Of a stretch of 64,000 bases of DNA, positions 1 to 64,000 are shown piece by piece. The stretch covers positions 2,480,001-2,544,000 of the forward strand of contig NZ_LR134289.1 in assembly GCF_900636535.1 (NCBI RefSeq), in the 5' to 3' direction. The notes beneath the pieces were generated by a model. It was not told the DNA's origin. It saw only the letters and a list, made by a program, of their open reading frames with translations, and made no database searches. Each line of letters begins with the position of its first letter. Positions within the stretch are counted from its first letter, which is position 1. This DNA comes from Chryseobacterium gleum. Its GTDB lineage: Bacteria; Bacteroidota; Bacteroidia; Flavobacteriales; Weeksellaceae. A program made the position numbers and the translations under genes.

Positions 1-555
1 CTGAAGAAGTTTCATAATATCATGGGTAGTTTTGGAATCGAGTGCTCCGGTAGGCTCATCTGCAAGTACTACCTTTGGATTGGTAATCAAAGCTCTTGCA
101 ATGGCTACTCTCTGCTTCTGTCCTCCGGAAAGTTCACTTGGAAGGTGGTTTGCCCACTGAGCCAGTCCTACTTTTTCCAGATACTCCAGCGCTTTCTGAT
201 TTCGTTCTTTTCGCGGCACATTCTGATAATACAGTGGAAGTGCTACATTCTCCAAAGCTGTTTTATAATTGATAAGATTGAAAGACTGAAAAATAAATCC
301 TAAAAACCGGCTTCTATATTCTGCAGCTTTTACCTCAGATAAATGTTCAATGGGAACTCCGTCCAATTCATAGGTTCCTGAATCTTTTTCATCCAGAATT
401 CCAATAATATTAAGTAGTGTAGATTTTCCGGAACCGGAACTTCCCATAATAGAAACAAACTCTCCTTCAGAAATATTCAGATTAATTCCTTTAAGAACAT
501 GAAGTTTGCTTTTGCCTGTATCGTATGACTTATTTAAATCCTGAATTACTAACAT
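1..555 (-). CDS. ABC transporter ATP-binding protein, LolD/MacB type (partial)
   Basis: ATPase subunit of an ABC exporter of the LolD/MacB group, which drives lipoprotein release or efflux at the inner membrane. The reading frame starts with ATG at 555 and runs off the left edge, leaving 185 codons. Visible motifs in order are Walker A GSSGSGKST (residues 38-46), Q-loop FQSFN, signature LSGGQKQR and Walker B VVLADEPTGALD. The strong LSGGQ and ADEPTGALD motifs are typical of this group. The C-terminal H-loop lies outside the window. Its permease partner is not visible, so the substrate is unknown. It is divergent from nrdB across about 420 bases. Confidence 0.93.
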   Translation of the reverse strand, partial: MLVIQDLNKSYDTGKSKLHVLKGINLNISEGEFVSIMGSSGSGKSTLLNIIGILDEKDSGTYELDGVPIEHLSEVKAAEYRSRFLGFIFQSFNLINYKTALENVALPLYYQNVPRKERNQKALEYLEKVGLAQWANHLPSELSGGQKQRVAIARALITNPKVVLADEPTGALDSKTTHDIMKLLQ

Positions 556-763
556 TAAGTGATGTATGTTTTATACCCAATAAGTAGATCATATTTTCAA
601 ATTGTTACAAGAATAAAAATTTATTCAAATATTTTTTTGTTTAACAAATTATCCCTTTATTAATAATACTTTATATAAAATTGTTTAACTGTAACTTCAC
701 ATTTCAATGTATTTATCCTCAAGATTGCTGTTTAGCCTATTATACGAGGCTGTTTCATGTAAA

Positions 764-944
764 TGTGGAAAACTTTTCCGGCTAAAAGTCAGCCGATTAG
801 TATTTACCCCTTTCAAAATCAGTTCTTTTTTTCGAACTTTGCTATTAGTTCTTTACAAGAAATATGGATTTGCAAAAGTGGATAACTTTAATTCACAATC
901 TGCAGAAAAACAAAAACTTAAGTATTTCCGGAACGTTATCCACA
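764..944. promoter_or_regulatory. Cluster of three DnaA-box-like sites upstream of nrdB
   Basis: The 424-base spacer between the ABC gene and nrdB (556-979) holds no convincing gene. It contains TTATCCACA, a perfect consensus DnaA box, on the plus strand at 936-944. TTATCCACT, one mismatch, is on the minus strand at 877-885. TTTTCCACA, one mismatch, is on the minus strand at 764-772. In E. coli, nrdAB is a known DnaA target, which makes a regulatory role plausible here. Binding is inferred from the motif only. Confidence 0.45.
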
Positions 945-979
945 AGGATCTAAATTATTTAATTATAAAGATATTTAAT

Positions 980-1954
980 ATGGGAATTTTTGATAAAAGA
1001 GTAAGCTATAAGCCATTTGAATACCCGGAGGTTCTTCAATTTGTAGAAGCCATCAACAAATCGTTCTGGGTACATTCGGAAGTGGACTTTACTGCAGATG
1101 TTCAGGATTTTCATTCGCAGTTGGAACCACACGAAAAGCATGCTGTGAAGAATGCGCTGTTAGCCATTGCACAGATCGAGGTGTCTGTAAAGACATTCTG
1201 GGGAAATTTATACAACCACTTACCAAAGCCGGAATTCAATGGATTAGGATCTACTTTTGCAGAATGCGAGTTCCGTCATTCTGAAGCATATTCCCGTTTA
1301 TTAGAGGTTTTAGGATATAACGACGAGTTCCTTAACGTGATCGAAATTCCTGCTGTAAAAGGTAGAATCGAGTTTCTTGGAAATGCTTTAAAGCATGCTA
1401 ATTCTGCTACACCGAAAGAATATGTTTCCGCTTTATTGTTATTCAGTATTTTAGTGGAAAACGTTTCTCTTTTCTCGCAGTTTGCCATCATCCTTTCTTT
1501 CACAAGATTCAAAGGTTTCATGAAAAATGTTTCCAATATCATTGCATGGACTTCAGTAGATGAGCAGATTCACGCCAATGCAGGAATTTACCTGATCAAC
1601 AAAATCCGTGAAGAACAACCTGACTTATTAACAGACAGCGATATTGAAGATATCTATACCCTTGTAGATGAGTCTATCGCAAGAGAAGGCGACATCCTTA
1701 GCTGGATCTTTGAATTGGGAGAAATCGACAACGTTTCTAAAGAAGACCTGTTAAACTTTATGAAATACCGTGTAGATGACAGTTTGAAGAAAATCAACAT
1801 GAAAACAAGATACAACATTACTCCTGAGCAATATAGACCAATGGTATGGTTCGAGGAGGAAGTTTTTGCCAATTCATTAGATGATTTCTTTGCCAAAAGA
1901 CCTGTAGACTATACGAAACACGATAAAAGTATTACAGCAAACGATTTGTTTTAA
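980..1954 (+). CDS. nrdB: Ribonucleotide reductase beta subunit (class I, radical-generating)
   Basis: Small subunit of class I ribonucleotide reductase, which generates the radical used by NrdA to make deoxyribonucleotides. I chose ATG at 980 (324 aa). The open frame continues upstream to 707, but that 91-residue stretch is hydrophobic and low-complexity, resembles no known NrdB extension and overlaps the DnaA-box-like sites. The metal and radical motif E-x2-H-x3-Y is present (E97, H100, Y104), so a tyrosyl radical is expected. The second-half ligands appear as VEN and DEQIH. No N-terminal ATP-cone is present, although such a cone is known on some flavobacterial NrdB proteins. First gene of an nrdB, small protein, nrdA operon. 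Confidence 0.95.
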   Translation: MGIFDKRVSYKPFEYPEVLQFVEAINKSFWVHSEVDFTADVQDFHSQLEPHEKHAVKNALLAIAQIEVSVKTFWGNLYNHLPKPEFNGLGSTFAECEFRHSEAYSRLLEVLGYNDEFLNVIEIPAVKGRIEFLGNALKHANSATPKEYVSALLLFSILVENVSLFSQFAIILSFTRFKGFMKNVSNIIAWTSVDEQIHANAGIYLINKIREEQPDLLTDSDIEDIYTLVDESIAREGDILSWIFELGEIDNVSKEDLLNFMKYRVDDSLKKINMKTRYNITPEQYRPMVWFEEEVFANSLDDFFAKRPVDYTKHDKSITANDLF

Positions 1955-1956
1955 TC

Positions 1957-1998
1957 CGGGCGCGAGCGCAGCGAGCGTCAGTGCAGTCAGTATAAGGA
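1957..1998. repeat. GC-rich low-complexity block after nrdB
   Basis: Directly after the nrdB stop there is a run built of repeated GCGAGCG/CAGCGAGCG and CAGTGCAGTCAG words. Its GC content is far above its surroundings. No T-tract follows, so it is not a classical terminator. It may be a dispersed intergenic element or part of the operon mRNA structure. Only one clear copy is seen in this window, with loose resemblance to words in 37524-37604. Confidence 0.35.
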
Positions 1999-2059
1999 GT
2001 AATTCTTTTCTGGTATTATAAGAATACAGTTCATTAAATAAAGCACAAATATCAAGGGA

Positions 2060-2350
2060 ATGATTAATGTAATAGTAACTTATACGGTAAACCCCGACTT
2101 TGTTCCAAACAATAAAGCTAATATCCAAAAGTTTCTGGAAGATTTCAAAAATTTAGATCCTTCCACCTTTGAGTATAAAGTTTTTGTAAAGGAAGATGGT
2201 GTTACTTTCGTACATTATTCAAACTACATCAATGAAGAAGTTCAGCATGAGGTTTTGAATGTTCCGTCTTTTAAAGAATTTCAGAGATTAAGAGATGAAA
2301 GCGGACTGAACGGTTCCCACAAAGTAGAAATTTTACAATCAATACAATAA
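2060..2350 (+). CDS. Small protein between nrdB and nrdA, possible dimeric alpha/beta-barrel (ABM-like)
   Basis: A 96-aa soluble protein that I do not recognise with certainty. It begins with a beta-strand-like VIVTYTV stretch. It has a helix (NKANIQKFLEDFK), a second strand pair (YKVFVKEDG, VTFVHYSNY) and a late SFKEFQRLRDES helix. This order resembles the ferredoxin-like antibiotic-biosynthesis-monooxygenase/dimeric barrel fold. It lies 105 bases after nrdB and 55 bases before nrdA on the same strand. Co-transcription is likely and a link to reductase function or repair is possible, but nothing in the sequence proves it. Confidence 0.75.
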   Translation: MINVIVTYTVNPDFVPNNKANIQKFLEDFKNLDPSTFEYKVFVKEDGVTFVHYSNYINEEVQHEVLNVPSFKEFQRLRDESGLNGSHKVEILQSIQ

Positions 2351-2358
2351 AAAAACAA

Positions 2359-2389
2359 AATTCCGGAGTGATCTCTTCATTCCGGAATT
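2359..2389 (+). promoter_or_regulatory. Strong intercistronic hairpin before nrdA
   Basis: AATTCCGGAGTGA (2359-2371) pairs with TCATTCCGGAATT (2377-2389) around a TCTCT loop. That is 13 base pairs with one G-U wobble. No T-run follows, so it is unlikely to be an efficient intrinsic terminator. It lies 16 bases before the nrdA start and could act in RNA processing, stability or subunit dosage. Confidence 0.6.
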
Positions 2390-2405
2390 CGAAAATATAA
2401 CATCT

Positions 2406-4064
2406 ATGGAAGAGCAAAATTCAAATATATGGTGGCTCAATGAAGAGTCTGAGCAGATGCTTAACAGAGGATATCTGTTGAAAGGTGAAACAGTAGACGG
2501 AGCAATCGACAGAATCACAACTGCTGCTGCAAAAAGGTTATACAAACCTGAACTTCAACCGGCATTCAAAGAAATGATTACGAAAGGATGGATCAGTTTC
2601 TCTTCTCCTGTATGGGCTAATATGGGAACTCAGAGAGGTCTTCCTATCTCATGTTTCAACGTTCACATTCCGGACAGTATTGAAGGAATTACCCACAAAA
2701 TGGGTGAAGTGATCATGCAGACTAAAATCGGAGGAGGTACTTCAGGATATTTCGGAGAATTGAGAAACAGAGGAACAGCTGTAACTGACAACGGAAAGTC
2801 TTCAGGAGCAGTTTCATTCATGAAGCTTTTCGATACAGCTATGGATGTTGTTTCTCAGGGAGGGGTAAGAAGAGGAGCTTTTGCTGCTTACTTAGATATT
2901 GACCACGGAGATATTGAAGAATTTTTATCTATTAAAGATATCGGTAGCCCGATTCAGAACCTGTTCACCGGAGTATGTGTTCCGGATTACTGGATGCAGG
3001 ATATGATTGACGGTGATATGGAAAAGCGTAAAGTCTGGGCAAGAGTATTGGAAAGCCGTCAGCAAAAAGGTCTTCCTTATATTTTCTTTACGGACAACGT
3101 AAACAGAAATAAGCCACAGGTTTATAAAGATTTAGGGATGACGGTAAATGCAAGTAACCTTTGTTCTGAAATCATGCTTCCATCTACTATGGAAGAGTCT
3201 TTCATCTGCTGTCTGTCTTCCATGAACCTTGAACTATATGATGAATGGAAGGATACAGATGCTGTAAAGCTTGCTATCTACTTCCTGGATGCTGTTTTAT
3301 CTGAATTCATTGATAAAACTGAGGGTAACTATTACCTACAGGGAGCAAGAAACTTCGCAATGCGTCACAGAGCCCTTGGATTAGGAGTGTTAGGATACCA
3401 TTCATATTTACAGAAAAATATGATTCCATTTGAAAGCTTCGAAGCAACTCAGTTCAACGCAAGAGCTTTCAGACATATCAAAGAACAGGCTGAGCAGGCT
3501 TCAAGAGAGCTTGCCAACATTTATGGTGAACCGGAAGTACTAAAAGGATACGGATTGAGAAATACCACAACAATGGCTATTGCTCCTACTACCTCAAGTT
3601 CCGCAATTTTGGGACAAACTTCTCCGGGAATCGAGCCTTTTGCTTCCAACTACTATAAAGCAGGTCTTGCTAAAGGGAACTTTATGCGTAAAAACAAATA
3701 CCTTGCAAAATTACTGGAAGAAAAAGGACTGGATAACGAGGAAACATGGAGAACGATAATGCTCAACCATGGATCTGTACAGCACCTGAATGAGCTTACT
3801 CCTGAAGAGAAGGCAGTATTCAAAACATTCAAAGAAATTTCTCCAATGGAAATTATCTCTCAGGCAGCACAAAGACAGCAATATATTGACCAGGCACAGT
3901 CTCTGAATCTTCAGATCCCTTCTACAATGCCTGTAAAAGATGTTAACTACCTTTATATTGAAGCATGGAAAAAAGGAGTTAAAACACTTTACTACCAGAG
4001 AAGTTCATCAGTTTCAAAAGAAATGATGGTTAACTTCGTATCATGCTCAAGCTGCGAAGCATAG
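2406..4064 (+). CDS. nrdA: Ribonucleotide reductase alpha subunit (class I, short form)
   Basis: Catalytic subunit that reduces ribonucleotides to deoxyribonucleotides with NrdB. At 552 aa it is much shorter than the roughly 760-aa E. coli NrdA. It starts directly in the catalytic region, with no N-terminal ATP-cone. Visible features are the first active-site cysteine in PISCFN, the NASNLCSE active-site loop (N-x-C-x-E), the CCLSSMN stretch, the phosphate-binding APTTSSS loop, and a C-terminal Cys pair (SCSSCEA) that re-reduces the active site. The C-terminal tyrosines of the radical path are in LYYQRSSS. With the cone missing from both subunits, dATP inhibition through a cone is not expected. 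Followed by a terminator. Confidence 0.96.
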   Translation: MEEQNSNIWWLNEESEQMLNRGYLLKGETVDGAIDRITTAAAKRLYKPELQPAFKEMITKGWISFSSPVWANMGTQRGLPISCFNVHIPDSIEGITHKMGEVIMQTKIGGGTSGYFGELRNRGTAVTDNGKSSGAVSFMKLFDTAMDVVSQGGVRRGAFAAYLDIDHGDIEEFLSIKDIGSPIQNLFTGVCVPDYWMQDMIDGDMEKRKVWARVLESRQQKGLPYIFFTDNVNRNKPQVYKDLGMTVNASNLCSEIMLPSTMEESFICCLSSMNLELYDEWKDTDAVKLAIYFLDAVLSEFIDKTEGNYYLQGARNFAMRHRALGLGVLGYHSYLQKNMIPFESFEATQFNARAFRHIKEQAEQASRELANIYGEPEVLKGYGLRNTTTMAIAPTTSSSAILGQTSPGIEPFASNYYKAGLAKGNFMRKNKYLAKLLEEKGLDNEETWRTIMLNHGSVQHLNELTPEEKAVFKTFKEISPMEIISQAAQRQQYIDQAQSLNLQIPSTMPVKDVNYLYIEAWKKGVKTLYYQRSSSVSKEMMVNFVSCSSCEA

Positions 4065-4090
4065 ATCAAGTAATAAACACGCTATATTTA

Positions 4091-4118
4091 CAAAAGCATA
4101 CCGCAAGGTGTGCTTTTG
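4091..4118 (+). terminator. Hairpin terminator after nrdA
   Basis: CAAAAGCATACC (4091-4102) pairs with GGTGTGCTTTTG (4107-4118) around a GCAA tetraloop, 12 bp with one wobble. It starts 27 bases after the nrdA stop. The T-run is inside the 3' arm and not perfect. Confidence 0.65.
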
Positions 4119-4204
4119 ACGTTTTATATTTGAATGAAGTCAATTTAATTTGTTCGCCCGGGGATTACACAGACTTTCTCAGATCTTTTCTATAGTATTA
4201 ATAA

Positions 4205-4275
4205 GTTTTGGCTAAAGCCGATGGATATTATTGTTTATTTTATGAAAACGGGCTAAAGCCCGTTCCTATTGAATT
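4205..4275 (+). repeat. Composite palindromic intergenic repeat, copy 1
   Basis: Two-part element. The first part is GTTTTGGCTAAAGCC. About 30 AT-rich bases later comes the palindrome CGGGCTAAAGCCCG with the asymmetric tail TTCCTATTGAATT. Near-identical copies occur at 62020-62088 and, inverted, at 62141-62207. Partial copies are at 18488-18520 and 62291-62318. The 4065-4490 spacer otherwise holds only the two terminators and no gene. Confidence 0.8.
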
Positions 4276-4427
4276 ATTACCACTTATATATACTAGTCTT
4301 TGATTAACCGCAGATCACAAGGATTTTCACAAATGATTGTATTAATATACTTACTGATTTTAATAAAGATAAACTGCAATTTTCTGTATCAGCAATCTAT
4401 CATTCATCAATAATTACTTATAAATAA

Positions 4428-4456
4428 AAAGGTCCGGAAAGAAAATCCGGACCTTT
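4428..4456 (-). terminator. Terminator of the Oar-like receptor gene
   Basis: AAAGGTCCGGA (4428-4438) and TCCGGACCTTT (4446-4456) form an 11-bp perfect stem. An A-run precedes it on the plus strand, which is a T-run on the minus strand. It lies 35 bases beyond the stop of the minus-strand receptor gene. Confidence 0.85.
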
Positions 4457-4490
4457 GAAAAGAATTATGAAGTAAAATGTAAAAGCGTTG

Positions 4491-7400
4491 TTAAAAATTA
4501 TATCTCACCCCAAGCTGTGCCTGAAATCTTGATGCAAACTGATCAATAGTATAAGGCAGTCCCGGTGTTTTGAAGTTGTAAGTAGGATCTCCTGCAGAAG
4601 GCTGTCCTGCTGCTACATTTCCTACTTTTGTCAACCCGACACTTGCTGTAGAGTTGAAAGTATTAGGAACAAAATAAACTTTACCCCAATCCCTATTCAG
4701 TAGATTGGTGAAATTGATGATACTCAATGAGATCTGAATATTATTCTTAGATTTCTTGCTCAACCTGATTTCATCCATGATTCTGATATCCGCCTGAATG
4801 TTCCATGGAGTAAAATCTCCGTTTCTTTCTGTGAATTTACCTCGTCTGGATTTCAGATAGTCGTTACTGTTAATAAAGTTTTCGTAATCAGCAATCTGCT
4901 GCTGAGCAGTTACCAAAACATTTCCTGAGGCATCTTTTATAGGAACTATATATTTGGAGGCTTCTGCAGCATCTTTAAAGATATACGCAAGTCCGGCAGC
5001 CTGTCCTGTATTGGCAATGGTACTGTTCACAAATCCCCATGAAAAAGGATTTCCCGATTGAGCATTAAAATATACATTGGTGTATAATCTGTTCATATCA
5101 GAGATATTAAAGGCATATCCAAGATTGGCCACTACTCTGTTTTTGATGGCGAAATTAGATGTTGTGAGCTTCGGATCGTTAGGAGTAAGAGACTGGTTCA
5201 TCTGCCAGTTACTTTCCATTGAGTTTCGGATACCATTGGTAATATCTTTAGCATCCCCGTAAGTGTAGGCTACAAAGAAATTGAATCCGAAATCATAGGA
5301 TTTTGAAAGCTGTGCTGTTAAATTGTAACGATATCCTTCTTTTGTATTGGATAAAAGATATGCATTGGAAAAATTACTGTTGATATTGGTTGTATAGATC
5401 GGCATTTCATGATTCACATCATAGCTGTAATATGTCACATTATCTGTTTTATTTACCTGTTGGAATTTCAGGTCATAAAGCACCTTCGTATAAATTCCTT
5501 CTAAGGTTAATTTATATCCGGCCAGCGTATAATCGAAAGCTAAAGAGCTTCTCCAGACTCTTGGCATTTTAAAATTATTGTCAATAAGGTCTACCTGAAC
5601 TTTTGACGAATTCTGCCATTTCGGGAAATTGGCACTATTCAACGGATCTCCGTTGGCAGCAAGCTGTGCAGGTGTTGGTGAATTGTAGTCATAACTTCCG
5701 AAACCTACCCCGTCATTGTAATAAGCATATCCTAGCCATGCGAAAGGAATTCTTCCCACAAAAATACCTGAGCCTCCTCTCAGCACCATAGACCTGTTCT
5801 CAGTAAGATCAATGGTAAATCCAAGTCTTGGCGAGAATGTCGGCTTATTCAGATAGTTGTTGGTAAGCTGGTTTAACGGAGTATTATTGTAAGTATTTCC
5901 AGCGTTTGGATCCTGAGGAGAATTGCTTACCAATGGACTCAACTGCGGTTTATTCGGTAAGTCTGTGTAATCTACTCTTACTCCCGGTGAAAGTCTTACT
6001 CTTCCCCAATTGATCTCATCCTGAAGATACAGAGAAAGCAGATTCACCTTATATTGAGCATAAGGATTATCAAAAAGGGTCTGTCTGCTGTCTCCGTTGA
6101 AAGGATAAGTTCCTCTTATTCTGGCGGGAGTTCCGTTATAAAAATCATTCAGGCTTTTATAGGAAATTCTTCCGTTCAGGGCATTTACAAAACCATAGTT
6201 GATATTGTATAATTCATTGTGAGTTCCCAACAGGAAGGTATGATTTCCTTTTTTATAGGTAAGGTTATCCGTGATTTCAAAAGTTTTCTGCTTCATATTG
6301 AAAACAGTGGCTTCTCTGTCATTACCCAACAGGATTGTTCCTCCGTTGTAAGCAATCTCCACCTGTGGAAACATCGCATTTCCCGAAGTAGGATCTCTGT
6401 AATCATGAATAGAAGAATAACCCAAGACTAAATTATTACTCCATTGATCATTAAAACGGCTTTTTAATTCAAGTGTAGTGGTAGATGCTGTGTTTTTCTG
6501 AACGAAATCCATACTGGAGAATCTGAAGTTGGCTCCGTCTCTTTCCAGATTGGACGCCTGTGAAAATACGGTATTGTTTTTAATGGATAAAGTATGTTTA
6601 TCATTAATTTTCCAATCTAACTTATTGAAAAGTTTAGAGCTTTCAGAGAAGTTATTGTACTGGTTAAAACTTCCGACATTGAATCCGTACTTATTGCGTA
6701 CGAAGTCTGAAATTTGCTGGGCAACCTGTTCATTCACCAATGCTCCCGGATCATTGGCATTATAGAATACAGGATCTGTCCTTTTGGTATATTCCAGGTT
6801 TGTAAATAAAAACACTTTGTCTCTTACAACCGGTAATCCGACTCTTCCACCATAAATAAAGTCCTGGAAATCGCTGGGCATCTTAGAATTATCTCCTACC
6901 CTGTTTCTACCGGTAATTGCAGCATTTCTTCCGTATGCATAAATTGAACCTGTAACATCGTTACTCCCGCTTCGGGTAACGGCATTAATACTTCCTCCAA
7001 GGAAATTCCCCAGTTTCACATCATAAGGCGCAATATACACCTGCACATCCTGAATAGCATCCAGACTTATAGAATTGGAACGGGTACTGCTTCCGGGCAT
7101 TCCGGAAGTCCCTGTCTGCCCTCCCAATGAAGGACTGAAACCAATAGCGTCATTATTGATAGAACCATCAATAGTCACGTTATTATAACGGAAATTAGTT
7201 CCGTTGAAAGAGTTGTTGGCACTCTGAGGAATTAGCTTGGTAACATCCTGAATGCCTCGGTTAATATTCGGAAGACCTGAAATCTGAGCCTGACTGATTC
7301 CTACTCCATATTTTGCTGTGGTCTTTTTAGAAGTGATTTTTACCTCATCAATTGTTTTCTCTTTACTTCCTACATCTACTACAGGCAAGTCGTTATTTCC

Positions 7401-7676
7401 TAAAGAAAGTTGCAGATTCGGATTTTCATAGATTACCTGTGATCCGTCAGATATTTCAATTTTATAAGGGCCTCCCGGCTGAAGATTATCTAAGCTGAAC
7501 TGACCTTTGCTGTTACTTTTCGTTTCAAAGGTACTATTGGTAGGAATATGTACTACCTTCACTGTAACTTCGGAAGAAATTCCCTTTAATCTTCCAAAAA
7601 TTTTAGAGCTGGTTTCCTGTGAAAATGCAAACCCGAAAGATAACAGAGCAAAAGCACAGATGATTTTTTTCTTCAT
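4491..7676 (-). CDS. TonB-dependent receptor, Oar-like
   Basis: Large outer membrane receptor of 1061 aa. It opens with a signal peptide (MKKKIICAFALLSFGFAFSQ). A carboxypeptidase-regulatory-like beta-sandwich follows at about residues 24-100, then a plug domain at about 115-240 (ISGLPNINRGIQDVTKL, IDGSINNDA, LGNFLGGSINAVTRSG). A long beta-barrel ends in the aromatic GVRYNF, as expected for assembly by BAM. The plug wording and length match the Oar family known from Myxococcus and common in Flavobacteriia, linked there to protein export or surface organisation. The substrate cannot be read from sequence. Monocistronic, with its own terminator. Confidence 0.93.
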   Translation of the reverse strand: MKKKIICAFALLSFGFAFSQETSSKIFGRLKGISSEVTVKVVHIPTNSTFETKSNSKGQFSLDNLQPGGPYKIEISDGSQVIYENPNLQLSLGNNDLPVVDVGSKEKTIDEVKITSKKTTAKYGVGISQAQISGLPNINRGIQDVTKLIPQSANNSFNGTNFRYNNVTIDGSINNDAIGFSPSLGGQTGTSGMPGSSTRSNSISLDAIQDVQVYIAPYDVKLGNFLGGSINAVTRSGSNDVTGSIYAYGRNAAITGRNRVGDNSKMPSDFQDFIYGGRVGLPVVRDKVFLFTNLEYTKRTDPVFYNANDPGALVNEQVAQQISDFVRNKYGFNVGSFNQYNNFSESSKLFNKLDWKINDKHTLSIKNNTVFSQASNLERDGANFRFSSMDFVQKNTASTTTLELKSRFNDQWSNNLVLGYSSIHDYRDPTSGNAMFPQVEIAYNGGTILLGNDREATVFNMKQKTFEITDNLTYKKGNHTFLLGTHNELYNINYGFVNALNGRISYKSLNDFYNGTPARIRGTYPFNGDSRQTLFDNPYAQYKVNLLSLYLQDEINWGRVRLSPGVRVDYTDLPNKPQLSPLVSNSPQDPNAGNTYNNTPLNQLTNNYLNKPTFSPRLGFTIDLTENRSMVLRGGSGIFVGRIPFAWLGYAYYNDGVGFGSYDYNSPTPAQLAANGDPLNSANFPKWQNSSKVQVDLIDNNFKMPRVWRSSLAFDYTLAGYKLTLEGIYTKVLYDLKFQQVNKTDNVTYYSYDVNHEMPIYTTNINSNFSNAYLLSNTKEGYRYNLTAQLSKSYDFGFNFFVAYTYGDAKDITNGIRNSMESNWQMNQSLTPNDPKLTTSNFAIKNRVVANLGYAFNISDMNRLYTNVYFNAQSGNPFSWGFVNSTIANTGQAAGLAYIFKDAAEASKYIVPIKDASGNVLVTAQQQIADYENFINSNDYLKSRRGKFTERNGDFTPWNIQADIRIMDEIRLSKKSKNNIQISLSIINFTNLLNRDWGKVYFVPNTFNSTASVGLTKVGNVAAGQPSAGDPTYNFKTPGLPYTIDQFASRFQAQLGVRYNF

Positions 7677-7992
7677 ATTTTTATTCGCTATAAACTTGGT
7701 GTAAAATTATATCTAGTAAAAATGAAATGTGGTAACACAGAATTAACATTACGTAACAGAATGTTTAATATTTCCTTAAAAAAAACTTAATAGAAACGTA
7801 GTAAAAGTGTTAAAAAATTTTCTAAACAAAATGTGAAAAGTCATATTCTTGGCGCTTTTCAAGTGGGTTCTATTTCTTAAAATTTCATAATCACTAATCT
7901 TTGATGTTTAAATACTTTCCACATAAATCGCCAAACGCTCTGGGATTTTTGGTTTATATTTGTGTTTATTGTTTAATACCAAAACTACAGAT
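7677..7992. promoter_or_regulatory. Divergent spacer with promoter of the DUF72 gene
   Basis: A 316-base AT-rich spacer between the receptor gene (leftward) and the DUF72 gene (rightward). The only clear signal is TATATTTG at 7955-7962, a perfect Bacteroidota -7 element about 30 bases before the ATG at 7993. I see no other gene or structure here. Confidence 0.5.
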
Positions 7993-8882
7993 ATGAAATT
8001 CGGACAAGTAGAAGACCCTTCAAAAATAGATTTCACATTACCTAAAGATCATCCCAGAACGAAAGAGATACTGGCTCTAAATAAAAAGGACTGGAAAATA
8101 TCTCTATCGGATGTGCTAAATGGAATAAAACGGATCTCAAAGGATTTTATCCTAAGGGAACTAAGGATGAACTGACCTATTATGCAACCCAGTTTAATTC
8201 TATAGAGCTGAATGCTACTTTTTACGGAATGCCAACTCCGGATCAGGTAAAAACCTGGAAAGAAAAAACTCCGGCAAATTTTAAATTTTTTCCTAAGATC
8301 ACCAACACAGTTTCCCATTTCAGAAGATTGATTGATGTTACCGATCCGGTAACTCATTTTGCTTCCGCTGTCATCAATTTTGATGAAAAGCTGGGAATGG
8401 CTTTCCTTCAGCTTCATGATAATTTTAAGCCTAAAGATTATGACAGGCTGGAAAAATTCGTAAAAGAATGGCCAAAAGAGGTTCCATTAGCTATAGAACT
8501 CCGCAATACGGAATGGTTTACTGATGAGGAAATCCTTAATACAACATGTGAACTTTTTGAAGCCCATAACATTACCAATATTATTGTAGATACTGCCGGA
8601 AGAAGAGACATGCTCCATATGCGTCTTACAACTCCTAATGCATTTATCCGTTATGTAGGAGCCAATGCAGAAAGTGATTATGAAAGACTGGATGATTGGT
8701 TAAAACACCTTACAAAGTGGAAAAAAGAGGGTCTGCAGAATCTTTACTTTTTTGTTCATCAGAATATTGAGAAAGCCTCTCCGTTATTATCCGCTTATTT
8801 CATCAAAAAAGTGAATGAGGAATGGGGAACTGATATACATATTCCGCAAATGGCGACCGAAAGTACAGGAACACTTTTTTAA
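7993..8882 (+). pseudogene. DUF72 (YecE-like) gene with a frameshift
   Basis: DUF72 family protein of unknown function, with a TIM-barrel-like fold. The 5' part reads in frame from ATG 7993. At TCTCT (8101-8105) the frame must shift to continue the family sequence. The correct reading before and after is WKIS / IGCAKWNKTDLKGFYP, then YYATQFNSIELNATFYG, with DUF72 residues on to TLF at 8882. The shift equals +2 bases (a duplicated CT) or -1. Downstream motifs such as AIELRNTEW and FVHQNIEKASP are intact, and there is only this one lesion. It may be a recent pseudogene, a slippage site or a sequencing error. Without the shift the product stops at 71 residues. Confidence 0.85.
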
Positions 8883-9033
8883 TATATTTAATATAAAAGC
8901 TTACTGCAGAAATAAGAATTTAAGCTTACTGATTTTAATTAATCTTGTAACAAAATTCCTTTTTTTTAACGAAAAGTTTCGTATATTAGAGTATAATGTA
9001 TTTCACTAAACATTATACTTTAAAACATAAATC

Positions 9034-9264
9034 ATGGAAAAGGAAATTTGTACAATCAGTATTGCCAATAACTGGCTGGGTGATGAATATATTTTTTATG
9101 AAAATCATACCATAAAAAGAGTATATGACAACCATAGTCTGAACTCCAATAAAAGCGAATGGCTTAATCCCAAAGAAATCAGTAAACAGAACAAGGATAA
9201 ACTTATCAAATCATGTCCTGAAGAATTTAAAGAGCAGATCATGCAGATTCTGGATTATCCTTAA
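9034..9264 (+). CDS. Small hypothetical protein
   Basis: A 76-aa soluble protein without signal peptide or membrane segment. It is charged in its second half (NKDKLIKSCPEEFKEQ) and has an ISIANNWLGDEYIFYENH stretch near the N-terminus. I do not recognise a family. Gene reality is supported by a clean ATG start, ordinary codon use and a bidirectional terminator just after its stop. Confidence 0.65.
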   Translation: MEKEICTISIANNWLGDEYIFYENHTIKRVYDNHSLNSNKSEWLNPKEISKQNKDKLIKSCPEEFKEQIMQILDYP

Positions 9265-9273
9265 CAAAAAACA

Positions 9274-9306
9274 AAAGGTAATGAGCAATAAGAACTCATT
9301 ACCTTT
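9274..9306. terminator. Bidirectional terminator
   Basis: AAAGGTAATGAG (9274-9285) pairs with CTCATTACCTTT (9295-9306), a 12-bp perfect stem with an A-run before it and a T-run after it. It separates the convergent genes at 9034-9264 and 9307-9900 and touches the stop of the latter. Confidence 0.88.
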
Positions 9307-9900
9307 TTATTTATTTTTTCTGAGAAGCAATACCAGATTGAGAAACAGAAGCAGGAAGTCCAACGTAATCCAGATTCCCAGTTTTGTATTCTCATAATTA
9401 TAGGCATCTACCTGTTTTTTGGCTGCATCAGACAGTTTCATACTCTGATTAATGTAATTCTGCACTTCTACAATCTGATCGATATTCTTATTGGGTACAG
9501 AATGTTGGGAAAAGTATACAAGATTTTTCTTTCCGAGATATCCTGCAATCCAGTATTCATCGGATTTATCCATTTTCAGGTACTCTATTCTGTAATATTC
9601 CGGACGTATTTTTCCAATATGCTTCGGTTCAAGAACTGTACTTTGATCTGTTTTATTCACATTGACCAGATAAAAATCCAATGTCTGTGGAAGTTTGTTG
9701 ACCACCTGCAGCCCTACAGAATTATCCACAAATGCCACAGCACTTTTCTTAATAAACCAATAGGTAAAAACAGAAATTGAAAAAACAACTGTTACAATAC
9801 GAAACAGCTTCGCCCACCTGGCGATACTTCCTGATCTGACCTTAAACAGGACCAGAGAAAGAACACAAGCCAAAAATATTATAAAAATAATGAGTGTCAT
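9307..9900 (-). CDS. Hypothetical membrane protein
   Basis: A 197-aa protein with three likely membrane helices: one at the N-terminus (residues 1-19), one at about 33-50 (RIVTVVFSISVFTYWFI) and one at the C-terminus (WITLDFLLLFLNLVLLL). A soluble domain of about 110 residues lies between the second and third, probably periplasmic. No known domain is recognised. The ATG at 9900 is kept because it directly precedes the first membrane helix. It is divergent from the outer membrane protein at 9970 with only 69 bases between them. Confidence 0.7.
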   Translation of the reverse strand: MTLIIFIIFLACVLSLVLFKVRSGSIARWAKLFRIVTVVFSISVFTYWFIKKSAVAFVDNSVGLQVVNKLPQTLDFYLVNVNKTDQSTVLEPKHIGKIRPEYYRIEYLKMDKSDEYWIAGYLGKKNLVYFSQHSVPNKNIDQIVEVQNYINQSMKLSDAAKKQVDAYNYENTKLGIWITLDFLLLFLNLVLLLRKNK

Positions 9901-9969
9901 ATTTTACAAAGATACTTCTTCTCTTTATTTTATCTATATTTGCGCTCATATTTTTAATTTTACTTAACC

Positions 9970-11205
9970 ATGAAAAAAACATTCTCAGTACTCTTTTTCT
10001 TTTGTATTGTTATCATCTGCGCTCAGATAAAATTTGAAAAAGGTTATATCATCAACAATAGTGACGTAAAAAAAGAAGTGCTTATCAAAAACCAAGGATG
10101 GGCAAACAATCCGGATACCTTCACTTACAAAACAGATGAAAAATCAGGAGAAAGTACAGGAACACCTTCTACAATTAAAGAATTCGGTGTTTATAATGAT
10201 GTAAAATATGTTACGTACAACGGTGATATTGATTATTCATCTGATAATACCGGAGATCTTTCTTTCATCAGGGAGCCTGAATTTAAAAAGGCGTCTGTAT
10301 TTCTTAAAGAAATTGCAACAGGTAATAAAAACCTGTACTCTTATCAGGGTCACAATATAATCAGATATTTCTATTCTGATTCAGATTCTTCTATCAAGCC
10401 CTTGATTTATAAAAAATACTTTTTCAATGGAAATAATTTGCAGGTTGCAGCCAATGAAGAATATATTGATCAATTGAAGACCATATTTTCAGATGATAAT
10501 ACAGCTCAGGCAACTGCTTCCAAAACAAGATATACAAGTAATGACCTAAAGAAAATTTTCTCTACATATAACAGTAAATTTGCCGGAGCTGCTAATGACA
10601 GAAATATTTCTGACACTAAAAGAGATTCAAAATTTAATTTAGCTATCAGACCTGGGCTCAATTTTTACTCACCTTTAGAAATAACAAAAACCTTCAGTAA
10701 CGAAGGTGCTCCTTCAAAAACTGGATTTAGGATTGGGGTTGAAGCAGAAATTGTACTGCCTTTTAATAGAGGTAAATGGTCAGTTGTGGCTGAACCAACA
10801 TTCTCTCTTTACAATAATAAGACAGCTGTAAGAACAACTAATGGTAATTTATATAACATTAATGTAGAGAATTATTCATTCATCAGCATTCCTTTAAGTG
10901 TAAGACACTACATGTTCATCAATGACAAATCAAAGATCTTTATTAATGCCGGTATTAATCTCCTAACTCTGAAAACAAGTTCAGCAAAGGATTTAACCAT
11001 GGATTATGACGGATATGTATTTGACAGATTAAAATTATCTTCATCTCAAGCTTTCAAAAGCGCTGTTTTTGGAATAGGGTACAATTATAATAACAAATAC
11101 ATTATAGAAGCAAGATATAATACAGCCATGAATCTACTTGAAGAAAAAGGGCCTAAAGCAAACTTAAAATATGCTTCCATAATTCTGGGATATAATATTT
11201 TCTAA
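9970..11205 (+). CDS. Outer membrane beta-barrel protein
   Basis: A 411-aa secreted protein with a signal peptide (residues 1-19, ending CAQ). The N-terminal part of about 190 residues (IKFEKGYIINNSDVKKEVLIKN onward) resembles proteins found ahead of small barrels in Flavobacteriia. The C-terminal 180 residues look like an outer membrane beta-barrel domain (FNLAIRPGLNFYSP, KTGFRIGVEAEIVLPF, SFISIPLSVRHYMF) and end in an aromatic residue (LGYNIF). A perfect -7 element TATATTTG lies at 9935-9942. The function is not known. Its stop codon overlaps that of the convergent HD gene. Confidence 0.78.
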   Translation: MKKTFSVLFFFCIVIICAQIKFEKGYIINNSDVKKEVLIKNQGWANNPDTFTYKTDEKSGESTGTPSTIKEFGVYNDVKYVTYNGDIDYSSDNTGDLSFIREPEFKKASVFLKEIATGNKNLYSYQGHNIIRYFYSDSDSSIKPLIYKKYFFNGNNLQVAANEEYIDQLKTIFSDDNTAQATASKTRYTSNDLKKIFSTYNSKFAGAANDRNISDTKRDSKFNLAIRPGLNFYSPLEITKTFSNEGAPSKTGFRIGVEAEIVLPFNRGKWSVVAEPTFSLYNNKTAVRTTNGNLYNINVENYSFISIPLSVRHYMFINDKSKIFINAGINLLTLKTSSAKDLTMDYDGYVFDRLKLSSSQAFKSAVFGIGYNYNNKYIIEARYNTAMNLLEEKGPKANLKYASIILGYNIF

Positions 11206-11846
11206 TCCACATTCCATTCTTTATAAAACTGGTCGAGGAAATTCAGCATATAATCATGCCTTTCTTCGGCCATTTTTTTTCCTTTTTCAGTATTCATCAT
11301 ATCTTTCAGAAGCAATAACTTTTCATAGAAATGGTTAATGGTTGTTCCATCAGATTTTTTATATTCTTCTTTTGACATTCCCAGTTTGGGTTTTATATCG
11401 GGATGATACATCGGATTATTTTTAAAACCTCCAAAATTGAATGTTCTTGCAATTCCGATAGCTCCTATGGCATCAATGCGGTCGGCATCCTGTACAATCT
11501 GAAGTTCAACGGGTGGATTTACCGGAGCCTGATCCCTGTTTTTAAAAGAAATATTTTCAATAATAAACAAAACCTTCTGAATTGTTTCTTCCGGAACATT
11601 CTGCTCTTCAAGAAACGTTCTGGATATTTTGGGAGCAATGGTCTCATCGCCATTATGGAATTTAGGATCTGCAATATCATGAAGAAGTGCTGATAATTCA
11701 ACAACTTCTTTGTCGCAATCTTCAGTTTCTGCTATTTGTGCAGCCAGCTTCCAGACTCTTTCAATATGGAACCAGTCATGACCTGCTTCTGCTCCTTCTA
11801 ATTTTTCTTTTACAAATGCTACCGTGTTATCTATTGTACTTTTCAT
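11202..11846 (-). CDS. HD-domain phosphohydrolase
   Basis: A 214-aa metal-dependent phosphohydrolase of the YedJ/YpgQ type. The HD-domain ligands are visible as GHDWFHIERV (H23, H27), LLHDIAD (H56, D57) and QDADRID further on. Members of this group act on nucleotides or other small phosphates, but the substrate is not readable here. The start ATG overlaps the stop of the upstream alpha/beta hydrolase by four bases (ATGA), so the two are translationally coupled. Confidence 0.88.
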   Translation of the reverse strand: MKSTIDNTVAFVKEKLEGAEAGHDWFHIERVWKLAAQIAETEDCDKEVVELSALLHDIADPKFHNGDETIAPKISRTFLEEQNVPEETIQKVLFIIENISFKNRDQAPVNPPVELQIVQDADRIDAIGAIGIARTFNFGGFKNNPMYHPDIKPKLGMSKEEYKKSDGTTINHFYEKLLLLKDMMNTEKGKKMAEERHDYMLNFLDQFYKEWNVD

Positions 11847-12688
11847 TTATCTGTCAGTTCATTTAAAATAATATCCCAGAGTTTACTGTTGTAACTTCTA
11901 AAAAAATTGATATGACCTATTTCCTTTTTATCAGATTCTGAAACAGCGATCAGTCTGTAAGTGGGTTTAAGATTAGGATAGGTATTATTCAATAAGCTTA
12001 ATACGCCTTTTTCTGTCAGCCATATATCATCTTCAGCGCGGACTACAAATACTTTCTGCGTCAGATTTTTTGAGAAGTTATCAATTTTCTCCAACAGCCT
12101 GTTGGTTGATTTCCTGTTTAAAATTAAGGTTCTCCAGTCATATGCGCAATTTTTTGGAAGACTTTCTCCGAGCCCGAACCAATGTGCCGGAAAATATCCT
12201 AACAATGAAGTAGTTACTGGCTGTGCAATTCCAAATCCTAAATAGGCTTCTACTTTTGTTATCCCTCTAAGGTTTCCGACAAAAGCATTTTGGGTTCCCA
12301 CAAAAAAAAATTCTTCAAACATTTCAGAATCTTTATTCATACCCAGAATTAATGCCCCCACAGAATGCCCAAGACAATATTTTTTGTATTCTTTAAAATT
12401 TGTCTTGATATATTGAGTGACAGCTTTATAATCTTTTGAGCCCCAGATTCTCATAGAGCCATGAAACCCTCTCATATTTTTCGGTTTGGAAAGTCCTATC
12501 CCCCTGTAATCATAAGTTATTACAGTAAAGCCTTGTTCAGCGAAATAGCTGGCAAATGAAAAGTATACCTGCTGCTTAACTCCTGTTGCTGAGTTGATCA
12601 GCAATAGTTTCCCATTATCTTTTTGCGGTTTAAAGAGATGGGCAGTCAGGGAAATATGGTCTTCTGTGGTCAATATTAGTTTTTCCAT
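11843..12688 (-). CDS. Alpha/beta hydrolase
   Basis: A 281-aa hydrolase. I chose ATG at 12688 (MEKLILTTEDHIS) over an in-frame ATG 12 codons upstream, because the earlier residues (STFIVDFFFYT) do not belong to the fold. Visible elements are the oxyanion-region INSATGVKQ, the YDYRGIGLS strand, the nucleophile elbow GHSVG (S109), and a late VRAEDDIWL acid and IGHINFF histidine. The substrate is unknown; short esters or lipids are typical. Coupled to the HD phosphohydrolase by a four-base overlap. Confidence 0.85.
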   Translation of the reverse strand: MEKLILTTEDHISLTAHLFKPQKDNGKLLLINSATGVKQQVYFSFASYFAEQGFTVITYDYRGIGLSKPKNMRGFHGSMRIWGSKDYKAVTQYIKTNFKEYKKYCLGHSVGALILGMNKDSEMFEEFFFVGTQNAFVGNLRGITKVEAYLGFGIAQPVTTSLLGYFPAHWFGLGESLPKNCAYDWRTLILNRKSTNRLLEKIDNFSKNLTQKVFVVRAEDDIWLTEKGVLSLLNNTYPNLKPTYRLIAVSESDKKEIGHINFFRSYNSKLWDIILNELTDK

Positions 12689-12777
12689 AGTATAAAAGAA
12701 AAAATCCACTATAAAAGTGGACATTTTACTTATATTTTTATGTTAAGTTTCAGATTTTTGATATGTCGTAAATAGCT

Positions 12778-13668
12778 TTATGAAAAGAAATCTGAGATTC
12801 TAGGCAGTCCGGTCTGAGAACCTTTCCCTCCTGAGACTCTTGAAGAAACTTCATTCCCGAATTTCACACATTCCTCAATAGAATTCCCATGACAAAGTGC
12901 AATAGCAAATCCTGAGGTAAATGCATCTCCCATTCCCATTTTATAAACGGTTTCATCCTTATCGTTTCTGTAATACTTCATCTCAGTACCATCAAAATAA
13001 ATGGTAGAGTTGGTATCATCTCTCACAAAAACTTTATTGAAATATTTTTTAAGAATGTCTTCTCTCTTTTCTTCCCCGAAAATAATGTATAACTCATTGC
13101 TTTTAGCCACAATAAAGTCAACATTTTCTAAAATTTCTTCACTGACTCTCATTGCAGGAGAAGCATATAATCCTACTTTTTTTCCGTATTGTTTTGCTTT
13201 TTTAACGGTATGTTCCACTACATCCATAGAAACCTCAAGCTGTACCAGTATAAGATCTGCGGTGTGAAAATATTTGTCAGCTTCATCTATATGTGATTTG
13301 CTGAGATATTTATTGGCTGCCGGTACCACCACAATGGCTGCATTCCCATGGGAAGTTGTTACATAAGCTGTTCCTGTAGCTTCTTTATCTGTTTCATGAA
13401 CAAATCCTACATTCACATTTTCGCTTACCAGATTTCTCATGATCTGCTGGCCAAGAGGGTCCATTCCAACACATCCTATGAAGTATACACTGGCCCCCAA
13501 TCTGGAAGTCCCTACCGCCTGATTGGCTCCTTTACCACCAAAATAACTATCTGACTTCACGGCCAAAACCGTTTCGTTAGGTAGGGGAAGTTTTTCGGTT
13601 TCAAGAACCAAATCTATAGATGAGCTGCCTACAACAATAATACGGGGTTGTTCTGATGAGAAATTCAT
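12778..13668 (-). CDS. PfkB-family carbohydrate kinase, ribokinase-like
   Basis: A 296-aa sugar kinase. The N-terminal family motif FGGKGANQAVG (about residues 43-53) closely fits ribokinase. The C-terminal signature is YKMGMGDAFTSGFA, with the catalytic base at D248. Most ribokinases read DTTGAGDTF here, so the loop before GD is changed while the base is kept. This could mean a different sugar or nucleoside substrate. There is no transporter or rbs operon beside it. It shares a strand with the alpha/beta hydrolase but is separated by 89 bases. Confidence 0.85.
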   Translation of the reverse strand: MNFSSEQPRIIVVGSSSIDLVLETEKLPLPNETVLAVKSDSYFGGKGANQAVGTSRLGASVYFIGCVGMDPLGQQIMRNLVSENVNVGFVHETDKEATGTAYVTTSHGNAAIVVVPAANKYLSKSHIDEADKYFHTADLILVQLEVSMDVVEHTVKKAKQYGKKVGLYASPAMRVSEEILENVDFIVAKSNELYIIFGEEKREDILKKYFNKVFVRDDTNSTIYFDGTEMKYYRNDKDETVYKMGMGDAFTSGFAIALCHGNSIEECVKFGNEVSSRVSGGKGSQTGLPRISDFFS

Positions 13669-13734
13669 TGTGTTTGTATTAGCTTTAAAATTTATACCTG
13701 ATAAAATTAGATCTCTAAAATAACTAATTTTAAT

Positions 13735-14370
13735 TTAACTTATTTCTATAAATTCAGTAATTATTTTCACAGGCTGATGATCTTTGTCATAAGCAACATA
13801 GCTTGCATAAAAACCCTCTCCATATCCTGTTTCAAAAGCAAAAATAGTTCCCGGATGTTCTTTTGCCGGTTTCAGAAAGGCATACTGATCTATCGCTCCG
13901 TTTTCATCAAAGAAGTAATCATGGAAAAATTCTTCATAAATTCCCATAAAATCCCCTCCTTTATTTTGATACAGTCTTTGTTCAAGTTCATTGAGACTGT
14001 TTTGGGTATCAACATCCATAAAACATCCCATACCGCTTTCTACCGGATATCCAAACACCTCTCCTTCTTCCAGATCTTTTATTTGCTGCCCTGCCGTAGT
14101 GGCCAGCTTCCATTCTTTAATTTCAGAATTGCTGAATATAATTTCGGCATAGGCAACACAGTTACTTTCTCTTTCTTTGTGCAGCATTACAGAGAAATCT
14201 CCTTTTGGAAATTCTGTAGTGAAAGGAAGCATATCATTAGTGATCAAAGGATCACAGGCCACCAGCTTTCCGCTGGAAAGATAGATCTTTCCTACTTCAA
14301 AACTTTCCAGTAACGGACTTTCTACAAAATCTTTCGAGAATAGTTTTTTTATGTTTTCTATATGTATCAT
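13735..14370 (-). CDS. DUF4241 domain protein
   Basis: A 211-aa soluble protein matching DUF4241 in wording: VGKIYLSSGKLVACDPL near residue 26, GYPVESGMGCFMD around 105 and FETGYGEGFYASYVAYD near the C-terminus. The function is unknown. Proteins of this family are widespread accessory genes, sometimes near polymorphic toxin or immunity genes, but no toxin is seen here. It lies downstream of the displaced valS end and a hairpin, so it was probably the original neighbour after valS. Confidence 0.82.
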   Translation of the reverse strand: MIHIENIKKLFSKDFVESPLLESFEVGKIYLSSGKLVACDPLITNDMLPFTTEFPKGDFSVMLHKERESNCVAYAEIIFSNSEIKEWKLATTAGQQIKDLEEGEVFGYPVESGMGCFMDVDTQNSLNELEQRLYQNKGGDFMGIYEEFFHDYFFDENGAIDQYAFLKPAKEHPGTIFAFETGYGEGFYASYVAYDKDHQPVKIITEFIEIS

Positions 14371-14392
14371 TGTATTTATTCTTTTAAACCAT

Positions 14393-14427
14393 CAGGCTGG
14401 ATACAATTTTCATCTGTACCCAGCCTG
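14393..14427 (-). terminator. Hairpin behind the displaced valS end
   Basis: CAGGCTGG (14393-14400) and CCAGCCTG (14420-14427) form an 8-bp stem extended inward by TACA/TGTA. The T-run on the minus strand is weak. It sits 25 bases beyond the duplicated valS 3' end at 14452-14486. This fits an old valS terminator separated from the gene by an insertion. Confidence 0.5.
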
Positions 14428-14451
14428 AGATTTCTGACAAATTTATTGTCT

Positions 14452-14486
14452 ATATTTTACAAACTTTTCAGTTTCTCTTCAAGGAT
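14452..14486 (-). repeat. Displaced copy of the valS 3' end (direct repeat)
   Basis: A 35-base stretch identical at 34 positions to 15132-15166, the true end of valS. On the minus strand it still encodes LEEKLKSL plus stop but is not attached to any gene. The two copies are 680 bases apart in the same orientation and flank the gene at 14504-15115. Confidence 0.9.
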
Positions 14487-14503
14487 AAAAATATCTATAC
14501 TTT

Positions 14504-15115
14504 TTACCAACTGCTTGTTTCATCAAATATTTTAAATAATCCTTCTCTATATGGTTGCTTTAGCTGCTTTATTCTGCTTTTCAAAACTTCCCAGCTTTCT
14601 TCTGAATATGATTCCAAAACAGCATTCAATTCCTCTTTATTATTATTAACATAGTCTACAGGAACTGGAAAAAAGTTATTCCAGTGGGGCTTTTCTTCAG
14701 AATTTTCATAAAGGGCAACTGTTCCTATCCTATCATTGAGTTTTCCTTTTCCTTTATAAGGTAAAACCTTTATGACAGGAAACTTACCTCCAAAACCTTT
14801 GGATAGATTGGTAGTGACAGCAATCATTTTAGGTTTTTCAGAAATGACTATTGCTCCGTTAGAATCTCCATATTTAAAATGTTCTTTTTGTCTTCTCCAA
14901 TAAAAAATATTTACAAGTAAAAGAATAATAAAAGCAAATCCTCCCCATAGCCATGAAACATCCCATGCAAAAGCTAACGAAAACAATAAAGCAATTAACA
15001 AATAAATAGGTTTATAAATGTATTTTATCAATACAAATGGCATTACTCTAACCCTTCCAGGATTTGAAGCAACTGTTCTACTATCTAATGTTAAAATATC
15101 TCTATTATCATCCAT
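14504..15115 (-). CDS. Membrane protein, DUF3239-like, between duplicated valS ends
   Basis: A 203-aa protein. A soluble N-terminus of about 28 residues is followed by two adjacent membrane helices (about residues 28-51 and 53-70, YLLIALLFSLAFAW and GGFAFIILLLVNIFYW). A cytoplasmic domain of about 130 residues follows. It resembles DUF3239 proteins, whose function is unknown. It starts 21 bases after the valS stop with no terminator between, so it is probably read from the valS promoter. The flanking 35-bp direct repeats derived from valS suggest that it arrived by insertion. Confidence 0.75.
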   Translation of the reverse strand: MDDNRDILTLDSRTVASNPGRVRVMPFVLIKYIYKPIYLLIALLFSLAFAWDVSWLWGGFAFIILLLVNIFYWRRQKEHFKYGDSNGAIVISEKPKMIAVTTNLSKGFGGKFPVIKVLPYKGKGKLNDRIGTVALYENSEEKPHWNNFFPVPVDYVNNNKEELNAVLESYSEESWEVLKSRIKQLKQPYREGLFKIFDETSSW

Positions 15116-15131
15116 ATTTAAGGAGTATTAA

Positions 15132-15166
15132 ATATTTTACAAACTTTTCAGTTTTTCTTCAAGGAT
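15132..15166 (-). repeat. valS 3' end copy that serves valS (direct repeat)
   Basis: Partner of 14452-14486 with one mismatch in 35. It contains the last eight codons and stop of valS. Together the two look like the left and right boundaries of an inserted 680-base segment. Confidence 0.9.
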
Positions 15167-17752
15167 CGCAATCTTATCCTGAGCATCTTTTTGCTTTTGA
15201 CGCTCTACTTCTACGATTTCCGGTTTTGCATTCGCAACAAATTTCTCATTGGAAAGCTTCTTCTCTACTGAAACCAGGAATCCCTTCAGATATTTCAGCT
15301 CTTCCTCAGTTTTAGCTTTTTCCTCTCCTAAATCTAAGTTTTCACTTAAAGGAATAGAAACTTCAGTTGCACCTACCAAGAATGTAAAGCTCGGTTTATC
15401 TGTTTTCTGTCCGAAGTGGATTTCAGAAACATTAGCCAGTTTTCTTACTACAGCTTCATTGGCAAATTCAGAAGCATTGGTATAAATTTCAGCAGCTTCT
15501 CTTGGTGAAATTCCTTTTGTCTGACGGTAATTTCTAACCCCTGAAATTAATTCTGCAGCAGTTTCAAAGTTTTTAATAATGTTTTCATCAAACTGTCCTG
15601 CCTCTTTCTGCTGAGCAATCACCAAAGCCTCATCAACCTTCCTTTCTGAAATCATCTGCCATAACTCTTCTGTTAAGAAAGGCATGAACGGATGAAGTAA
15701 CTTCATCAGCTCTTCAAAGAAATAGATGGTTTTGTTATAAACTTCTTTTGAAATCCCTTCTCCGTAATTAGGCTTAATCGCTTCAAGATACCAACCGCAA
15801 AAATCATCCCAAATTAATTTATAGATCAAATGCAGTGCATCGGAAATTCTGAACTTCTCAAACTGATCATTGATTTCAAAGATGGTTTTGTTCAGCTTAT
15901 TTTCAAACCATTCAATAGCCTGATTATCTGTAGCAGCAGCTGGTTTGTCTTCGTGATTCCACATATTGATCAGACGGAAAGCATTCCAGATCTTCGTCAT
16001 GAAATTTCTTCCCTGAAGCATTAAATCTTCATCAAAAAGAAGGTCATTTCCGGCAGCAGAACTCAATAGAATACCTACACGTACACCATCTGCACCATAT
16101 TTATCCATTAATTCAAGAGGATCCGGAGAGTTTCCTAAAGATTTTGACATCTTTCTTCTCTGCTTATCTCTTACAATTCCTGTAAAATACACATTCTTAA
16201 AAGGAACTTCTTTTCTGTATTCCAGTCCTGCCATAATCATTCTGGCTACCCAGAAGAAAATAATATCCGGTCCGGTTACAAGATCAGAAGTAGGGTAATA
16301 ATAATTAATATCTTTATTTTCCGGATCAAGTAGCCCATCAAATACAGACATTGGCCATAACCATGATGAGAACCATGTATCTAATGCATCATCATCCTGT
16401 CTGAGGTTTTCTGTCGTCAGACTTGAATTTCCTGTCTTTTGTTTCGCAAGTTCCAAAGCTTCTTCTTTGGTTTCTGCTACTACAAAGTCTTCATCTCCTT
16501 CTCCATAGTAATAAGCAGGGATCTGCTGCCCCCACCAAAGCTGACGGGAAATATTCCAGTCACGGATGTTCTCCATCCAGTGTTTATAAGTATTCTTAAA
16601 CTTTTCCGGATAGAACTTTACCTCATCATCCATTACGACATCCAAAGCCGGCTTGGCAATTTCAGACATTTTAAGGAACCACTGTACTGAAACTTTAGGT
16701 TCGATAACGGCACCTGTTCTTTCAGATGTTCCAACTTTATTTACATAATCTTCTGCTTTAAGCAAAAGATCTTTTTCTTCAAGTTCTTTAGCGATCTGCT
16801 TTCTTACATCAAATCTGTTTTTACCAGCATAATGTAAACCATATTCATTAAGGTTTCCGTCATCATCAAGTGCATCAATCATTTTTAAATGATGCTTCTG
16901 ACCTATCTCATAGTCATTGATATCATGTGCAGGAGTAATTTTCAAAGCTCCTGTTCCGAATTCAATATCAACATATTCATCCTCAATAATCGGGATTACT
17001 CTGTCAACGATCGGTACGATTACATTTTTACCTTTTAAATGTGCGTATCTTTCATCATTCGGATTGATACATACGGCTGTATCCCCAAAAATAGTTTCGG
17101 GACGCGTGGTAGCTACTGAAAGAAACTCTTCCGAACCTTCAATCTTATATTTTAGGAAATATAATTTTCCGTTCTGTTCTTTAAATATTACTTCTTCGTC
17201 AGAAATATTGGTTTTTGCTTCCGGGTCCCAGTTGACCATTCTGTAGCCTCTGTAGATAAGTCCTTTATTATAAAGGTCTACGAAACTTTTAATAACTTGC
17301 TGTGAAAGTTTATCCTCCATCGTGAAGCGGGTTCTGTCCCAGTCGCATGAACATCCCAGCTTCTTCAGCTGCTCAAGAATGGTTCCACCATATTTATTGG
17401 TCCAGTCCCAGGCATGAGTTAAAAATTCTTCACGGGTAATATCTGATTTATTGACTCCCTCAGATTTCAATTTAGCAACAACTTTAGCTTCAGTAGCAAT
17501 TGAAGCGTGATCTGTTCCCGGAATCCAACAAGCATTAAACCCGCGCATTCTTGCACGGCGGACCAGAACATCCTGAAGGGTATTATTCAACATATGCCCC
17601 ATGTGTAATATCCCCGTTACGTTTGGCGGAGGAATGACCACGGTATACGGTGGCTTGTCATTAGGTTCTGAATGGAAAAACTTATTTTCCAGCCAGTAAT
17701 TGTACCATTTCTGTTCTGTTTCCTGTGGATTGTACTTTTCTGAAATCTGCAT
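15137..17752 (-). CDS. valS: Valyl-tRNA synthetase
   Basis: Class I synthetase that charges tRNA-Val. It has 871 aa from ATG 17752, which gives the usual MQISEKYNPQETEQKWY start. An in-frame ATG at 17776 is less likely because the -7 element TATTTTTG on the minus strand (17781-17788) would place transcription start almost on it. Motifs are PPPNVTGILHMGH (HIGH box, 50-53), an editing domain between about 200 and 350, KMSKSLGNSPDP (KMSKS box), a tRNA-binding helical domain, and a C-terminal coiled coil ending EEKLKSL. The last codons are duplicated downstream. Confidence 0.97.
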   Translation of the reverse strand: MQISEKYNPQETEQKWYNYWLENKFFHSEPNDKPPYTVVIPPPNVTGILHMGHMLNNTLQDVLVRRARMRGFNACWIPGTDHASIATEAKVVAKLKSEGVNKSDITREEFLTHAWDWTNKYGGTILEQLKKLGCSCDWDRTRFTMEDKLSQQVIKSFVDLYNKGLIYRGYRMVNWDPEAKTNISDEEVIFKEQNGKLYFLKYKIEGSEEFLSVATTRPETIFGDTAVCINPNDERYAHLKGKNVIVPIVDRVIPIIEDEYVDIEFGTGALKITPAHDINDYEIGQKHHLKMIDALDDDGNLNEYGLHYAGKNRFDVRKQIAKELEEKDLLLKAEDYVNKVGTSERTGAVIEPKVSVQWFLKMSEIAKPALDVVMDDEVKFYPEKFKNTYKHWMENIRDWNISRQLWWGQQIPAYYYGEGDEDFVVAETKEEALELAKQKTGNSSLTTENLRQDDDALDTWFSSWLWPMSVFDGLLDPENKDINYYYPTSDLVTGPDIIFFWVARMIMAGLEYRKEVPFKNVYFTGIVRDKQRRKMSKSLGNSPDPLELMDKYGADGVRVGILLSSAAGNDLLFDEDLMLQGRNFMTKIWNAFRLINMWNHEDKPAAATDNQAIEWFENKLNKTIFEINDQFEKFRISDALHLIYKLIWDDFCGWYLEAIKPNYGEGISKEVYNKTIYFFEELMKLLHPFMPFLTEELWQMISERKVDEALVIAQQKEAGQFDENIIKNFETAAELISGVRNYRQTKGISPREAAEIYTNASEFANEAVVRKLANVSEIHFGQKTDKPSFTFLVGATEVSIPLSENLDLGEEKAKTEEELKYLKGFLVSVEKKLSNEKFVANAKPEIVEVERQKQKDAQDKIAILEEKLKSL

Positions 17753-17880
17753 AAATTCTATTTCTTTGGCTTGCAATTTGCAAAAATAGTCTAAAGAAAA
17801 AAATTTTTAAGCATGAATTAAAATAATTTTTAACTTTGTTTCACAAAATTTATCTAACAAACATATTAACATTCAAGAAT

Positions 17881-18345
17881 ATGAAAAAACTAATTGCAGG
17901 AATTGCACTATTCGGGACATTTGCTCTTGCATCTGCACAAACTATTACATTTGATAAAACGACTTTCGATTACGGAACTATCAAGCCTAACGCTGACGGA
18001 ACAAGATTCTTTACAGTAACGAATTCAGGTGACAAGCCTTTGATCCTTTCAAATGTAAAGCCTTCTTGTGGATGTACAACTCCTGAATTCAGCCAGGATC
18101 CTATCATGCCAGGTAAATCTGCTAAGATTAAGGTTGGATACAACACAGCGATCCCTGGACCTTTCAACAAAATGATCGAGGTTTTCTCTAACGACCCTGC
18201 AAACAACAGAAGTGTAATCTACATCAAAGGTAACGTAGATGCTAACGCTCCTGAACCAAAAGTATTGACTCCTGCTGAGCAGAAGGAAGCTGCTAAAGCT
18301 GAGAAAAAAGCTGCAAAACTTGCTAAAAAAGCTGCTGCAAAGTAA
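17881..18345 (+). CDS. DUF1573 secreted protein
   Basis: A 154-aa exported protein. ATG 17881 gives a clear signal peptide (MKKLIAGIALFGTFALASAQ); the frame upstream has no better start. The immunoglobulin-like DUF1573 domain (ITFDKTTFDYGTI, PLILSNVKPSCGCTTPEF) carries the family CGCT motif. The C-terminal 30 residues are an Ala-Lys tail (KAAKAEKKAAKLAKKAAAK) that is likely helical and strongly basic. Function unknown; abundant secreted proteins of this family are typical of Bacteroidota. The -7 element TAACTTTG lies at 17831-17838. Confidence 0.9.
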   Translation: MKKLIAGIALFGTFALASAQTITFDKTTFDYGTIKPNADGTRFFTVTNSGDKPLILSNVKPSCGCTTPEFSQDPIMPGKSAKIKVGYNTAIPGPFNKMIEVFSNDPANNRSVIYIKGNVDANAPEPKVLTPAEQKEAAKAEKKAAKLAKKAAAK

Positions 18346-18365
18346 GCTCTACTCAAAAAATAAAG

Positions 18366-18393
18366 AAACCGTCTCTATTGAGGCGGTTTTTTT
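18366..18393 (+). terminator. Intrinsic terminator of the DUF1573 gene
   Basis: AAACCGTCTC (18366-18375), loop TATT, then GAGGCGGTTT followed by a T-run. The 10-bp stem has one wobble and starts 20 bases after the stop codon. Confidence 0.9.
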
Positions 18394-18487
18394 ATTACAT
18401 TTATGTTGGATTAGGTTGCGCATGGTAGATAATAGCCGGCAGTAGATGTATTGACGTTTTGATTAAACATATTTATTTACATTTAAA

Positions 18488-18520
18488 TGGCTGGGCTAAA
18501 GCCCACCTCTATTGAATTTT
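18488..18520 (+). repeat. Composite palindromic intergenic repeat, partial copy 2
   Basis: The palindrome GGGCTAAAGCCC with the tail ACCTCTATTGAATTTT matches the second half of the element at 4205-4275. The GTTTTGGCT half is missing. Confidence 0.75.
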
Positions 18521-18549
18521 AATAACAAAATCTTTTTAATCTTTAATAT

Positions 18550-19419
18550 ATGGACACCAATTTCTCAGATGACTTTAAGGTAAATGGAAAATTTTCAATA
18601 AAAAAAACTTCAACCTCTTATAAGGGAAAGCTTACAAAAGAAGAAGGAGAGCAGATGCTGATTCAGGAGAAAGAAAAGCTCCGTGAACTGCAGGAAAAAC
18701 TATATGCTGACGGAAGCCAGTCTCTGCTGGTCGTATTACAGGCTATGGATGCGGCAGGAAAAGACAGTATGATAGAGCATGTTTTCGGAGGAGTGAATCC
18801 ACAGGGATGTAATGTGACGAGCTTTAAAACTCCAAGCCCGAAAGAATATTCCCATGATTTTCTATGGAGGCATTATCTGGCACTTCCACAGAAAGGCATG
18901 ATCGGAATATTTAACCGTTCACATTATGAAAGCGTCTTAGTATGCAAAGTACATCCTGAGTATAACCTGAGTGAAAAAACGTGGTCTTCAGTAAAAGACT
19001 TTGACAGTAAATTCTGGGAAAACAGATATGAAAGCATCCGTAATTTTGAAAAACATCTTTCGCAAAACGGAACAACTGTGGTAAAAATCTTTTTGAACGT
19101 ATCCAAAGACGAGCAGAAAAAAAGGCTTTTAGACAGAATAGACGAGCAGGAAAAAAACTGGAAATTCTCTGCAGGAGATCTTCCGGAAAGAGCATTATTT
19201 GATCAGTATATGGAAGCCTATGAAACAGCAATTAATGAGACAGCAAAAGATCATGCCCCTTGGTACGTGCTTCCTGCTGACAACAAATGGTTTGCAAGAG
19301 TAGCTGCCATTCAGATCATCATTGATACTCTTGAAAAGATGAATCTTAAATATCCTACGCTTTCTGATAAGGACAGAAAAGAATTACAGGATTCTAAAAA
19401 ACAATTGGAAAGTGAATAA
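18550..19419 (+). CDS. Polyphosphate kinase 2 family protein
   Basis: PPK2 enzymes transfer phosphate between polyphosphate and nucleotides. The 289-aa protein has the Walker A-like loop QAMDAAGKDS (about 64-73), a WRHYLALP stretch, the lid motif FNRSHYESVLV and the Walker B-like VVKIFLNVSKDEQ. The single-domain length fits class I or class III PPK2; which nucleotide is used (ADP or also AMP) cannot be decided by eye. Monocistronic, followed four bases later by an inverted-repeat element. Confidence 0.92.
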   Translation: MDTNFSDDFKVNGKFSIKKTSTSYKGKLTKEEGEQMLIQEKEKLRELQEKLYADGSQSLLVVLQAMDAAGKDSMIEHVFGGVNPQGCNVTSFKTPSPKEYSHDFLWRHYLALPQKGMIGIFNRSHYESVLVCKVHPEYNLSEKTWSSVKDFDSKFWENRYESIRNFEKHLSQNGTTVVKIFLNVSKDEQKKRLLDRIDEQEKNWKFSAGDLPERALFDQYMEAYETAINETAKDHAPWYVLPADNKWFARVAAIQIIIDTLEKMNLKYPTLSDKDRKELQDSKKQLESE

Positions 19420-19422
19420 ATC

Positions 19423-19506
19423 AGGTTGGAAGGAGGAAGCATGAAGATGGAGTTTACAATCATTGTGTTTAAAAAACGTCACTCTTCCAGCCTCTGACTT
19501 CCAGCT
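19423..19506. repeat. Purine/pyrimidine inverted-repeat element, copy A
   Basis: The left arm is purine-rich (GGTTGGAAGGAGGAAGC) and the right arm is its rough complement (CTTCCAGCCTCTGACTTCCAG), separated by about 40 AT-rich bases. Related elements lie at 30599-30742 and 58487-58646. It sits between ppk2 and the 3' end of rnpB. Confidence 0.65.
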
Positions 19507-19516
19507 TTAAAAAAAA

Positions 19517-19843
19517 TCACGAGAAAATCTATAAGCCGGATTCTGTACTTCCGGAGAAGCGCCTGTTATTTATCTGCGTGTTACATTGCTGCAACACTTG
19601 AGCTGATTACCCCTCGGTTTTCAGGACGAGCCGCCCCTATTTTCATTACTGAAAAGAACCGATATACTTACCATTGCACCGCAAAGAGTTTACCTGGTTT
19701 CACTACAGCCGAACTGTACCTGCTTTCTGTTGCACTTGTCCTACCCTCACGGGTGACGGATGTTATCCGCTTTGCTGCTCTGTGGTGTCCGGACTTTCCT
19801 ACCTCCCGTAAAACGGGAAATCAACAGGCCGATTTTCTCGCGG
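19517..19843 (-). ncRNA. rnpB: RNase P RNA (class A)
   Basis: RNA component of RNase P, which cleaves 5' leaders from tRNA precursors. On the minus strand the universally conserved GAGGTAGGAAAGTCCGGAC region is followed by ACCACAGAGCAG near the 5' end. Internally there is CAGGTAAACTC and near the 3' end ACAGAATCCGGCTTAT. The P1 helix is visible as CGCGAGAAAATC at the 5' end pairing with GATTTTCTCGTG at the 3' end. A T-run follows the 3' end. Boundaries are set by P1 and are accurate to a few bases. Protein-like frames across it are not genes. Confidence 0.97.
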
Positions 19844-19846
19844 AGG

Positions 19847-19854
19847 CAAAGGTA
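19847..19854 (-). promoter_or_regulatory. -7 element of rnpB
   Basis: TACCTTTG on the minus strand, a perfect TAnnTTTG match. It predicts a transcription start at about 19842, right where the P1 helix begins. A TTTG -33 candidate lies about 23 bases further upstream. Confidence 0.7.
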
Positions 19855-20022
19855 CGCAAATTTTGCGGTAAAAAAAGCAAACGGTGAAATGACTAAAGGT
19901 CTTAGTTCCATGCAAACGATATTGATTGAGCAATTTTTTCCGTTTTTTCACCTCTTTACTATTTTACATGATAATTTTCCCTAATTACCAGTTTATTATT
20001 ATCTTCGTGCCATTATATATCT

Positions 20023-20514
20023 ATGGATTCCAGAGAAAAAGAATTTGCGCAGCTTATCAAAGATAATCAGGGACTGATTATTAAAGTATCGCGCCTGTAT
20101 ACCAATTCTCTGGAAGATGAAGAGGATCTTTTCCAGGAAATCGTGTTACAGCTCTGGAGAAGTTACGATTCTTTTAAAGGGAATTCTAAAATTTCCACCT
20201 GGATGTACCGTGTAGCGCTCAATACAGCCATTACCCTCTTTAGAAAAAAAAGCAAAAGCCTTCCTACGAATGAGCTGGACATCAACCACAGGGATTTTGT
20301 GGAAGATGATGATGAAAAACAGCAGCAGGTATCACTTTTGTATACTGTAATCAAGACTCTTCCTAATGTAGAAAGAGCCATTGTCATGATGTATCTTGAC
20401 GATCTGCCATATAAGGATATTGCAGAGAACCTCGGAATCACTGAAGTCAATGCACGCGTGAAAATGAACAGATTAAAGAAAACCCTTAAAGAACAGATGG
20501 AAAAATATGCCTGA
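20023..20514 (+). CDS. ECF-type RNA polymerase sigma factor
   Basis: A 163-aa sigma-70 family factor. Region 2 spans about residues 10-80 (EDLFQEIVLQLWRSYDSF, STWMYRVALNTA) and region 4 about 105-158 (LPNVERAIVMMYLDDLPYKDIAENLGI, helix-turn-helix). The linker is short and no extra domain is present. Its stop overlaps the start of the following membrane protein by eight bases, the usual layout for a sigma factor and its membrane partner. The target promoters are unknown. Confidence 0.92.
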   Translation: MDSREKEFAQLIKDNQGLIIKVSRLYTNSLEDEEDLFQEIVLQLWRSYDSFKGNSKISTWMYRVALNTAITLFRKKSKSLPTNELDINHRDFVEDDDEKQQQVSLLYTVIKTLPNVERAIVMMYLDDLPYKDIAENLGITEVNARVKMNRLKKTLKEQMEKYA

Positions 20515-21181
20515 ATTTGATTTAGACAGCTTTAAGAAAACATGGCAGGAACAACCTGTACAGCATAAATATGACAACACCGAGATTCTTCAGATGTTGA
20601 ACAGAAAGTCACGCAATTATGTGAAATACATTTTCTGGATCAGCGTCGTAGAATTACTGTTCTTTTCAGTACTGGGACTGTTTTACTTTTTCCCTGAAGA
20701 GGAGTCAGATAGTTTCCGTAAAATGCTGGAGAGATTAGGGGCACAGGAAGCTCCTGAAGCAGAAAATAACTTTGGTCATGTTTATCTGGCTATAAAAATC
20801 TTAAGCTTGCTGATTACGGCTTATTTCGTGCTGAAATTCTATCAGAATTACCGGAAAATAAAAATCGAGGAAAATCTGAAAGGGCTTATTACCCGGATCA
20901 TTAAATTCAAAACAACTGTCAATGCTTTTATTCTGATCAGTATTGTATTGCTGTTAATATTCACGTTTGTACTGGTTGCTTTTATATTTTATATATTGGA
21001 TTCCCAGAATATACAGCCCAGCGGGTCCAATCTTACCATTATTATTGTTGGGATTGCCGTAAGCACATTACTCGCGGTTTCTATGATCTGGCTTTATTAC
21101 AGACTGGTATATGGCACCATCATCAAAAAGCTTGATAAAAATCTGAAACAGCTTAAAGAAATAGATTCTCAGGAAAATTAA
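20507..21181 (+). CDS. Membrane protein, probable anti-sigma partner
   Basis: A 224-aa protein with a soluble N-terminus of about 40 residues (DSFKKTWQEQPVQHKYDN) and four likely membrane helices (about 41-62, 88-107, 136-165 and 177-205). Translation starts inside the sigma factor gene (ATGCCTGA overlap), so the two are coupled. Such cytoplasmic-N, multi-helix partners of ECF factors are common in Flavobacteriia. The anti-sigma role is an inference from position only; no zinc-binding HxxxCxxC motif is seen. Confidence 0.75.
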   Translation: MPEFDLDSFKKTWQEQPVQHKYDNTEILQMLNRKSRNYVKYIFWISVVELLFFSVLGLFYFFPEEESDSFRKMLERLGAQEAPEAENNFGHVYLAIKILSLLITAYFVLKFYQNYRKIKIEENLKGLITRIIKFKTTVNAFILISIVLLLIFTFVLVAFIFYILDSQNIQPSGSNLTIIIVGIAVSTLLAVSMIWLYYRLVYGTIIKKLDKNLKQLKEIDSQEN

Positions 21182-21239
21182 TATCCATAGGCATAGTTCG
21201 GGATATAATTATTAATTTTATTCCACCAAATCTTAAACT

Positions 21240-22865
21240 ATGCCCTTATCTTATGTGTATGGAACATCTGAGATTCCATTATTAGGACACACCATCGGAG
21301 CCAATCTTAAAAGTACGGTCGAAAAATACCCCCATCAGGAAGCTTTAGTCTGCGTTCATCAGAATTACAGAGCTACTTACCAGGAATTTTATAATCAGAC
21401 AACCGCTGTTGCAAAAGCTCTATTGTTTTTGGGAGCAAAAGCAGGTGACAGAATCGGAATCTGGTCTTCCAACCGCTATGAATGGGTACTTTTGCAGTAT
21501 GCCACTGCAAGAATAGGAACTATTTTAGTGAATATCAATCCGGCCTACCGGACTCATGAATTAACTTATGTACTTAATCAATCCGAAGTTCGCTTTATTT
21601 TTTCTTCTTTAAGTTTTAAAACCAGCAACTACAAAGAAATGGTTGAGTACGCAAAAGAAGTATGCCCAAGCCTGGAGCATGAAATATTCTTTGATGAAAA
21701 CTGGGAACATTTTGTCAATAACGGGCAGGAAATTTCGGATGAAGTGCTTCACAGCTTTGAAGAACATGTACAGTTTGATGATCCTGTTAATATTCAGTAT
21801 ACTTCCGGAACTACCGGTTTTCCGAAAGGTGTTACGCTTTCCCATCATAATATCCTCAATAACGGCTATTTTATAGGTATCAGATTAAAATATACGGAGA
21901 AGGACCGTGTTTGTATTCCTGTCCCTTTCTACCATTGCTTCGGAATGGTGATCGGAAATATCTGCTGTACTGCCCACGGAGCCTGTATGGTAATTCCCAA
22001 TGACAGTTTTGATCCGGAAATTACGTTAAAAGCCGTTTCGGAAGAGAAATGTACTTCTTTGTATGGAGTACCAACTATGTTTATTGCGGAACTGGCCGTA
22101 AAAGATTTTGACAGCTATGATTTTTCAAGTTTAAGAACCGGTGTTATGGCAGGCTCCGTATGTCCTCCGGAAATTATGAAGAAGGTGGAAAACCTTATGA
22201 ATATTAAAGAAATGAGCATCTGCTACGGAATGACGGAAACATCACCCGTGTCTACGCAAACTTTAATAGGAACACCGTTGGAAAAGCAGGTCAGCACTGT
22301 AGGAACAGTTCAGGATCATCTTGAAATAAAAATTATTGATGAAAACGGCAGAACTTTAAAGCGCGGTGAACATGGTGAGCTTTGCACAAGAGGTTATTCT
22401 GTCATGCTAAAATACTGGAATGATCCTGAAAATACTAAAAAAGTACTGGATGATGCTCGCTGGATGCATACCGGAGATATGGCTGTAATGGACAAAGACG
22501 GTTATATTACTATTTCCGGAAGGATAAAAGACCTTATCATCCGTGGCGGCGAAAATATCTCTCCTAAAGAAATTGAAGATTTTCTATATACTTATACCAA
22601 CATTCTGGATGTGCAGATCATTGGTGTTCCCAGTGAAAAATTCGGGGAAGAAGTGATGGCGTGGGTGAAAGTGAGAAAAGGATTTACCATCACTGCGGAG
22701 GAACTACAGGAATATTGCAAAGGAAGAATAGCCCATTATAAAGTGCCGAAATATTGGAAGTTTGTAGATGAATTCCCAATGACTATTTCCGGAAAGATAA
22801 GAAAAGTGGAGATGCGGGAGATTTCGATGCGGGAACTTGGGCTTGAAAATGTAAGACAAAATTAA
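21240..22865 (+). CDS. AMP-binding acyl-CoA synthetase
   Basis: A 541-aa adenylate-forming enzyme that activates a fatty or other carboxylic acid to acyl-CoA. Motifs in order: the phosphate-binding loop YTSGTTGFPKG (about 187), CYGMTETSPVS (about 330), the hinge and ATP motif HTGDMAVMDKDGYITISGR (about 420) and the C-terminal lysine region ISGKIRKVEMRE. This composition fits medium- or long-chain fatty acid CoA ligases of the FadD3/AcsF2 type. The exact chain length is not readable. A bidirectional terminator follows. Confidence 0.92.
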   Translation: MPLSYVYGTSEIPLLGHTIGANLKSTVEKYPHQEALVCVHQNYRATYQEFYNQTTAVAKALLFLGAKAGDRIGIWSSNRYEWVLLQYATARIGTILVNINPAYRTHELTYVLNQSEVRFIFSSLSFKTSNYKEMVEYAKEVCPSLEHEIFFDENWEHFVNNGQEISDEVLHSFEEHVQFDDPVNIQYTSGTTGFPKGVTLSHHNILNNGYFIGIRLKYTEKDRVCIPVPFYHCFGMVIGNICCTAHGACMVIPNDSFDPEITLKAVSEEKCTSLYGVPTMFIAELAVKDFDSYDFSSLRTGVMAGSVCPPEIMKKVENLMNIKEMSICYGMTETSPVSTQTLIGTPLEKQVSTVGTVQDHLEIKIIDENGRTLKRGEHGELCTRGYSVMLKYWNDPENTKKVLDDARWMHTGDMAVMDKDGYITISGRIKDLIIRGGENISPKEIEDFLYTYTNILDVQIIGVPSEKFGEEVMAWVKVRKGFTITAEELQEYCKGRIAHYKVPKYWKFVDEFPMTISGKIRKVEMREISMRELGLENVRQN

Positions 22866-22920
22866 TTTGGCAGAAAAGCTAGATTGTAAAAGAGCAAAAG
22901 CCATTGCCTCATTTATTATA

Positions 22921-22961
22921 AAAAACAAAAAGCATTTCGGATTGAAATGCTTTTTGTTTTT
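22921..22961. terminator. Bidirectional terminator
   Basis: An 18-bp perfect stem: 22921-22938 pairs with 22944-22961 around GGATT, with the core AAAAAGCATTTC. It separates the convergent acyl-CoA synthetase gene and rpoN. Confidence 0.93.
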
Positions 22962-22966
22962 TTATT

Positions 22967-24430
22967 TTAAAGTTCTTTTCTTAACCTTGCTACCGGAATA
23001 TTAAGCTGTTCACGATACTTTGCAATCGTTCTTCTTGCTATATTATATCCCTGTTCTTTCAGAATAACCACTAATGCATCATCGGTAAGCGGTTTTCTCT
23101 TATTTTCTTTATCAATCACTTCCTGAAGATGAGTTTTGATTTCCTTGGTGGAAACTTCTTCCCCATCATCATTCGTTAAGCTGTCTGAGAACAGATCTTT
23201 AAGATATACAATACCGTTAGGTGTATCTGCATATTTACTTTTTACTACCCTTGAAATCGTAGAGATATCAAATCCTGTAATATCAGCAACATCCTTCAAG
23301 ATCATTGGTTTCAGAGATTTTTCGTCTCCGGTGATGAAATAATCCTTCTGGAATTTCACAATGGCTGTAATCGTCTGCAACAATGTATTCTGACGCTGGT
23401 TAATGGCATCGATATACCATTTTGCAGCATCCAGCTTTTGCTTGATAAATAAAGCAGCCTGCTTGTGTTCCGATGAGTTTTTATCATGGGAATATGTGGT
23501 AAGAATGTCTTTGTATTCTTCAGAAACTCTTAATGTAGGTGCATTCTTGCTGTTCAGCATAGGAATTACCTGACCGTCTTTCACCTGAATAACAAAATCC
23601 GGGATAATTTCCTGATTGATCGTAATTGTCTGTGTATCAAAGTTACCTCCTACTTTTGGGGATAGCTTTGATATTTCATCCAGAGCATCTTTCAGATCAT
23701 CTTCTTCAATATCGTATTTCTGGATGATTTTGTTATAATGCTTATTCGTCAAAGCTTCAAACTGATGTCTCAGGATGTTGGCAGCCAAAGAAACTGCTTT
23801 ATCTGAGCTGACTTTCTTTTCAATCTGTAATAACAGGCACTCCTGCAGTCCTCTTGCTCCCACTCCTGGCGGATCAAGTTTCTGAACATAATTTTCCAGG
23901 ATATCCTCCACTCTTTCTTTAGTAGTGTAAATTCCCTGTGAGAAAGCCAGATCATCAACAATAGATTTGATCTCTCTTCTCAGATAGCCGTCCGTATCTA
24001 AATTCCCGATAAGATATTCTGCAATCTTCAGATCTTCATCACTGATATTCACCAGGTGAATCTGTTCTGTAAGATAATCATATAAGGACTGTCCTTCTGT
24101 TAAAAGACTCTCGTTATCAAATTCTTCATCATCCGGAGAGTAGTTGCTGGATGCGGTTTTATAGCTTGGTTCGTCGTCATAAATATATTCATTGACGTCG
24201 AAATCTGTTTCAATGCTTTCTGTACCCTCATCCTGATAAGCGTCTTCAAGGGAAGAATAATCGTCTTCCTTAGAATCTTCTTTCGCAATTTCCAAAGCTG
24301 GGTTTTCTTCTAACTCTCTTTCCAACTCCTCTTCAAATTCAAGAGTATGAAGCTGAATAAGCTTCATCAACTGGATCTGCTGAGGGGCCAGCTTCTGTCC
24401 TAATTTGAGTTGTAAGTGTTGTTTAAGCAT
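22967..24430 (-). CDS. rpoN: RNA polymerase sigma-54 factor
   Basis: A 487-aa sigma-54. The Gln-rich activator-interacting region I is at the N-terminus (QHLQLKLGQKLAPQQIQLMKLIQLHTLEFEEEL is the corresponding region, seen at residues 4-36). An acidic region II follows (about 45-110, many Asp and Glu). Then come the core-binding domain, a helix-turn-helix, and the invariant RpoN box ARRTIAKYRE at about 465-474. It recognises -24/-12 promoters and needs AAA+ activators, none of which lie in this window. Monocistronic. Confidence 0.97.
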   Translation of the reverse strand: MLKQHLQLKLGQKLAPQQIQLMKLIQLHTLEFEEELERELEENPALEIAKEDSKEDDYSSLEDAYQDEGTESIETDFDVNEYIYDDEPSYKTASSNYSPDDEEFDNESLLTEGQSLYDYLTEQIHLVNISDEDLKIAEYLIGNLDTDGYLRREIKSIVDDLAFSQGIYTTKERVEDILENYVQKLDPPGVGARGLQECLLLQIEKKVSSDKAVSLAANILRHQFEALTNKHYNKIIQKYDIEEDDLKDALDEISKLSPKVGGNFDTQTITINQEIIPDFVIQVKDGQVIPMLNSKNAPTLRVSEEYKDILTTYSHDKNSSEHKQAALFIKQKLDAAKWYIDAINQRQNTLLQTITAIVKFQKDYFITGDEKSLKPMILKDVADITGFDISTISRVVKSKYADTPNGIVYLKDLFSDSLTNDDGEEVSTKEIKTHLQEVIDKENKRKPLTDDALVVILKEQGYNIARRTIAKYREQLNIPVARLRKEL

Positions 24431-24549
24431 ATTCTTTATTTACGTTTTAACATAACATATTCTACGAATTTAATAAATTTATTTGATAAAAAACGCATTT
24501 AGCATGATTTTTGCATTACTTATCCCAACATAATAAACTATTAAAGAAT

Positions 24550-24582
24550 AAAAAAGCCTTAACTTGTGATTAAGGCTTTTTT
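24550..24582 (-). terminator. Terminator of asnS
   Basis: AAAAAAGCCTTAA (24550-24562) pairs with TTAAGGCTTTTTT (24570-24582), a 13-bp stem just beyond the asnS stop at 24590. It also works in the other direction, facing rpoN upstream DNA. Confidence 0.9.
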
Positions 24583-24589
24583 TATTGTT

Positions 24590-26038
24590 CTAGAATTCAG
24601 CGCTTTTTGGCGTTCTAGGGAAAGGAATTACATCTCTGATATTCGTCATTCCTGTTACGAAAAGAACTAATCTTTCCAGTCCTAAACCAAAACCGGCATG
24701 CGGTACTGAACCGAATTTTCTGGTATCAAGATACCACCAAAGCTCGTGCTCATCTACATGCATATCTACCATTTTCTGTTTTAAAACATCTAATCTTGCC
24801 TCTCTCTCTGATCCACCGATGATTTCACCGATACCTGGGAAAAGCACGTCCATCGCTGCAACGGTTTTGTTGTCATCGTTCAGTTTCATATAGAAAGCTT
24901 TGATTTCTTTCGGATAGTCAAATAATACTACCGGGCTTTCGAAATGTTTTTCAACAAGGTATCTTTCATGCTCAGACTGAAGATCAGTTCCCCATTTTTC
25001 AACCGGGTAAGCAAATTTTCCTTTTTTATTTTCTTTAGAGTTCAGTAAGATTTCAATAGCTTCCGTATAGCTTACACGTTTGAAACGTTTTGCCACTACA
25101 TTCTGAAGTTTTTCGATAAGACCTTCTTTTGCTCTTTCTTTTTCCGGTTTTGACTTTTGTTCTTCTTCAAAACGCTTGTCTAAGAATTCAAGATCATCTT
25201 TACAGTTATCCAAAACATACTGAATCACATATTTTAAGAAATCTTCCGCAAGGTCGATATTGTCTTCAAGGTTGTTGAAAGCTACTTCCGGCTCAATCAT
25301 CCAGAATTCGGCAAGGTGTCTTGTGGTATTGGAATTTTCTGCACGGAAAGTAGGTCCGAAGGTATAAATTCTTCCCAATCCCATAGCTGCAGTTTCTCCT
25401 TCAAGCTGTCCTGAAACCGTAAGGTTTGTTTTTCTGCCGAAGAAATCCTGTGCAAAATCTATCTCTCCTTCTTCAGTTCTCGGCATATTGTTCAGATCAA
25501 AGTTGGTTACTCCAAACATTTCTCCTGCCCCTTCCGCATCAGCACCAGTAATAACCGGTGTATTGATATAGAAAAACTGGTTCTGGTTGAAGAATGAGTG
25601 AACTGCAAAGCTTACTGCGTGACGTACTCTGAACACTGCTCCAAAAAGGTTTGTTCTGAATCTTAAGTGCGCCTGCTCACGAAGTTTCTCCAGACTGTGC
25701 TTCTTAGGCTGAAGAATTGTACTCTGAAGTTCTTCCGTAAAGTTATCCCCTAAAATAATAATCTTTTTAGCGATAATTTCCACAGACTGTCCTGCTCCCT
25801 GGCTTTCTACCACTTCACCTACTACTTTCAGGGATGAAGCCGTACTGATATTCTTGATGATTGCTTCATCAAAATTTTCGAAATCAACAACTATCTGCAA
25901 ATTATTAATCGTAGAACCATCATTAAGCGCAATAAAGCGATTAGCACGGAATGATCTTACCCATCCGTAAACTGTAATGTCATGATGTAATACTTTCTTG
26001 TAATCCTTCAGGATTTCTTTGATCGTTTGCTTTTTCAT
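24590..26038 (-). CDS. asnS: Asparaginyl-tRNA synthetase
   Basis: A 482-aa class IIb synthetase that charges tRNA-Asn. An N-terminal OB-fold anticodon-binding domain ([21 protein letters not shown]) precedes motif 2 ([21 protein letters not shown] region) and motif 3 ([12 protein letters not shown] near residue 460). The Asn-specific ending [15 protein letters not shown] is present. A perfect -7 element TAACTTTG lies upstream on the minus strand. Confidence 0.97.
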
Positions 26039-26077
26039 TTGTTGATGATAAATTTTTTATATAAAAATTAATGTCTG

Positions 26078-26085
26078 CAAAGTTA
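26078..26085 (-). promoter_or_regulatory. -7 element of asnS
   Basis: TAACTTTG on the minus strand, an exact TAnnTTTG match 39 bases before the asnS ATG. It follows directly after the T-run of the hairpin at 26094-26117. Confidence 0.6.
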
Positions 26086-26093
26086 CAAAAAAA

Positions 26094-26117
26094 CAGCGCA
26101 ACTTAATGATTGCGCCG
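26094..26117 (-). terminator. Terminator of the small broken gene upstream of asnS
   Basis: On the minus strand GCGCAA pairs with TTGCGC around an 8-base loop, followed by TGTTTTTTT. It stands between the degraded small gene at 26151-26320 and the asnS promoter. Confidence 0.7.
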
Positions 26118-26150
26118 TCTTTAAAAATCATTTAACAAGCATTTAAACTT

Positions 26151-26320
26151 TCAGTTCAGGAAATTTACCTTTTTCTGCTGCTCAATCTTTTTCATTGTAA
26201 GGATACATTTCCACTCAATATTGTCCTGAACTTCAAGATAAACCCGCATCTGACCGGAGTGAATCACTCAACCTTATCACTTTCAGAAAGAATAAATTTT
26301 AATTTATTCTGAGTTTTCAT
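26151..26320 (-). pseudogene. Small frameshifted gene (56 codons if repaired)
   Basis: From ATG 26320 the frame reads MKTQNKLKFILSESDKVE and stops. Shifting by one base at GAGTG gives a continuous reading VIHSGQMRVYLEV, then IEWKCILTMKKIEQQKK, to a stop at 26151. The 170-base length is one base short of 57 codons, which fits a single-base deletion. The downstream terminator supports a former gene. The family is not recognised. Confidence 0.45.
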
Positions 26321-26794
26321 GGAATTAGTTTTTATTTATTGAAATGGTTATTAGTTTTTAAGCAATAATTTCATGATCAACTACAGGTCAGCGAATCCAA
26401 ATTAAACTATACTACACTTTTAAACACTTTTGGATGGATTCTACGAATTTTGTTTTTAATTACTTCAATGATTTTTCAAATGATCACCACTCTTTTACAT
26501 CTCTGAATTCTGAACAATTACTTCATTTTTTAGCTATTATTTTTTACTGGTTACCTTTTCTCATTTTTACCAGTTCGTTAATAATTTTGTTATAAAGTTC
26601 TTTTAATTAACCGGCAACCCGGAATTGATATTTTGTAATGTGCACATACAAAATGAAACATTGTGTTTTTACCTGAAGCAAAGATGCAGAAAAGAGGAAG
26701 AATGATACAAGTGAATGCTCTATAGATTCATAAATCTATATATTTAAAATCATGAATTTATAAATTCAAACAAATGAAAATCAATAAATTAATC
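26321..26794. other. Gene-poor spacer with short coding-like remnants
   Basis: An AT-rich stretch with no complete gene. On the minus strand two short in-frame runs look protein-like: LKELYNKIINELVKMRKGNQ ending at a stop at 26544-26546, and KIIEVIKNKIRRIHPKVFKS just after it. Neither has a plausible start. Near the right end there are AT-rich palindromes (TGAATTTATAAATTCA, TATAGATT-CAT-AATCTATA) ahead of the next gene. I read this as decayed sequence. Confidence 0.35.
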
Positions 26795-28534
26795 CTAATT
26801 AGAAGACATATTTTCAATTTCTTTCAGATAGATAGAAAGAGGGGTACCGGTTCGTTTTTTGAACGCTAAAGTGAAGGCCTGTTCGTTATTATACCCTAGT
26901 TCCTCGGCAATAAATGGAATCTTATAAGACCTGAATTTTTTATCATTGGCCAATCTGTTGATGGCATAATCAATACGGAGATCATTAAGATAAGTGGCAA
27001 AGTTTTTTCCTTTGTAGGTATTGATAATTTCCGACAGATATTTTGAGTTTGTTTTTATTTTTTTGGCAAGACTTCCCAGCGTAATTCCTTTATTCAAAAA
27101 CTGATCTTTGTTTTCAAATATTTCAAGTTCTTTTAAAATAGTTTGAGCAATATCTTCGGAAATCGTTCTTGGTGTTTTTTCCTCAGAATGTTCTGTATTT
27201 TCTAACTTAGAAACTTCAGAAAGAATTTCTTTGGCTTCCGACAGTTTGTTTTTGCCTATTTTATTTTCATTAACAGATTGAATCAGATCCTGGGCAATCT
27301 TTTTATAGTTCTTTTCGGATTTTTTATATTTGAAATAAACGTTGATAAACAACAGGTGTGATATCAACAGAAGACTCAGTACGATATAAAATAAACTTTT
27401 TCTTTTGGTAAGTTCATTGGTAATACTCTCTTTCTCCTGCTGCAGTTCAGGAGTATCATATCTTCTAGGAAGTTCTCTGGAAATATACCTGAACTGGGTA
27501 TCCAGAACATGATCTACCTTTAAAAACCGATCTACATAATATAGCTGCTTTTCTTTATCATTGTTTTCTTTATAATAATCGATCAGGTAAGTATACACAT
27601 CTCTCAGCTCGGGATAAATGTAATTGGTTTTAAGAACCATAGAATCAATCTTCCGGAAATACTCTATTGCTTTTTCTTTTTCGTTGAGACCGGCGTAGGA
27701 TTTCCCCAGATATAAAGAAGTATAATGCTGGTTCCTTTTAGAACCGTTATTATTGGTAAAAAAATATTTTTCACACTCTAATAAACCATCGATCGCTTTC
27801 TGATAGTTTTTTGAATGCAGATGATAATATCCTAACATTCCAAGGTTCTGGTGATAGCGGTAGACATCTTTATTCTTTTTAGAATCCAGTAAGCCTTCCT
27901 TTATGAGGATATAGGCAGAATCCATCTTATTGATTTCTATGTATGCGTCAGCCAGGTTTAACTTAAGACCATTCTTCTCATCCTGATTCATATAATCGGC
28001 ATCATACGCATAATGTCTTAAAACCTTGGCTGTCTCGGCATGTTTCCCAATATAATTATTAAGATAGGCAATACTGATATGTGCCATAGCAATCTGCCTT
28101 TTATTTCCTTTTTCTTTGGCATATTTCAGTCCTAAAATATAATTGTTCAGCGCAGCCTGAAGATTATCATTTCTGAAATACAGATTCCCTTTTAAGAGAT
28201 AGATTCTGGCCGGATATATATTTTCTTTGGAATTCCTGGTAATAGGCTGTAAGCTGTCAAGATATTTTAATGCATTGGGTAGATTCTCTTCAAAATGAAG
28301 CATAACGTATCCTTCAGCAATCTGAGTAATGTTTTTTTCAGTTTTTGCTTTTTTAAGATAACTTTCTGCAATACTTTTACTGTTTACATCTCCGAAACGA
28401 CTGCTGTAGAATTCTTTTTCCAATTCCTTATAAGACCGTGTTTCAGGAGTATTTTTTTCTAAATTATTGGTTTGTGCGTGAAAAAACAGATTTCCAATAA
28501 TAAAAAACAGTATTAAACATTTTATTTTCATCAT
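26795..28534 (-). CDS. TPR-containing AraC-family membrane regulator
   Basis: A 579-aa one-component regulator of a type common in Bacteroidota. It has a signal peptide (MMKIKCLILFFIIGNLFFHAQ). A stack of tetratricopeptide-like helices follows at about residues 40-350 and is probably periplasmic. Then come one membrane helix at about 373-394 (LFYIVLSLLLISHLLFINVYF region), a coiled-coil-like linker and a C-terminal AraC helix-turn-helix at about 480-575 (GSLAKKIKTNSKYLSEIINTYKGKNF, YNNEQAFTLAFKKRTGTP). It should sense a periplasmic state and bind DNA in the cytoplasm. The targets are unknown. The start was kept at 28534 because MM directly precedes the signal peptide. Confidence 0.9.
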   Translation of the reverse strand: MMKIKCLILFFIIGNLFFHAQTNNLEKNTPETRSYKELEKEFYSSRFGDVNSKSIAESYLKKAKTEKNITQIAEGYVMLHFEENLPNALKYLDSLQPITRNSKENIYPARIYLLKGNLYFRNDNLQAALNNYILGLKYAKEKGNKRQIAMAHISIAYLNNYIGKHAETAKVLRHYAYDADYMNQDEKNGLKLNLADAYIEINKMDSAYILIKEGLLDSKKNKDVYRYHQNLGMLGYYHLHSKNYQKAIDGLLECEKYFFTNNNGSKRNQHYTSLYLGKSYAGLNEKEKAIEYFRKIDSMVLKTNYIYPELRDVYTYLIDYYKENNDKEKQLYYVDRFLKVDHVLDTQFRYISRELPRRYDTPELQQEKESITNELTKRKSLFYIVLSLLLISHLLFINVYFKYKKSEKNYKKIAQDLIQSVNENKIGKNKLSEAKEILSEVSKLENTEHSEEKTPRTISEDIAQTILKELEIFENKDQFLNKGITLGSLAKKIKTNSKYLSEIINTYKGKNFATYLNDLRIDYAINRLANDKKFRSYKIPFIAEELGYNNEQAFTLAFKKRTGTPLSIYLKEIENMSSN

Positions 28535-28650
28535 TCATCCGAGCTATATTACAAAAATATTATTTTTTCTTCAGTACAAGGGTCATTGCTTTTGCTTTTT
28601 TCAACGTATTCATCAATATTTTCATTAAAATTAATGATGATAAATACAAA

Positions 28651-28681
28651 AAGAGAGTACAGGCTGAAAATGCACTCTCTT
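28651..28681 (-). terminator. Terminator of the envelope operon
   Basis: On the minus strand AGAGAGTGC and its partner TACTCTCTT pair around a loop, with TTTTTG after the stem. It lies seven bases beyond the stop of the gene at 28688. Confidence 0.65.
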
Positions 28682-28687
28682 CAAAAG

Positions 28688-29329
28688 TTATTTCCATTCT
28701 ATTTTACCTTCCATATAATATACTCTTCCGTTGTTCTCATAGAGAAGATCATAGCCCTGAGAGGTCAGATAGAAATGACAGACTTTCATTTCATTGTTTC
28801 TATCTCTAAATTGAATCACTGCAGGACACATTTTAGCGTGATCCATTTTTTTCACCATCATATTGAAGTTCTTCTGGATATTTCTTTTGCTATACAAGGA
28901 CAACATTCTGTCATCAATAAAACGGACATACTTCAGAGATGACAAAGGATAAGTAATTAATTTAAAGGGCTGTCCTGCAAGCTTCGCAGCATTCTCATTG
29001 AAAAAATTCGTGATTGAAATACTGTCCTGGGTAATACTTTTCACCACACTTGATTCATATCTCTGCCCATCCGCAAATTCCATACTATAGATCGCTTCCA
29101 TTTTAATGGCAAAACCTTTTCCGGATTTTCTTAAATCTGTAAGATCTGTAAATTCTTTTCCTTTTTTAATGACAATCAAAACATTCCCTTCTCCAAAATC
29201 ACAATCATAATATTTTTTATAATCGAAAGGTTCTTCAATATTTGTTTTTAAGGTATCATTCATTGTATTTTGTGAAAAAATGCGTGCAGATAGCATCAAT
29301 AAAAATAAGATCAGTTTATAATTTTTCAT
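28688..29329 (-). CDS. Hypothetical secreted protein
   Basis: A 213-aa protein with a signal peptide (MKNYKLILFLLMLSARIFSQ). The mature part is mostly beta-strand-like (GNVLIVIKKGKEF, YSMEFADGQRYESSVVKSI, LKYVRFIDDRMLSLYSKRN) and contains two cysteines (CP, VCHF). No family is recognised. It is the last gene of a three-gene run with 29360-29824 and 29821-30459; gaps are 30 bases and a four-base overlap. A role in the envelope is inferred from the signal peptides of all three. Confidence 0.65.
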   Translation of the reverse strand: MKNYKLILFLLMLSARIFSQNTMNDTLKTNIEEPFDYKKYYDCDFGEGNVLIVIKKGKEFTDLTDLRKSGKGFAIKMEAIYSMEFADGQRYESSVVKSITQDSISITNFFNENAAKLAGQPFKLITYPLSSLKYVRFIDDRMLSLYSKRNIQKNFNMMVKKMDHAKMCPAVIQFRDRNNEMKVCHFYLTSQGYDLLYENNGRVYYMEGKIEWK

Positions 29330-29359
29330 GGTTGGCTATTTAATTTTTGTTCATAATTT

Positions 29360-29824
29360 TTAAAAAACAAGGTTAATTCCTAAACCGAAGCGGAACCCTT
29401 TAATAGGAAACGGTTTATACGTATTATATTCAAAATTATACCCGAATTCTGCGCAAAAGAAGTGGTAAAAACTGATTCCCGCCTTTGGGGAAACGGCATA
29501 AGGGGAAATTCCTGCTCCAGCATAAAAAGCTGATATCTCGGCACCATCCTGAAATGAAACTACCTTTCTGAAATAATCAAACTCCGGAATAACCAGCAAT
29601 TTTCTTTCGTCCCACCAGTTAAAATGTCCCCTTAAGCTATAATAATTCTTATCACCATCAGTCAATTTTGTTCCTATTGATAGAAATGCCTTTTTATCCA
29701 TTGAAGTTCCTTCAATTCTGGTGCTGAGAAGAATGACCAGCCACTTTTTCTCTTTGACTTCTTCGAACTGGGCTTGCAGAAAACCATTAAGAAATAGTGC
29801 AGAGATTACTACAAACTTCTTCAT
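29360..29824 (-). CDS. Hypothetical outer membrane protein
   Basis: A 154-aa protein with a signal peptide (MKKFVVISALFLNGFLQAQ). Amphipathic strands alternate through the rest (KWLVILLSTRIEGTS, YYSLRGHFNWWDERKLLVIPEFDYF, FGYNFEYNTYKPFP), ending GFRFGLGINLVF with a terminal Phe. This pattern fits a small beta-barrel. Its start overlaps the stop of the upstream gene by four bases (ATGA). The function is unknown. Confidence 0.68.
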   Translation of the reverse strand: MKKFVVISALFLNGFLQAQFEEVKEKKWLVILLSTRIEGTSMDKKAFLSIGTKLTDGDKNYYSLRGHFNWWDERKLLVIPEFDYFRKVVSFQDGAEISAFYAGAGISPYAVSPKAGISFYHFFCAEFGYNFEYNTYKPFPIKGFRFGLGINLVF

Positions 29825-30459
29825 AACGTCTTATTTACTTTCTGTTTCTTAAAATTCCAGTTGATGAGAGGAAGTTTCCTCCTTCCGTTCTCATTCCATC
29901 CGCCAATCTGGATTCCTCTGAAATCCTTACATTGATTATACAACCCGATCTGAATTCCCCGGCATTTCTGACCAATATTTGCCAGTGGCGCTACAGAAAC
30001 TCCTTTCATCTCGTGATGCACATTAAAAAACGGAGAAACAGACATTCCATTGGTCACTGCATACGTATTGATATTACTCGATACATTAATTTCCAATCCG
30101 TTTGTGACAGTAGGCTCCATGTTGATGATTGACAACTGCAGTCCGTTAATGGTATTCATCTTTTTACGGGGAACAATTACATAATCATGGTTTCCTGGTG
30201 GCTGTAAATTGAAAAGCATCAATGGCGGCAGGAAAATGCCCACAAAATTGAATCCCATTCCTAAGCCGTTTACTTTTTTGGGCTTAAAATGATCTTCCTC
30301 ATCAAAATATTTAAATAAAATCCCGTTGACATTCCGGACATTCTTTGAGGGTGATGCTGCAATTAATCTTGGTTTCAAAGAATCAACCTTCAGACTGTCT
30401 GATGCGTATATCAGACCGTGGACTAAAAGAACTGCTGTTATTAAAATTCGTGTTTTCAT
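29821..30459 (-). CDS. Hypothetical surface protein with Gly-Ile/Val-Asn repeats
   Basis: A 212-aa protein with a signal peptide (MKTRILITAVLLVHGLIYA). From about residue 100 it has degenerate strand repeats of the type NGLQLSIIN, NGLEINVSSN, NGMSVSPFFN, KGVSVAPLAN, RGIQIGLYNQ and RGIQIGGWN. Similar repeats are seen in the LA_2272-type surface repeat family. They suggest a beta-solenoid or barrel exposed at the surface. First gene of the three-gene operon. The upstream region carries a TTTGCGA-AAA-TCACAAA site at 30545-30561. Confidence 0.7.
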   Translation of the reverse strand: MKTRILITAVLLVHGLIYASDSLKVDSLKPRLIAASPSKNVRNVNGILFKYFDEEDHFKPKKVNGLGMGFNFVGIFLPPLMLFNLQPPGNHDYVIVPRKKMNTINGLQLSIINMEPTVTNGLEINVSSNINTYAVTNGMSVSPFFNVHHEMKGVSVAPLANIGQKCRGIQIGLYNQCKDFRGIQIGGWNENGRRKLPLINWNFKKQKVNKTL

Positions 30460-30544
30460 AATTCATTATTTTAAAATTACAGTTCAAAATTATCGGCAGA
30501 ACACACAGCTCCAAATGTGAAAAAAAATTAAAAAAATTATACTG

Positions 30545-30561
30545 TTTGCGAAAATCACAAA
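30545..30561. promoter_or_regulatory. Palindromic operator, copy 1
   Basis: TTTGCGAAAATCACAAA, one base from the perfect inverted repeat TTTGTGA-N3-TCACAAA found at 30787-30803. It lies 86 bases upstream of the leftward envelope operon. The two sites sit at opposite ends of the same divergent spacer. Confidence 0.6.
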
Positions 30562-30598
30562 TATGTAGATGAGAAATGAAGTGTTAACTAATATAAGC

Positions 30599-30742
30599 GG
30601 GCTGGAAGTGGGAAAAAGGAGGCTGGAAGTTACTTTAAGTGATAAATAGCAATAATGATTATAAATCCTATTGATGCAGTAAACGGTTATTTATTCTTTT
30701 GACATCCAATACTTCCCTTCTCCCAGCCTCAGGCTTCCAGCC
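30599..30742. repeat. Purine/pyrimidine inverted-repeat element, copy B
   Basis: The left arm has GGGCTGGAAGTGGGAA and GGAGGCTGGAAGTTACT. The right arm has CTTCCCTTCTCCCAGCC and CAGGCTTCCAGCC. About 70 AT-rich bases lie between. Related to 19423-19506 and 58487-58646. It fills much of the 347-base divergent spacer, which has no gene. Confidence 0.65.
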
Positions 30743-30782
30743 TTCATAGCAGAAAATCAAAAGCTTTCTCCACAAAAAATAC

Positions 30783-30803
30783 TACATTTGTGAAAATCAC
30801 AAA
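30783..30803 (+). promoter_or_regulatory. Promoter -7 element overlapped by palindromic operator, copy 2
   Basis: TACATTTG (30783-30790) is a perfect -7 element. TTTGTGA-AAA-TCACAAA (30787-30803), a perfect inverted repeat with 7-bp arms, overlaps its 3' half and ends three bases before the ATG at 30807. This placement predicts repression of the downstream HTH regulator, possibly by itself. Confidence 0.65.
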
Positions 30804-30806
30804 ACT

Positions 30807-31736
30807 ATGCACCAGGAGGCTTTATTGAAGGAAATCCGAAGAAAAATAGGTGAAAAATCTTTAAATGATGAGATTGCCAATATTCTTAATATCAGCTACG
30901 ATGCAGCGCACAGAAGAACTTCTATGAAAGCTAAATTCAGTTTTGAAGAAGCGCTGGAACTCGCCAGATATTATCAGATCTCACTGGATCAGTTTCTGGG
31001 AACAGAAAACCAGTTGGTTGTCAAAAGAACACAGCCTGTAAAAACCACAGAAGACCTTTTGAATTACTTTGAAAACTCTTTAAAAATTCTGAATGTTTTT
31101 CAGAATATTGCTGATTCCAAAGTATTTTATTCTGCAAAAGACATCCCTTTTTTCTATACCATTTCAGATTCTATCCTGTCCCGTTTCAAGTTTTATGTCT
31201 GGATGAATCTGCTGAATCAGGATAAGTTTTTAAGTCCGTTCCATGAATTTAAAATGGAATATCATTCTGTAAAAAATGAAATGCTGAAAGAGCTTTATGA
31301 TAAACAAAACGTAACTGAAATCTGGAATGACACTACCATTATGAGTGCCCTGAGACAGATTTCGTTTTATAATGAAATGGGATTACTGAAGGAAAATGAA
31401 GCAACTCTTATCCTGGATGATCTGAAAAAACTATTGGAAAGCCTGGAAATTAAAACGCTGGAAAAAACTAATTTTCAGATCTATGTGAATGATTTGGTCA
31501 TTTTAAACAACAGTATTTTATTCAAAAATGAAGAACAGTGTTCTTTTTTTGTCCCTTTCAGTATGTTCGGATATATGATGACCAATGACAAGATAACCTG
31601 TGAAGATTCACTGAGCTATTTTGAGCATCAGATCAAAAACTCAAAATCTCTGAATGAATCCGGAAACCGGGAAAGGAAAATATTTTTTAATAAAATGTAT
31701 GAACAGATTGACCGTTTAAAACAGAATGTATTATGA
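30807..31736 (+). CDS. Helix-turn-helix transcriptional regulator
   Basis: A 309-aa protein. The N-terminal 65 residues resemble an XRE/BetR-like helix-turn-helix (LNDEIANILNISYDAAHRRTSMKAKFSFEEALELARYY region). A long, mostly helical domain of about 240 residues follows, with no recognised family. It lacks membrane segments. The operator overlapping its promoter suggests autoregulation and joint control of the divergent envelope operon. Its stop overlaps the next AraC-family gene by four bases. Confidence 0.75.
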   Translation: MHQEALLKEIRRKIGEKSLNDEIANILNISYDAAHRRTSMKAKFSFEEALELARYYQISLDQFLGTENQLVVKRTQPVKTTEDLLNYFENSLKILNVFQNIADSKVFYSAKDIPFFYTISDSILSRFKFYVWMNLLNQDKFLSPFHEFKMEYHSVKNEMLKELYDKQNVTEIWNDTTIMSALRQISFYNEMGLLKENEATLILDDLKKLLESLEIKTLEKTNFQIYVNDLVILNNSILFKNEEQCSFFVPFSMFGYMMTNDKITCEDSLSYFEHQIKNSKSLNESGNRERKIFFNKMYEQIDRLKQNVL

Positions 31737-32539
31737 ATACTCTTCGAAACGGCGAATATTTTGGGGAAACCCATCAGATGATCAATTTAGATGGATTGAC
31801 CATTACTGATACGGAATATACACATCCCTATGTAGACTGGCATTATCATGAGAACGCTTACTTTACCTTTCTGCTTCAGGGGAATATGACAGAAGGAAAC
31901 CGGAAAGAAACTTACGGCTGCTCTGCCGGAACATTGCTGTATCATCATTGGCAAGATCCACATTATAATATTAAACCTGATATTTTTACACGGGGCTTCC
32001 ACATAGAAATTACTCAAGATTGGTTTGATCAGTTTGATATCCCGAAAAATAAAGCCGAAGGCAGCTTTGCCATAAAAAATCCGGCTTTAAAACTCCTGAT
32101 TTGGCAGTTATTCAAAGAAACCAAAATGAATGACACTTCTTTTGAATCCTCTGCCACTCAGCTTCTGTTGCATCTTTTCAGCGAACTGACTCAAGAAAAA
32201 GGAAGCAAAGAAAGAAAACCTGTCTGGGTAAATCAGATTAATGAGATTTTACACGAGAACTCTGCTGAAAACCTTACACTTACCGGAATTTCTGAAACCC
32301 TGAATATCCATCCTGTTCATTTAAGCAGAGATTTTCATAAATATTTCCATTGTAACCTGGGAGAATATATCCGGAAAATAAAGGTCAACAAATCCATCAA
32401 GCTTCTCCATTCTCCTTCTTCTTTAACGGATATTGCGCTGGAATGCGGCTTTTCGGACCAGAGTCATTTTATCCGGTGCTTTAAAGAAAACCTCGGAATC
32501 ACCCCTTTGAAATACAGGAATCTTCTGAAAAACTATTAA
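31733..32539 (+). CDS. AraC-family transcriptional regulator
   Basis: A 268-aa regulator with an N-terminal cupin-like sensor domain (YVDWHYHENAYFTFLLQG, HIEITQDWF) and a C-terminal double helix-turn-helix (LTLTGISETLNIHPVHLSRDFHKYF, LTDIALECGFSDQSHFIRCFKENLGITP region). The His-rich N-terminal cupin suggests a small ligand or metal. Translation is coupled to the upstream HTH gene (ATGA overlap). No neighbouring transporter identifies the ligand. Confidence 0.9.
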   Translation: MNTLRNGEYFGETHQMINLDGLTITDTEYTHPYVDWHYHENAYFTFLLQGNMTEGNRKETYGCSAGTLLYHHWQDPHYNIKPDIFTRGFHIEITQDWFDQFDIPKNKAEGSFAIKNPALKLLIWQLFKETKMNDTSFESSATQLLLHLFSELTQEKGSKERKPVWVNQINEILHENSAENLTLTGISETLNIHPVHLSRDFHKYFHCNLGEYIRKIKVNKSIKLLHSPSSLTDIALECGFSDQSHFIRCFKENLGITPLKYRNLLKNY

Positions 32540-32658
32540 AGTCTTCTCGTATTAAATCATCATTCACGATTTGGATACATCATTCCCCGATTCGGCTACA
32601 TTTTCCTCTTTCTGACTTTCCATCTTTGTACCATCATTTAAACAAAAAAATATTTACA

Positions 32659-33498
32659 ATGGAAACAAAAAAAGTATGGTTCGTGACAGGAGCTTCAAAA
32701 GGCTTAGGATTCGAGTTGGTAAAGAAATTATTATCCGAAGGGTTTCAGGTTGCTGCAACCAGCCGTACCGTTGAATCCCTGGTCTCTTCAATCGGAGAAA
32801 CTTCAGAAAATTTCCTTCCTCTCAGCGTCAATATTACAGATAACAATGATATCAGATCTGCTATTAAAAAAACAGTTGATCATTTCGGAAGACTTGATGT
32901 AGTGGTCAACAATGCAGGTTACGGACAGATTGGAACTCTTGAGGAGCTTACCGACGAGGAAGCCAGAGAAAATTATGCTGTGAATGTTTTCGGAACATTA
33001 AATGTGATCAGAAATGCGATGCCTTATCTTCGTGAGCAAAGATCAGGAAATATCTTCAATATTTCATCGGTCGGCGGTTATTCAGGAAATTTTCCGGGCT
33101 GGGGAATCTACTGCTCTACAAAATTCGCCGTTGCCGGTTTTACAGAAGCGCTGGCGGAAGAGGTAAAAGACTTCGGAGTTCATGCTACCGTTGTTTATCC
33201 CGGCTATTTCCGTACCGATTTCTTGAATAAAGACTCTGTGAAAACCCCTTCAAGTCCGATTCAGGCCTATGAAGCAGCAAGAAGTTCTGAACAGGCCCAC
33301 CTTAATGAAATCAATGGCAACCAGCCGAATGATCCGGTAAAAGCTGCCGATGTTCTGATCCAGATCAGCAAAGAGAAAAATCCTCCTGTACATTTATTAT
33401 TAGGAGTAGGAACCATGGAGTTTCTGAACAACAAGATTGATATTTTAAAGAAAGATGCTGAAAAATGGGAAAACCTGACAGTTTCAACTGCGATCTAG
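32659..33498 (+). CDS. Short-chain dehydrogenase/reductase
   Basis: A 279-aa Rossmann-fold oxidoreductase. I chose ATG 32659 (METKKVWFVTGASKGLG); an ATG 11 codons upstream adds only low-complexity residues. It has the cofactor motif TGASKGLG (TGxxxGxG), NNAGYG, a catalytic Ser in NISSVGG and the YCSTK catalytic pair. The substrate is unknown. It lies between two AraC-family genes, so it is likely their regulated target. Confidence 0.9.
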   Translation: METKKVWFVTGASKGLGFELVKKLLSEGFQVAATSRTVESLVSSIGETSENFLPLSVNITDNNDIRSAIKKTVDHFGRLDVVVNNAGYGQIGTLEELTDEEARENYAVNVFGTLNVIRNAMPYLREQRSGNIFNISSVGGYSGNFPGWGIYCSTKFAVAGFTEALAEEVKDFGVHATVVYPGYFRTDFLNKDSVKTPSSPIQAYEAARSSEQAHLNEINGNQPNDPVKAADVLIQISKEKNPPVHLLLGVGTMEFLNNKIDILKKDAEKWENLTVSTAI

Positions 33499-33588
33499 CT
33501 TTACTATGATATTCTTCGGCTCTGTTTTGATTAAGCAGAGCCGAAGTCTTTCATTAAACTTTTTACAAAAACAACTAAATTAGCTATT

Positions 33589-34503
33589 ATGAAACAGCCC
33601 GTTCGTTTTAATACCATTTCAGATTTTCATGCTTTCTGTGGTCTTCCGAATCCTGATCACCCGCTGATCAGCCTGATAGATTACAGCAAGGTCCGCTATG
33701 TTGTAGAAAATGAAGAATTGAGCTGGATTCAGAATTTTTACTCTATCGGTCTGAAAAAAAATGTCAGTCCAAAATTCAATTATGGACAGCAGCAATACGA
33801 TTTTGATTCAGGAGTATTGTGCTTTGTTTCCCCTCAACAGTATTTAAGTCTGGAGATTGATCCTGATGTTGAAGTGGAACCAACGGGCTTTTTACTGTTA
33901 ATTCATCCTGATTTTCTGTGGAATACCTCATTGACCAAGAAAATAAAATCCTATGATTTTTTCAGTTATCAGGTGAAGGAAGCTCTCTTTCTTTCTGATA
34001 AAGAGGAGAAAGTGATTGTTGATATCCTTAAAAATATCGAAAGGGAATACATGGCCAATATCGATAAATTCACGCAGGATCTGATTATTGCCCAGATTGA
34101 ATTGTTATTGATTTATTCAGACCGCTTTTATGAAAGGCAGTTTTTTACCCGAAAGAAATCAAGCCATGAGCTGCTGCATAAGTTTGAAGATATTCTTTCC
34201 CGATATTTTGAAAACGGCAATCTTCTTGAAAACGGGATTCCATCGGTGAAATGTATTGCCGAGCAAATGAATATTTCACCCAACTATCTGGGAACTTTGC
34301 TCCGTCTGCATACGCAGCAAAACACACAGCAGCATATTCAGAATAAATTGATTGATCTGGCTAAAGAACGTTTGAGCACAACGAGTCTGTCTGTAAGTGA
34401 AATTGCTTATGAGCTGGGATTTGAACATCCGCAGTCTTTCAGCAAACTTTTCAAACAAAAAACAAATCAGTCACCGGGAGAATTCAGAAAACTTTTCAAT
34501 TAA
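33589..34503 (+). CDS. AraC-family transcriptional regulator
   Basis: A 304-aa regulator. The N-terminal half is a cupin-like domain of the kind seen in Bacteroidota AraC proteins (FNYGQQQYDFDSGVLCFVSPQQY). The C-terminal 100 residues hold two helix-turn-helix motifs (CIAEQMNISPNYLGTLLRLHT, VSEIAYELGFEHPQSFSKLFKQKT). It follows the SDR gene by 90 bases on the same strand and probably regulates it. Confidence 0.9.
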   Translation: MKQPVRFNTISDFHAFCGLPNPDHPLISLIDYSKVRYVVENEELSWIQNFYSIGLKKNVSPKFNYGQQQYDFDSGVLCFVSPQQYLSLEIDPDVEVEPTGFLLLIHPDFLWNTSLTKKIKSYDFFSYQVKEALFLSDKEEKVIVDILKNIEREYMANIDKFTQDLIIAQIELLLIYSDRFYERQFFTRKKSSHELLHKFEDILSRYFENGNLLENGIPSVKCIAEQMNISPNYLGTLLRLHTQQNTQQHIQNKLIDLAKERLSTTSLSVSEIAYELGFEHPQSFSKLFKQKTNQSPGEFRKLFN

Positions 34504-34588
34504 AGGTTTGATTTGTAAGCAGTAATGTTAATTTCATTCTATTTTACCCTGAAGAAGTTTACTATTTTTGTTTAAATACTTCTTTGAG

Positions 34589-36241
34589 ATGAAACCATTT
34601 CTATTATTGATCTTTAATTTTATATTTTGTCTTTACCAAGGGCAAAACAGCAATATTGTCAATCCTGAAAAAATTGAAAATCTCCTCCAGAAAAAATATT
34701 CCGGAAAAATTATTTTTCTCAATAAAACTATCTCCCTGGAAAACCTTAAAGATCCGTATATTCTTACTTCCTCCCTATTTCAGGAAAATGGGGATCTGGG
34801 TATCTACGCTTTTTTCGACAATTCACTTGTTAATTATCTTCGTCAGCTTGAACCCAGCTTGACTGTAGATGAGTTGTTGAAAAATGGCAATTACCAGTTT
34901 TCATTCTATGTTGACGGAAAACTGATCTACACAGAAAATCTTAACACTGGAGCTGGTACCCCGGAAAATAAAAAGTTCAAAACAGCATTACAGATTCCTC
35001 TTCTCAGCAGTAAGAATGAAGACTCATGGGGAAGATATTTATGGATGCGTTTTTACATGGCTCATGACGGAATTGATGCGCTGACTGCAGGAAATCACAT
35101 TTTAAAAATTGAAATCCGTCCTTATCTGAAAGTGAGCAACATCAAAACAGGACCTGTCATTGCAGAAGGACAGATCAACCTTACTGTTCCTTCCCAAAAC
35201 ATTCCGGAAAAACAGATCGCTCTTCAACCTGTTCTGCCCAACAGCGGCTGGAAGATTTCCAAAGAAAAAATTAATACTGAAATCATCAGAGCTCTGAATA
35301 GGAAAATTGCCGAAAACAGATTTAAAGATCTGACAGGAATTGTAATCATAAAAGATGGAAAACTACTTCTGGAAGAATATTTTAACGGTTCAGGGAGAGA
35401 TTCTCTGCAGGATACAAGATCAGTAGGCAAATCTTTTTCTTCAGCTTTAACGGGAATTGCGGTCAAAGAACGGTATTTAAAGAGCGAAAACCAGTATTTA
35501 AAAGAGTTTTATGACTTAAAACAATTTAAAAATTACTCTGTTCAAAAAGACAATGTCACTATAAAAAGCTTACTGACAATGAGCTCCGGTTTTGAAGGAA
35601 ATGATGATGATTCCGAATCTCCCGGCAATGAAGAAAATATGTATCCGACGGATAACTGGGTAAAGTTTGCATTGGATCTGCCAATGTCCGGGAATGAAAT
35701 AGGGCAAAAATGGAGTTATTTCACAGCAGGCGTTGTAGTAACCGGAGATATTCTGGATAAAACAGTTCCTGAAGGTTTAAAAAATTATGCAGACAAAAAG
35801 TTGTTTCAGCCTCTTGGAATCACCCGTTATCAATGGCAATTCACTCCACAGCAAAAGCCTTCACTGGCAGGAGGATTACGCATGAGAGCTCTCGATTTTG
35901 CAAAATTCGGACAGCTGTATAAAAATAACGGGGTCTGGAATGGAAAAACTATTTTAGATAAAGATTGGGTAAAGAAATCGTTCACCAATTATTTTACAGA
36001 TCATTCTGATTTTGAAGGCTACGGATATTTATTCTGGAGAAAAGTTTACACTGCCGGAAATAGAAGCTTTGAAGCATTTCAATCCAGTGGAAACGGAGGA
36101 AATAAAATCATTATGTTTACTGGGATTCCAGTTGTGATTGTGATTACAGCCAGGGCATATAACAAACCTTATGCTCATCAGCAAGCCGATAAAATAGTAC
36201 AGGAATATCTTTTACCCGCCTTAAAAATTAGTAATGAGTAA
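34589..36241 (+). CDS. Serine hydrolase, beta-lactamase family (class C fold)
   Basis: A 550-aa secreted protein. ATG 34589 gives a signal peptide (MKPFLLLIFNFIFCLYQGQ); the ATG seven codons upstream is less likely. An N-terminal domain of about 220 residues of unknown type precedes a beta-lactamase-fold domain. That domain has the nucleophile motif SVGK (S-x-x-K), YFT in the YxN position and a late SSGNGGNKI stretch in the KTG position. Such proteins act as esterases or peptidases rather than true beta-lactamases. The substrate is not readable. Confidence 0.83.
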   Translation: MKPFLLLIFNFIFCLYQGQNSNIVNPEKIENLLQKKYSGKIIFLNKTISLENLKDPYILTSSLFQENGDLGIYAFFDNSLVNYLRQLEPSLTVDELLKNGNYQFSFYVDGKLIYTENLNTGAGTPENKKFKTALQIPLLSSKNEDSWGRYLWMRFYMAHDGIDALTAGNHILKIEIRPYLKVSNIKTGPVIAEGQINLTVPSQNIPEKQIALQPVLPNSGWKISKEKINTEIIRALNRKIAENRFKDLTGIVIIKDGKLLLEEYFNGSGRDSLQDTRSVGKSFSSALTGIAVKERYLKSENQYLKEFYDLKQFKNYSVQKDNVTIKSLLTMSSGFEGNDDDSESPGNEENMYPTDNWVKFALDLPMSGNEIGQKWSYFTAGVVVTGDILDKTVPEGLKNYADKKLFQPLGITRYQWQFTPQQKPSLAGGLRMRALDFAKFGQLYKNNGVWNGKTILDKDWVKKSFTNYFTDHSDFEGYGYLFWRKVYTAGNRSFEAFQSSGNGGNKIIMFTGIPVVIVITARAYNKPYAHQQADKIVQEYLLPALKISNE

Positions 36242-36282
36242 TGTGGAAAAATGAGTAAGAATAGTAATTGCTTATTGCAAAA

Positions 36283-36825
36283 CTATTCGTCTTTCTTCGA
36301 AGGAATCAGAAAAACATCAATAAGACCTTCAGGAAGTTCCATTTTGATGGTTCTTTCTTCTCTGTCAACTTCAAGAATCCAGTCTTTGATCATAGGAATC
36401 ACCACTTCTTTTCCGTCCAGATTTGTAATGAAATACACCTGTGCCGTCTGATCGTTTACGGATCTGATCACTCCACAGTTATGATCATCCTGATCAAAAA
36501 TTTCAAATCCGATAATCTCGTGGTAATAGAATTGTTTTCCTGAAAGTTTAGGCAATGTGGAAAGAGGAAGGTAAACGCTTTTACCTAAAACCTGATCTAC
36601 CAGTGCTTCAGAAGAGTTTTTGAATGCAATATTCAGAGCATCAAGCTTGCTCCATGATGTTTTTTCAATAAAAAATGGAACCAATAATCCGTTGATTTCA
36701 ACGAATATTGATTCCAATTTATTGTAAAGCTCGGGTTGATCGGTATCCAGTTTAAGGATTACGTTACCCGCAAGTCCATGTCTGCGTGTGATTTTTCCTA
36801 AAAAATAGCAATCTTCTTTACGCAT
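36283..36825 (-). CDS. rimM: Ribosome maturation factor RimM
   Basis: A 180-aa factor for 16S rRNA processing and 30S assembly that binds protein S19. The N-terminal RimM barrel starts YFLGKITRRHGLAGNV, followed by a PRC-barrel-like C-terminal domain (KQFYYHEIIGFEIFD, VIPMIKDWILEVDREERTIKMELPEGLIDVF). It follows rpsP by 14 bases on the same strand, a conserved pair in bacteria. Confidence 0.95.
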   Translation of the reverse strand: MRKEDCYFLGKITRRHGLAGNVILKLDTDQPELYNKLESIFVEINGLLVPFFIEKTSWSKLDALNIAFKNSSEALVDQVLGKSVYLPLSTLPKLSGKQFYYHEIIGFEIFDQDDHNCGVIRSVNDQTAQVYFITNLDGKEVVIPMIKDWILEVDREERTIKMELPEGLIDVFLIPSKKDE

Positions 36826-36839
36826 AACAGGGTTTGTTC

Positions 36840-37403
36840 TTAAGCTTCAGTGTTTTCTTCAGTTTCAGCAGCAGGAGCTTCTCCTTCTGTAGCTTCAGCA
36901 ACTTCTTCAGCAGGTGCGTTTGCAGCTTCTTCAGCAGCTTTAGCATCAGCTTCAGCTTGTGCAGCAGCAGCGATTCTAGCTTCGTTTACTTTTACTTCAG
37001 CATCTAAAGCAGCTTTCTTAGCATCAGCTTTAGCTGTAGCTAAACCTTCTACTTTACCTTGTACTTTAGCATCTTTAGCTTCTACCCAAGCATTGAATCT
37101 TTTTTCAGCTTCAGCTTCGTCAAAAGCACCTTTAGCTACACCACCTTGTAAGTGTTTTTTGTAAAGAGCACCTTTGTAAGATAGAATAGCTCTAGCAGTA
37201 TCAGTAGGCTGAGCACCGTTGTTTAACCACTTTACAGCAGAATCAACGTTCAATTCGATAGTTGCTGGATTAGTAATTGGGTTGTAAGTTCCTAGTTTCT
37301 CGATGAATCTACCATCTCTTCTAGCTCTAGAATCTGCAACCACGATGTGGAAAAAAGGCTTTCCTTTTTTACCGTGTCTTTGTAATCTGATTTTTACTGA
37401 CAT
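36840..37403 (-). CDS. rpsP: 30S ribosomal protein bS16 with C-terminal extension
   Basis: The N-terminal 80 residues are the ribosomal protein (VKIRLQRHGKKGKPFFHIVVADSR, FIEKLGTYNP, WLNNGAQPTDTARAIL). The remaining 105 residues are a low-complexity Ala/Glu/Lys-rich tail (for example KAAEEAANAPAEEVAE), making the protein about twice the size of E. coli S16. Such tails are usual in Bacteroidota. First gene of the rpsP-rimM operon. Confidence 0.97.
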   Translation of the reverse strand: MSVKIRLQRHGKKGKPFFHIVVADSRARRDGRFIEKLGTYNPITNPATIELNVDSAVKWLNNGAQPTDTARAILSYKGALYKKHLQGGVAKGAFDEAEAEKRFNAWVEAKDAKVQGKVEGLATAKADAKKAALDAEVKVNEARIAAAAQAEADAKAAEEAANAPAEEVAEATEGEAPAAETEENTEA

Positions 37404-37523
37404 AATGTTTGAATTTTATGGGAACTCGTCCCAGTTAAATATTTAAGAGTGCAAAGATAGTAAAAAAGTTTGAAGTAAAAAGCTCCGGACAAAAAGTTTT
37501 AGAATTTCTGATTATTTTTTCTC

Positions 37524-37604
37524 AGGAGCCGGGAACCTGCTCTCGCTGCTCGCTTTTTTCTTTACAAGAAAAAGAGCTCAGACATGCCGCTCGATCAGGG
37601 CTAT
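37524..37604 (-). repeat. Structured GC-rich intergenic element after the nitroreductase gene
   Basis: On the minus strand the element begins AGCCCTGATCGAGCGGCATG just after the gene's stop. It continues with CTTTTTCTTG-TAAA-GAAAAAAG (a hairpin arm pair) and AGCGAGCAGCGAGAGCAGG, and ends near TTCCCGGCTC. It is GC-rich in an AT-rich spacer. From memory, similar strings follow genes in other Flavobacteriia; I could not search for copies. It may double as terminator. Confidence 0.5.
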
Positions 37605-37605
37605 T

Positions 37606-38118
37606 TTAAGACAAACTACCCAAATAGAAAAGTCCCAGACACTTCTGGTTTTCTTCGATAGTAAGAGAGTCTTTCAAGTGATCTACAATTTTGGGAGAGC
37701 TCCAGTAGCACCCGATATTGTTGGCGGTACAGGTAAGATACATGTTCTGAACAGCCATTGAGGTAGCTGCTATTTCTTCCCATTCAGGAACCATTCCGCT
37801 GAAATTAACAATAATGGAAACCACTACATCAGCTTTATTGATTTTGAAACCAATGTCATTGTATTTTTTTTCCAGGAAAAGCTGTTCAGGTTGGGTTGCT
37901 TTATAGATTGCCTGCATTTCTGCAGCCAGCTTAGCTTTTTCTTCGCCTTTGAATATTTTAAAACGCCATGGCTTGGTACGTTTATGGTTCGGAGCCAATG
38001 TTGCCGCGTGCAAAATTTCCTCTAAAACTTCCTGTGGAATTTCTTTGTCAGTATAATCTTTCGGGAAAATACTTCTCCTCTCCTCTATAATTTCTTTTAA
38101 AATGGTTGCTTTACTCAT
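37606..38118 (-). CDS. Nitroreductase family protein
   Basis: A 170-aa FMN-dependent oxidoreductase of the small nitroreductase type. The FMN-phosphate region EERRSIFPKDYTDKEIP and the APNHKRTKPWRF loop are visible near the N-terminus. The C-terminal ENQKCLGLFYLGSL matches the family end. Homologues reduce quinones, nitroaromatics or flavins; the physiological substrate is unknown. Monocistronic. Confidence 0.88.
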   Translation of the reverse strand: MSKATILKEIIEERRSIFPKDYTDKEIPQEVLEEILHAATLAPNHKRTKPWRFKIFKGEEKAKLAAEMQAIYKATQPEQLFLEKKYNDIGFKINKADVVVSIIVNFSGMVPEWEEIAATSMAVQNMYLTCTANNIGCYWSSPKIVDHLKDSLTIEENQKCLGLFYLGSLS

Positions 38119-38250
38119 ACCTGCAAATTTACAACATGGAATTCAATCTGCTGTATTTAAAACAACTATTATATTAAATGAGAATAAAAGATGAAGCCGT
38201 GCTTATCAGAATTATAGCTATCTGTTTACAAGGAAAATCCACCATTCACA

Positions 38251-38700
38251 TTACAGCACTTCTATAATCTTCTGATGGATTTTATTGAGGGTAAACTCAT
38301 CACCTGGTTTCATTCCTATCATCTTTTTAGCCATCGGGCTTTCCGGAGAAATGGCGTAGAATCTGTCGCCTTCAAAAAAGAACTCTCCCAATGATACGGA
38401 AATATAGAACCGGGCCTTATTGGTGATCACCAACGAACCAAGCTGAACTCTTTGGGTAGCTGTATTCAGTACTTTTGCCATATTTCTTTTAAGATCATTC
38501 AAAGCGCCCAGCTGTCGCTGCATCTGGTAGATCTCCTCCTGCATTTCTTCTCTCATACTGTCATATTTAGGAGTTTTTTTGATGTCACGGCTTGCTTCCA
38601 GGGTAAATTCGATAAAGTTTTTAAGCTTTTCTATTTTCTCTGCGATAGTCATTTTCACAAAGTCTCTGATATCACTTTTTTCAAATACAATCTTCTCCAT
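38251..38700 (-). CDS. GreA/GreB-family transcription elongation-like factor
   Basis: A 149-aa protein. The first 75 residues are a helical hairpin (IEFTLEASRDIKKTPKYDSMREEMQEEIYQMQRQLGAL region). The last 70 are a GreA/GreB C-terminal FKBP-like domain with the signature AISPESPMAKKMIGMKPGDEF. Its order matches Gre factors, which enter the RNA polymerase channel. Whether it has cleavage activity is unclear; the acidic tip residues of GreA are not obvious, so it may instead act like Rnk or another Gre-like regulator. Confidence 0.85.
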   Translation of the reverse strand: MEKIVFEKSDIRDFVKMTIAEKIEKLKNFIEFTLEASRDIKKTPKYDSMREEMQEEIYQMQRQLGALNDLKRNMAKVLNTATQRVQLGSLVITNKARFYISVSLGEFFFEGDRFYAISPESPMAKKMIGMKPGDEFTLNKIHQKIIEVL

Positions 38701-38808
38701 ACAATCGATTCTTTATATAAAGATAATATTTTTAAAATAATTTTCAATGACATGGCATAAAATAACTCTTCTTCTCAATCGAATCAGTAAAAAGATTTAT
38801 AATAAAAA

Positions 38809-38835
38809 AAAGCCCTGTAGATTTTACAAGGCTTT
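38809..38835 (-). terminator. Terminator of the SRPBCC gene
   Basis: AAAGCC-C-TGTA and TACA-A-GGCTTT pair with one mismatch. A T-run follows on the minus strand. It starts five bases beyond the stop at 38840. Confidence 0.7.
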
Positions 38836-38839
38836 CATT

Positions 38840-39370
38840 TTATTTTTCTGCAAGTTTTTTCAGATCTCCAAGTCCCTGGCTAAACATTTTGTCCATATTA
38901 CCATTCATCAGCGGTTTCATGATCTTCATCATAGGAGTCAGCTCATTATCAATCATCCATGTTACTTTGGTGCCATTTCCTTCAGGAACCATTACGAAAT
39001 TGGCCTTCATATCTCCTTCAAAAGGTTTTATAAAATGAAGTTTTGTAGCCATTTTCTGGTTGGGAACCAGCTCAGTGATAGCCTGCTCTCCTTCTCCTAC
39101 ATTTTTATCTCCTTTCCAATGATAGGAATCGCCTACTTTATCACCATTTCCTGAGTAGGTAATAACAATGTTTTTATCAGCTTTGGAAAAAGGATCCCAC
39201 TGATTGTATCCTTTTAATGTGCCTACATAAGGCCATACTTTATCCTGCGGAGCGTTGATAACAACAGATTTTTCATAGTGATAATCTTTACTGAAAGCAA
39301 GCACAGCAATTACAGCATATATAAGAACCAGCACGATGATGATACCAATAATTTTTAAGAGTGTTTTCAT
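38840..39370 (-). CDS. SRPBCC family protein with membrane anchor
   Basis: A 176-aa protein. An N-terminal membrane helix (LLKIIGIIIVLVLIYAVIAVLAF) is followed by a START/polyketide-cyclase-like domain (VVINAPQDKVWPYVGTLKGYNQWDPFS, GEGEQAITELVPNQKM). The fold binds hydrophobic ligands; the ligand is unknown. Anchoring suggests an envelope location. Monocistronic with its own terminator. Confidence 0.85.
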   Translation of the reverse strand: MKTLLKIIGIIIVLVLIYAVIAVLAFSKDYHYEKSVVINAPQDKVWPYVGTLKGYNQWDPFSKADKNIVITYSGNGDKVGDSYHWKGDKNVGEGEQAITELVPNQKMATKLHFIKPFEGDMKANFVMVPEGNGTKVTWMIDNELTPMMKIMKPLMNGNMDKMFSQGLGDLKKLAEK

Positions 39371-39579
39371 AGTCTATATATTTAAGGTTATATTATTTAA
39401 TGATGATTTTAATCTGTTCCCAAAATTAAATATTCCCACATCACTCCTTCTTTCCATATGACAAGATTAATTAAAGATAAGGTATTTTTGTCATAACTTG
39501 CCAGTAAGGCATTATTTTTGAGCATTTCAGCTGTGATTCCCGGCGAATCATTACATTTACTTATAATAAAAATCGAAAA

Positions 39580-41598
39580 ATGAATATTTTAACAGAAAAA
39601 TTTAACACTCCATACCATTCGGCACCGTTCAGTGACATTAAAAATGAAGATTATCTTCCTGCATTTAAAGAACTGATTCAAAAATCTGAAGCAGAAATTG
39701 ATGCTATTGTCAACAATCCTGAAGCACCCACTTTTGAAAATGTTATTGAAGCATTAGCTTATTCCGGGGAACAGCTGGATGTGGTTTCAAATATTTTTTT
39801 CAACTTAAATTCAGCGGAAACCAGTGACGAAATCCAACAGATCGCTCAGGAAGTTTCGCCGATCTTAACCGAATATTCTTCAAAAATATCTCAGAATGAA
39901 GCCCTTTTCAACAAAATCAAAAAGGTATACGATGAAAAGGAAAAATATAATCTCAATGAAGAGCAGGAAATGCTTTTGAATGAAACCTACAAAGGTTTTG
40001 TAAGAAGCGGAGCTTTACTGAATGAAGAAGACAAAGAAAAATTAAAGAAAATCAGCATGGATCTTTCTTTAAAGTCTTTACAGTTTGGGCAGAATGTACT
40101 GGCTTCAACGAATGCTTATTTTAAACATATCTCCCATAAAGAGGATCTTGCAGGAATTCCGGAAGCCATTATTGATCAATATGCTGAGGAAGCGAAGGAA
40201 AGAAATCTTGAAGGTTGGGTGGTAACTTTACAGTACCCGAGTTATATCCCGTTCATGACTTATGCAGAAAACCGTGAACTTAGAAAGGAACTGGCACTTG
40301 CGAATGGTAAAAAATCCTTCGATGGTGGAGAATTTGACAATCAGAATCTGATTAAAGAACTTCTTCATCTGAAACAGCAGAAAGCTGAGCTTTTAGGATA
40401 TGAAAACTATGCTGATTTCGTTCTGGAAGAAAGAATGGCAAAATCTCCGGTAAAAGTTTTTGATTTTTTAAATGAGCTTTTAACCAAAGCAAAGCCCTAT
40501 GCGGATAAAGAAATTGAAGAATTGAAATCTTTAGCCAAAGCCGACGGAATTGAGGAGATGCAAAGCTACGATCACGCCTATTATGCTGAAAAACTTCGTA
40601 AGGCAAAATTTGATCTTAATGATGAGGAACTGAAACCTTATTTCCCGTTAAACCAGGTACAGGATGCTGTATTCGGACTGGCAGGTAAATTATTCGGGCT
40701 TACTTTTGAAGAGAGAAATGATATCCCGAAATACCATGAAGATGTAAAAGTATATGAAGTAAAAGAAAACGGAACTTATAAATCCTTGTTATACGTTGAT
40801 TATTTCCCGAGAAAAGGGAAAAGAGCCGGTGCATGGATGACCAGCTATAAAAATCAGTATAAGCAAAACGGTGAAAACTCACGTCCGCACATCTCAATTG
40901 TCTGCAACTTTAGTAAACCGACAAAAGATACTCCTAGTTTACTGACCTTCCAGGAAGTGACTACTTTATTCCACGAATTCGGGCACGCACTTCACGGAAT
41001 GATGGCAGATACCCAATATCCTACCCTGTCAGGTACTTCAGTAAAATGGGATTTTGTGGAACTTCCGTCTCAGTTTCTTGAGAACTTCTGCTATGAGCCT
41101 GAGTTCCTGAAAACTTTTGCAAAACATTATAAAACAGGAGAAGTTCTTCCTGACGAAAAAATTGAAAAAATCGAGCAATCCAAAAACTTTATGGAGGGTT
41201 ATCAGACTTTAAGACAACTAGGTTTCGGACTTCTGGATATGAACTACCATACAAAAGTTAAAGAATTGGAAAATGAAAGTGTAAAAGAGTTTGAAGATAA
41301 ATACACAAAAGCAACAAGTCTTTATCCTTCCAATTCAGAAACAGCTATGAGTCCGAGTTTTTCACACATTTTCCAGGGAGGATATTCTGCAGGATATTAT
41401 TCCTATAAATGGGCGGAAGTTCTGGATGCCGATGCTTTCCAGTATTTTAAAGAAAATGGAATTTTCAATCCTGAGATTGCAGCGAAATATAAAGTCTTGC
41501 TTTCTTCAGGAGGAACCAAAGATCCGATGGAATTATATAAAGCCTTCAGAGGCAGTGAGCCAAAAGTGGAAAGTTTATTGAAAAGAGCGTTCGGATAG
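39580..41598 (+). CDS. M3 family metallopeptidase (oligopeptidase A/Dcp-like)
   Basis: A 672-aa zinc peptidase of the thimet oligopeptidase family. The active-site motif HEFGHALH is at about residues 465-472, and the downstream Glu ligand is in WDFVELPSQFLENF. No signal peptide is present, so it probably degrades short peptides in the cytoplasm. The length fits OpdA/Dcp-like enzymes. The following small gene starts 16 bases after its stop and may be co-transcribed. Confidence 0.95.
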   Translation: MNILTEKFNTPYHSAPFSDIKNEDYLPAFKELIQKSEAEIDAIVNNPEAPTFENVIEALAYSGEQLDVVSNIFFNLNSAETSDEIQQIAQEVSPILTEYSSKISQNEALFNKIKKVYDEKEKYNLNEEQEMLLNETYKGFVRSGALLNEEDKEKLKKISMDLSLKSLQFGQNVLASTNAYFKHISHKEDLAGIPEAIIDQYAEEAKERNLEGWVVTLQYPSYIPFMTYAENRELRKELALANGKKSFDGGEFDNQNLIKELLHLKQQKAELLGYENYADFVLEERMAKSPVKVFDFLNELLTKAKPYADKEIEELKSLAKADGIEEMQSYDHAYYAEKLRKAKFDLNDEELKPYFPLNQVQDAVFGLAGKLFGLTFEERNDIPKYHEDVKVYEVKENGTYKSLLYVDYFPRKGKRAGAWMTSYKNQYKQNGENSRPHISIVCNFSKPTKDTPSLLTFQEVTTLFHEFGHALHGMMADTQYPTLSGTSVKWDFVELPSQFLENFCYEPEFLKTFAKHYKTGEVLPDEKIEKIEQSKNFMEGYQTLRQLGFGLLDMNYHTKVKELENESVKEFEDKYTKATSLYPSNSETAMSPSFSHIFQGGYSAGYYSYKWAEVLDADAFQYFKENGIFNPEIAAKYKVLLSSGGTKDPMELYKAFRGSEPKVESLLKRAFG

Positions 41599-41614
41599 AA
41601 AATAAATTCAAATT

Positions 41615-42028
41615 ATGACAGAAAAAATCAATAAGCTGGAAGCCATTTTTAATGATGCTTTGAAAACGGCACTTACCGGTATTACTCCCGAAAAGATTGA
41701 TGAGATTCTTGATAACAGGGATTCGGCAGCATTTTCTGATGCATGGATGAAAGCCTATCACACTGTTGAAGAGAAGGTTGCTAATGAGGAGGTTGAAGAC
41801 AGAATCAGTGATATCAGAAAGGAAATTTTTGTATCTGTCTTCAAAACTACAGGTTCCTCTGACCTTCCGGCTTATATTTCTGATGATTTTGGTTTAATAT
41901 GCTCATACTCTGTCCATCAGATTGAAAACAATTGGGTAACCAATTTGCTTTTCACTTATCTTCATCATCAGATCCCACAGGGTGAGCTGATGAAAACGGA
42001 TAAAACATTGGAAGAACTGATTCAGTAA
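41615..42028 (+). CDS. Hypothetical protein
   Basis: A 137-aa soluble, mostly helical and acidic protein (EAIFNDALKTALTGITPEKIDEIL, KAYHTVEEKVANEEVEDRISDIRKEIF). No family is recognised. It starts 16 bases after the M3 peptidase and ends just before a strong terminator, which makes it the second gene of that unit. Confidence 0.7.
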   Translation: MTEKINKLEAIFNDALKTALTGITPEKIDEILDNRDSAAFSDAWMKAYHTVEEKVANEEVEDRISDIRKEIFVSVFKTTGSSDLPAYISDDFGLICSYSVHQIENNWVTNLLFTYLHHQIPQGELMKTDKTLEELIQ

Positions 42029-42047
42029 ATCAAAAATAATAAAGTAC

Positions 42048-42073
42048 AAAAGAACAGCAATCGCTGTTCTTTT
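42048..42073 (+). terminator. Terminator of the M3 peptidase unit
   Basis: AAAAGAACAGC (42048-42058) and GCTGTTCTTTT (42063-42073) form an 11-bp stem with an AATC loop and a T-run after it. Confidence 0.92.
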
Positions 42074-42172
42074 TTTGTTGACAATGATGCTATCAGATGG
42101 AAATTTGTAAATTAGTTGCTTTGTATAATATCTTAACAAGACACAACAAATAGCTATTTGTAATTTTAAATA

Positions 42173-42556
42173 ATGAGCAGTATAACACTAAGATTAGAAA
42201 ACGTAAAAAAACTTCAGGCTAAAAGATGGGAAAATGAAGATCAATGGGATGCTTTGAACGATCTGCTGGTCAGAGAGCTGGAAGAAATTCTTCTTATTGA
42301 GCCTGAAAATACTTCAGCTTTAATCAATATGGGTGCTGTTTATTCTGATATGGGTGAGAATGAAAAAGCTCTGGAGTACTTAAAGACGGCATTAAGTCTG
42401 GGTTCTCAAGACAAAAACCTGTTTATCAACCTTTCCATTGTGCTTGTTTATATGGGAAAACATCAGGAAGAGTATCTGGAATACCTTGAAGAAGCCGAGG
42501 ATAAAACGGAAGATCCTCTTACTTTTAAAGCCTATTTTGATCCTCAATCGCGTTAA
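42173..42556 (+). CDS. Small TPR protein
   Basis: A 127-aa soluble protein with two tetratricopeptide-type helix pairs (NTSALINMGAVYSDMGENEKALEYLKTALSLG, LFINLSIVLVYMGKHQEEYLEYLEEA regions). No catalytic domain is present, so a protein-protein interaction role is likely. It is followed 26 bases later by the small membrane gene, possibly as an operon. Confidence 0.8.
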   Translation: MSSITLRLENVKKLQAKRWENEDQWDALNDLLVRELEEILLIEPENTSALINMGAVYSDMGENEKALEYLKTALSLGSQDKNLFINLSIVLVYMGKHQEEYLEYLEEAEDKTEDPLTFKAYFDPQSR

Positions 42557-42582
42557 AAATCAGTTTAATTAAAACTCAAATC

Positions 42583-42783
42583 ATGTTACTGGCTATCTTA
42601 CTTCCCTTCTTATCCTTTATTGTCCGTGGAAAAATTTTCACTGGGATTATTTGTCTGATTTTACAGATCACCCTGATCGGCTGGCTCCCCGCTGCCATTT
42701 GGGCTGCACTTTCTTTACAAAATGAAAGAGCAGATAAACGGAATGAAAAATTAATTAAAGCCATGAAGCAAAACAAGAAATAA
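42583..42783 (+). CDS. Small membrane protein, YqaE/Pmp3-like
   Basis: A 66-aa protein with two predicted membrane helices (LLAILLPFLSFIV and IICLILQITLIGWLPAAIWAAL) and a basic C-terminal tail. The first-helix LLAILLPFLSF wording and the GWLPAAIWA turn match the YqaE/Pmp3 stress-protein family. Function in bacteria is poorly known. Confidence 0.75.
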   Translation: MLLAILLPFLSFIVRGKIFTGIICLILQITLIGWLPAAIWAALSLQNERADKRNEKLIKAMKQNKK

Positions 42784-42877
42784 GCTATCTAAAGGCGATC
42801 AAACAACTGATTGTAAAACACTTAAATAATTCATCTGATCTTTTTTAACTACTGATTAGTAATTTTTTCAAAAAAAA

Positions 42878-42922
42878 TTTGCGAAACCGAAAAGTTGCGC
42901 ATATATTTGCAACCATATGGTT
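42878..42922 (+). promoter_or_regulatory. Promoter and palindromic operator of the ArsR-AHSA1 operon
   Basis: A -33 TTTG (42878-42881) is followed 20 bases later by the -7 element TATATTTG (42902-42909). Directly behind lies the perfect 12-bp palindrome AACCATATGGTT (42911-42922), which covers the predicted transcription start. This is the expected position for an autorepressing ArsR-type operator. Confidence 0.7.
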
Positions 42923-42942
42923 TCATTTAAAAATCATTGTTT

Positions 42943-43263
42943 ATGAGAAGAGATATTTTTCAGGCTATAGCTGATCCCACACGCCGGGCCATCATTGCGC
43001 TGATCGCAGTACAGGCCATGACACCGAATGCCATAGCAGAGCATTTTGACACCACAAGACAGGCTGTTTCAAAACACCTGAAAATCCTGACGGAGTGCGA
43101 ACTGGTAACTCAAAATCACCAGGGAAGAGAAATTTATTACGTGTTGGAAATTGATAAAATGAAAGAAATAGATCATTGGCTGGAACAGTTCAGAAGGATT
43201 TGGGAAAGCCGCTTCGAACAGCTTGACACTTTACTGGCCACATTGAAAAGCCAGCAGAAATAA
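42943..43263 (+). CDS. ArsR-family transcriptional repressor
   Basis: A 106-aa winged-helix regulator. ATG 42943 (MRRDIFQAIADPTRRAII) is chosen over an upstream TTG. It has the standard ArsR layout IADPTRRAII, HFDTTRQAVSKHLKIL (recognition helix) and the wing QNHQGREIYYV. No metal-binding cysteines are seen, which fits the SdpR-like, AHSA1-linked subgroup. First gene of a three-gene operon with two AHSA1-domain proteins. Confidence 0.92.
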   Translation: MRRDIFQAIADPTRRAIIALIAVQAMTPNAIAEHFDTTRQAVSKHLKILTECELVTQNHQGREIYYVLEIDKMKEIDHWLEQFRRIWESRFEQLDTLLATLKSQQK

Positions 43264-43307
43264 AATTTGACAACATAAAATCAAAAACAAACTATAAAAA
43301 TACTATC

Positions 43308-43811
43308 ATGAAACATCATCTTCAGTTCGATTTTCTTGCAGACAAAGAAAAGAACACTCTCACTATCAGACGTGAATTTATGGCCAACAGACAAATGGTC
43401 TGGGACTGTTATACAAAAAGTGAACTTCTTGACCGTTGGTTTGCCCCGAAACCACTGACCACCAAAACAAAATCAATGGATTTCCGTGAAGGAGGACATT
43501 GGCATTATGCCATGGTGGAGCCTAACGGAACAGAATATTGGGGCTGGGTAAGCTACCATAAGATCAACCCAATAGATTCATATACTTCAAGCGATTCATT
43601 CTGCAATGAAAAAGGAGAGATCAACACCAGTCTCCCACAGGCAGAATGGACAGTAACTTTCACAGATAAAAATGAAAATACTCTTGTAGAAACCATTGTA
43701 AGCTATGAATCTTTAACTGATCTGGAAACCATTATCGAAATGGGCATGGAGCAGGGAATGATTGCAACGCTTGAAAAACTTGATGAATTACTATTAACAT
43801 TAAATCAATAA
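43308..43811 (+). CDS. SRPBCC/AHSA1-domain protein
   Basis: A 167-aa activator-of-Hsp90-ATPase-like domain protein. The motif TIRREFMANRQMVWDCYTKSELLDRWFAP is the typical start of the fold. The family binds hydrophobic ligands; the role is unknown. Second gene of the ArsR operon, 44 bases after the repressor and followed two bases later by a paralogue. Confidence 0.9.
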   Translation: MKHHLQFDFLADKEKNTLTIRREFMANRQMVWDCYTKSELLDRWFAPKPLTTKTKSMDFREGGHWHYAMVEPNGTEYWGWVSYHKINPIDSYTSSDSFCNEKGEINTSLPQAEWTVTFTDKNENTLVETIVSYESLTDLETIIEMGMEQGMIATLEKLDELLLTLNQ

Positions 43812-43813
43812 AC

Positions 43814-44227
43814 ATGAGCAACAAAATCACAGTTTCTGCAACCATCAATGCAGATGCACAAAAAGTATGGGATTACTATACCAATCCGGAGCATATCACA
43901 CGGTGGAATTTCGCAGATCCTTCATGGCAGTGCCCTTTCGCTTCCAATGATATGAAAGTCGGAGGAAAATATGCAGCCAGAATGGAAGCGAAAGACGGAA
44001 GTTTCGGTTTCGATTTTGAAGCTGTTTATAATGAAATAAATGAAGGTAAAAACTTTACATATACTATGCCTGACGGAAGAGAGGTTCATGTCGATTTTAA
44101 AGAAAATAACGGACAAACTCATCTGAATGTAGCTTTCGATCCCGAAAACCAAAATCCGGAAGAAATGCAGAAAGGAGGCTGGCAGGCAATTCTTGATAAT
44201 TTCAAAAAGTATACGGAAACGAACTAA
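43814..44227 (+). CDS. SRPBCC/AHSA1-domain protein, second copy
   Basis: A 137-aa relative of the preceding gene with the same fold (VSATINADAQKVWDYYTNPEHITRWNF, ITRWNFADPSWQCP) and an MPDGREVHVDF hairpin. It starts two bases after the first AHSA1 gene and so should be co-translated. Sequence identity between the two is modest, so this is an old duplication. Confidence 0.9.
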   Translation: MSNKITVSATINADAQKVWDYYTNPEHITRWNFADPSWQCPFASNDMKVGGKYAARMEAKDGSFGFDFEAVYNEINEGKNFTYTMPDGREVHVDFKENNGQTHLNVAFDPENQNPEEMQKGGWQAILDNFKKYTETN

Positions 44228-44385
44228 AAAGTTCCAGATCGGAAAACAAGGATATAAAGCTGGATGCGGGACATTCAGCTTTTGCTTTTCAGTCAGAGCC
44301 TCTCAGAATTCCGATATAATTGTTGTAAATTTACATAGCTCTTATTTTCGGTAAGAAATGTTGTAATGATAAATTCTCTGCTATT

Positions 44386-45117
44386 ATGAAAGAAAATAAA
44401 TACGACAACCCGTCATTTTTTGACCAGTATGAAAAGATGCTCCGCTCTCAAATCGGACTGGAAGGAGCCGGAGAATGGCATACTTTAAAAAATATGCTTC
44501 CTGATTTTCATGGGAAGAATGTGCTCGACCTTGGATGCGGTTTCGGTTGGCATTGCCGTTATGCTATGGAAAACGGAGCAAAATCCGTCATTGGAATTGA
44601 TCTTTCGGAAAGAATGTTATCCAAAGCTAAAGAAATCAACAATCTGGAAGGGATTCAATATGAAAGAAAAGCCCTTGAAGATGTTGACTACCCTGCTGAA
44701 AAATTTGATGTGATACTCAGCTCACTTACTTTGCATTATGTAGAATCATTCGATAGTATGGTCCATAATATTTACCAATGGCTTACTCCCGGCGGGTCAT
44801 TTGTTTTCTCAGTAGAACACCCTGTTTTCACAGCTGAAGGCGGCCAGGACTGGATATATGATAAAAACGGAGAAAAAATCAGCTGGCCTGTGGACCGCTA
44901 TTTTCTGGAGGGAAAAAGAAACACTACTTTTCTGGGAGAAAATGTTATCAAATACCACCGCACTTTAACGTCATATTTAAATACTTTATTAAAACATGGC
45001 TTCACCATCAAAGAAGTCACAGAACCTGAACCCAGCCAAGAGATGATAAAAGAAATTCCGGAAATGAAGGAAGAACTCCGCAGGCCTATGATGCTATTGA
45101 TCTCTGTTGAAAAATAA
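44386..45117 (+). CDS. Class I SAM-dependent methyltransferase
   Basis: A 243-aa methyltransferase. Motif I is VLDLGCGFGWHCRYA (SAM binding), followed by IGIDLSERML (motif II acidic residue) and FDVILSSLTLHYV (motif IV region). The C-terminal part contains the WxVDRYFLEG stretch seen in small-molecule methyltransferases of the UbiE/Bud23-like set. The substrate is unknown. Monocistronic. Confidence 0.88.
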   Translation: MKENKYDNPSFFDQYEKMLRSQIGLEGAGEWHTLKNMLPDFHGKNVLDLGCGFGWHCRYAMENGAKSVIGIDLSERMLSKAKEINNLEGIQYERKALEDVDYPAEKFDVILSSLTLHYVESFDSMVHNIYQWLTPGGSFVFSVEHPVFTAEGGQDWIYDKNGEKISWPVDRYFLEGKRNTTFLGENVIKYHRTLTSYLNTLLKHGFTIKEVTEPEPSQEMIKEIPEMKEELRRPMMLLISVEK

Positions 45118-45170
45118 TTTGGAAAGAGTGTAAGGAAATATCCTTAAAAAAAATATCAGCGATTAAAATG

Positions 45171-45185
45171 TATATTTGCAAATAT
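45171..45185 (+). promoter_or_regulatory. -7 element inside a 14-bp palindrome
   Basis: TATATTTG (45171-45178) is a perfect -7 element 22 bases before the next gene. It is embedded in the perfect palindrome ATATTTGCAAATAT (45172-45185). The palindrome may be an operator or a chance product of the AT-rich promoter. Confidence 0.5.
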
Positions 45186-45200
45186 CACAAATAACAGATT

Positions 45201-46481
45201 ATGAAGCTCTTGATCTTTTTCTTCATTCTTATATTTTCAGTAAAACTTTCTGCGCAACAATACAGCAAAGAGCTTGATCATTACTTTATAGCACTCACAG
45301 ATCTGAAAAATTTTAACGGAAATGTAAAAATCGCTAAAAACAATAAAGTTCTTCTTAACAAGACCTATAATATTTCTGATGAAGACAAGGCATTACAGGT
45401 CAATAAGAACAGTAAATTTATTATTGCCTCAGTTTCAAAAATATTTGTAAAATATGGAATTCTTAAACTGGTTGAGCAAGGAAAACTTAAACTGTCAGAT
45501 CATCTTAATCAATACATTCCTGATTTTCCAAACGGAGAAAAAATTTCTATTGAAAATCTGTTATTTCATCAGTCCGGTCTTCCAAGGGAAATTAAAGATT
45601 ATGAGAAATATGACCACCTCAGCCTGGAAAAGACAATAGAGCTGGCCAAACAGGAATCTTTACAGTTCGAACCTGGAACTCAGACCTTATATTCCAATGT
45701 GGGATATTTTATCCTGCACTATCTTATTGACAAATTGTCTGATAGAGGATACTGGCATTTTATCCAGGAAGAGATCATCAAAAAATACCAGCTGAAAAAC
45801 ACAGGTGAGTTTAACTCTTCCCGATCATTGTCTGATTTTGCTTATGGATTTTCAACTGAAAACGGTAAAATTGTTCCTGTTTCCCATACCAGCATCAACC
45901 GTTTTGAAACCGGAAATTATTTTTCGACGATTGATGATTTATATAGTTTTAGTCAACAGCTTATTTCCGGAAAGAATCTCAGAAAAGATCTTGCGCTTAC
46001 AATGTTCGGAAAAGACAGCCAATTGATCCAGGCAGGCGGCAGACCGGGTTACAGAGCTTATTATTATCAGGATTTAAAATCAGGAATCACCTTCATTTTT
46101 ACCTCAAATTTCACAGATATTCCTTTCCAGAAAGTGACTGAAGATATTATTAAGCTTTTGAATGATCAGCCTTATCGTATTCCTCAAAAAATCAACAGGA
46201 AAGCAATTGAAGTCTCTGATGAAGTTCTCAAACAATACACCGGAAAATTTGCTCTTGAAGCTGATTTGTCACAGGTTTTCACAGTTATTCTTGAAAATCA
46301 TTTTCTGTATATCCTTGACAAAGACGGAGAGAAAACCAAAATTTATCCGGAATCACCGAATACTTTTTTTGACAATCCGGAATCTGAAGACGGCTATCAG
46401 TTTGTGAGTGATAAAGATCATCAATACCGCCTAGTAATTATTTCAACAGGTGTTAAATTAAATGCAAAAAAAATACAGTAA
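45201..46481 (+). CDS. Serine hydrolase, beta-lactamase family (class C fold)
   Basis: A 426-aa secreted protein with a signal peptide (MKLLIFFFILIFSVKLSAQ). The hydrolase domain has the nucleophile motif SVSK (S-x-x-K, in FIIASVSKIF), the second-motif YSNVG (YxN) and a HQSGLP stretch common to this fold. The C-terminal 100 residues form a lipocalin-like beta region (LKQYTGKFALE, FLYILDKDGEKTK). Similar to D-Ala carboxypeptidase/esterase-type proteins; the substrate is unknown. Confidence 0.88.
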   Translation: MKLLIFFFILIFSVKLSAQQYSKELDHYFIALTDLKNFNGNVKIAKNNKVLLNKTYNISDEDKALQVNKNSKFIIASVSKIFVKYGILKLVEQGKLKLSDHLNQYIPDFPNGEKISIENLLFHQSGLPREIKDYEKYDHLSLEKTIELAKQESLQFEPGTQTLYSNVGYFILHYLIDKLSDRGYWHFIQEEIIKKYQLKNTGEFNSSRSLSDFAYGFSTENGKIVPVSHTSINRFETGNYFSTIDDLYSFSQQLISGKNLRKDLALTMFGKDSQLIQAGGRPGYRAYYYQDLKSGITFIFTSNFTDIPFQKVTEDIIKLLNDQPYRIPQKINRKAIEVSDEVLKQYTGKFALEADLSQVFTVILENHFLYILDKDGEKTKIYPESPNTFFDNPESEDGYQFVSDKDHQYRLVIISTGVKLNAKKIQ

Positions 46482-46540
46482 TTAATATCTGTTTTATATA
46501 ATCATGTTATAGCATTCTGTAATTATTAAATAAGTCAATT

Positions 46541-47941
46541 TCATTTAGCCATTTCCGGAAGAACATGATCAGGAACTTTAAATACAGAAACAATGACCAG
46601 AATCAAACATAAAATATTGATCAGCAAGGTCATCGAAAAAGCTCTTTGATAATGTTGTATTGCAGGTTGCTCTCCAAGAAAATAATAAAAGATACTTCCA
46701 ATAGCAACAATTCCTATGATGGCAGCAATCTGCTGAAAGGTATTATACACCCCTGAGGCATTTCCTATCAATTTTTCAGACATGCCAGATAACGCAATAT
46801 TGGCCAGCGAAGGAATAATGGAACCTACTCCCAATCCATGAAGAAACAATAACAGACAGAAAAGTGGAAAACTTGTTTCCGTTCTGAATAAGAATAGCTG
46901 AAAAATAAGAATAACAATAATAAACATCAGTCCTGCAACCAGGGCCTTTTTTCCATATCTTAAAATCAGTTTTACAGAAATGACAGATGCAATAATAAAA
47001 CCCAACCCTTGAAATACAATGATTTCACCTGCTTTTAAAGGATTTATTTTTAATCCGTCCTGAAAAAAAAGTGAAAGAATATAAAAGTATGAATCCAGCA
47101 TGATAAAAAATGATGAAACGGCCAGGATTCCAAGGTTGAAATTTTTATACCGGAACAATTCAAAATCAATCAGATAAGAGCGTTCATTCCTGATTCTTTT
47201 CTTTTGATTTTTAATGAAAATCAAAAGAATAATTACTGAAATCATCATCAATAAAACATTTTTAAATTGAATTCCCGCATGTTCAGACATTGTTAATGCA
47301 TAGACAGCACAGAACAATCCGGCAGAAAGCATTACAACACCGCTCATATTAAAGGATTGTTTCACAGGTGTTTTAGATTCGTTCAATACTTTCAGACTAA
47401 GAAAGATCGCTGGCAGGCATACCGGAATATTCATCAGAAAGATAAGACGCCAGGGTTCTTCCATCATTGTTAATGAGGAAAAATATCCGCCAAGGAACTG
47501 TCCCAGAATAGTTCCTGCTCCAATGGTAATACCATACCACCCCATTGCTTTTGTACGCTCCTGATGATCAGAGAACAATACCTGTATCATTGAAAGTACC
47601 TGGGGAGCCATCATGGCAGCGCTTACCCCCTGAATAAATCTTGAAACAACCAGCTGGCCCGCCCCTACGGAAATTCCGCAAGCCACCGAACTCAGCATAA
47701 AAGCTGTTAATCCGATCATATAGATCTTCTTTCTCCCATATACATCACCCAATCTGCCGCCGGTAATCAAAAAAGAGGCAAATCCGATGAGATAAGCTGC
47801 AATCATAAACTGAATTTCCCCGTTGCCGGCACGCAGGTCTCTTTGTATAGATGGAATAGATACGTTAATGATAAAAATATCCATAATTGTCAATAACTGA
47901 CCTAATAATATTACCAATAATTTCAAATAGTTACATTTCAT
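46541..47941 (-). CDS. MFS transporter, DHA2 (EmrB/QacA) type
   Basis: A 466-aa major facilitator with about 14 membrane helices. The DHA2 motif A is present as GGRLGDVYGRKKIYMIG, and the early IMDIFIINVSIPSIQRDL stretch fits drug/H+ antiporters. It probably exports drugs or toxic metabolites. A TAGA-NNNN-TCTA palindrome lies just ahead of its start and again ahead of the adjacent TetR gene, so TetR control is likely. Confidence 0.92.
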   Translation of the reverse strand: MKCNYLKLLVILLGQLLTIMDIFIINVSIPSIQRDLRAGNGEIQFMIAAYLIGFASFLITGGRLGDVYGRKKIYMIGLTAFMLSSVACGISVGAGQLVVSRFIQGVSAAMMAPQVLSMIQVLFSDHQERTKAMGWYGITIGAGTILGQFLGGYFSSLTMMEEPWRLIFLMNIPVCLPAIFLSLKVLNESKTPVKQSFNMSGVVMLSAGLFCAVYALTMSEHAGIQFKNVLLMMISVIILLIFIKNQKKRIRNERSYLIDFELFRYKNFNLGILAVSSFFIMLDSYFYILSLFFQDGLKINPLKAGEIIVFQGLGFIIASVISVKLILRYGKKALVAGLMFIIVILIFQLFLFRTETSFPLFCLLLFLHGLGVGSIIPSLANIALSGMSEKLIGNASGVYNTFQQIAAIIGIVAIGSIFYYFLGEQPAIQHYQRAFSMTLLINILCLILVIVSVFKVPDHVLPEMAK

Positions 47942-47947
47942 TTTTAT

Positions 47948-47961
47948 ATAGATATATCTAT
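47948..47961. promoter_or_regulatory. Palindromic operator ahead of the MFS gene
   Basis: ATAGATATATCTAT, a 14-bp palindrome 7 bases before the MFS start. It matches the site at 48574-48587 (ATAGATAAGTCTAT) except at two central bases. Confidence 0.65.
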
Positions 47962-47980
47962 TTTTTTAGAGTCAAAAAAA

Positions 47981-48544
47981 TTAAGGTAATAAGCCCTTAA
48001 CAATTTTTTTCACCTGATCAAAAGAATCATTTTGTCTCCTGATTGTGGAAGTAACAACAGCTCCTTCTATTAATAAAAAAATGTTTTCTGCCAACAAATC
48101 AGGATCTGAAATCTGTCTTTGCATTCCATATTCTCTTACAAGAGCTGTGATCAAATCCTTTTGCTTCTCTTTATGCTTTTGGGCAAAATCAGATACGGAA
48201 GGATTGCCCTCTCCTATTTCAGAAACAATCTTAATAAAATGGCATCCGGCAAACTTTGAAGTCTGCTGAAGTTTTTTCCTGTAATCAATCAGGGTTAAAA
48301 GTTTTTCTTTGGGATCTGAGATTTTGGATGTACTGTTTTCAAAACCTTCAAACCAATCCGATTCCTGTTTGATAAGATACGCCTGCAGAAGATCATTCTT
48401 AGATGAAAAATGGTTATAAAGTGAGCCTATAGCAATATCAGCCTCTGCAATAATCTGGTTGATTCCTGTAGAATTAAACCCTTGCTTATAAAACAGATCT
48501 GAGGCAACCCTGATAATTCTGTCACGCACTTTTTCCTTTTTCAT
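47981..48544 (-). CDS. TetR/AcrR-family repressor
   Basis: A 187-aa regulator. The N-terminal helix-turn-helix (RIIRVASDLFYKQGFNSTGINQIIAEADIAIGSLYNHFSSK region) and the C-terminal helical domain fit the family. It precedes the MFS exporter on the same strand by 39 bases, and both promoters share the TAGA-NNNN-TCTA site. The inferred role is ligand-controlled repression of the exporter and of itself. Confidence 0.92.
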   Translation of the reverse strand: MKKEKVRDRIIRVASDLFYKQGFNSTGINQIIAEADIAIGSLYNHFSSKNDLLQAYLIKQESDWFEGFENSTSKISDPKEKLLTLIDYRKKLQQTSKFAGCHFIKIVSEIGEGNPSVSDFAQKHKEKQKDLITALVREYGMQRQISDPDLLAENIFLLIEGAVVTSTIRRQNDSFDQVKKIVKGLLP

Positions 48545-48557
48545 CGAGAAATTTTTA

Positions 48558-48587
48558 CAAATCTAAACAAAAAATAGATAAGTCTAT
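48558..48587 (-). promoter_or_regulatory. Promoter and operator of the TetR gene
   Basis: TAGATTTG (48558-48565, minus strand) is a perfect -7 element 13 bases before the ATG. Nine bases upstream lies ATAGATAAGTCTAT (48574-48587), within the larger inverted repeat TAGATA-AGTC-TATCTA flanked by A- and T-runs. A repressor bound here would block RNA polymerase. Confidence 0.65.
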
Positions 48588-48735
48588 CTATTTTTTAAGA
48601 CACAAATAAAAATTTTATTGTACCCTTGAAACGTAAAAATAACTGTACCATTCAGTACATATTATTTTTTTTATAAAATTGAGGCATATTTTGTATCTTT
48701 AAATAACCATTTTAAAGACTATTTGGTAAATAACT

Positions 48736-49359
48736 ATGGCGGAAGAACTTTATTTCATCAAAACCAATCCAACTATTGCCAAAATTAATTTGTACAATAA
48801 GCTTAGCCGTGAAGAAGAGAATATTCTTAAATTTCTTCAGCCTGAAGCAAGAAACACCCTTGAAACAATTAAAGAAAAAATAAAGGATTCTGTTGAAGAA
48901 CTCACCCAGGAGGAACTCCTGCTTATTTTCCAATGGTTTACCAAAGTATATTCTTCAGATCATGAGGAAGCCAAAACACAGCTTTTCATCAATGGTATAG
49001 ACCTTTTTTATGAAATTCCGACAACTGTTCATGCCGAAAATTTTCTTAAAATCCTTTCTGATTACGAAAAACTCCTGAAGCAGGACATGAATTATATTGT
49101 GGATTCCAGCAATTTTAACCAGTTCCTGATCTATGGGATCTTTCTCACAGAAATTCTCAATAAAGAAAAGCATCAGGATAATATCCTCTATGAGTATCTT
49201 AAACCGGATAATCAATCTTTGTACCTGCTTGCAGAAAACCAATGTAATGTGAAGGAATTTGACGGTAAGGTCATCCCGGATCTCCAGCAGCATTTTACAG
49301 ACCTGTATGATCTGACCCGCTTTTACAAAGGTCCGATCATCAAACTGGAACAGCAATAA
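48736..49359 (+). CDS. Hypothetical protein
   Basis: A 207-aa soluble, acidic, largely helical protein (KIKDSVEELTQEELLLIFQWFTKVY, FLKILSDYEKLLKQDMNYIV). It has no signal peptide or recognised domain. It is divergent from the TetR gene and ends 14 bases from the convergent epimerase gene. Gene reality is supported by length and ordinary composition only. Confidence 0.7.
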   Translation: MAEELYFIKTNPTIAKINLYNKLSREEENILKFLQPEARNTLETIKEKIKDSVEELTQEELLLIFQWFTKVYSSDHEEAKTQLFINGIDLFYEIPTTVHAENFLKILSDYEKLLKQDMNYIVDSSNFNQFLIYGIFLTEILNKEKHQDNILYEYLKPDNQSLYLLAENQCNVKEFDGKVIPDLQQHFTDLYDLTRFYKGPIIKLEQQ

Positions 49360-49361
49360 AA

Positions 49362-49385
49362 AAAGAGGCTTCTTCAAACCTCTTT
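49362..49385. terminator. Possible short terminator between convergent genes
   Basis: AAAGAGG (49362-49368) pairs with CCTCTTT (49379-49385), a 7-bp stem. The right arm lies inside the last codons of the convergent epimerase gene. Weak by itself. Confidence 0.4.
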
Positions 49386-50402
49386 CAACAATTCAAGATT
49401 TTTTATAAGAAAATCTAATGCTTCTTTCACTGCCTTTTCAGGGCCTTTAGGATTAAATCCAAGCTCATTTCTTGCTTTAGAAATATCAAAATCCTGCTGT
49501 AATCCTGAAAACATGGCAATATCTTTCCGGGTGAGCACCGGCGGTTTACCACTTAGCTTTGCTGTAAATTCCATAAGGGCAGCAATAGCAAACAAAATTC
49601 CCTTAGGTACGGAACGCGGAATTTCCAGTTTCAGTTCAGGATAAAGTCTGTTGGCAAGAATTGTAGTGTCGGTAATGGTCATACATTTTTCATTGGCAAG
49701 AATATAACGTTCACCGGAACGTCCTTTTTCAGCAGCCAGATAACATCCTTCTGCAACATCTTTTACATCTATCCAGTTCAGGGTAATTTTGGTATCTACA
49801 GGAATTTTTTTGTTCAGGATCAGCTTTAATACTCCATAAGAAACATTTAGCGGTAAAAATGCTTCGCTTCCAATCATGGCAGAAGGCATTACGGAAACCA
49901 GCTCTATCCCCATTTTTGCAGCCAGATCAAAGGCCAGCTTTTCACCGTCATTTTTAGAATTATAGTACATATCCCTTCGGTCCGGATTATAGCCATTACT
50001 TTCTCTGGCAGGCAGGTTTGTATAATCAAGCGCAGCAATAGAACTTACATACACTATTCTTTTCACCCCCGCTTCCGCAGCAGCTTCGATGGTATTGCGG
50101 GTACCTCTCATATTGACGTCATAGATTTCCTTTTCAGGATCTTTAGCCCATAATTTAAAAGCAGCACCTACTGAATAAAAGGTTTCCACACCCTGCAGAG
50201 CTTTTACGAAAGAAGCTTTATCTGTTATATCAGCCTGTACCAATTCACAGTTCAGTCCTTCAAAAGGTTTTCTGTTGTTGATATTCCTTACGGCGGCCCG
50301 TACCGGAATCCCCTGTTTCAATAAAAATCTGACTAAATTATTTCCAAGATGTCCGTTTGCCCCGGAAACAAGACTTACATGATTCTTTGTCATTGCATTC
50401 AT
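49374..50402 (-). CDS. NAD(P)-dependent epimerase/dehydratase family protein
   Basis: A 342-aa extended short-chain dehydrogenase. The N-terminal cofactor motif is GANGHLGNNLV. It also has YVSSIAAL and a YYNSK (YxxxK) catalytic pair. Related proteins include dihydroflavonol reductase-like enzymes. The start may be ATG 50402 or the ATG three codons later. It lies downstream of a Crp-type regulator on the same strand. Confidence 0.9.
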   Translation of the reverse strand: MNAMTKNHVSLVSGANGHLGNNLVRFLLKQGIPVRAAVRNINNRKPFEGLNCELVQADITDKASFVKALQGVETFYSVGAAFKLWAKDPEKEIYDVNMRGTRNTIEAAAEAGVKRIVYVSSIAALDYTNLPARESNGYNPDRRDMYYNSKNDGEKLAFDLAAKMGIELVSVMPSAMIGSEAFLPLNVSYGVLKLILNKKIPVDTKITLNWIDVKDVAEGCYLAAEKGRSGERYILANEKCMTITDTTILANRLYPELKLEIPRSVPKGILFAIAALMEFTAKLSGKPPVLTRKDIAMFSGLQQDFDISKARNELGFNPKGPEKAVKEALDFLIKNLELLKEV

Positions 50403-50452
50403 TTTAATGCTGCAAAGTTCACCTTCTCTTTACCGGAACCACTTGACTTTTG

Positions 50453-51028
50453 TTAGTTAATTATTTTTTTCCGGATCCTGCTGAGGCTTTCAGGCTTCAT
50501 CCCTAAAAATGAAGCGATATATTGTACGGGAACATTCTGAATAATTTCCGGATAATCTTTCATAAGCTTAAGGTAACGCTGCTCAGCACTGAGTACTGAC
50601 AGTTCTCTGGAACGGTTCTCATTATAGGCAATCGACTGCTGAAAAACAGAGATACTGAAATCTTTCATTGCCTTGCTTTCACTGATCACAGCATCCAGAT
50701 TTTCTTTTGAAATTCTGAGAAGCTCAGAATCTGTGATACATTCCACATTGTTTTCGGAAACCGTACCGCTGATAAAATCCTGATAGGAAGTAAAAAATCC
50801 CGGCGGGCAGTTGATATGAGTGGTCACTTCATTTCCATTCTGATCAGTAAAAAAAATCCTCAGGTATCCTGACACAATATAATAAAGGTACCGGGGAACT
50901 GTACCGGCTTCTTCTATTACAGTATTTTTTGAAAATGCTATCGGCTCAAAATAGTGTTTGACAGCTTCTGTCTCTTCATGGCTAAAGTCACGTCCTGAAC
51001 GGATATTTTGTAGAAGCTTGTCGTACAT
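50453..51028 (-). CDS. Crp/Fnr-family transcriptional regulator
   Basis: A 191-aa regulator. ATG 51028 (MYDKLLQNIRSGRDFSHEE) is chosen because the preceding 14 residues are not part of the cyclic-nucleotide-binding fold. The N-terminal cNMP domain has EAGTVPRYLYYIVSGYLRIFF; the C-terminal helix-turn-helix ends YIASFLGMKPESLSRIRKKI. No Fe-S cysteine cluster is present. Its stop is 50 bases ahead of the epimerase gene, a likely operon. Confidence 0.9.
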   Translation of the reverse strand: MYDKLLQNIRSGRDFSHEETEAVKHYFEPIAFSKNTVIEEAGTVPRYLYYIVSGYLRIFFTDQNGNEVTTHINCPPGFFTSYQDFISGTVSENNVECITDSELLRISKENLDAVISESKAMKDFSISVFQQSIAYNENRSRELSVLSAEQRYLKLMKDYPEIIQNVPVQYIASFLGMKPESLSRIRKKIIN

Positions 51029-51129
51029 TGGAAATAAAATATTTTGTTGAATCAGGTACAAAAATATCAAAATAAAGTCTCAATATGCATCAGCAATAAA
51101 AAGATTCTTCACCACCCGATGTAATATCA

Positions 51130-51148
51130 AAGACAAAACAATTGTCTT
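51130..51148. promoter_or_regulatory. Inverted repeat upstream of the outer membrane receptor
   Basis: AAGACAA (51130-51136) and TTGTCTT (51142-51148) form a perfect inverted repeat with a 5-base spacer, 18 bases before the receptor gene. It could be an operator for a nearby regulator. Only one copy is seen. Confidence 0.35.
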
Positions 51149-51166
51149 GTATATAAACTAAAAAAT

Positions 51167-53539
51167 ATGAATCGGAAGATTACCATTCTTTTAAGTCTTA
51201 TTTCTTCGTCTTTTCTTTTTGCGCAGAGTGTTGAAGGAATTATTACAGACAAAGACAATAAACCAGCATTGGAAACCGAAGTCCTGATTACCAAAAATGA
51301 TGTGAAGTTTTCAGCCATCACGGACGATAAAGGGATGTTTAAAATTCCATTGAAAGAAGACGGAGAATATTTATTCGAAATCATAAAAGACGGGGTAAAA
51401 ACCAATAGTGAAAAAATTACGGTAAAGGGAACACACAGAAAAGATCTGCAAATCAAAGAAGCACCTGTCACTGAACAGAAAATAGAAGGGGTTACCGTTA
51501 CTGCAAAGAAAAAATTATTCGAAAGAAAAGTAGACCGTCTGGTCTTTAATGTTGAAAACTCTGTTGCCTCTCAGGGAATTGATGCGATAGAGGCACTTGC
51601 CAAAACACCGATGGTAAAAACCAGTGATGATGCTATAAGCATTGCCGGAAAAAGTAATGTGGCAGTAATGATCAATGACAGACTGCTGAATCTTAATGGC
51701 CAGGAGCTGATCAACTACCTGAAAACACTGCGCTCCGATGACATTCTTAAAATTGAAGTTATCACCACGCCACCTGCAAAATATGATGCTGAAGGAAAAA
51801 GCGGACTGATCAACATTATCCTTAAAAAGAACACCAATATGGGCTGGAACGGATCTATTCAGACTTCAGGTAACTATTTCTGGGGCAGACCTACAGTATC
51901 AGCAAGAAGTGGGGCTACTTTTAATTATCAGGGAGAAAAGCTGTCTCTGAGCACCAATCTTTCCGTAGGAGATAATTACTGGTATTATACTACCTATAAC
52001 TATCTTTCCGCCAGCAACAATAAAGATTACTGGAACCGGGATACTCAAAATCTCAATAACTACAAATATAAAGGGGGAAATGCAAAGGTTGAATACAAGA
52101 TCAATGATAAAAATCTTATCGGAATCAATTACAATTATTCGCACAGTAATCCTTTGGAAAAAGGAGAAAGCCAGGCTGTAAGGTCCAATGATGAAGGATT
52201 TCTGAATATTCTTTCCAACTTCAGAAACCGGAACAGCAGGGATGTTCACAACGCTACGGCATTTTATGAAACAAAACTTGACAGCGCAGGAGGTAAACTG
52301 AATATTACTGCCAATCTGATGCTGAATAATTCCAATGCCAGAAATTTTTCCAATACCATTACTTCTGAAACGATTTCTACAATGGCCAATCCTATAAGCA
52401 AATACCGCATTTATTCCGGACAGGCTGATTTTGAAAAAACATTCGCTAAAATCAAGACAGAATCCGGTATAAAATATACTAAGATTAAAAATGATTCTGA
52501 ATTTAATTTTTTCAATATCAACAATGGTCAGTATGACCTGAACTTGGGCAGAACCAATACATTCTTTTATAATGAAGAAAATTATGCCGTTTACTTTTCT
52601 ACCAATTTTAAAATCAGTGAAAAATGGGATGCAAAAGCCGGTCTCCGCTATGAGTATACCACATTGGAAGGGATTTCCATGAATGACGATACCTCCGCAA
52701 AGATCAATTACGGAAAGTTTTTCCCTACTGCTTACATCAGTTATAAACCGAACGAGAATCATTCATTTTCTCTTAACTATTCACGCAGAATTTCACGTCC
52801 GTACTTCGGTAACCTGAATCCGTTCAAATATTATACTTCCGAGTATGAATACAGCACCGGTAATCCTTACCTTTTACCTACGTTTTCAGATAATTTTGAA
52901 TTCGGATATGTTCTGAACAATAATCTCAATATCACTTTATATTACAATTATAATAAAGATAGCTGGGACAGAGTACAAATGGTAGATGGTGATTACAGAT
53001 ACACAGTCGCTAAAAATTTTTACAATGAAGATCAGGCAGGTATCAATATCAGCTATAACTACAACAAGCTGAAATGGCTGGAATCTACGGTATTTGTAAA
53101 CGGATATTATACAAAATCAAAATCATATGATCCTTCGATCTTGACTGCTCCCGCAGGATACAGTGCCAATCTTAATATCGATAACAGTTTCTTCCTCAAT
53201 AAAGAGAAAACAGTCACTTTTATGCTGGGACTTTGGGGCAGTCTTCCTAACAGGGTTGGAAATTCATATTATTACAACAGTTCTTCATTGTATACGGGTA
53301 TGAAACTGGCATTTATGGAAAAAAAACTGCTGGTTAATCTGTATCTTAACGACATTCTGAACACCAACCGTGAAAAAGGGATTGAGTATTATCCTTCTTA
53401 TAATATCGATTTTCAGTACAAAGGGATTACCAGAAATGTTCATCTTTCTCTTACCTACAAGTTTGGAAACAATAATGTGAAAGGAGCTACCAAGCAGGTG
53501 AAATTTGAAGAATCAAACCGGGCAGGCGGCAGTAACTAA
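51167..53539 (+). CDS. Outer membrane receptor with carboxypeptidase-like domain
   Basis: A 790-aa outer membrane protein. It has a signal peptide (MNRKITILLSLISSSFLFAQ) and a carboxypeptidase-regulatory-like domain at about 22-105 (VEGIITDKDNKPALETEVLI). A plug-like domain with VDRLVFNVENSVASQGIDA, IINDRLLNLNG-type and KYDAEGKSGLINIILKK stretches follows, then a long beta-barrel. This matches the outer-membrane-beta-barrel (OMP_b-brl_3) group of TonB-linked receptors, whose substrates are mostly unknown. No SusD-like partner is next to it. Confidence 0.92.
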   Translation: MNRKITILLSLISSSFLFAQSVEGIITDKDNKPALETEVLITKNDVKFSAITDDKGMFKIPLKEDGEYLFEIIKDGVKTNSEKITVKGTHRKDLQIKEAPVTEQKIEGVTVTAKKKLFERKVDRLVFNVENSVASQGIDAIEALAKTPMVKTSDDAISIAGKSNVAVMINDRLLNLNGQELINYLKTLRSDDILKIEVITTPPAKYDAEGKSGLINIILKKNTNMGWNGSIQTSGNYFWGRPTVSARSGATFNYQGEKLSLSTNLSVGDNYWYYTTYNYLSASNNKDYWNRDTQNLNNYKYKGGNAKVEYKINDKNLIGINYNYSHSNPLEKGESQAVRSNDEGFLNILSNFRNRNSRDVHNATAFYETKLDSAGGKLNITANLMLNNSNARNFSNTITSETISTMANPISKYRIYSGQADFEKTFAKIKTESGIKYTKIKNDSEFNFFNINNGQYDLNLGRTNTFFYNEENYAVYFSTNFKISEKWDAKAGLRYEYTTLEGISMNDDTSAKINYGKFFPTAYISYKPNENHSFSLNYSRRISRPYFGNLNPFKYYTSEYEYSTGNPYLLPTFSDNFEFGYVLNNNLNITLYYNYNKDSWDRVQMVDGDYRYTVAKNFYNEDQAGINISYNYNKLKWLESTVFVNGYYTKSKSYDPSILTAPAGYSANLNIDNSFFLNKEKTVTFMLGLWGSLPNRVGNSYYYNSSSLYTGMKLAFMEKKLLVNLYLNDILNTNREKGIEYYPSYNIDFQYKGITRNVHLSLTYKFGNNNVKGATKQVKFEESNRAGGSN

Positions 53540-53591
53540 ACCTTCACCTTGATCAATTATTACAAATCAGGATAAAAACTATAGCACCGCC

Positions 53592-53619
53592 GGCAGCTTC
53601 ACATCGTAAAGAAGCTGCC
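53592..53619. terminator. Bidirectional terminator
   Basis: GGCAGCTTC (53592-53600) pairs with GAAGCTGCC (53611-53619), a 9-bp perfect stem between the convergent receptor and small membrane-protein genes. A T-rich run follows on the plus side. Confidence 0.75.
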
Positions 53620-53628
53620 AGCTTTATT

Positions 53629-53985
53629 TTATCCTGTTTCCCAAGGCTTGACCTTTCTAAAATAATACACCATTCCACCGGCACTATAAGCCAGTACATC
53701 AAACAAATCTCCGGTAAAATTTCCGGATAACCCCGGACAGAGCACTTCAAACAAAAATGAGAGATAAAGGACTGAAGTCAGTACAAATTTCAGGTCAGGT
53801 TTCCAATGATAACCTAAAAGAGGATTCATCAGATATTCTATAAGATAACAATACATCGGAACAGTAATACAATCTGTAAAATAATCATTGATAACAGGAA
53901 TATAAATTCCTGCCCGCCTCAGAAAAATAATCAAACCCCATGCTGCAAGTCCCAGCAAAAACCAATATGAAATTCTTTTTTTCAT
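53629..53985 (-). CDS. Small membrane protein, DUF2809/VanZ-like
   Basis: A 118-aa protein with about three membrane helices. ATG 53985 (MKKRISYWFLLGLAAWGLIIF) is used because the frame upstream is occupied by a separate microprotein. The GDLFDVLAYSAGG motif near the C-terminus resembles the GDxxDVxAY motif of DUF2809/VanZ-like proteins. Function unknown. Its ATG overlaps the stop of the microprotein gene (TAATG), so the two are translationally coupled. Confidence 0.75.
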   Translation of the reverse strand: MKKRISYWFLLGLAAWGLIIFLRRAGIYIPVINDYFTDCITVPMYCYLIEYLMNPLLGYHWKPDLKFVLTSVLYLSFLFEVLCPGLSGNFTGDLFDVLAYSAGGMVYYFRKVKPWETG

Positions 53986-54119
53986 TACATATGAAGCACT
54001 GCCATAATAATTCCAAGGATGATCTGCAGGATTTTTGATACCACTTCCTGCGGATCCGTTTTCTTTTCTGTTTCGATCTTTTCCGCTGATTCGTAATCGA
54101 ATTTCTGTTTTCCTTCCAT
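53985..54119 (-). CDS. 44-residue microprotein upstream of the small membrane protein
   Basis: An open frame of 44 codons that begins MEGKQKFDYESAEK and ends LQIILGIIMAVLHM. It is hydrophilic for 28 residues, then has a hydrophobic tail that could be a membrane helix. It follows a perfect -7 element (TATATTTG, minus strand, 54139-54146) and overlaps the next gene by one base (TAATG). The coupling and promoter support a real gene. No family is recognised. Confidence 0.65.
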   Translation of the reverse strand: MEGKQKFDYESAEKIETEKKTDPQEVVSKILQIILGIIMAVLHM

Positions 54120-54138
54120 GATGATATGATTGATACTG

Positions 54139-54170
54139 CAAATATACCATATTAGAACACTTGTTCTAAT
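54139..54170 (-). promoter_or_regulatory. Promoter and TetR operator of the microprotein operon
   Basis: The -7 element TATATTTG (54139-54146, minus strand) is followed four bases upstream by ATTAGAACA-CT-TGTTCTAAT (54151-54170), a perfect 9-bp inverted repeat. The repeat sits between the -33 and -7 positions, an ideal site for repression by the divergent TetR gene at 54218. Confidence 0.72.
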
Positions 54171-54205
54171 TTTAAAAATATGATTTATTTCAACCTGTAT
54201 ATTCT

Positions 54206-54213
54206 TATCTTTG
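54206..54213 (+). promoter_or_regulatory. -7 element of the TetR gene
   Basis: TATCTTTG, a perfect match, lies only four bases before the ATG at 54218. The transcript should start at or next to the start codon, so the mRNA may be leaderless. Confidence 0.6.
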
Positions 54214-54217
54214 AACT

Positions 54218-54838
54218 ATGAAGACCAAGGATAAGATTCTGTCTAAAGCACTGGAGTTATTTAATGATAAGGGGTATAATAATATTACTACCAGGCATAT
54301 TGCAGCTGAGCTCAATATCAGTGCGGGAAATCTGCATTATCATTTCAGGCATTCTGAAGACATTATTAAAATTCTTTTTTCAGAGCTAACTTTGAAAATG
54401 GATGAGCTTCTGAACCATATGAAAGAGAAGGAACATAAGACCCTGGAAGACCTTTATCAGTTTACCTTTTCCACTTGTGAAATTTTTTATGCCTACCGCT
54501 TTATATTTATCAGTTTTATAGATATCCTGAATCAGATTCCAGAAATAGAATCCAGGTACGAGGGCATCAATTTCAGCAGAAAAGAAGAGTTTCAACTGAT
54601 TTTTTCAGATCTTCAGAAGAGTCATATTTTTCAGAAAGATGTTCCCCGCTTTATTGTAGACTGCCTTACAGAGCAAATTTTTATCATTGCAGATAACTGG
54701 CTTACCCATAACAGGCTTATCCTGAAGCTGAATCCTAAAGAAGCGATACAGCATTATACGCTTCTCCAGATGAATCTTTTTTATCCACTACTCAATAAAG
54801 AACAGCAAAAGCTTTATGAACAGCAATATATCCAATAA
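54218..54838 (+). CDS. TetR-family transcriptional regulator
   Basis: A 206-aa regulator with an N-terminal helix-turn-helix (ILSKALELFNDKGYNNITTRHIAAELNISAGNLHYHF region) and a helical C-terminal domain with no recognised ligand. The GNLHYHF recognition-helix wording fits the DUF-type TetR regulators of Bacteroidota. It is divergent from the microprotein-membrane operon, with the 9-bp inverted repeat at 54151-54170 between them. The GNAT gene overlaps its end by 23 bases. Confidence 0.9.
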   Translation: MKTKDKILSKALELFNDKGYNNITTRHIAAELNISAGNLHYHFRHSEDIIKILFSELTLKMDELLNHMKEKEHKTLEDLYQFTFSTCEIFYAYRFIFISFIDILNQIPEIESRYEGINFSRKEEFQLIFSDLQKSHIFQKDVPRFIVDCLTEQIFIIADNWLTHNRLILKLNPKEAIQHYTLLQMNLFYPLLNKEQQKLYEQQYIQ

Positions 54839-55310
54839 GCATAATATTATCATCCGAAAAGGTAATGAAGCAGATCTTCCGGAAATGCTACAGCTTTTTG
54901 CAGCCACAATAGATGCAGTGTGCCGAAAAGATTATACACCTCAACAGCTCGAAGCATGGAAATCCGGAGCTGAAAATGAGGAAAGATGGAGGAAAGTGAT
55001 CAGAGATCAGTATGTTGTAATTGCTCTCAACGAAAATAAGATAGCTGGTTTTTGTACTCTTGATCAGGGAAATTATATCGATCTTCTTTTTGTCCACAAG
55101 GATGAGCAGCAAAAAGGTATTGCATCAATTCTTTACCAGGAGGTTGAAAATGAAGCACTCCGGCAGCATAAAAAACAACTGACAGCAGAGGTAAGCAAAA
55201 CAGCCAGACCGTTTTTTAAGACAATTGGTTTTCAGGTGGTTCAGGAACAAGAGGTCTATGTTAAAGGAGTAACTTTGACCAATTATAAAATGATAAAAAG
55301 TCTTTTTTAA
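54816..55310 (+). CDS. GNAT-family N-acetyltransferase
   Basis: A 164-aa acetyltransferase. The acetyl-CoA-binding motif A is seen as YIDLLFVHKDEQQKGIASILYQEVE, with the Q/R-x-x-G-x-A core as QQKGIA. The substrate is unknown. It overlaps the TetR gene by 23 bases and is followed 12 bases later by an AraC-family gene, so all three are likely co-transcribed. Confidence 0.88.
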   Translation: MNSNISNKHNIIIRKGNEADLPEMLQLFAATIDAVCRKDYTPQQLEAWKSGAENEERWRKVIRDQYVVIALNENKIAGFCTLDQGNYIDLLFVHKDEQQKGIASILYQEVENEALRQHKKQLTAEVSKTARPFFKTIGFQVVQEQEVYVKGVTLTNYKMIKSLF

Positions 55311-55322
55311 TTTTTCTGAATA

Positions 55323-56141
55323 ATGGAATTACAACCGGAATATAATGAGTTCAGAATTTCAGTTCCTGAAGAATTTGAAAATATATTCACACATTTTTAT
55401 TTTGCTGAAAACACAGATGAAAGACCGGTCACTAAAACACTTTTGCCCACCTACCAGACGATTCTTTTATTCTGTTTTGGAGAAAGTGCCACCATGTCTA
55501 CCCTGGAAAAGACAAGTATAAGTGTTGATAAATGTATGGTTTTCGGTCCTGTGAGGCAAGCCTTTGATTATACACTTCCCGCCGGCTGCTCCATTTTAGT
55601 GGCCAATTTTAAAGATGATGCTTTCTACAGGTTTTTTGGGAAAGCATCTATTGAACAATCTGTAAGACATCCTGACGAATTGCTGAAAGAAAACTGCTTT
55701 ACTGAACTGTGGCATCAGCTGAAAGAATTACATTCCACCACAGCACAAGTGGATCACATTCTTGAATTCTGCAAACCTTATCTTCAATATCAGGACATTA
55801 CAGGTAAACTATTAAGCAGTTTTGAGAATGATCTTTTAAATCCAATAAAAGTCATTGCAGAACAGACCCGGCAAACGGAGAGAAACATCCAGCGAAAACA
55901 GAAGGAACAGTTTGGATATTCCTTAAAGGAAATTAACCGGTATAACCGTTTTTTAAAAGCCATCAAAATCATTGAACAGGAGACCGGAAAACAGAATAAA
56001 GTCCAATGGTTTACCATCATTGATGAATGTGGATATTATGATCAGAGCCAGCTCATCCATGATTTCAGACATTTTATCAACATTTCACCTGCACAGTATC
56101 TGAAATTCCAGCAGGATATCTGTAATCCAAAGTCCGGATAG
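55323..56141 (+). CDS. AraC-family transcriptional regulator
   Basis: A 272-aa regulator. The N-terminal 150 residues form a cupin-like domain (FEN-type start, TYQTILLFCFGESA, VFGPVRQAFDY). The C-terminal double helix-turn-helix has RQTERNIQRKQKEQFGYSLKEINRYNRFL and CGYYDQSQLIHDFRHFINISPAQY. It directly precedes the NAD(P)H:quinone reductase gene, its probable target. Confidence 0.88.
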   Translation: MELQPEYNEFRISVPEEFENIFTHFYFAENTDERPVTKTLLPTYQTILLFCFGESATMSTLEKTSISVDKCMVFGPVRQAFDYTLPAGCSILVANFKDDAFYRFFGKASIEQSVRHPDELLKENCFTELWHQLKELHSTTAQVDHILEFCKPYLQYQDITGKLLSSFENDLLNPIKVIAEQTRQTERNIQRKQKEQFGYSLKEINRYNRFLKAIKIIEQETGKQNKVQWFTIIDECGYYDQSQLIHDFRHFINISPAQYLKFQQDICNPKSG

Positions 56142-56216
56142 GCCGTTTCGTTTTCTTACAATTTTTGAAAAGCTCACTCCTATACCTTTGTCTCATTAAT
56201 CTAAATCATCAAAACA

Positions 56217-56807
56217 ATGAGACATTTGATCATTTACGCACACCCCAATGAAAACAGTTTAAATCACAATCTTTTAAACACAGTAGTTGACACCCTCCGA
56301 TCCCAACATCATGAGATTATTGTGAGAGATCTTTATAAAATAGGTTTTGATCCTGTACTTTCTCTGGCTGATATGCAGGGACAACGTATGGGAAAAGCAT
56401 CGGATGATGTAAAAACTGAACAGGATCATATTTCGTGGGCAGAACAGATTACTTTTATTTATCCCATCTGGTGGACAGGGCTTCCCGCTATGATGAAAGG
56501 CTATATAGACCGTGTGTTCAGTTATGGTTTTGCATACCGTTATGACCAGGGTGTACAGAAAGGACTTCTGAAAGGGAAATCAACAATGATTATCAATACC
56601 CATGGGAAATCATCTGAAGAATATGAAAAGACAGGGATGGATAAAGCGCTTACACTAACTTCCGATCATGGCATTTTCATCTATTCCGGGCTGGAAATCA
56701 TCAGACATTTATTTTTCGACAAGGCAGACCGGGCAAGTTCTGAAGACCTGGAAATCTGGAAAGAGCAGATCAAAAATTTATATTCAAAACATTTAATTCA
56801 TTATTAA
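56217..56807 (+). CDS. NAD(P)H:quinone oxidoreductase, flavodoxin-like fold
   Basis: A 196-aa flavoprotein of the NQO/modulator-of-drug-activity group. It starts YAHPNENSLNHNLLNTV and has the FMN/FAD-binding YPIWWTGLPAMMKGYIDRVFSYGFAY stretch. It reduces quinones or azo/nitro compounds with NAD(P)H. The element TACCTTTG (56183-56190) is a good -7 box. It is likely regulated by the upstream AraC protein. Confidence 0.9.
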   Translation: MRHLIIYAHPNENSLNHNLLNTVVDTLRSQHHEIIVRDLYKIGFDPVLSLADMQGQRMGKASDDVKTEQDHISWAEQITFIYPIWWTGLPAMMKGYIDRVFSYGFAYRYDQGVQKGLLKGKSTMIINTHGKSSEEYEKTGMDKALTLTSDHGIFIYSGLEIIRHLFFDKADRASSEDLEIWKEQIKNLYSKHLIHY

Positions 56808-56818
56808 AAGTACTTCTT

Positions 56819-56950
56819 ATGAAAACATATACCGAAAAACAGAGTATGAACCCAGCTGTATTAACTTCATACAAACTAATGAAGAAAATAATAAAATACA
56901 GTTTGTACATTCTGATCTTCTATTTTGCTGTAAAGGGATTTATGGCATGA
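56819..56950 (+). CDS. Small hypothetical membrane protein
   Basis: A 43-codon frame, MKTYTEKQ to FAVKGFMA. The N-terminal half is polar; the C-terminal half (KKIIKYSLYILIFYFAVKG) looks like a single membrane helix. It begins 11 bases after the quinone reductase stop. It may be a real microprotein of that operon. The evidence is its clean composition and spacing only. Confidence 0.45.
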   Translation: MKTYTEKQSMNPAVLTSYKLMKKIIKYSLYILIFYFAVKGFMA

Positions 56951-56994
56951 AATTAGCTTCAGAAATCGCAAGTAAAATTGTTTTGAACCATTAT

Positions 56995-57081
56995 TTTAAG
57001 CCATTAAGATTGATGGATGGTTAAGTTTTTCTTTTAAAACAAATCTTGTTATAACCCTGCAATGCGTCTTAATGGTTTAAA
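56995..57081. repeat. 15-bp inverted repeat with a 57-base loop
   Basis: TTTAAGCCATTAAGA (56995-57009) and TCTTAATGGTTTAAA (57067-57081) are complementary with one G-U. It lies upstream of the tyrS leader. It may be a dispersed spacer element or an RNA hairpin; no T-run follows. Confidence 0.5.
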
Positions 57082-57105
57082 TATTGGCTTCACAGGTAAA
57101 TCCTG

Positions 57106-57113
57106 TATATTGG
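57106..57113 (+). promoter_or_regulatory. Possible promoter of the tyrS leader
   Basis: TATATTGG matches TAnnTTTG at seven of eight positions. A TTG at 57084-57086, 19 bases upstream, fits the -33 position. Transcription would start just before the leader ORF ATG at 57121. Confidence 0.45.
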
Positions 57114-57120
57114 CATCACA

Positions 57121-57219
57121 ATGAAACATCTGAACAGTATATTACGTCTTCCATTCTTCAGTGAATATTACACTCCGGACTACCGTTCGGGAAGACTTTC
57201 TATATCTGTAATCCAATAA
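57121..57219 (+). CDS. Tyrosine-containing leader peptide of tyrS
   Basis: A 32-codon frame. Residues 12-22 read FFSEYYTPDYR, with three Tyr codons (16, 17, 21) and two adjacent Phe codons. It ends 21 bases before a strong intrinsic terminator that lies directly ahead of tyrosyl-tRNA synthetase. The Tyr codons are placed so that a ribosome stalled at codons 16-17 would cover 57174-57180 (region 1 of the attenuator) and leave 57185-57191 free. A leader-peptide function is inferred from layout. Confidence 0.65.
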   Translation: MKHLNSILRLPFFSEYYTPDYRSGRLSISVIQ

Positions 57220-57263
57220 AATAATCTACGTATATATAGAGCCCGGACAGTACCTGTCCGGGC
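57174..57263 (+). promoter_or_regulatory. Predicted ribosome-mediated attenuator of tyrS
   Basis: Four pairing segments: region 1 TCCGGAC (57174-57180); region 2 GTTCGGGA (57185-57192); region 3 GCCCGGACAG (57241-57250); region 4 CTGTCCGGGC (57254-57263). Regions 1 and 2 can form a hairpin with a TACC loop and one bulge. Region 2 (GTTCGGG) can instead pair with CCCGGAC of region 3, 7 bp with one wobble, excluding the terminator. Regions 3 and 4 form a 10-bp terminator with a TAC loop followed by TTTTCATTTT. The last hairpin ends 23 bases before tyrS. Confidence 0.65.
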
Positions 57264-57286
57264 TTTTCATTTTAAAACTATTCAAC

Positions 57287-58483
57287 ATGATTCATTCATT
57301 ACAAGAAAATGCGGCCATCATCCTTCCGGAAAACGGTCTCGAAGAAAAGCTTAATCAGGCAAAAAAAGAAAACAGAAAACTTTCTGTCAAACTGGGATTT
57401 GATCCCACCGCTCCCGATCTTCATCTGGGACATGCGGTCGTATTGAAAAAACTGAAGCAATTCCAGGATCTGGGACATCAGATTATTATAGTCGTGGGAA
57501 GCTTTACAGCAAGAATTGGTGATCCTAGCGGAAAAAATAAAGCTAGAAAACCCTTAAGTGCAGAAGAGGTACAACATAATGCACAGACTTATATCAATCA
57601 GCTTTCCAAAATTATTGATGTTCGGAAAACAAAGATTGTGTTCAATTCAGACTGGCTGGATACACTTAATTTTTCAGATGTCATCCAGCTGCTTTCAAAG
57701 GTCACGGTAGCTCAGCTGATGCACCGTAATGATTTTAATAAAAGGTTTACTGAGAATACGCCTATTGCCATGCATGAACTGGTATATCCTATTCTTCAGG
57801 GCTATGATTCCGTAAAAATTGAGTGTGACATTGAAATGGGCGGCACAGACCAGCTTTTTAACTGTACAATGGGAAGGCAGCTTCAGGAAGTCCACCAGAT
57901 GCCTGCTCAGATTGTGATGTGCATGCCATTGCTGAGAGGTCTTGACGGAAAAGAAAAAATGAGCAAATCCCTGAACAATATTATCGGGCTTACAGATGAA
58001 CCCAATGAAATGTTTGGAAAAACAATGTCAATTCCAGATGCTTTGATTGAAGAATTTATCAACCTGACCACTGATTTTTCCCCGCAAGAAAAAGCAGAGC
58101 TTCTGTTCAGGATGGCAGAGGGTGAAAATCCTATGAATATTAAAAAAATCATTGCAAAAAACATTATTACGCAATATCATAATAGCACTGCAGCAAACCA
58201 GGCGGAACAGTTTTTTATCACTCAGTTTCAGAATAAAAATTTTGAAGAAAAAGAATACCAATCCATCCCTATCAACTCTTTGAGTATTGACAACAAAATT
58301 TCCCTTGTGAAACTTTGTCATCAACTAAAGAATGACCTCAGCAAATCTGCTATACGGAGATTAATTGAAAACGGAGGAGTTCAAATCAATAATAGTAAAA
58401 TAACAGATTCCAGCGAAGAGTTGGAGCTGATTCCTGGAACAAAAATAAAAATTGGAAAAAGAAGCTTTTTTGAGCTAGTGTAG
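57287..58483 (+). CDS. tyrS: Tyrosyl-tRNA synthetase, type 2 (KMSKS form)
   Basis: A 398-aa class I synthetase that charges tRNA-Tyr. It has HIGH as HLGH (46-49, in DPTAPDLHLGHAVV) and KMSKS as KEKMSKSLNN. An S4 RNA-binding domain closes the protein (AIRRLIENGGVQINNSKI). The exact KMSKS and the DPTAPDLHLGH loop fit the type 2 subfamily (TyrZ-like) rather than type 1, which has KFGKS/KFGKT. Preceded by a leader ORF and attenuator. It may be the only or an additional TyrRS. Confidence 0.95.
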   Translation: MIHSLQENAAIILPENGLEEKLNQAKKENRKLSVKLGFDPTAPDLHLGHAVVLKKLKQFQDLGHQIIIVVGSFTARIGDPSGKNKARKPLSAEEVQHNAQTYINQLSKIIDVRKTKIVFNSDWLDTLNFSDVIQLLSKVTVAQLMHRNDFNKRFTENTPIAMHELVYPILQGYDSVKIECDIEMGGTDQLFNCTMGRQLQEVHQMPAQIVMCMPLLRGLDGKEKMSKSLNNIIGLTDEPNEMFGKTMSIPDALIEEFINLTTDFSPQEKAELLFRMAEGENPMNIKKIIAKNIITQYHNSTAANQAEQFFITQFQNKNFEEKEYQSIPINSLSIDNKISLVKLCHQLKNDLSKSAIRRLIENGGVQINNSKITDSSEELELIPGTKIKIGKRSFFELV

Positions 58484-58486
58484 GCT

Positions 58487-58646
58487 TGGGGGAAACTGGA
58501 AGAGGAAGAGGGAAGTTTTTTGTCAAACGTAAAATATCTGAAGTTTTTGATTGAAATGTTTTTAAAACAAAAGTTAAAATTAAAAATACAGAAGTTCACT
58601 ACGATACAATAGTAACTTGTAGCTTCCTTCTTCCAGCTCCTCCCCT
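58487..58646. repeat. Purine/pyrimidine inverted-repeat element, copy C
   Basis: The left arm (GGGGGAAACTGGAAGAGGAAG) starts four bases after tyrS. The right arm (CTTCCTTCTTCCAGCTCCTC) is its rough complement. About 95 AT-rich bases lie between. Same family as 19423-19506 and 30599-30742. Confidence 0.65.
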
Positions 58647-58713
58647 GACCTTACATTACTATTCTCTCCTTCAACTTATTTCAATATCTTCGTTTTTGTA
58701 AAAACTATTTCCA

Positions 58714-59235
58714 ATGAGCTACTTCATGGTTGATATAGAATCGGACGGACCGATTCCTGGTGATTTTTCAATGATTTGTTTCGGTGCGGTGCTCGTCAAT
58801 GAAGAACTGGATACTACCTTCTATGGAAAACTGAAACCGATTTCTGAACAATTCAATCCGGAGTCCCTGGCAGTTTCAGGCTTCAGCAGGGAAGAAACGA
58901 TGCATTTCGATGATCCTGAAAAAGTAATGCTTGCCTTTGAAGAGTGGATTAATACAAATTCCAGAGGCAGACCTATTTTTATCAGTGATAATAATGGTTT
59001 CGACTGGATGTTTATCTGCTGGTATTTTCATCATTTTACCGGACGAAATCCTTTTGGCTTTTCTTCCAGGAGACTTTCCGATCTCTATTGTGGATTGGAA
59101 AAAGATACTTTTGCCCAATGGAAACACCTCCGAAAAACAGAGCATACTCATAATCCGGTAGATGATGCCAGAGGAAATGCTGAGGTTCTGCTGTATATGA
59201 AAGAAGAAATGGGACTGAAAATTGCATTAAAATAA
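58714..59235 (+). CDS. DnaQ-like 3'-5' exonuclease (DEDDh)
   Basis: A 173-aa nuclease-fold protein. Exo I is MVDIESDG (D7, E9). The later acidic residues are in ISDNNGFDWMF, and Exo III is THNPVDDARGNAE (H-x4-D). All DEDDh catalytic positions look present. It is not fused to a polymerase and could act on RNA or DNA. The GNAT gene follows 17 bases later, probably in the same transcript. Confidence 0.88.
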   Translation: MSYFMVDIESDGPIPGDFSMICFGAVLVNEELDTTFYGKLKPISEQFNPESLAVSGFSREETMHFDDPEKVMLAFEEWINTNSRGRPIFISDNNGFDWMFICWYFHHFTGRNPFGFSSRRLSDLYCGLEKDTFAQWKHLRKTEHTHNPVDDARGNAEVLLYMKEEMGLKIALK

Positions 59236-59252
59236 AACACTAATCTCTGACT

Positions 59253-59693
59253 ATGATTTCTGACCTGCATTACAAAAAAGCTGATGAAACTGACATTGAT
59301 TTTCTTCTCAATCTCAGAATGAAAACCATGAATCCTCATTATGAAGCTTCCGGGCTTTCTACAGACAGGAAAACAACTCTTCAAAGGGTTCTTCATGAGT
59401 TTGATAAGGCCCATATTATTCTTTTAGACCATCATCCCATCGGACTGTTAAAAGTAGACAGAACCTTTACCAACATTGAGGTTCTTCAGCTACAGATTGA
59501 TCCCGCCCAACAAGGTAGAGGATTGGGAAAAAAGATCTTGTCTGACATTCTGGAGGAAGCTTCACTAGCAGGGAAAACCGTATCATTAAGTGTATTAAAA
59601 ACCAATAAAGCTCAGCATCTCTATGCAAGTCTGGGGTTTAAAATTATAGGAGAAGATGAGCATTCATATTTTATGGAAACTGAAAGACAGTAA
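59253..59693 (+). CDS. GNAT-family N-acetyltransferase
   Basis: A 146-aa acetyltransferase with motif A LQLQIDPAQQGRGLGKKILSDILEEA (Q-x-x-G-x-G core QQGRGLG) and the C-terminal LYASLGFKIIGED stretch typical of GNAT proteins. The substrate is unknown. It follows the exonuclease gene by 17 bases. Confidence 0.9.
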   Translation: MISDLHYKKADETDIDFLLNLRMKTMNPHYEASGLSTDRKTTLQRVLHEFDKAHIILLDHHPIGLLKVDRTFTNIEVLQLQIDPAQQGRGLGKKILSDILEEASLAGKTVSLSVLKTNKAQHLYASLGFKIIGEDEHSYFMETERQ

Positions 59694-59730
59694 ATTGAAA
59701 TTATTTAGGTTGGGAAAATTGAGCATAAAA

Positions 59731-59755
59731 AAGTCCAATTGAAAAATTGGACCTT
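59731..59755. terminator. Bidirectional terminator
   Basis: GTCCAATT pairs with AATTGGAC around GAAA, with A-rich sequence before and T-containing sequence after. It separates the GNAT gene from the convergent membrane-protein gene. Confidence 0.75.
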
Positions 59756-59781
59756 GTATAATGTAAACAGCTATGTTGAAT

Positions 59782-60864
59782 TTAATTTTCAAAGCTTTTA
59801 TCTGCAACAGCAGCATTTCTTGCTTTTGCCAGCATAGGAATGGAAATAAGCCCCATTACCAGCATAATAACAATCTGCAGCGGTAAAGAAATAAAGGAAT
59901 AAGTAAGCCCCATTTCACCTCCGAAGTCAGCGCTTTTCCCTACTGAAATAAAAAGTGCCATAAAACCGTATTTCATTGCAAGATTATAAGCTCCAATTCC
60001 TCCACTTGCAGGGATTATCATTCCCAAAGTTCCCACTACAATGATAAAGAAACCGTCTGCAAAGGTAAATCCGGATGTTTCAGGAAGCGCAAAACAAACA
60101 AGGTAAGCGGCCAGATAGTAGCAAATCCAGATTCCCAATGTATAAAGGATAAATTTTCCCTTTTCTTTTAACTTAAAAATAGAAGTTAATCCTTGAAGAA
60201 TTCCTTTTCCAAAATTGATAAGTTGTTCTTTTTTATAATTATAAAGAAGAGCTAAAGCAATTAAAGCCAATATCGCCAAAGCAATTTTAACATATAAATA
60301 AAATGAATCAAAATCACTTACGCCTAATTTCATCATTTGTTCTTCAAAAAAATTAGGAACAAATTTCTCTTTCTCATCCTTTTTATCCATTACAAAATGG
60401 TAGAAAGAAAGAATCGCATTAAATTTAAAAATCACTGTCAGAATCAAGAATCCCAACATACAGACCAGATCTACCACCCTTTCCAGAATAATAGTTCCGA
60501 AAGATTTATCTACAGGTACTTTTTCTACTCCATATAAAGCTGTAGCTCTTGCTACTTCCCCGCTTCTCGGAATGGTAAGATTCATCAGATAACCGAATGA
60601 TATGGACCAAAGTGCGTTGGAATTCGATATGCGGTGTCCCATAGGTTCCAGCATAAGGTTCCAGCGAATAGCTCTGAACCAATAAGCAAGCAGTCCAAAT
60701 ACGGAGGCAAACAGTACCCATAGGTAATTGGCTTTTGCCAGTGATTTCTGAATGACTTTAAAATCCAGTCCTCTTAAGGCGAGCCATAAAAAAAAGCCTG
60801 CAAAAGCAAGCGATATTACTATTGTAAGTATTGATTTTACCGGACTTTTTGATGTTTTCTCCAT
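59782..60864 (-). CDS. Lysylphosphatidylglycerol synthase TM-like (UPF0104) membrane protein
   Basis: A 360-aa protein with about eight membrane helices and no C-terminal catalytic domain. It matches the flippase-like half of MprF (LPG synthase transmembrane region), for example LMLEPMGHRISNSNALWSISFGYLMNLTIPRSGEVARATAL and GTLGMIIPASGGIGAYNLAMKYG. The function of the free-standing form is unresolved; lipid flipping is suggested. It follows panD by three bases on the same strand. Confidence 0.88.
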   Translation of the reverse strand: MEKTSKSPVKSILTIVISLAFAGFFLWLALRGLDFKVIQKSLAKANYLWVLFASVFGLLAYWFRAIRWNLMLEPMGHRISNSNALWSISFGYLMNLTIPRSGEVARATALYGVEKVPVDKSFGTIILERVVDLVCMLGFLILTVIFKFNAILSFYHFVMDKKDEKEKFVPNFFEEQMMKLGVSDFDSFYLYVKIALAILALIALALLYNYKKEQLINFGKGILQGLTSIFKLKEKGKFILYTLGIWICYYLAAYLVCFALPETSGFTFADGFFIIVVGTLGMIIPASGGIGAYNLAMKYGFMALFISVGKSADFGGEMGLTYSFISLPLQIVIMLVMGLISIPMLAKARNAAVADKSFEN

Positions 60865-60867
60865 GTA

Positions 60868-61218
60868 TTACGTAAGAAGGTTTGTTTTTTCATCCGGGAA
60901 AACAATTTTCGGCTGGAAGTCTTTTGCTTCTTCCGGTGTCATCTGTGCATAGGCAATGATAATGATGATATCATCTTTCTGTACTTTTCTTGCAGCAGGT
61001 CCGTTCAGACATACTTCCCCAGATTTTCTTTTCCCTTTGATAACATAAGTATCAAAACGTTCTCCGTTGTTTACATTCACGATATAGACCCTTTCTCCCA
61101 CTACCAGACCGGCAGCTTCTATAAGATCTTCATCTATCGTAATACTCCCTATATAATTAAGGTCAGAGGCAGTTACTCTCACCCTGTGAATCTTAGACTT
61201 GAAAACTTCTATTAACAT
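60868..61218 (-). CDS. panD: Aspartate 1-decarboxylase
   Basis: A 116-aa pyruvoyl enzyme that makes beta-alanine for pantothenate and CoA. The autocleavage pair is G24-S25 in NYIGSITID. The start [16 protein letters not shown] matches the family. A perfect -7 element TAAATTTG (minus strand, 61223-61230) lies four bases before the ATG, so the transcript may be leaderless. First gene of an operon with the UPF0104 membrane protein. Confidence 0.97.
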
Positions 61219-61222
61219 GTTG

Positions 61223-61230
61223 CAAATTTA
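61223..61230 (-). promoter_or_regulatory. -7 element of panD
   Basis: TAAATTTG on the minus strand, an exact match. The start codon follows after CAAC. Transcription from here would begin at or within a base or two of ATG. Confidence 0.65.
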
Positions 61231-61617
61231 TTAATAAAAATTAATAAAACAGGACTTTACTATCATTTAAAAACTCCCACAAACACAGGGGTTTAATTTT
61301 ACAAAACACAAGAAATATGAAAATTGCTTGTAAATTTAATAATCATATGGTCAAAAAAATTAATTGTTTACACACAATTTAGGATTTAATAAATAGAGGA
61401 AATAATATTAACTTTTTGCTAAAGTCAATATACATAAGCATTTGGCATGATTTTAGCAACCTGTAACGTAGATTTTCTGTGAAAAGTGGAATTATCATAT
61501 TTTAACTGATTTTACTTAAACGTAAAAAATTTTCACAAGTTTTAATAAAAAAATTGCACAATTAGAAAATAGTATTATATTTGCTATAATTACGAACTAA
61601 CTTTAATATTAAAAATT
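61231..61617 (+). promoter_or_regulatory. Promoter region of the HU gene
   Basis: This AT-rich divergent spacer holds no gene. The clear signal is TTG (61554-61556) followed after 19 bases by TATATTTG (61576-61583), a textbook Bacteroidota promoter about 35 bases before the HU start. Confidence 0.7.
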
Positions 61618-61908
61618 ATGAACAAGTCTGAATTAATCGACGCAATCGCAAAAGATGCAGGTATCACTAAAGTTGCAGCTAAAGCTGCTTTAGAATCTTT
61701 CATTGGTAACGTAACTACTACATTAAAGAAAAAAGACGGAAAAGTTTCTTTAGTAGGTTTCGGTACTTTCTCAGTAGCTGAGAGAGCAGCAAGACAAGGT
61801 ATTAACCCTGCAACTAAAAAACCGATCAAGATCGCTGCTAAAAAAGTTGCTAAATTCAAGGCTGGAGCTGATTTATCAAATGCAGTTTCAGGTGCTAAGA
61901 AAAAATAA
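61618..61908 (+). CDS. HU-family DNA-binding protein
   Basis: A 96-aa histone-like protein that bends and compacts DNA. The typical start is MNKSELIDAIAKDAGITK. The core is VSLVGFGTFSVAERAARQGINPATKKPIKI, with the DNA-arm proline in NPATKKP. A short Lys-rich end (GAKKK) follows. Strong promoter and terminator fit its usual high expression. Confidence 0.97.
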   Translation: MNKSELIDAIAKDAGITKVAAKAALESFIGNVTTTLKKKDGKVSLVGFGTFSVAERAARQGINPATKKPIKIAAKKVAKFKAGADLSNAVSGAKKK

Positions 61909-61930
61909 TCATTCAGATTACAAAAAATTC

Positions 61931-61959
61931 AGGCTGTTTCTAAGAAACAGCCTTTTTTA
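61931..61959 (+). terminator. Intrinsic terminator of HU
   Basis: AGGCTGTTTC (61931-61940), loop TAA, GAAACAGCCT (61944-61953) and a six-T run. Confidence 0.95.
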
Positions 61960-62019
61960 TTTCTATAAGTGGTGTCAGGAATTTAAACCGTTGAGCTTTT
62001 TTAAGCGTTTATGATTATT

Positions 62020-62088
62020 AAGTTTTGGCTGAAGCCTTACCGCTATGCACAAATAATAAGCGGGCTAAAGCCCGCTTCTATTGATAAT
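62020..62088 (+). repeat. Composite palindromic intergenic repeat, copy 3
   Basis: AGTTTTGGCTGAAGCC, then about 30 bases, then AGCGGGCTAAAGCCCGCT with tail TCTATTGAT. Same layout as 4205-4275. It lies in a 514-base spacer (61909-62422) that holds three copies and no gene. Confidence 0.8.
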
Positions 62089-62140
62089 CCATTTACAAAT
62101 TTCATCATATTGTTTAACAGATAATATTGAAAAATACAAA

Positions 62141-62207
62141 ATTCAATAGGAACGGGCTTTAGCCCGTTTAAATAAACATTTATTTCAATGGCTTCAGCCA
62201 AAACTTA
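62141..62207 (-). repeat. Composite palindromic intergenic repeat, copy 4 (inverted)
   Basis: Reverse complement of the copy 1 layout: ATTCAATAGGAACGGGCTTT, then the spacer and GGCTTCAGCCAAAACTT. The core and tail match 4205-4275 almost exactly. Confidence 0.8.
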
Positions 62208-62290
62208 AAATGACACAATCTCCACTTATCCATATCAAAACCTTTAGAGTATTACGTTTTGATAAAGCTGTACATCATGGTTATAAAAAT

Positions 62291-62318
62291 AAGCGGGCTT
62301 TAGCCCGCTTCTATTGAT
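62291..62318 (+). repeat. Composite palindromic intergenic repeat, partial copy 5
   Basis: AAGCGGGCTTTAGCCCGCTT with the tail CTATTGATA. Only the second half of the element is present. Confidence 0.78.
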
Positions 62319-62375
62319 ATAAGAATATCTAATTTTTTATTAAAAGATCTCCATCAGCTACCTCTAACTTCTAAC

Positions 62376-62409
62376 TTCTAGTTTCTAGTTTCTAGTTTCT
62401 AGTTTCTAA
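62376..62409 (+). repeat. Short tandem repeat, 7-base unit
   Basis: About four to five copies of TTCTAGT, flanked by related words (CTAACTTCTAACTT before, CTAACCTCTGATTT after). It ends a few bases before the pdxH stop. Confidence 0.8.
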
Positions 62410-62422
62410 CCTCTGATTTCAA

Positions 62423-63064
62423 TTACGGCGCCAGTCTTGAAATTTTCCAGTCCAGATCTTCCAGCTGGTAGATAATCCTGTCATGAAGACGGTTGGGCCT
62501 TCCCTGCCAGAATTCAATTTCATAAGGTCTGGCCAGATATCCGCCCCAATTGGCCGGCCTTGGAACTTCAGTGTTTTCGAATTCTTTTTCCAATTCTTTT
62601 AACTTATCTTCCAGAAACTCTCTGTTGGGTATAACCTGACTTTGCGGCGAAACAACAGCTCCTAACTGACTTCCTTTTGGTCTTGAATGAAAATAGCCAT
62701 CGCTTAAATTCTCCGCTACCTTCTCAAGATCTGCTTTGATAATAATCTGACGTTCAAGATTAGGCCAGAAAAAATGCAGGCATGCTTTATGATTGTTTTC
62801 TATTGCTTTTCCTTTTCTGCTGTTATAATTGGTGTAAAAAATAAATCCTTCATGAGTATATGCTTTCAAAAGGACCATTCTTGTTCTTGGACACCCATCT
62901 TCTTCCACTGTAGAAACCGCCATAGCATTAGCTTCTGAGATCGCCGGACTCTCGTTTGCCTCCAAAAACCAGTCTCTGAACTGTTCAATTGGATTTTGTT
63001 TGATCTCACTTTCAATAAGTTGGGATTTCTCGTACACTTTTCTTTTGTCGTGCAGGTTTTCCAT
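62423..63064 (-). CDS. pdxH: Pyridoxamine 5'-phosphate oxidase
   Basis: A 213-aa FMN enzyme that makes pyridoxal 5'-phosphate. Family stretches are EANAMAVSTVEEDGCPRTRMVLLK, GFIFYTNYNSRKGKAIENN (FMN phosphate binding) and the C-terminal EFWQGRPNRLHDRI, with the substrate-binding RLHDR. The full length matches the family. It is divergent from yqgE with a spacer of only 24 bases between start codons. Confidence 0.96.
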   Translation of the reverse strand: MENLHDKRKVYEKSQLIESEIKQNPIEQFRDWFLEANESPAISEANAMAVSTVEEDGCPRTRMVLLKAYTHEGFIFYTNYNSRKGKAIENNHKACLHFFWPNLERQIIIKADLEKVAENLSDGYFHSRPKGSQLGAVVSPQSQVIPNREFLEDKLKELEKEFENTEVPRPANWGGYLARPYEIEFWQGRPNRLHDRIIYQLEDLDWKISRLAP

Positions 63065-63088
63065 AAATATTTTTTATTAAATTTGAGT

Positions 63089-63637
63089 ATGAATCACTCA
63101 TACAAAGGTAAAATATTAATCTCGACACCTGACATCTCCGGCGATATTTTTTCAAGATCGGTAGTATTGGTTATTGAACACAATGAAAGTGGTGCATTTG
63201 GTTTGATATTGAATAAAAAGAACAGCCAGATGAGTAGCAAATTCAAAGATTTTTTTGACTTTAAAATTGAGGTGTATGACGGAGGACCTGTAGAAAACGA
63301 CAAGGTATTTTTCATCGTAAAAGGCAAAAGAGTTACTGAGATCTATACAGATATTACCGATGAGTATTACCTTACAGAAGATATTGAGCGGATCATTAAT
63401 GCAGTTTTAAGCAGCGAACTGAGTATTGAGCATATCAAAATATTTTCGGGATATTCCGGATGGTCGCCTAATCAACTGGATACGGAAGTTCAAAGAAAAA
63501 TGTGGACAGTAGTAGATGTTTATAATCTTGATTACACACTTCCCAACGATCAGACACTCTGGAAATCTATCATGCAGAATCTTGGAGGAGAATTCCTTCT
63601 CTGGGCCAACTCTCCTGAAGACATTTCATTAAACTAA
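63089..63637 (+). CDS. YqgE/AlgH family protein
   Basis: A 182-aa protein of the YqgE/AlgH (UPF0301) family. ATG 63089 (MNHSYKGKILISTPDISGDIF) gives the standard start; upstream in-frame codons overlap pdxH and are not part of the family. Motifs: VVLVIEHNESGAFGLILNK, YDGGPVENDKVF, FSGYSGWSPNQLDTE. Often annotated as a transcriptional regulator (AlgH) but biochemical function is unsettled. Confidence 0.95.
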   Translation: MNHSYKGKILISTPDISGDIFSRSVVLVIEHNESGAFGLILNKKNSQMSSKFKDFFDFKIEVYDGGPVENDKVFFIVKGKRVTEIYTDITDEYYLTEDIERIINAVLSSELSIEHIKIFSGYSGWSPNQLDTEVQRKMWTVVDVYNLDYTLPNDQTLWKSIMQNLGGEFLLWANSPEDISLN

Positions 63638-63741
63638 ACTGTATATTTTTCGTATCAACCTGATAATTAACAAACTTTAAGATTCTCTTAACCAATTTTA
63701 AAGAAAGTTTTTCCGTTCTTTGAAAAACTAAAATCACTGAT

Positions 63742-64000
63742 ATGAAAGGTATTACATTACTTGCTTTGTCAATATTTTCTACCGCTTTTTTATCATTTAC
63801 TCCTATCAATAAAAAATACATTGTCATCGACGCCGGCCATGGCGGAAATGATTTTGGGGCTACTTATGGTGAAATTCTGGAAAAAAATATTGCATTAAGT
63901 GTTGCTAAAGAAATCCGGAAGATCAATGAAAGCCAGGACAAATATGAAGTTATTCTAACCAGAGATTCCGATAGTTTCCCTACTCTTGCCGAGAGAACAG
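63742..64000 (+). CDS. N-acetylmuramoyl-L-alanine amidase (partial)
   Basis: Beginning of an Amidase_3 family enzyme that cleaves peptidoglycan between muramic acid and the stem peptide. ATG 63742 gives a signal-like N-terminus (MKGITLLALSIFSTAFLSF). Then come YIVIDAGHGGNDFGATYG, with the first zinc-binding His in DAGHGG and the Glu of EKNIALS as second-shell ligand, and VILTRDSD. The C-terminus is beyond the window. Confidence 0.92.
   Translation, partial: MKGITLLALSIFSTAFLSFTPINKKYIVIDAGHGGNDFGATYGEILEKNIALSVAKEIRKINESQDKYEVILTRDSDSFPTLAERT

Follow-up and report, generated by a model that had tools for sequence, protein, structure and literature searches.

A predicted tyrosine leader-peptide attenuator ahead of an accessory tyrosyl-tRNA synthetase gene in Chryseobacterium gleum

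The tyrS2 locus and the distribution of its enzyme

In the 64,000-nt stretch of Chryseobacterium gleum DNA analysed here (the window), the gene tyrS2 is preceded by a short leader ORF and by an intrinsic terminator ending 23 nt before its ATG at 57287 (Table 1). The earlier note, made from the letters of this stretch, had described a 32-codon ORF with three Tyr codons, three pairing regions and a 10-bp terminator at this distance, and all of these were recovered at the same positions. The window baseline consisted of 61 mechanically called ORFs of at least 120 aa with 260 nt of upstream sequence. By a strict rule, a terminator was detected within 140 nt upstream of 3/61 of these ORFs, a short Tyr-Tyr ORF was present within 260 nt upstream of 3/61, and tyrS2 was alone in having both together. 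The arrangement of leader and terminator ahead of tyrS2 was confirmed to exceed chance.

Rfam was compared with the window at gathering score and with positions 56950-57400 at E values up to 5. No family reached its cut-off for the leader, the best match being His_leader with 22.7 bits against a cut-off of 49, and neither comparison gave a T-box. The only family that passed the gathering score anywhere in the window is a bacterial RNase P class A RNA on the minus strand (19516-19840).

Table 1. Coordinates of the features at the tyrS2 locus, numbered from the first letter of the window.
Feature	Position	Strand	Observation or basis
Predicted Bacteroidota-type promoter: TTGG 57084-57087, -7 box TATATTGG 57106-57113	57084-57113	+	
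Predicted 5' UTR of ~3 nt, TSS near 57118	57118-57120	+	from box position
Leader ORF	57121-57219	+	32 codons, MKHLNSILRLPFFSEYYTPDYRSGRLSISVIQ; homologue at 110/110 tyrS2 loci
Segment P0, GTCTTCC	57146-57152	+	can pair with 57190-57196; weak
Tyr-Tyr codons 16-17, presumed stall site	57166-57171	+	invariant, 92/92 distinct leaders
Region 1, putative anti-antiterminator, TCCGGAC	57174-57180	+	leader nt 54-60
Third Tyr codon (codon 21)	57181-57183	+	read in sequence
Region 2, antiterminator core, GTTCGGG	57185-57191	+	pairs with region 3
Second antiterminator helix, 5' strand TCTATAT	57199-57205	+	91.5% of cells paired
Second antiterminator helix, 3' strand ATATAGA	57234-57240	+	partner of 57199-57205
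Intrinsic terminator stem-loop, 10-bp stem, then TTTTCATTTT	57241-57263	+	sequence; aligned leaders
Region 3, CCCGGAC, within terminator 5' arm	57242-57248	+	pairing analysis of aligned leaders
tyrS2, accessory tyrosyl-tRNA synthetase, 398 aa	57287-58483	+	NCBIfam TIGR00234

The product of tyrS2 matches TIGR00234 with 353.9 bits (cut-off 113.8), and DLHLGH and KMSKS can be read in its sequence. The controlled gene had been named tyrS in the earlier note; it does encode a tyrosyl-tRNA synthetase (TyrRS), but an accessory one and not the sole TyrRS of the cell. The other copy in the genome is 29% identical and also matches the NCBIfam tyrS model, and the nearest solved structures are 6bqy, 1h3e and 6byq for tyrS2 and 6n0w and 2ts1 for the other TyrRS. 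tyrS2 is an accessory TyrRS of another type than the housekeeping copy.

Within the genus, 46/148 genomes carry the low-identity TyrRS only and 102 match the tyrS2 type, one of these as a fragment. A close relative (>600 bits) was found in 15/296 genomes of the order, all in Chryseobacterium, and a protein search returned a 99% identical copy (P0004) from Chryseobacterium gleum. A TyrRS matching the tyrS2 type at E up to 1e-60 is present in 272/395 genomes of the phylum, the best match outside the genus among the phylum genomes being 47% identical. Many phylum genomes outside the order have a TyrRS of the tyrS2 type, and the sampled order genomes mostly have the low-identity type only; the housekeeping TyrRS may have been exchanged, which would account for this pattern. 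Two accessory tyrS copies contain an internal stop (G112:C3:249166-249429 and G138:C2:78413-79600), one of which comprises residues 1-88 only, with an assembly error being possible. These copies are in line with a dispensable gene.

Conservation, pairings and coding selection of the leader

Relatives were collected by a scan of genome contigs, from which the best 80 of 190 loci were used; another 30 loci, among them that of the window, came from whole genomes, for a total of 110 loci. Some genomes are represented in both collections. Removal of 18 exact duplicate leaders left 92 distinct leaders. The leader was present upstream of tyrS2 at 110/110 loci, among them loci of Chryseobacterium, Weeksella, Faecalibacter, Vaginella, Flavobacterium, Arenibacter, Gelidibacter, Oceanihabitans and Profundicola. 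The earlier note had proposed aligning the upstream regions in search of conserved Tyr codons, and these were found: codons 16-17 are Tyr-Tyr in all 92 distinct leaders. The third Tyr codon of the original description fared less well, since codon 21 is Tyr in only 55/92; codon 18 is Tyr in 31/92. Phe is present at codon 13 in 92/92 and at codon 12 in 90/92. Region 2 reads GTTCGG in 72 and GCTCGG in 20 of the 92 leaders and starts at zero-based nt 64 (69 leaders), 66 (21) or 63 (2), a near-fixed spacing after Tyr-Tyr. Two types of leader could be distinguished, a Chryseobacterium type and a Flavobacterium type, and in the TyrRS tree the two are separated by a single branch with moderate support (86/84).

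The same features were sought ahead of other TyrRS genes. At housekeeping tyrS loci (own genome and 15 loci elsewhere in the order, with the nearest ATG taken as start), a Tyr-Tyr leader was present at 0/16 and a terminator alone at 2/16. At 27 distant loci of tyrS2 type (L164-L190, 44-47% identity), a short ORF with at least two Tyr codons was found at eight and Tyr-Tyr at none; a terminator was detected at 0/27 by the strict rule, which finds the terminator in 71/92 and the Tyr-Tyr ORF in 92/92 true leaders. Judged by these distant loci, the switch seems to be limited to the accessory TyrRS clade. A search model of the leader was built from the first 84 nt of 57/92 leaders and may miss divergent ones. 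It gave one strong copy in the own genome, with nine further weak matches at E up to 5; in 395 phylum genomes it gave three strong matches, all in Chryseobacterium, and 12 weak ones. Nineteen of these 21 weak matches were checked for the leader peptide pattern, 18 of them also by eye, and it was found in 0/19, compared with 92/92 true leaders. The cassette was probably transferred horizontally, judging by its patchy distribution.

A TAnnTTTG-like box precedes the ORF in 80/92 distinct leaders. With the rule that this box spans -12 to -5, taken from PMC9723704, a 5' UTR of 0-5 nt is predicted in 78 of these 80, which would leave the leader ORF with next to no untranslated sequence before it. 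The earlier note had named transcription starting beyond the terminator as evidence against attenuation; the promoter is instead predicted ahead of the leader ORF. According to the same paper, Bacteroidota are a group that lacks Shine-Dalgarno sequences and only 5.5% of Flavobacterium psychrophilum mRNAs are leaderless (PMC9723704). The promoter spacer contains an inverted repeat, ACAGG-TAAAT-CCTGT (57092-57106), and close relatives have similar spacer repeats with matched changes (CAGG/CCTG, CAGA/TCTG, ACGG/CCGT). Spacer-repeat arms of at least 4 were found in 66/92 leaders compared with ~33.5 in mononucleotide shuffles, and many of the repeats outside the close relatives are AT-rich. This repeat is possibly an operator.

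Pairings were scored in 71 Chryseobacterium-type leaders (71/72, L079 being omitted) and in 20 of the Flavobacterium type, using named structures drawn from single alignment rows, which favours them over slid controls. The terminator was paired in 97.9% of cells in the Chryseobacterium type (71 sequences) and in 99.0% in the Flavobacterium type (20 sequences), with two-sided changes in 21 cells vs 6.7 in shuffles and in 10 vs 3.7, respectively. The number of terminator pairs with a two-sided change (3 and 2, respectively) was not above shuffles; the excess is seen only in cell count and covariation score and is inflated by kinship. The core formed by regions 2 and 3 was paired in 100% of cells in the Chryseobacterium type, and in the Flavobacterium type the antiterminator was paired in 90.4% and its core in 98.6%. 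There were zero two-sided changes in this core within either type, because the core hardly varies, and for the whole antiterminator of each type, covariation was not clearly beyond shuffles. The pairing of segment P0 holds in 92.8% of cells (71 Chryseobacterium-type leaders) but shows no covariation beyond shuffles.

The hairpin of regions 1 and 2, as drawn in the earlier note, may apply to the Chryseobacterium type, where 89.2% of cells are paired, with invariance only at CCG/CGG and no two-sided changes. In the Flavobacterium type its place is taken by a different hairpin, which includes the Tyr codons (84.2% paired; two-sided cells 3 vs 1.3 in shuffles). Between the types, region 2 and the 5' and 3' arms of the terminator change jointly, for example GTTCGG/CCGGAC/GTCCGG or GTTCGG/CCGAAC/GTTCGG versus GCTCGG/CCGAGC/GCTCGG. 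As one branch of the TyrRS tree separates the types, this coordinated change may be a single event. The compensatory changes that had been anticipated for these segments were seen in part, in terminator cells above shuffles and in one clade-level change, but not in the antiterminator core. The duplex of region 2 with its own 5' arm has a mean of -16.2 kcal/mol, compared with -13.3 when arms were swapped between divergent species and -8.1 in shuffles, and the own duplex was stabler in 79% of 4712 swaps.

With Tyr 17 in the A site, the footprint of a ribosome would end at about nt 62, and this footprint was used to fold the leaders with a simulated stalled ribosome. With nt 1-62 hidden and the transcript ended after the 5' arm, region 2 is predicted to pair with this arm in 92/92 leaders, which agrees with the proposal that pairing of regions 2 and 3 excludes the terminator. 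Hiding all of nt 1-62 is generous, hence narrower footprints were also run: when the unpaired stretch was restricted to nt 31-62, 28-62 or 31-59 and the rest was free, the model again placed region 2 on the 5' arm in 92/92 and upstream in 0/92. With nothing hidden, the predicted partner of region 2 was upstream in 56/92 and the 5' arm in 31/92. In the full-length transcript, the terminator was the favoured fold in 91/92 leaders unhidden and in 92/92 with nt 1-62 hidden. Because the model favours the terminator at full length even with the footprint hidden, antitermination would have to be kinetic, as it is in known attenuators.

The leader ORF is a short ORF between a predicted promoter and a terminator and appears protein-like by pN/pS. 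Across codons 2-17, mean entropy is 0.88 at third positions, 0.28 at first and 0.20 at second positions. Pooled pN/pS of codons 3-15 is 0.15 in all 92 leaders, 0.077 in 38 equal-length Chryseobacterium-type leaders and 0.096 in 69 such leaders, with 0.043 at codons 8-13 (LRLPFF); tyrS2 itself gives 0.084 (codons 2-230, 18 loci). Beyond the Tyr codons the value rises to 1.16 (codons 18-31, 38 Chryseobacterium-type leaders), and shifted-frame controls for the leader gave 1.3 and 4.6. In four leaders (L010, L066, L068 and L078) the frame changes after the Tyr codons, yet region 2 is kept. As pN/pS is low before Tyr-Tyr and about 1 after it, selection on the ORF appears to act on the protein as far as the Tyr codons and on the RNA beyond them. 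By these comparisons, purifying selection on the part of the peptide preceding Tyr-Tyr is as strong as on an enzyme.

A His leader ahead of hisG was found at 29/30 loci of the genus (13/30 with a stricter rule). In the own genome this leader peptide, MKPTFLALHHYHHHLC (L207, about G000:C1:597645), lies upstream of hisG, and after it come AACCGTCT...AGACGGTT, which resembles a terminator, and a run of T; its predicted 5' UTR, by promoter box, is ~13 nt and longer than that of the tyrS2 leader. Codons 3-8 of the His leader, before His-His, have a pN/pS of 0.49 (six codons, 29 leaders). A Phe leader ahead of pheA was not credible, as a Phe-run ORF was present at only 3/30 loci, 894-900 nt upstream.

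Proposed mechanism and competing explanations

We consider the leader to be a ribosome-mediated transcription attenuator that senses the charging of tRNA-Tyr and controls the accessory TyrRS, with a probability of roughly 80%. The tRNA-Tyr attenuation reading of the earlier note is supported by sequence comparison, the comparative checks that it had proposed did not go against it, and we infer that tyrS2 would be induced when charged tRNA-Tyr is low. To this reading the present analysis would add the second TyrRS type, the second antiterminator helix, the short predicted 5' UTR and the selection on the peptide.

Transcription would begin just ahead of the leader ATG, by a few bases, so that the start codon could be bound by a ribosome on emerging. 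When Tyr-tRNA is scarce, we infer that this ribosome stalls at codons 16-17 with its footprint reaching to about nt 62, where it would hide region 1. The freed region 2 could then pair with region 3, aided by the helix 57199-57205:57234-57240, and this antiterminator would form before the 3' arm of the terminator is made, allowing RNA polymerase to read into tyrS2. When Tyr-tRNA is ample, the ribosome would pass, region 2 would be covered or folded back upstream, the terminator would form and tyrS2 would stay low. The presumed benefit is a reserve enzyme for times at which the main TyrRS is inhibited or cannot keep pace. It counts against an attenuator that the universal Tyr codons number only two, in tandem, and that the conservation of Phe-Phe at 12-13 comes close to theirs.

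This conservation of Phe (F13 in 92/92 and F12 in 90/92 leaders) could mean that Phe-Phe and Tyr-Tyr both stall the ribosome, so that the leader senses aromatic amino acids jointly. The controlled gene is, however, a TyrRS, and a stall at Phe would be expected to expose region 1 (nt 54-60) in the Chryseobacterium type, which makes joint sensing very improbable. An explanation that deserves more weight, but which we still regard as improbable, is arrest by the nascent peptide, in which LN(S/N)ILRLPFFS in the exit tunnel causes or sensitises the stall at Tyr-Tyr, and the leader acts as a peptide sensor of tyrosine, an analogue or another ligand, instead of or beside codon reading. The pN/pS of 0.043 at codons 8-13 and of 0.077-0.15 at codons 3-15, as tight as in the TyrRS (0.084), speaks for it, as do the value of 1.16 in codons 18-31 and the looser His leader of the genus before its His codons (0.49), but the His-leader comparison covers six codons in 29 leaders. 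The conservation of the peptide could also serve another need, and Tyr codons ahead of a TyrRS gene can be explained without arrest.

The same selection at the peptide level, together with the precedent of peTrpL/rnTrpL in Sinorhizobium (PMC7298713), could point to a leader peptide or short terminated RNA that acts in trans. We give this as little credence as joint aromatic sensing, since the leader lies directly upstream of tyrS2 at 110/110 loci, and the search model found a single strong copy of it in the own genome and strong matches in only 3/395 phylum genomes, all of this genus; an added role in trans is conceivable. That there is no regulation, the terminator simply ending the transcription unit upstream and the ORF being incidental, is hardly credible at all. 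Intergenic terminators are common, and 3/61 window ORFs have one upstream by the strict rule, but the ORF, Tyr-Tyr and the antiterminator are kept in 92/92 leaders and there is selection at the codon level.

For the attenuator itself, a contribution of the nascent chain may be considered. As the peptide is conserved like an enzyme and more tightly than the His leader of the genus, it is possible that the nascent peptide aids sensing. A hybrid sensor, in which the nascent LN-ILRLPFFS of a near-leaderless ORF tunes or causes the stall at the two Tyr codons and thereby switches on tyrS2, is a tentative idea that we think rather unlikely to hold as a whole. If it were true, tunnel arrest and tRNA charging would be read together, and the second TyrRS would rescue the cell by taking over from a failing or poisoned housekeeping TyrRS.

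Relation to known leaders and significance

In the trp, his and phe operon leaders of Proteobacteria, a hairpin of regions 1 and 2 competes with one of regions 2 and 3 and with the terminator. The tyrS2 leader would use the same pairing logic; unlike in those leaders, the peptide before its regulatory codons is strongly conserved, and its match to His_leader is below the cut-off. The nearest precedent for the logic is a Streptomyces system, for which Vecchione and Sello reportedly described, in 2010, ribosome-mediated attenuation of an auxiliary tryptophanyl-tRNA synthetase gene. It shares with tyrS2 a second, distinct aminoacyl-tRNA synthetase gene, a leader with codons for the enzyme's own amino acid and a terminator, and differs in the amino acid (Trp) and the phylum. 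No description of a Tyr leader ahead of tyrS in Bacteroidota was found among the papers listed by open-licence full-text searches, judged by titles and abstract starts; a 2010 study by Lopatovskaya, Seliverstov and Lyubetsky could hold a related prediction.

The earlier note knew of no described Tyr-specific leader attenuator in Flavobacteriia. None was found among the papers listed here either, but leader attenuation as such is not new to flavobacteria, as the genus has a His leader and strong clues of leader-peptide attenuation upstream of amino-acid biosynthesis operons are reported for F. psychrophilum in PMC9723704. Structured 5' UTRs on aminoacyl-tRNA synthetase genes are also reported there (PMC9723704), and tyrS is absent from the main text of that paper.

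In Streptomyces, the second TrpRS resists indolmycin, according to PMC9437257; the likeness of tyrS2 to it is in gene logic. The same paper describes tyrZ of Bacillus subtilis, which like tyrS2 is an auxiliary TyrRS beside a housekeeping one with separate regulation (PMC9437257). The regulation of tyrZ involves a MarR regulator and a T-box riboswitch (PMC9437257), whereas tyrS2 has a leader peptide and no T-box match. The upstream ORF uORFC-8-2 ahead of cysS in Rhodobacterales, as presented in PMC8632094, resembles the tyrS2 leader in being a short ORF with tandem cognate codons at ~14-15, followed by a terminator and an aminoacyl-tRNA synthetase gene. It differs in amino acid (Cys) and class (Alphaproteobacteria), cysS is not described as accessory in the section on this motif, and the likeness is one of description. 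In Sinorhizobium trpL, the leader ORF starts at the very 5' end of the RNA (PMC7298713); the tyrS2 leader ORF would lie near the 5' end, as predicted from the promoter only, not exactly at it, and would read Tyr and not Trp.

To summarise, the class of mechanism is known; what is unexpected is the gene, a patchily distributed second TyrRS, and the leader peptide conserved like an enzyme. Bacteroidota gain a well-supported and testable case of leader-peptide attenuation of an aminoacyl-tRNA synthetase gene. The patchy second TyrRS is probably marked by this leader as inducible, which bears on the response to TyrRS inhibitors. The leader also raises the testable question of whether the nascent chain contributes to the sensitivity of attenuators that have been assumed to read codons only.
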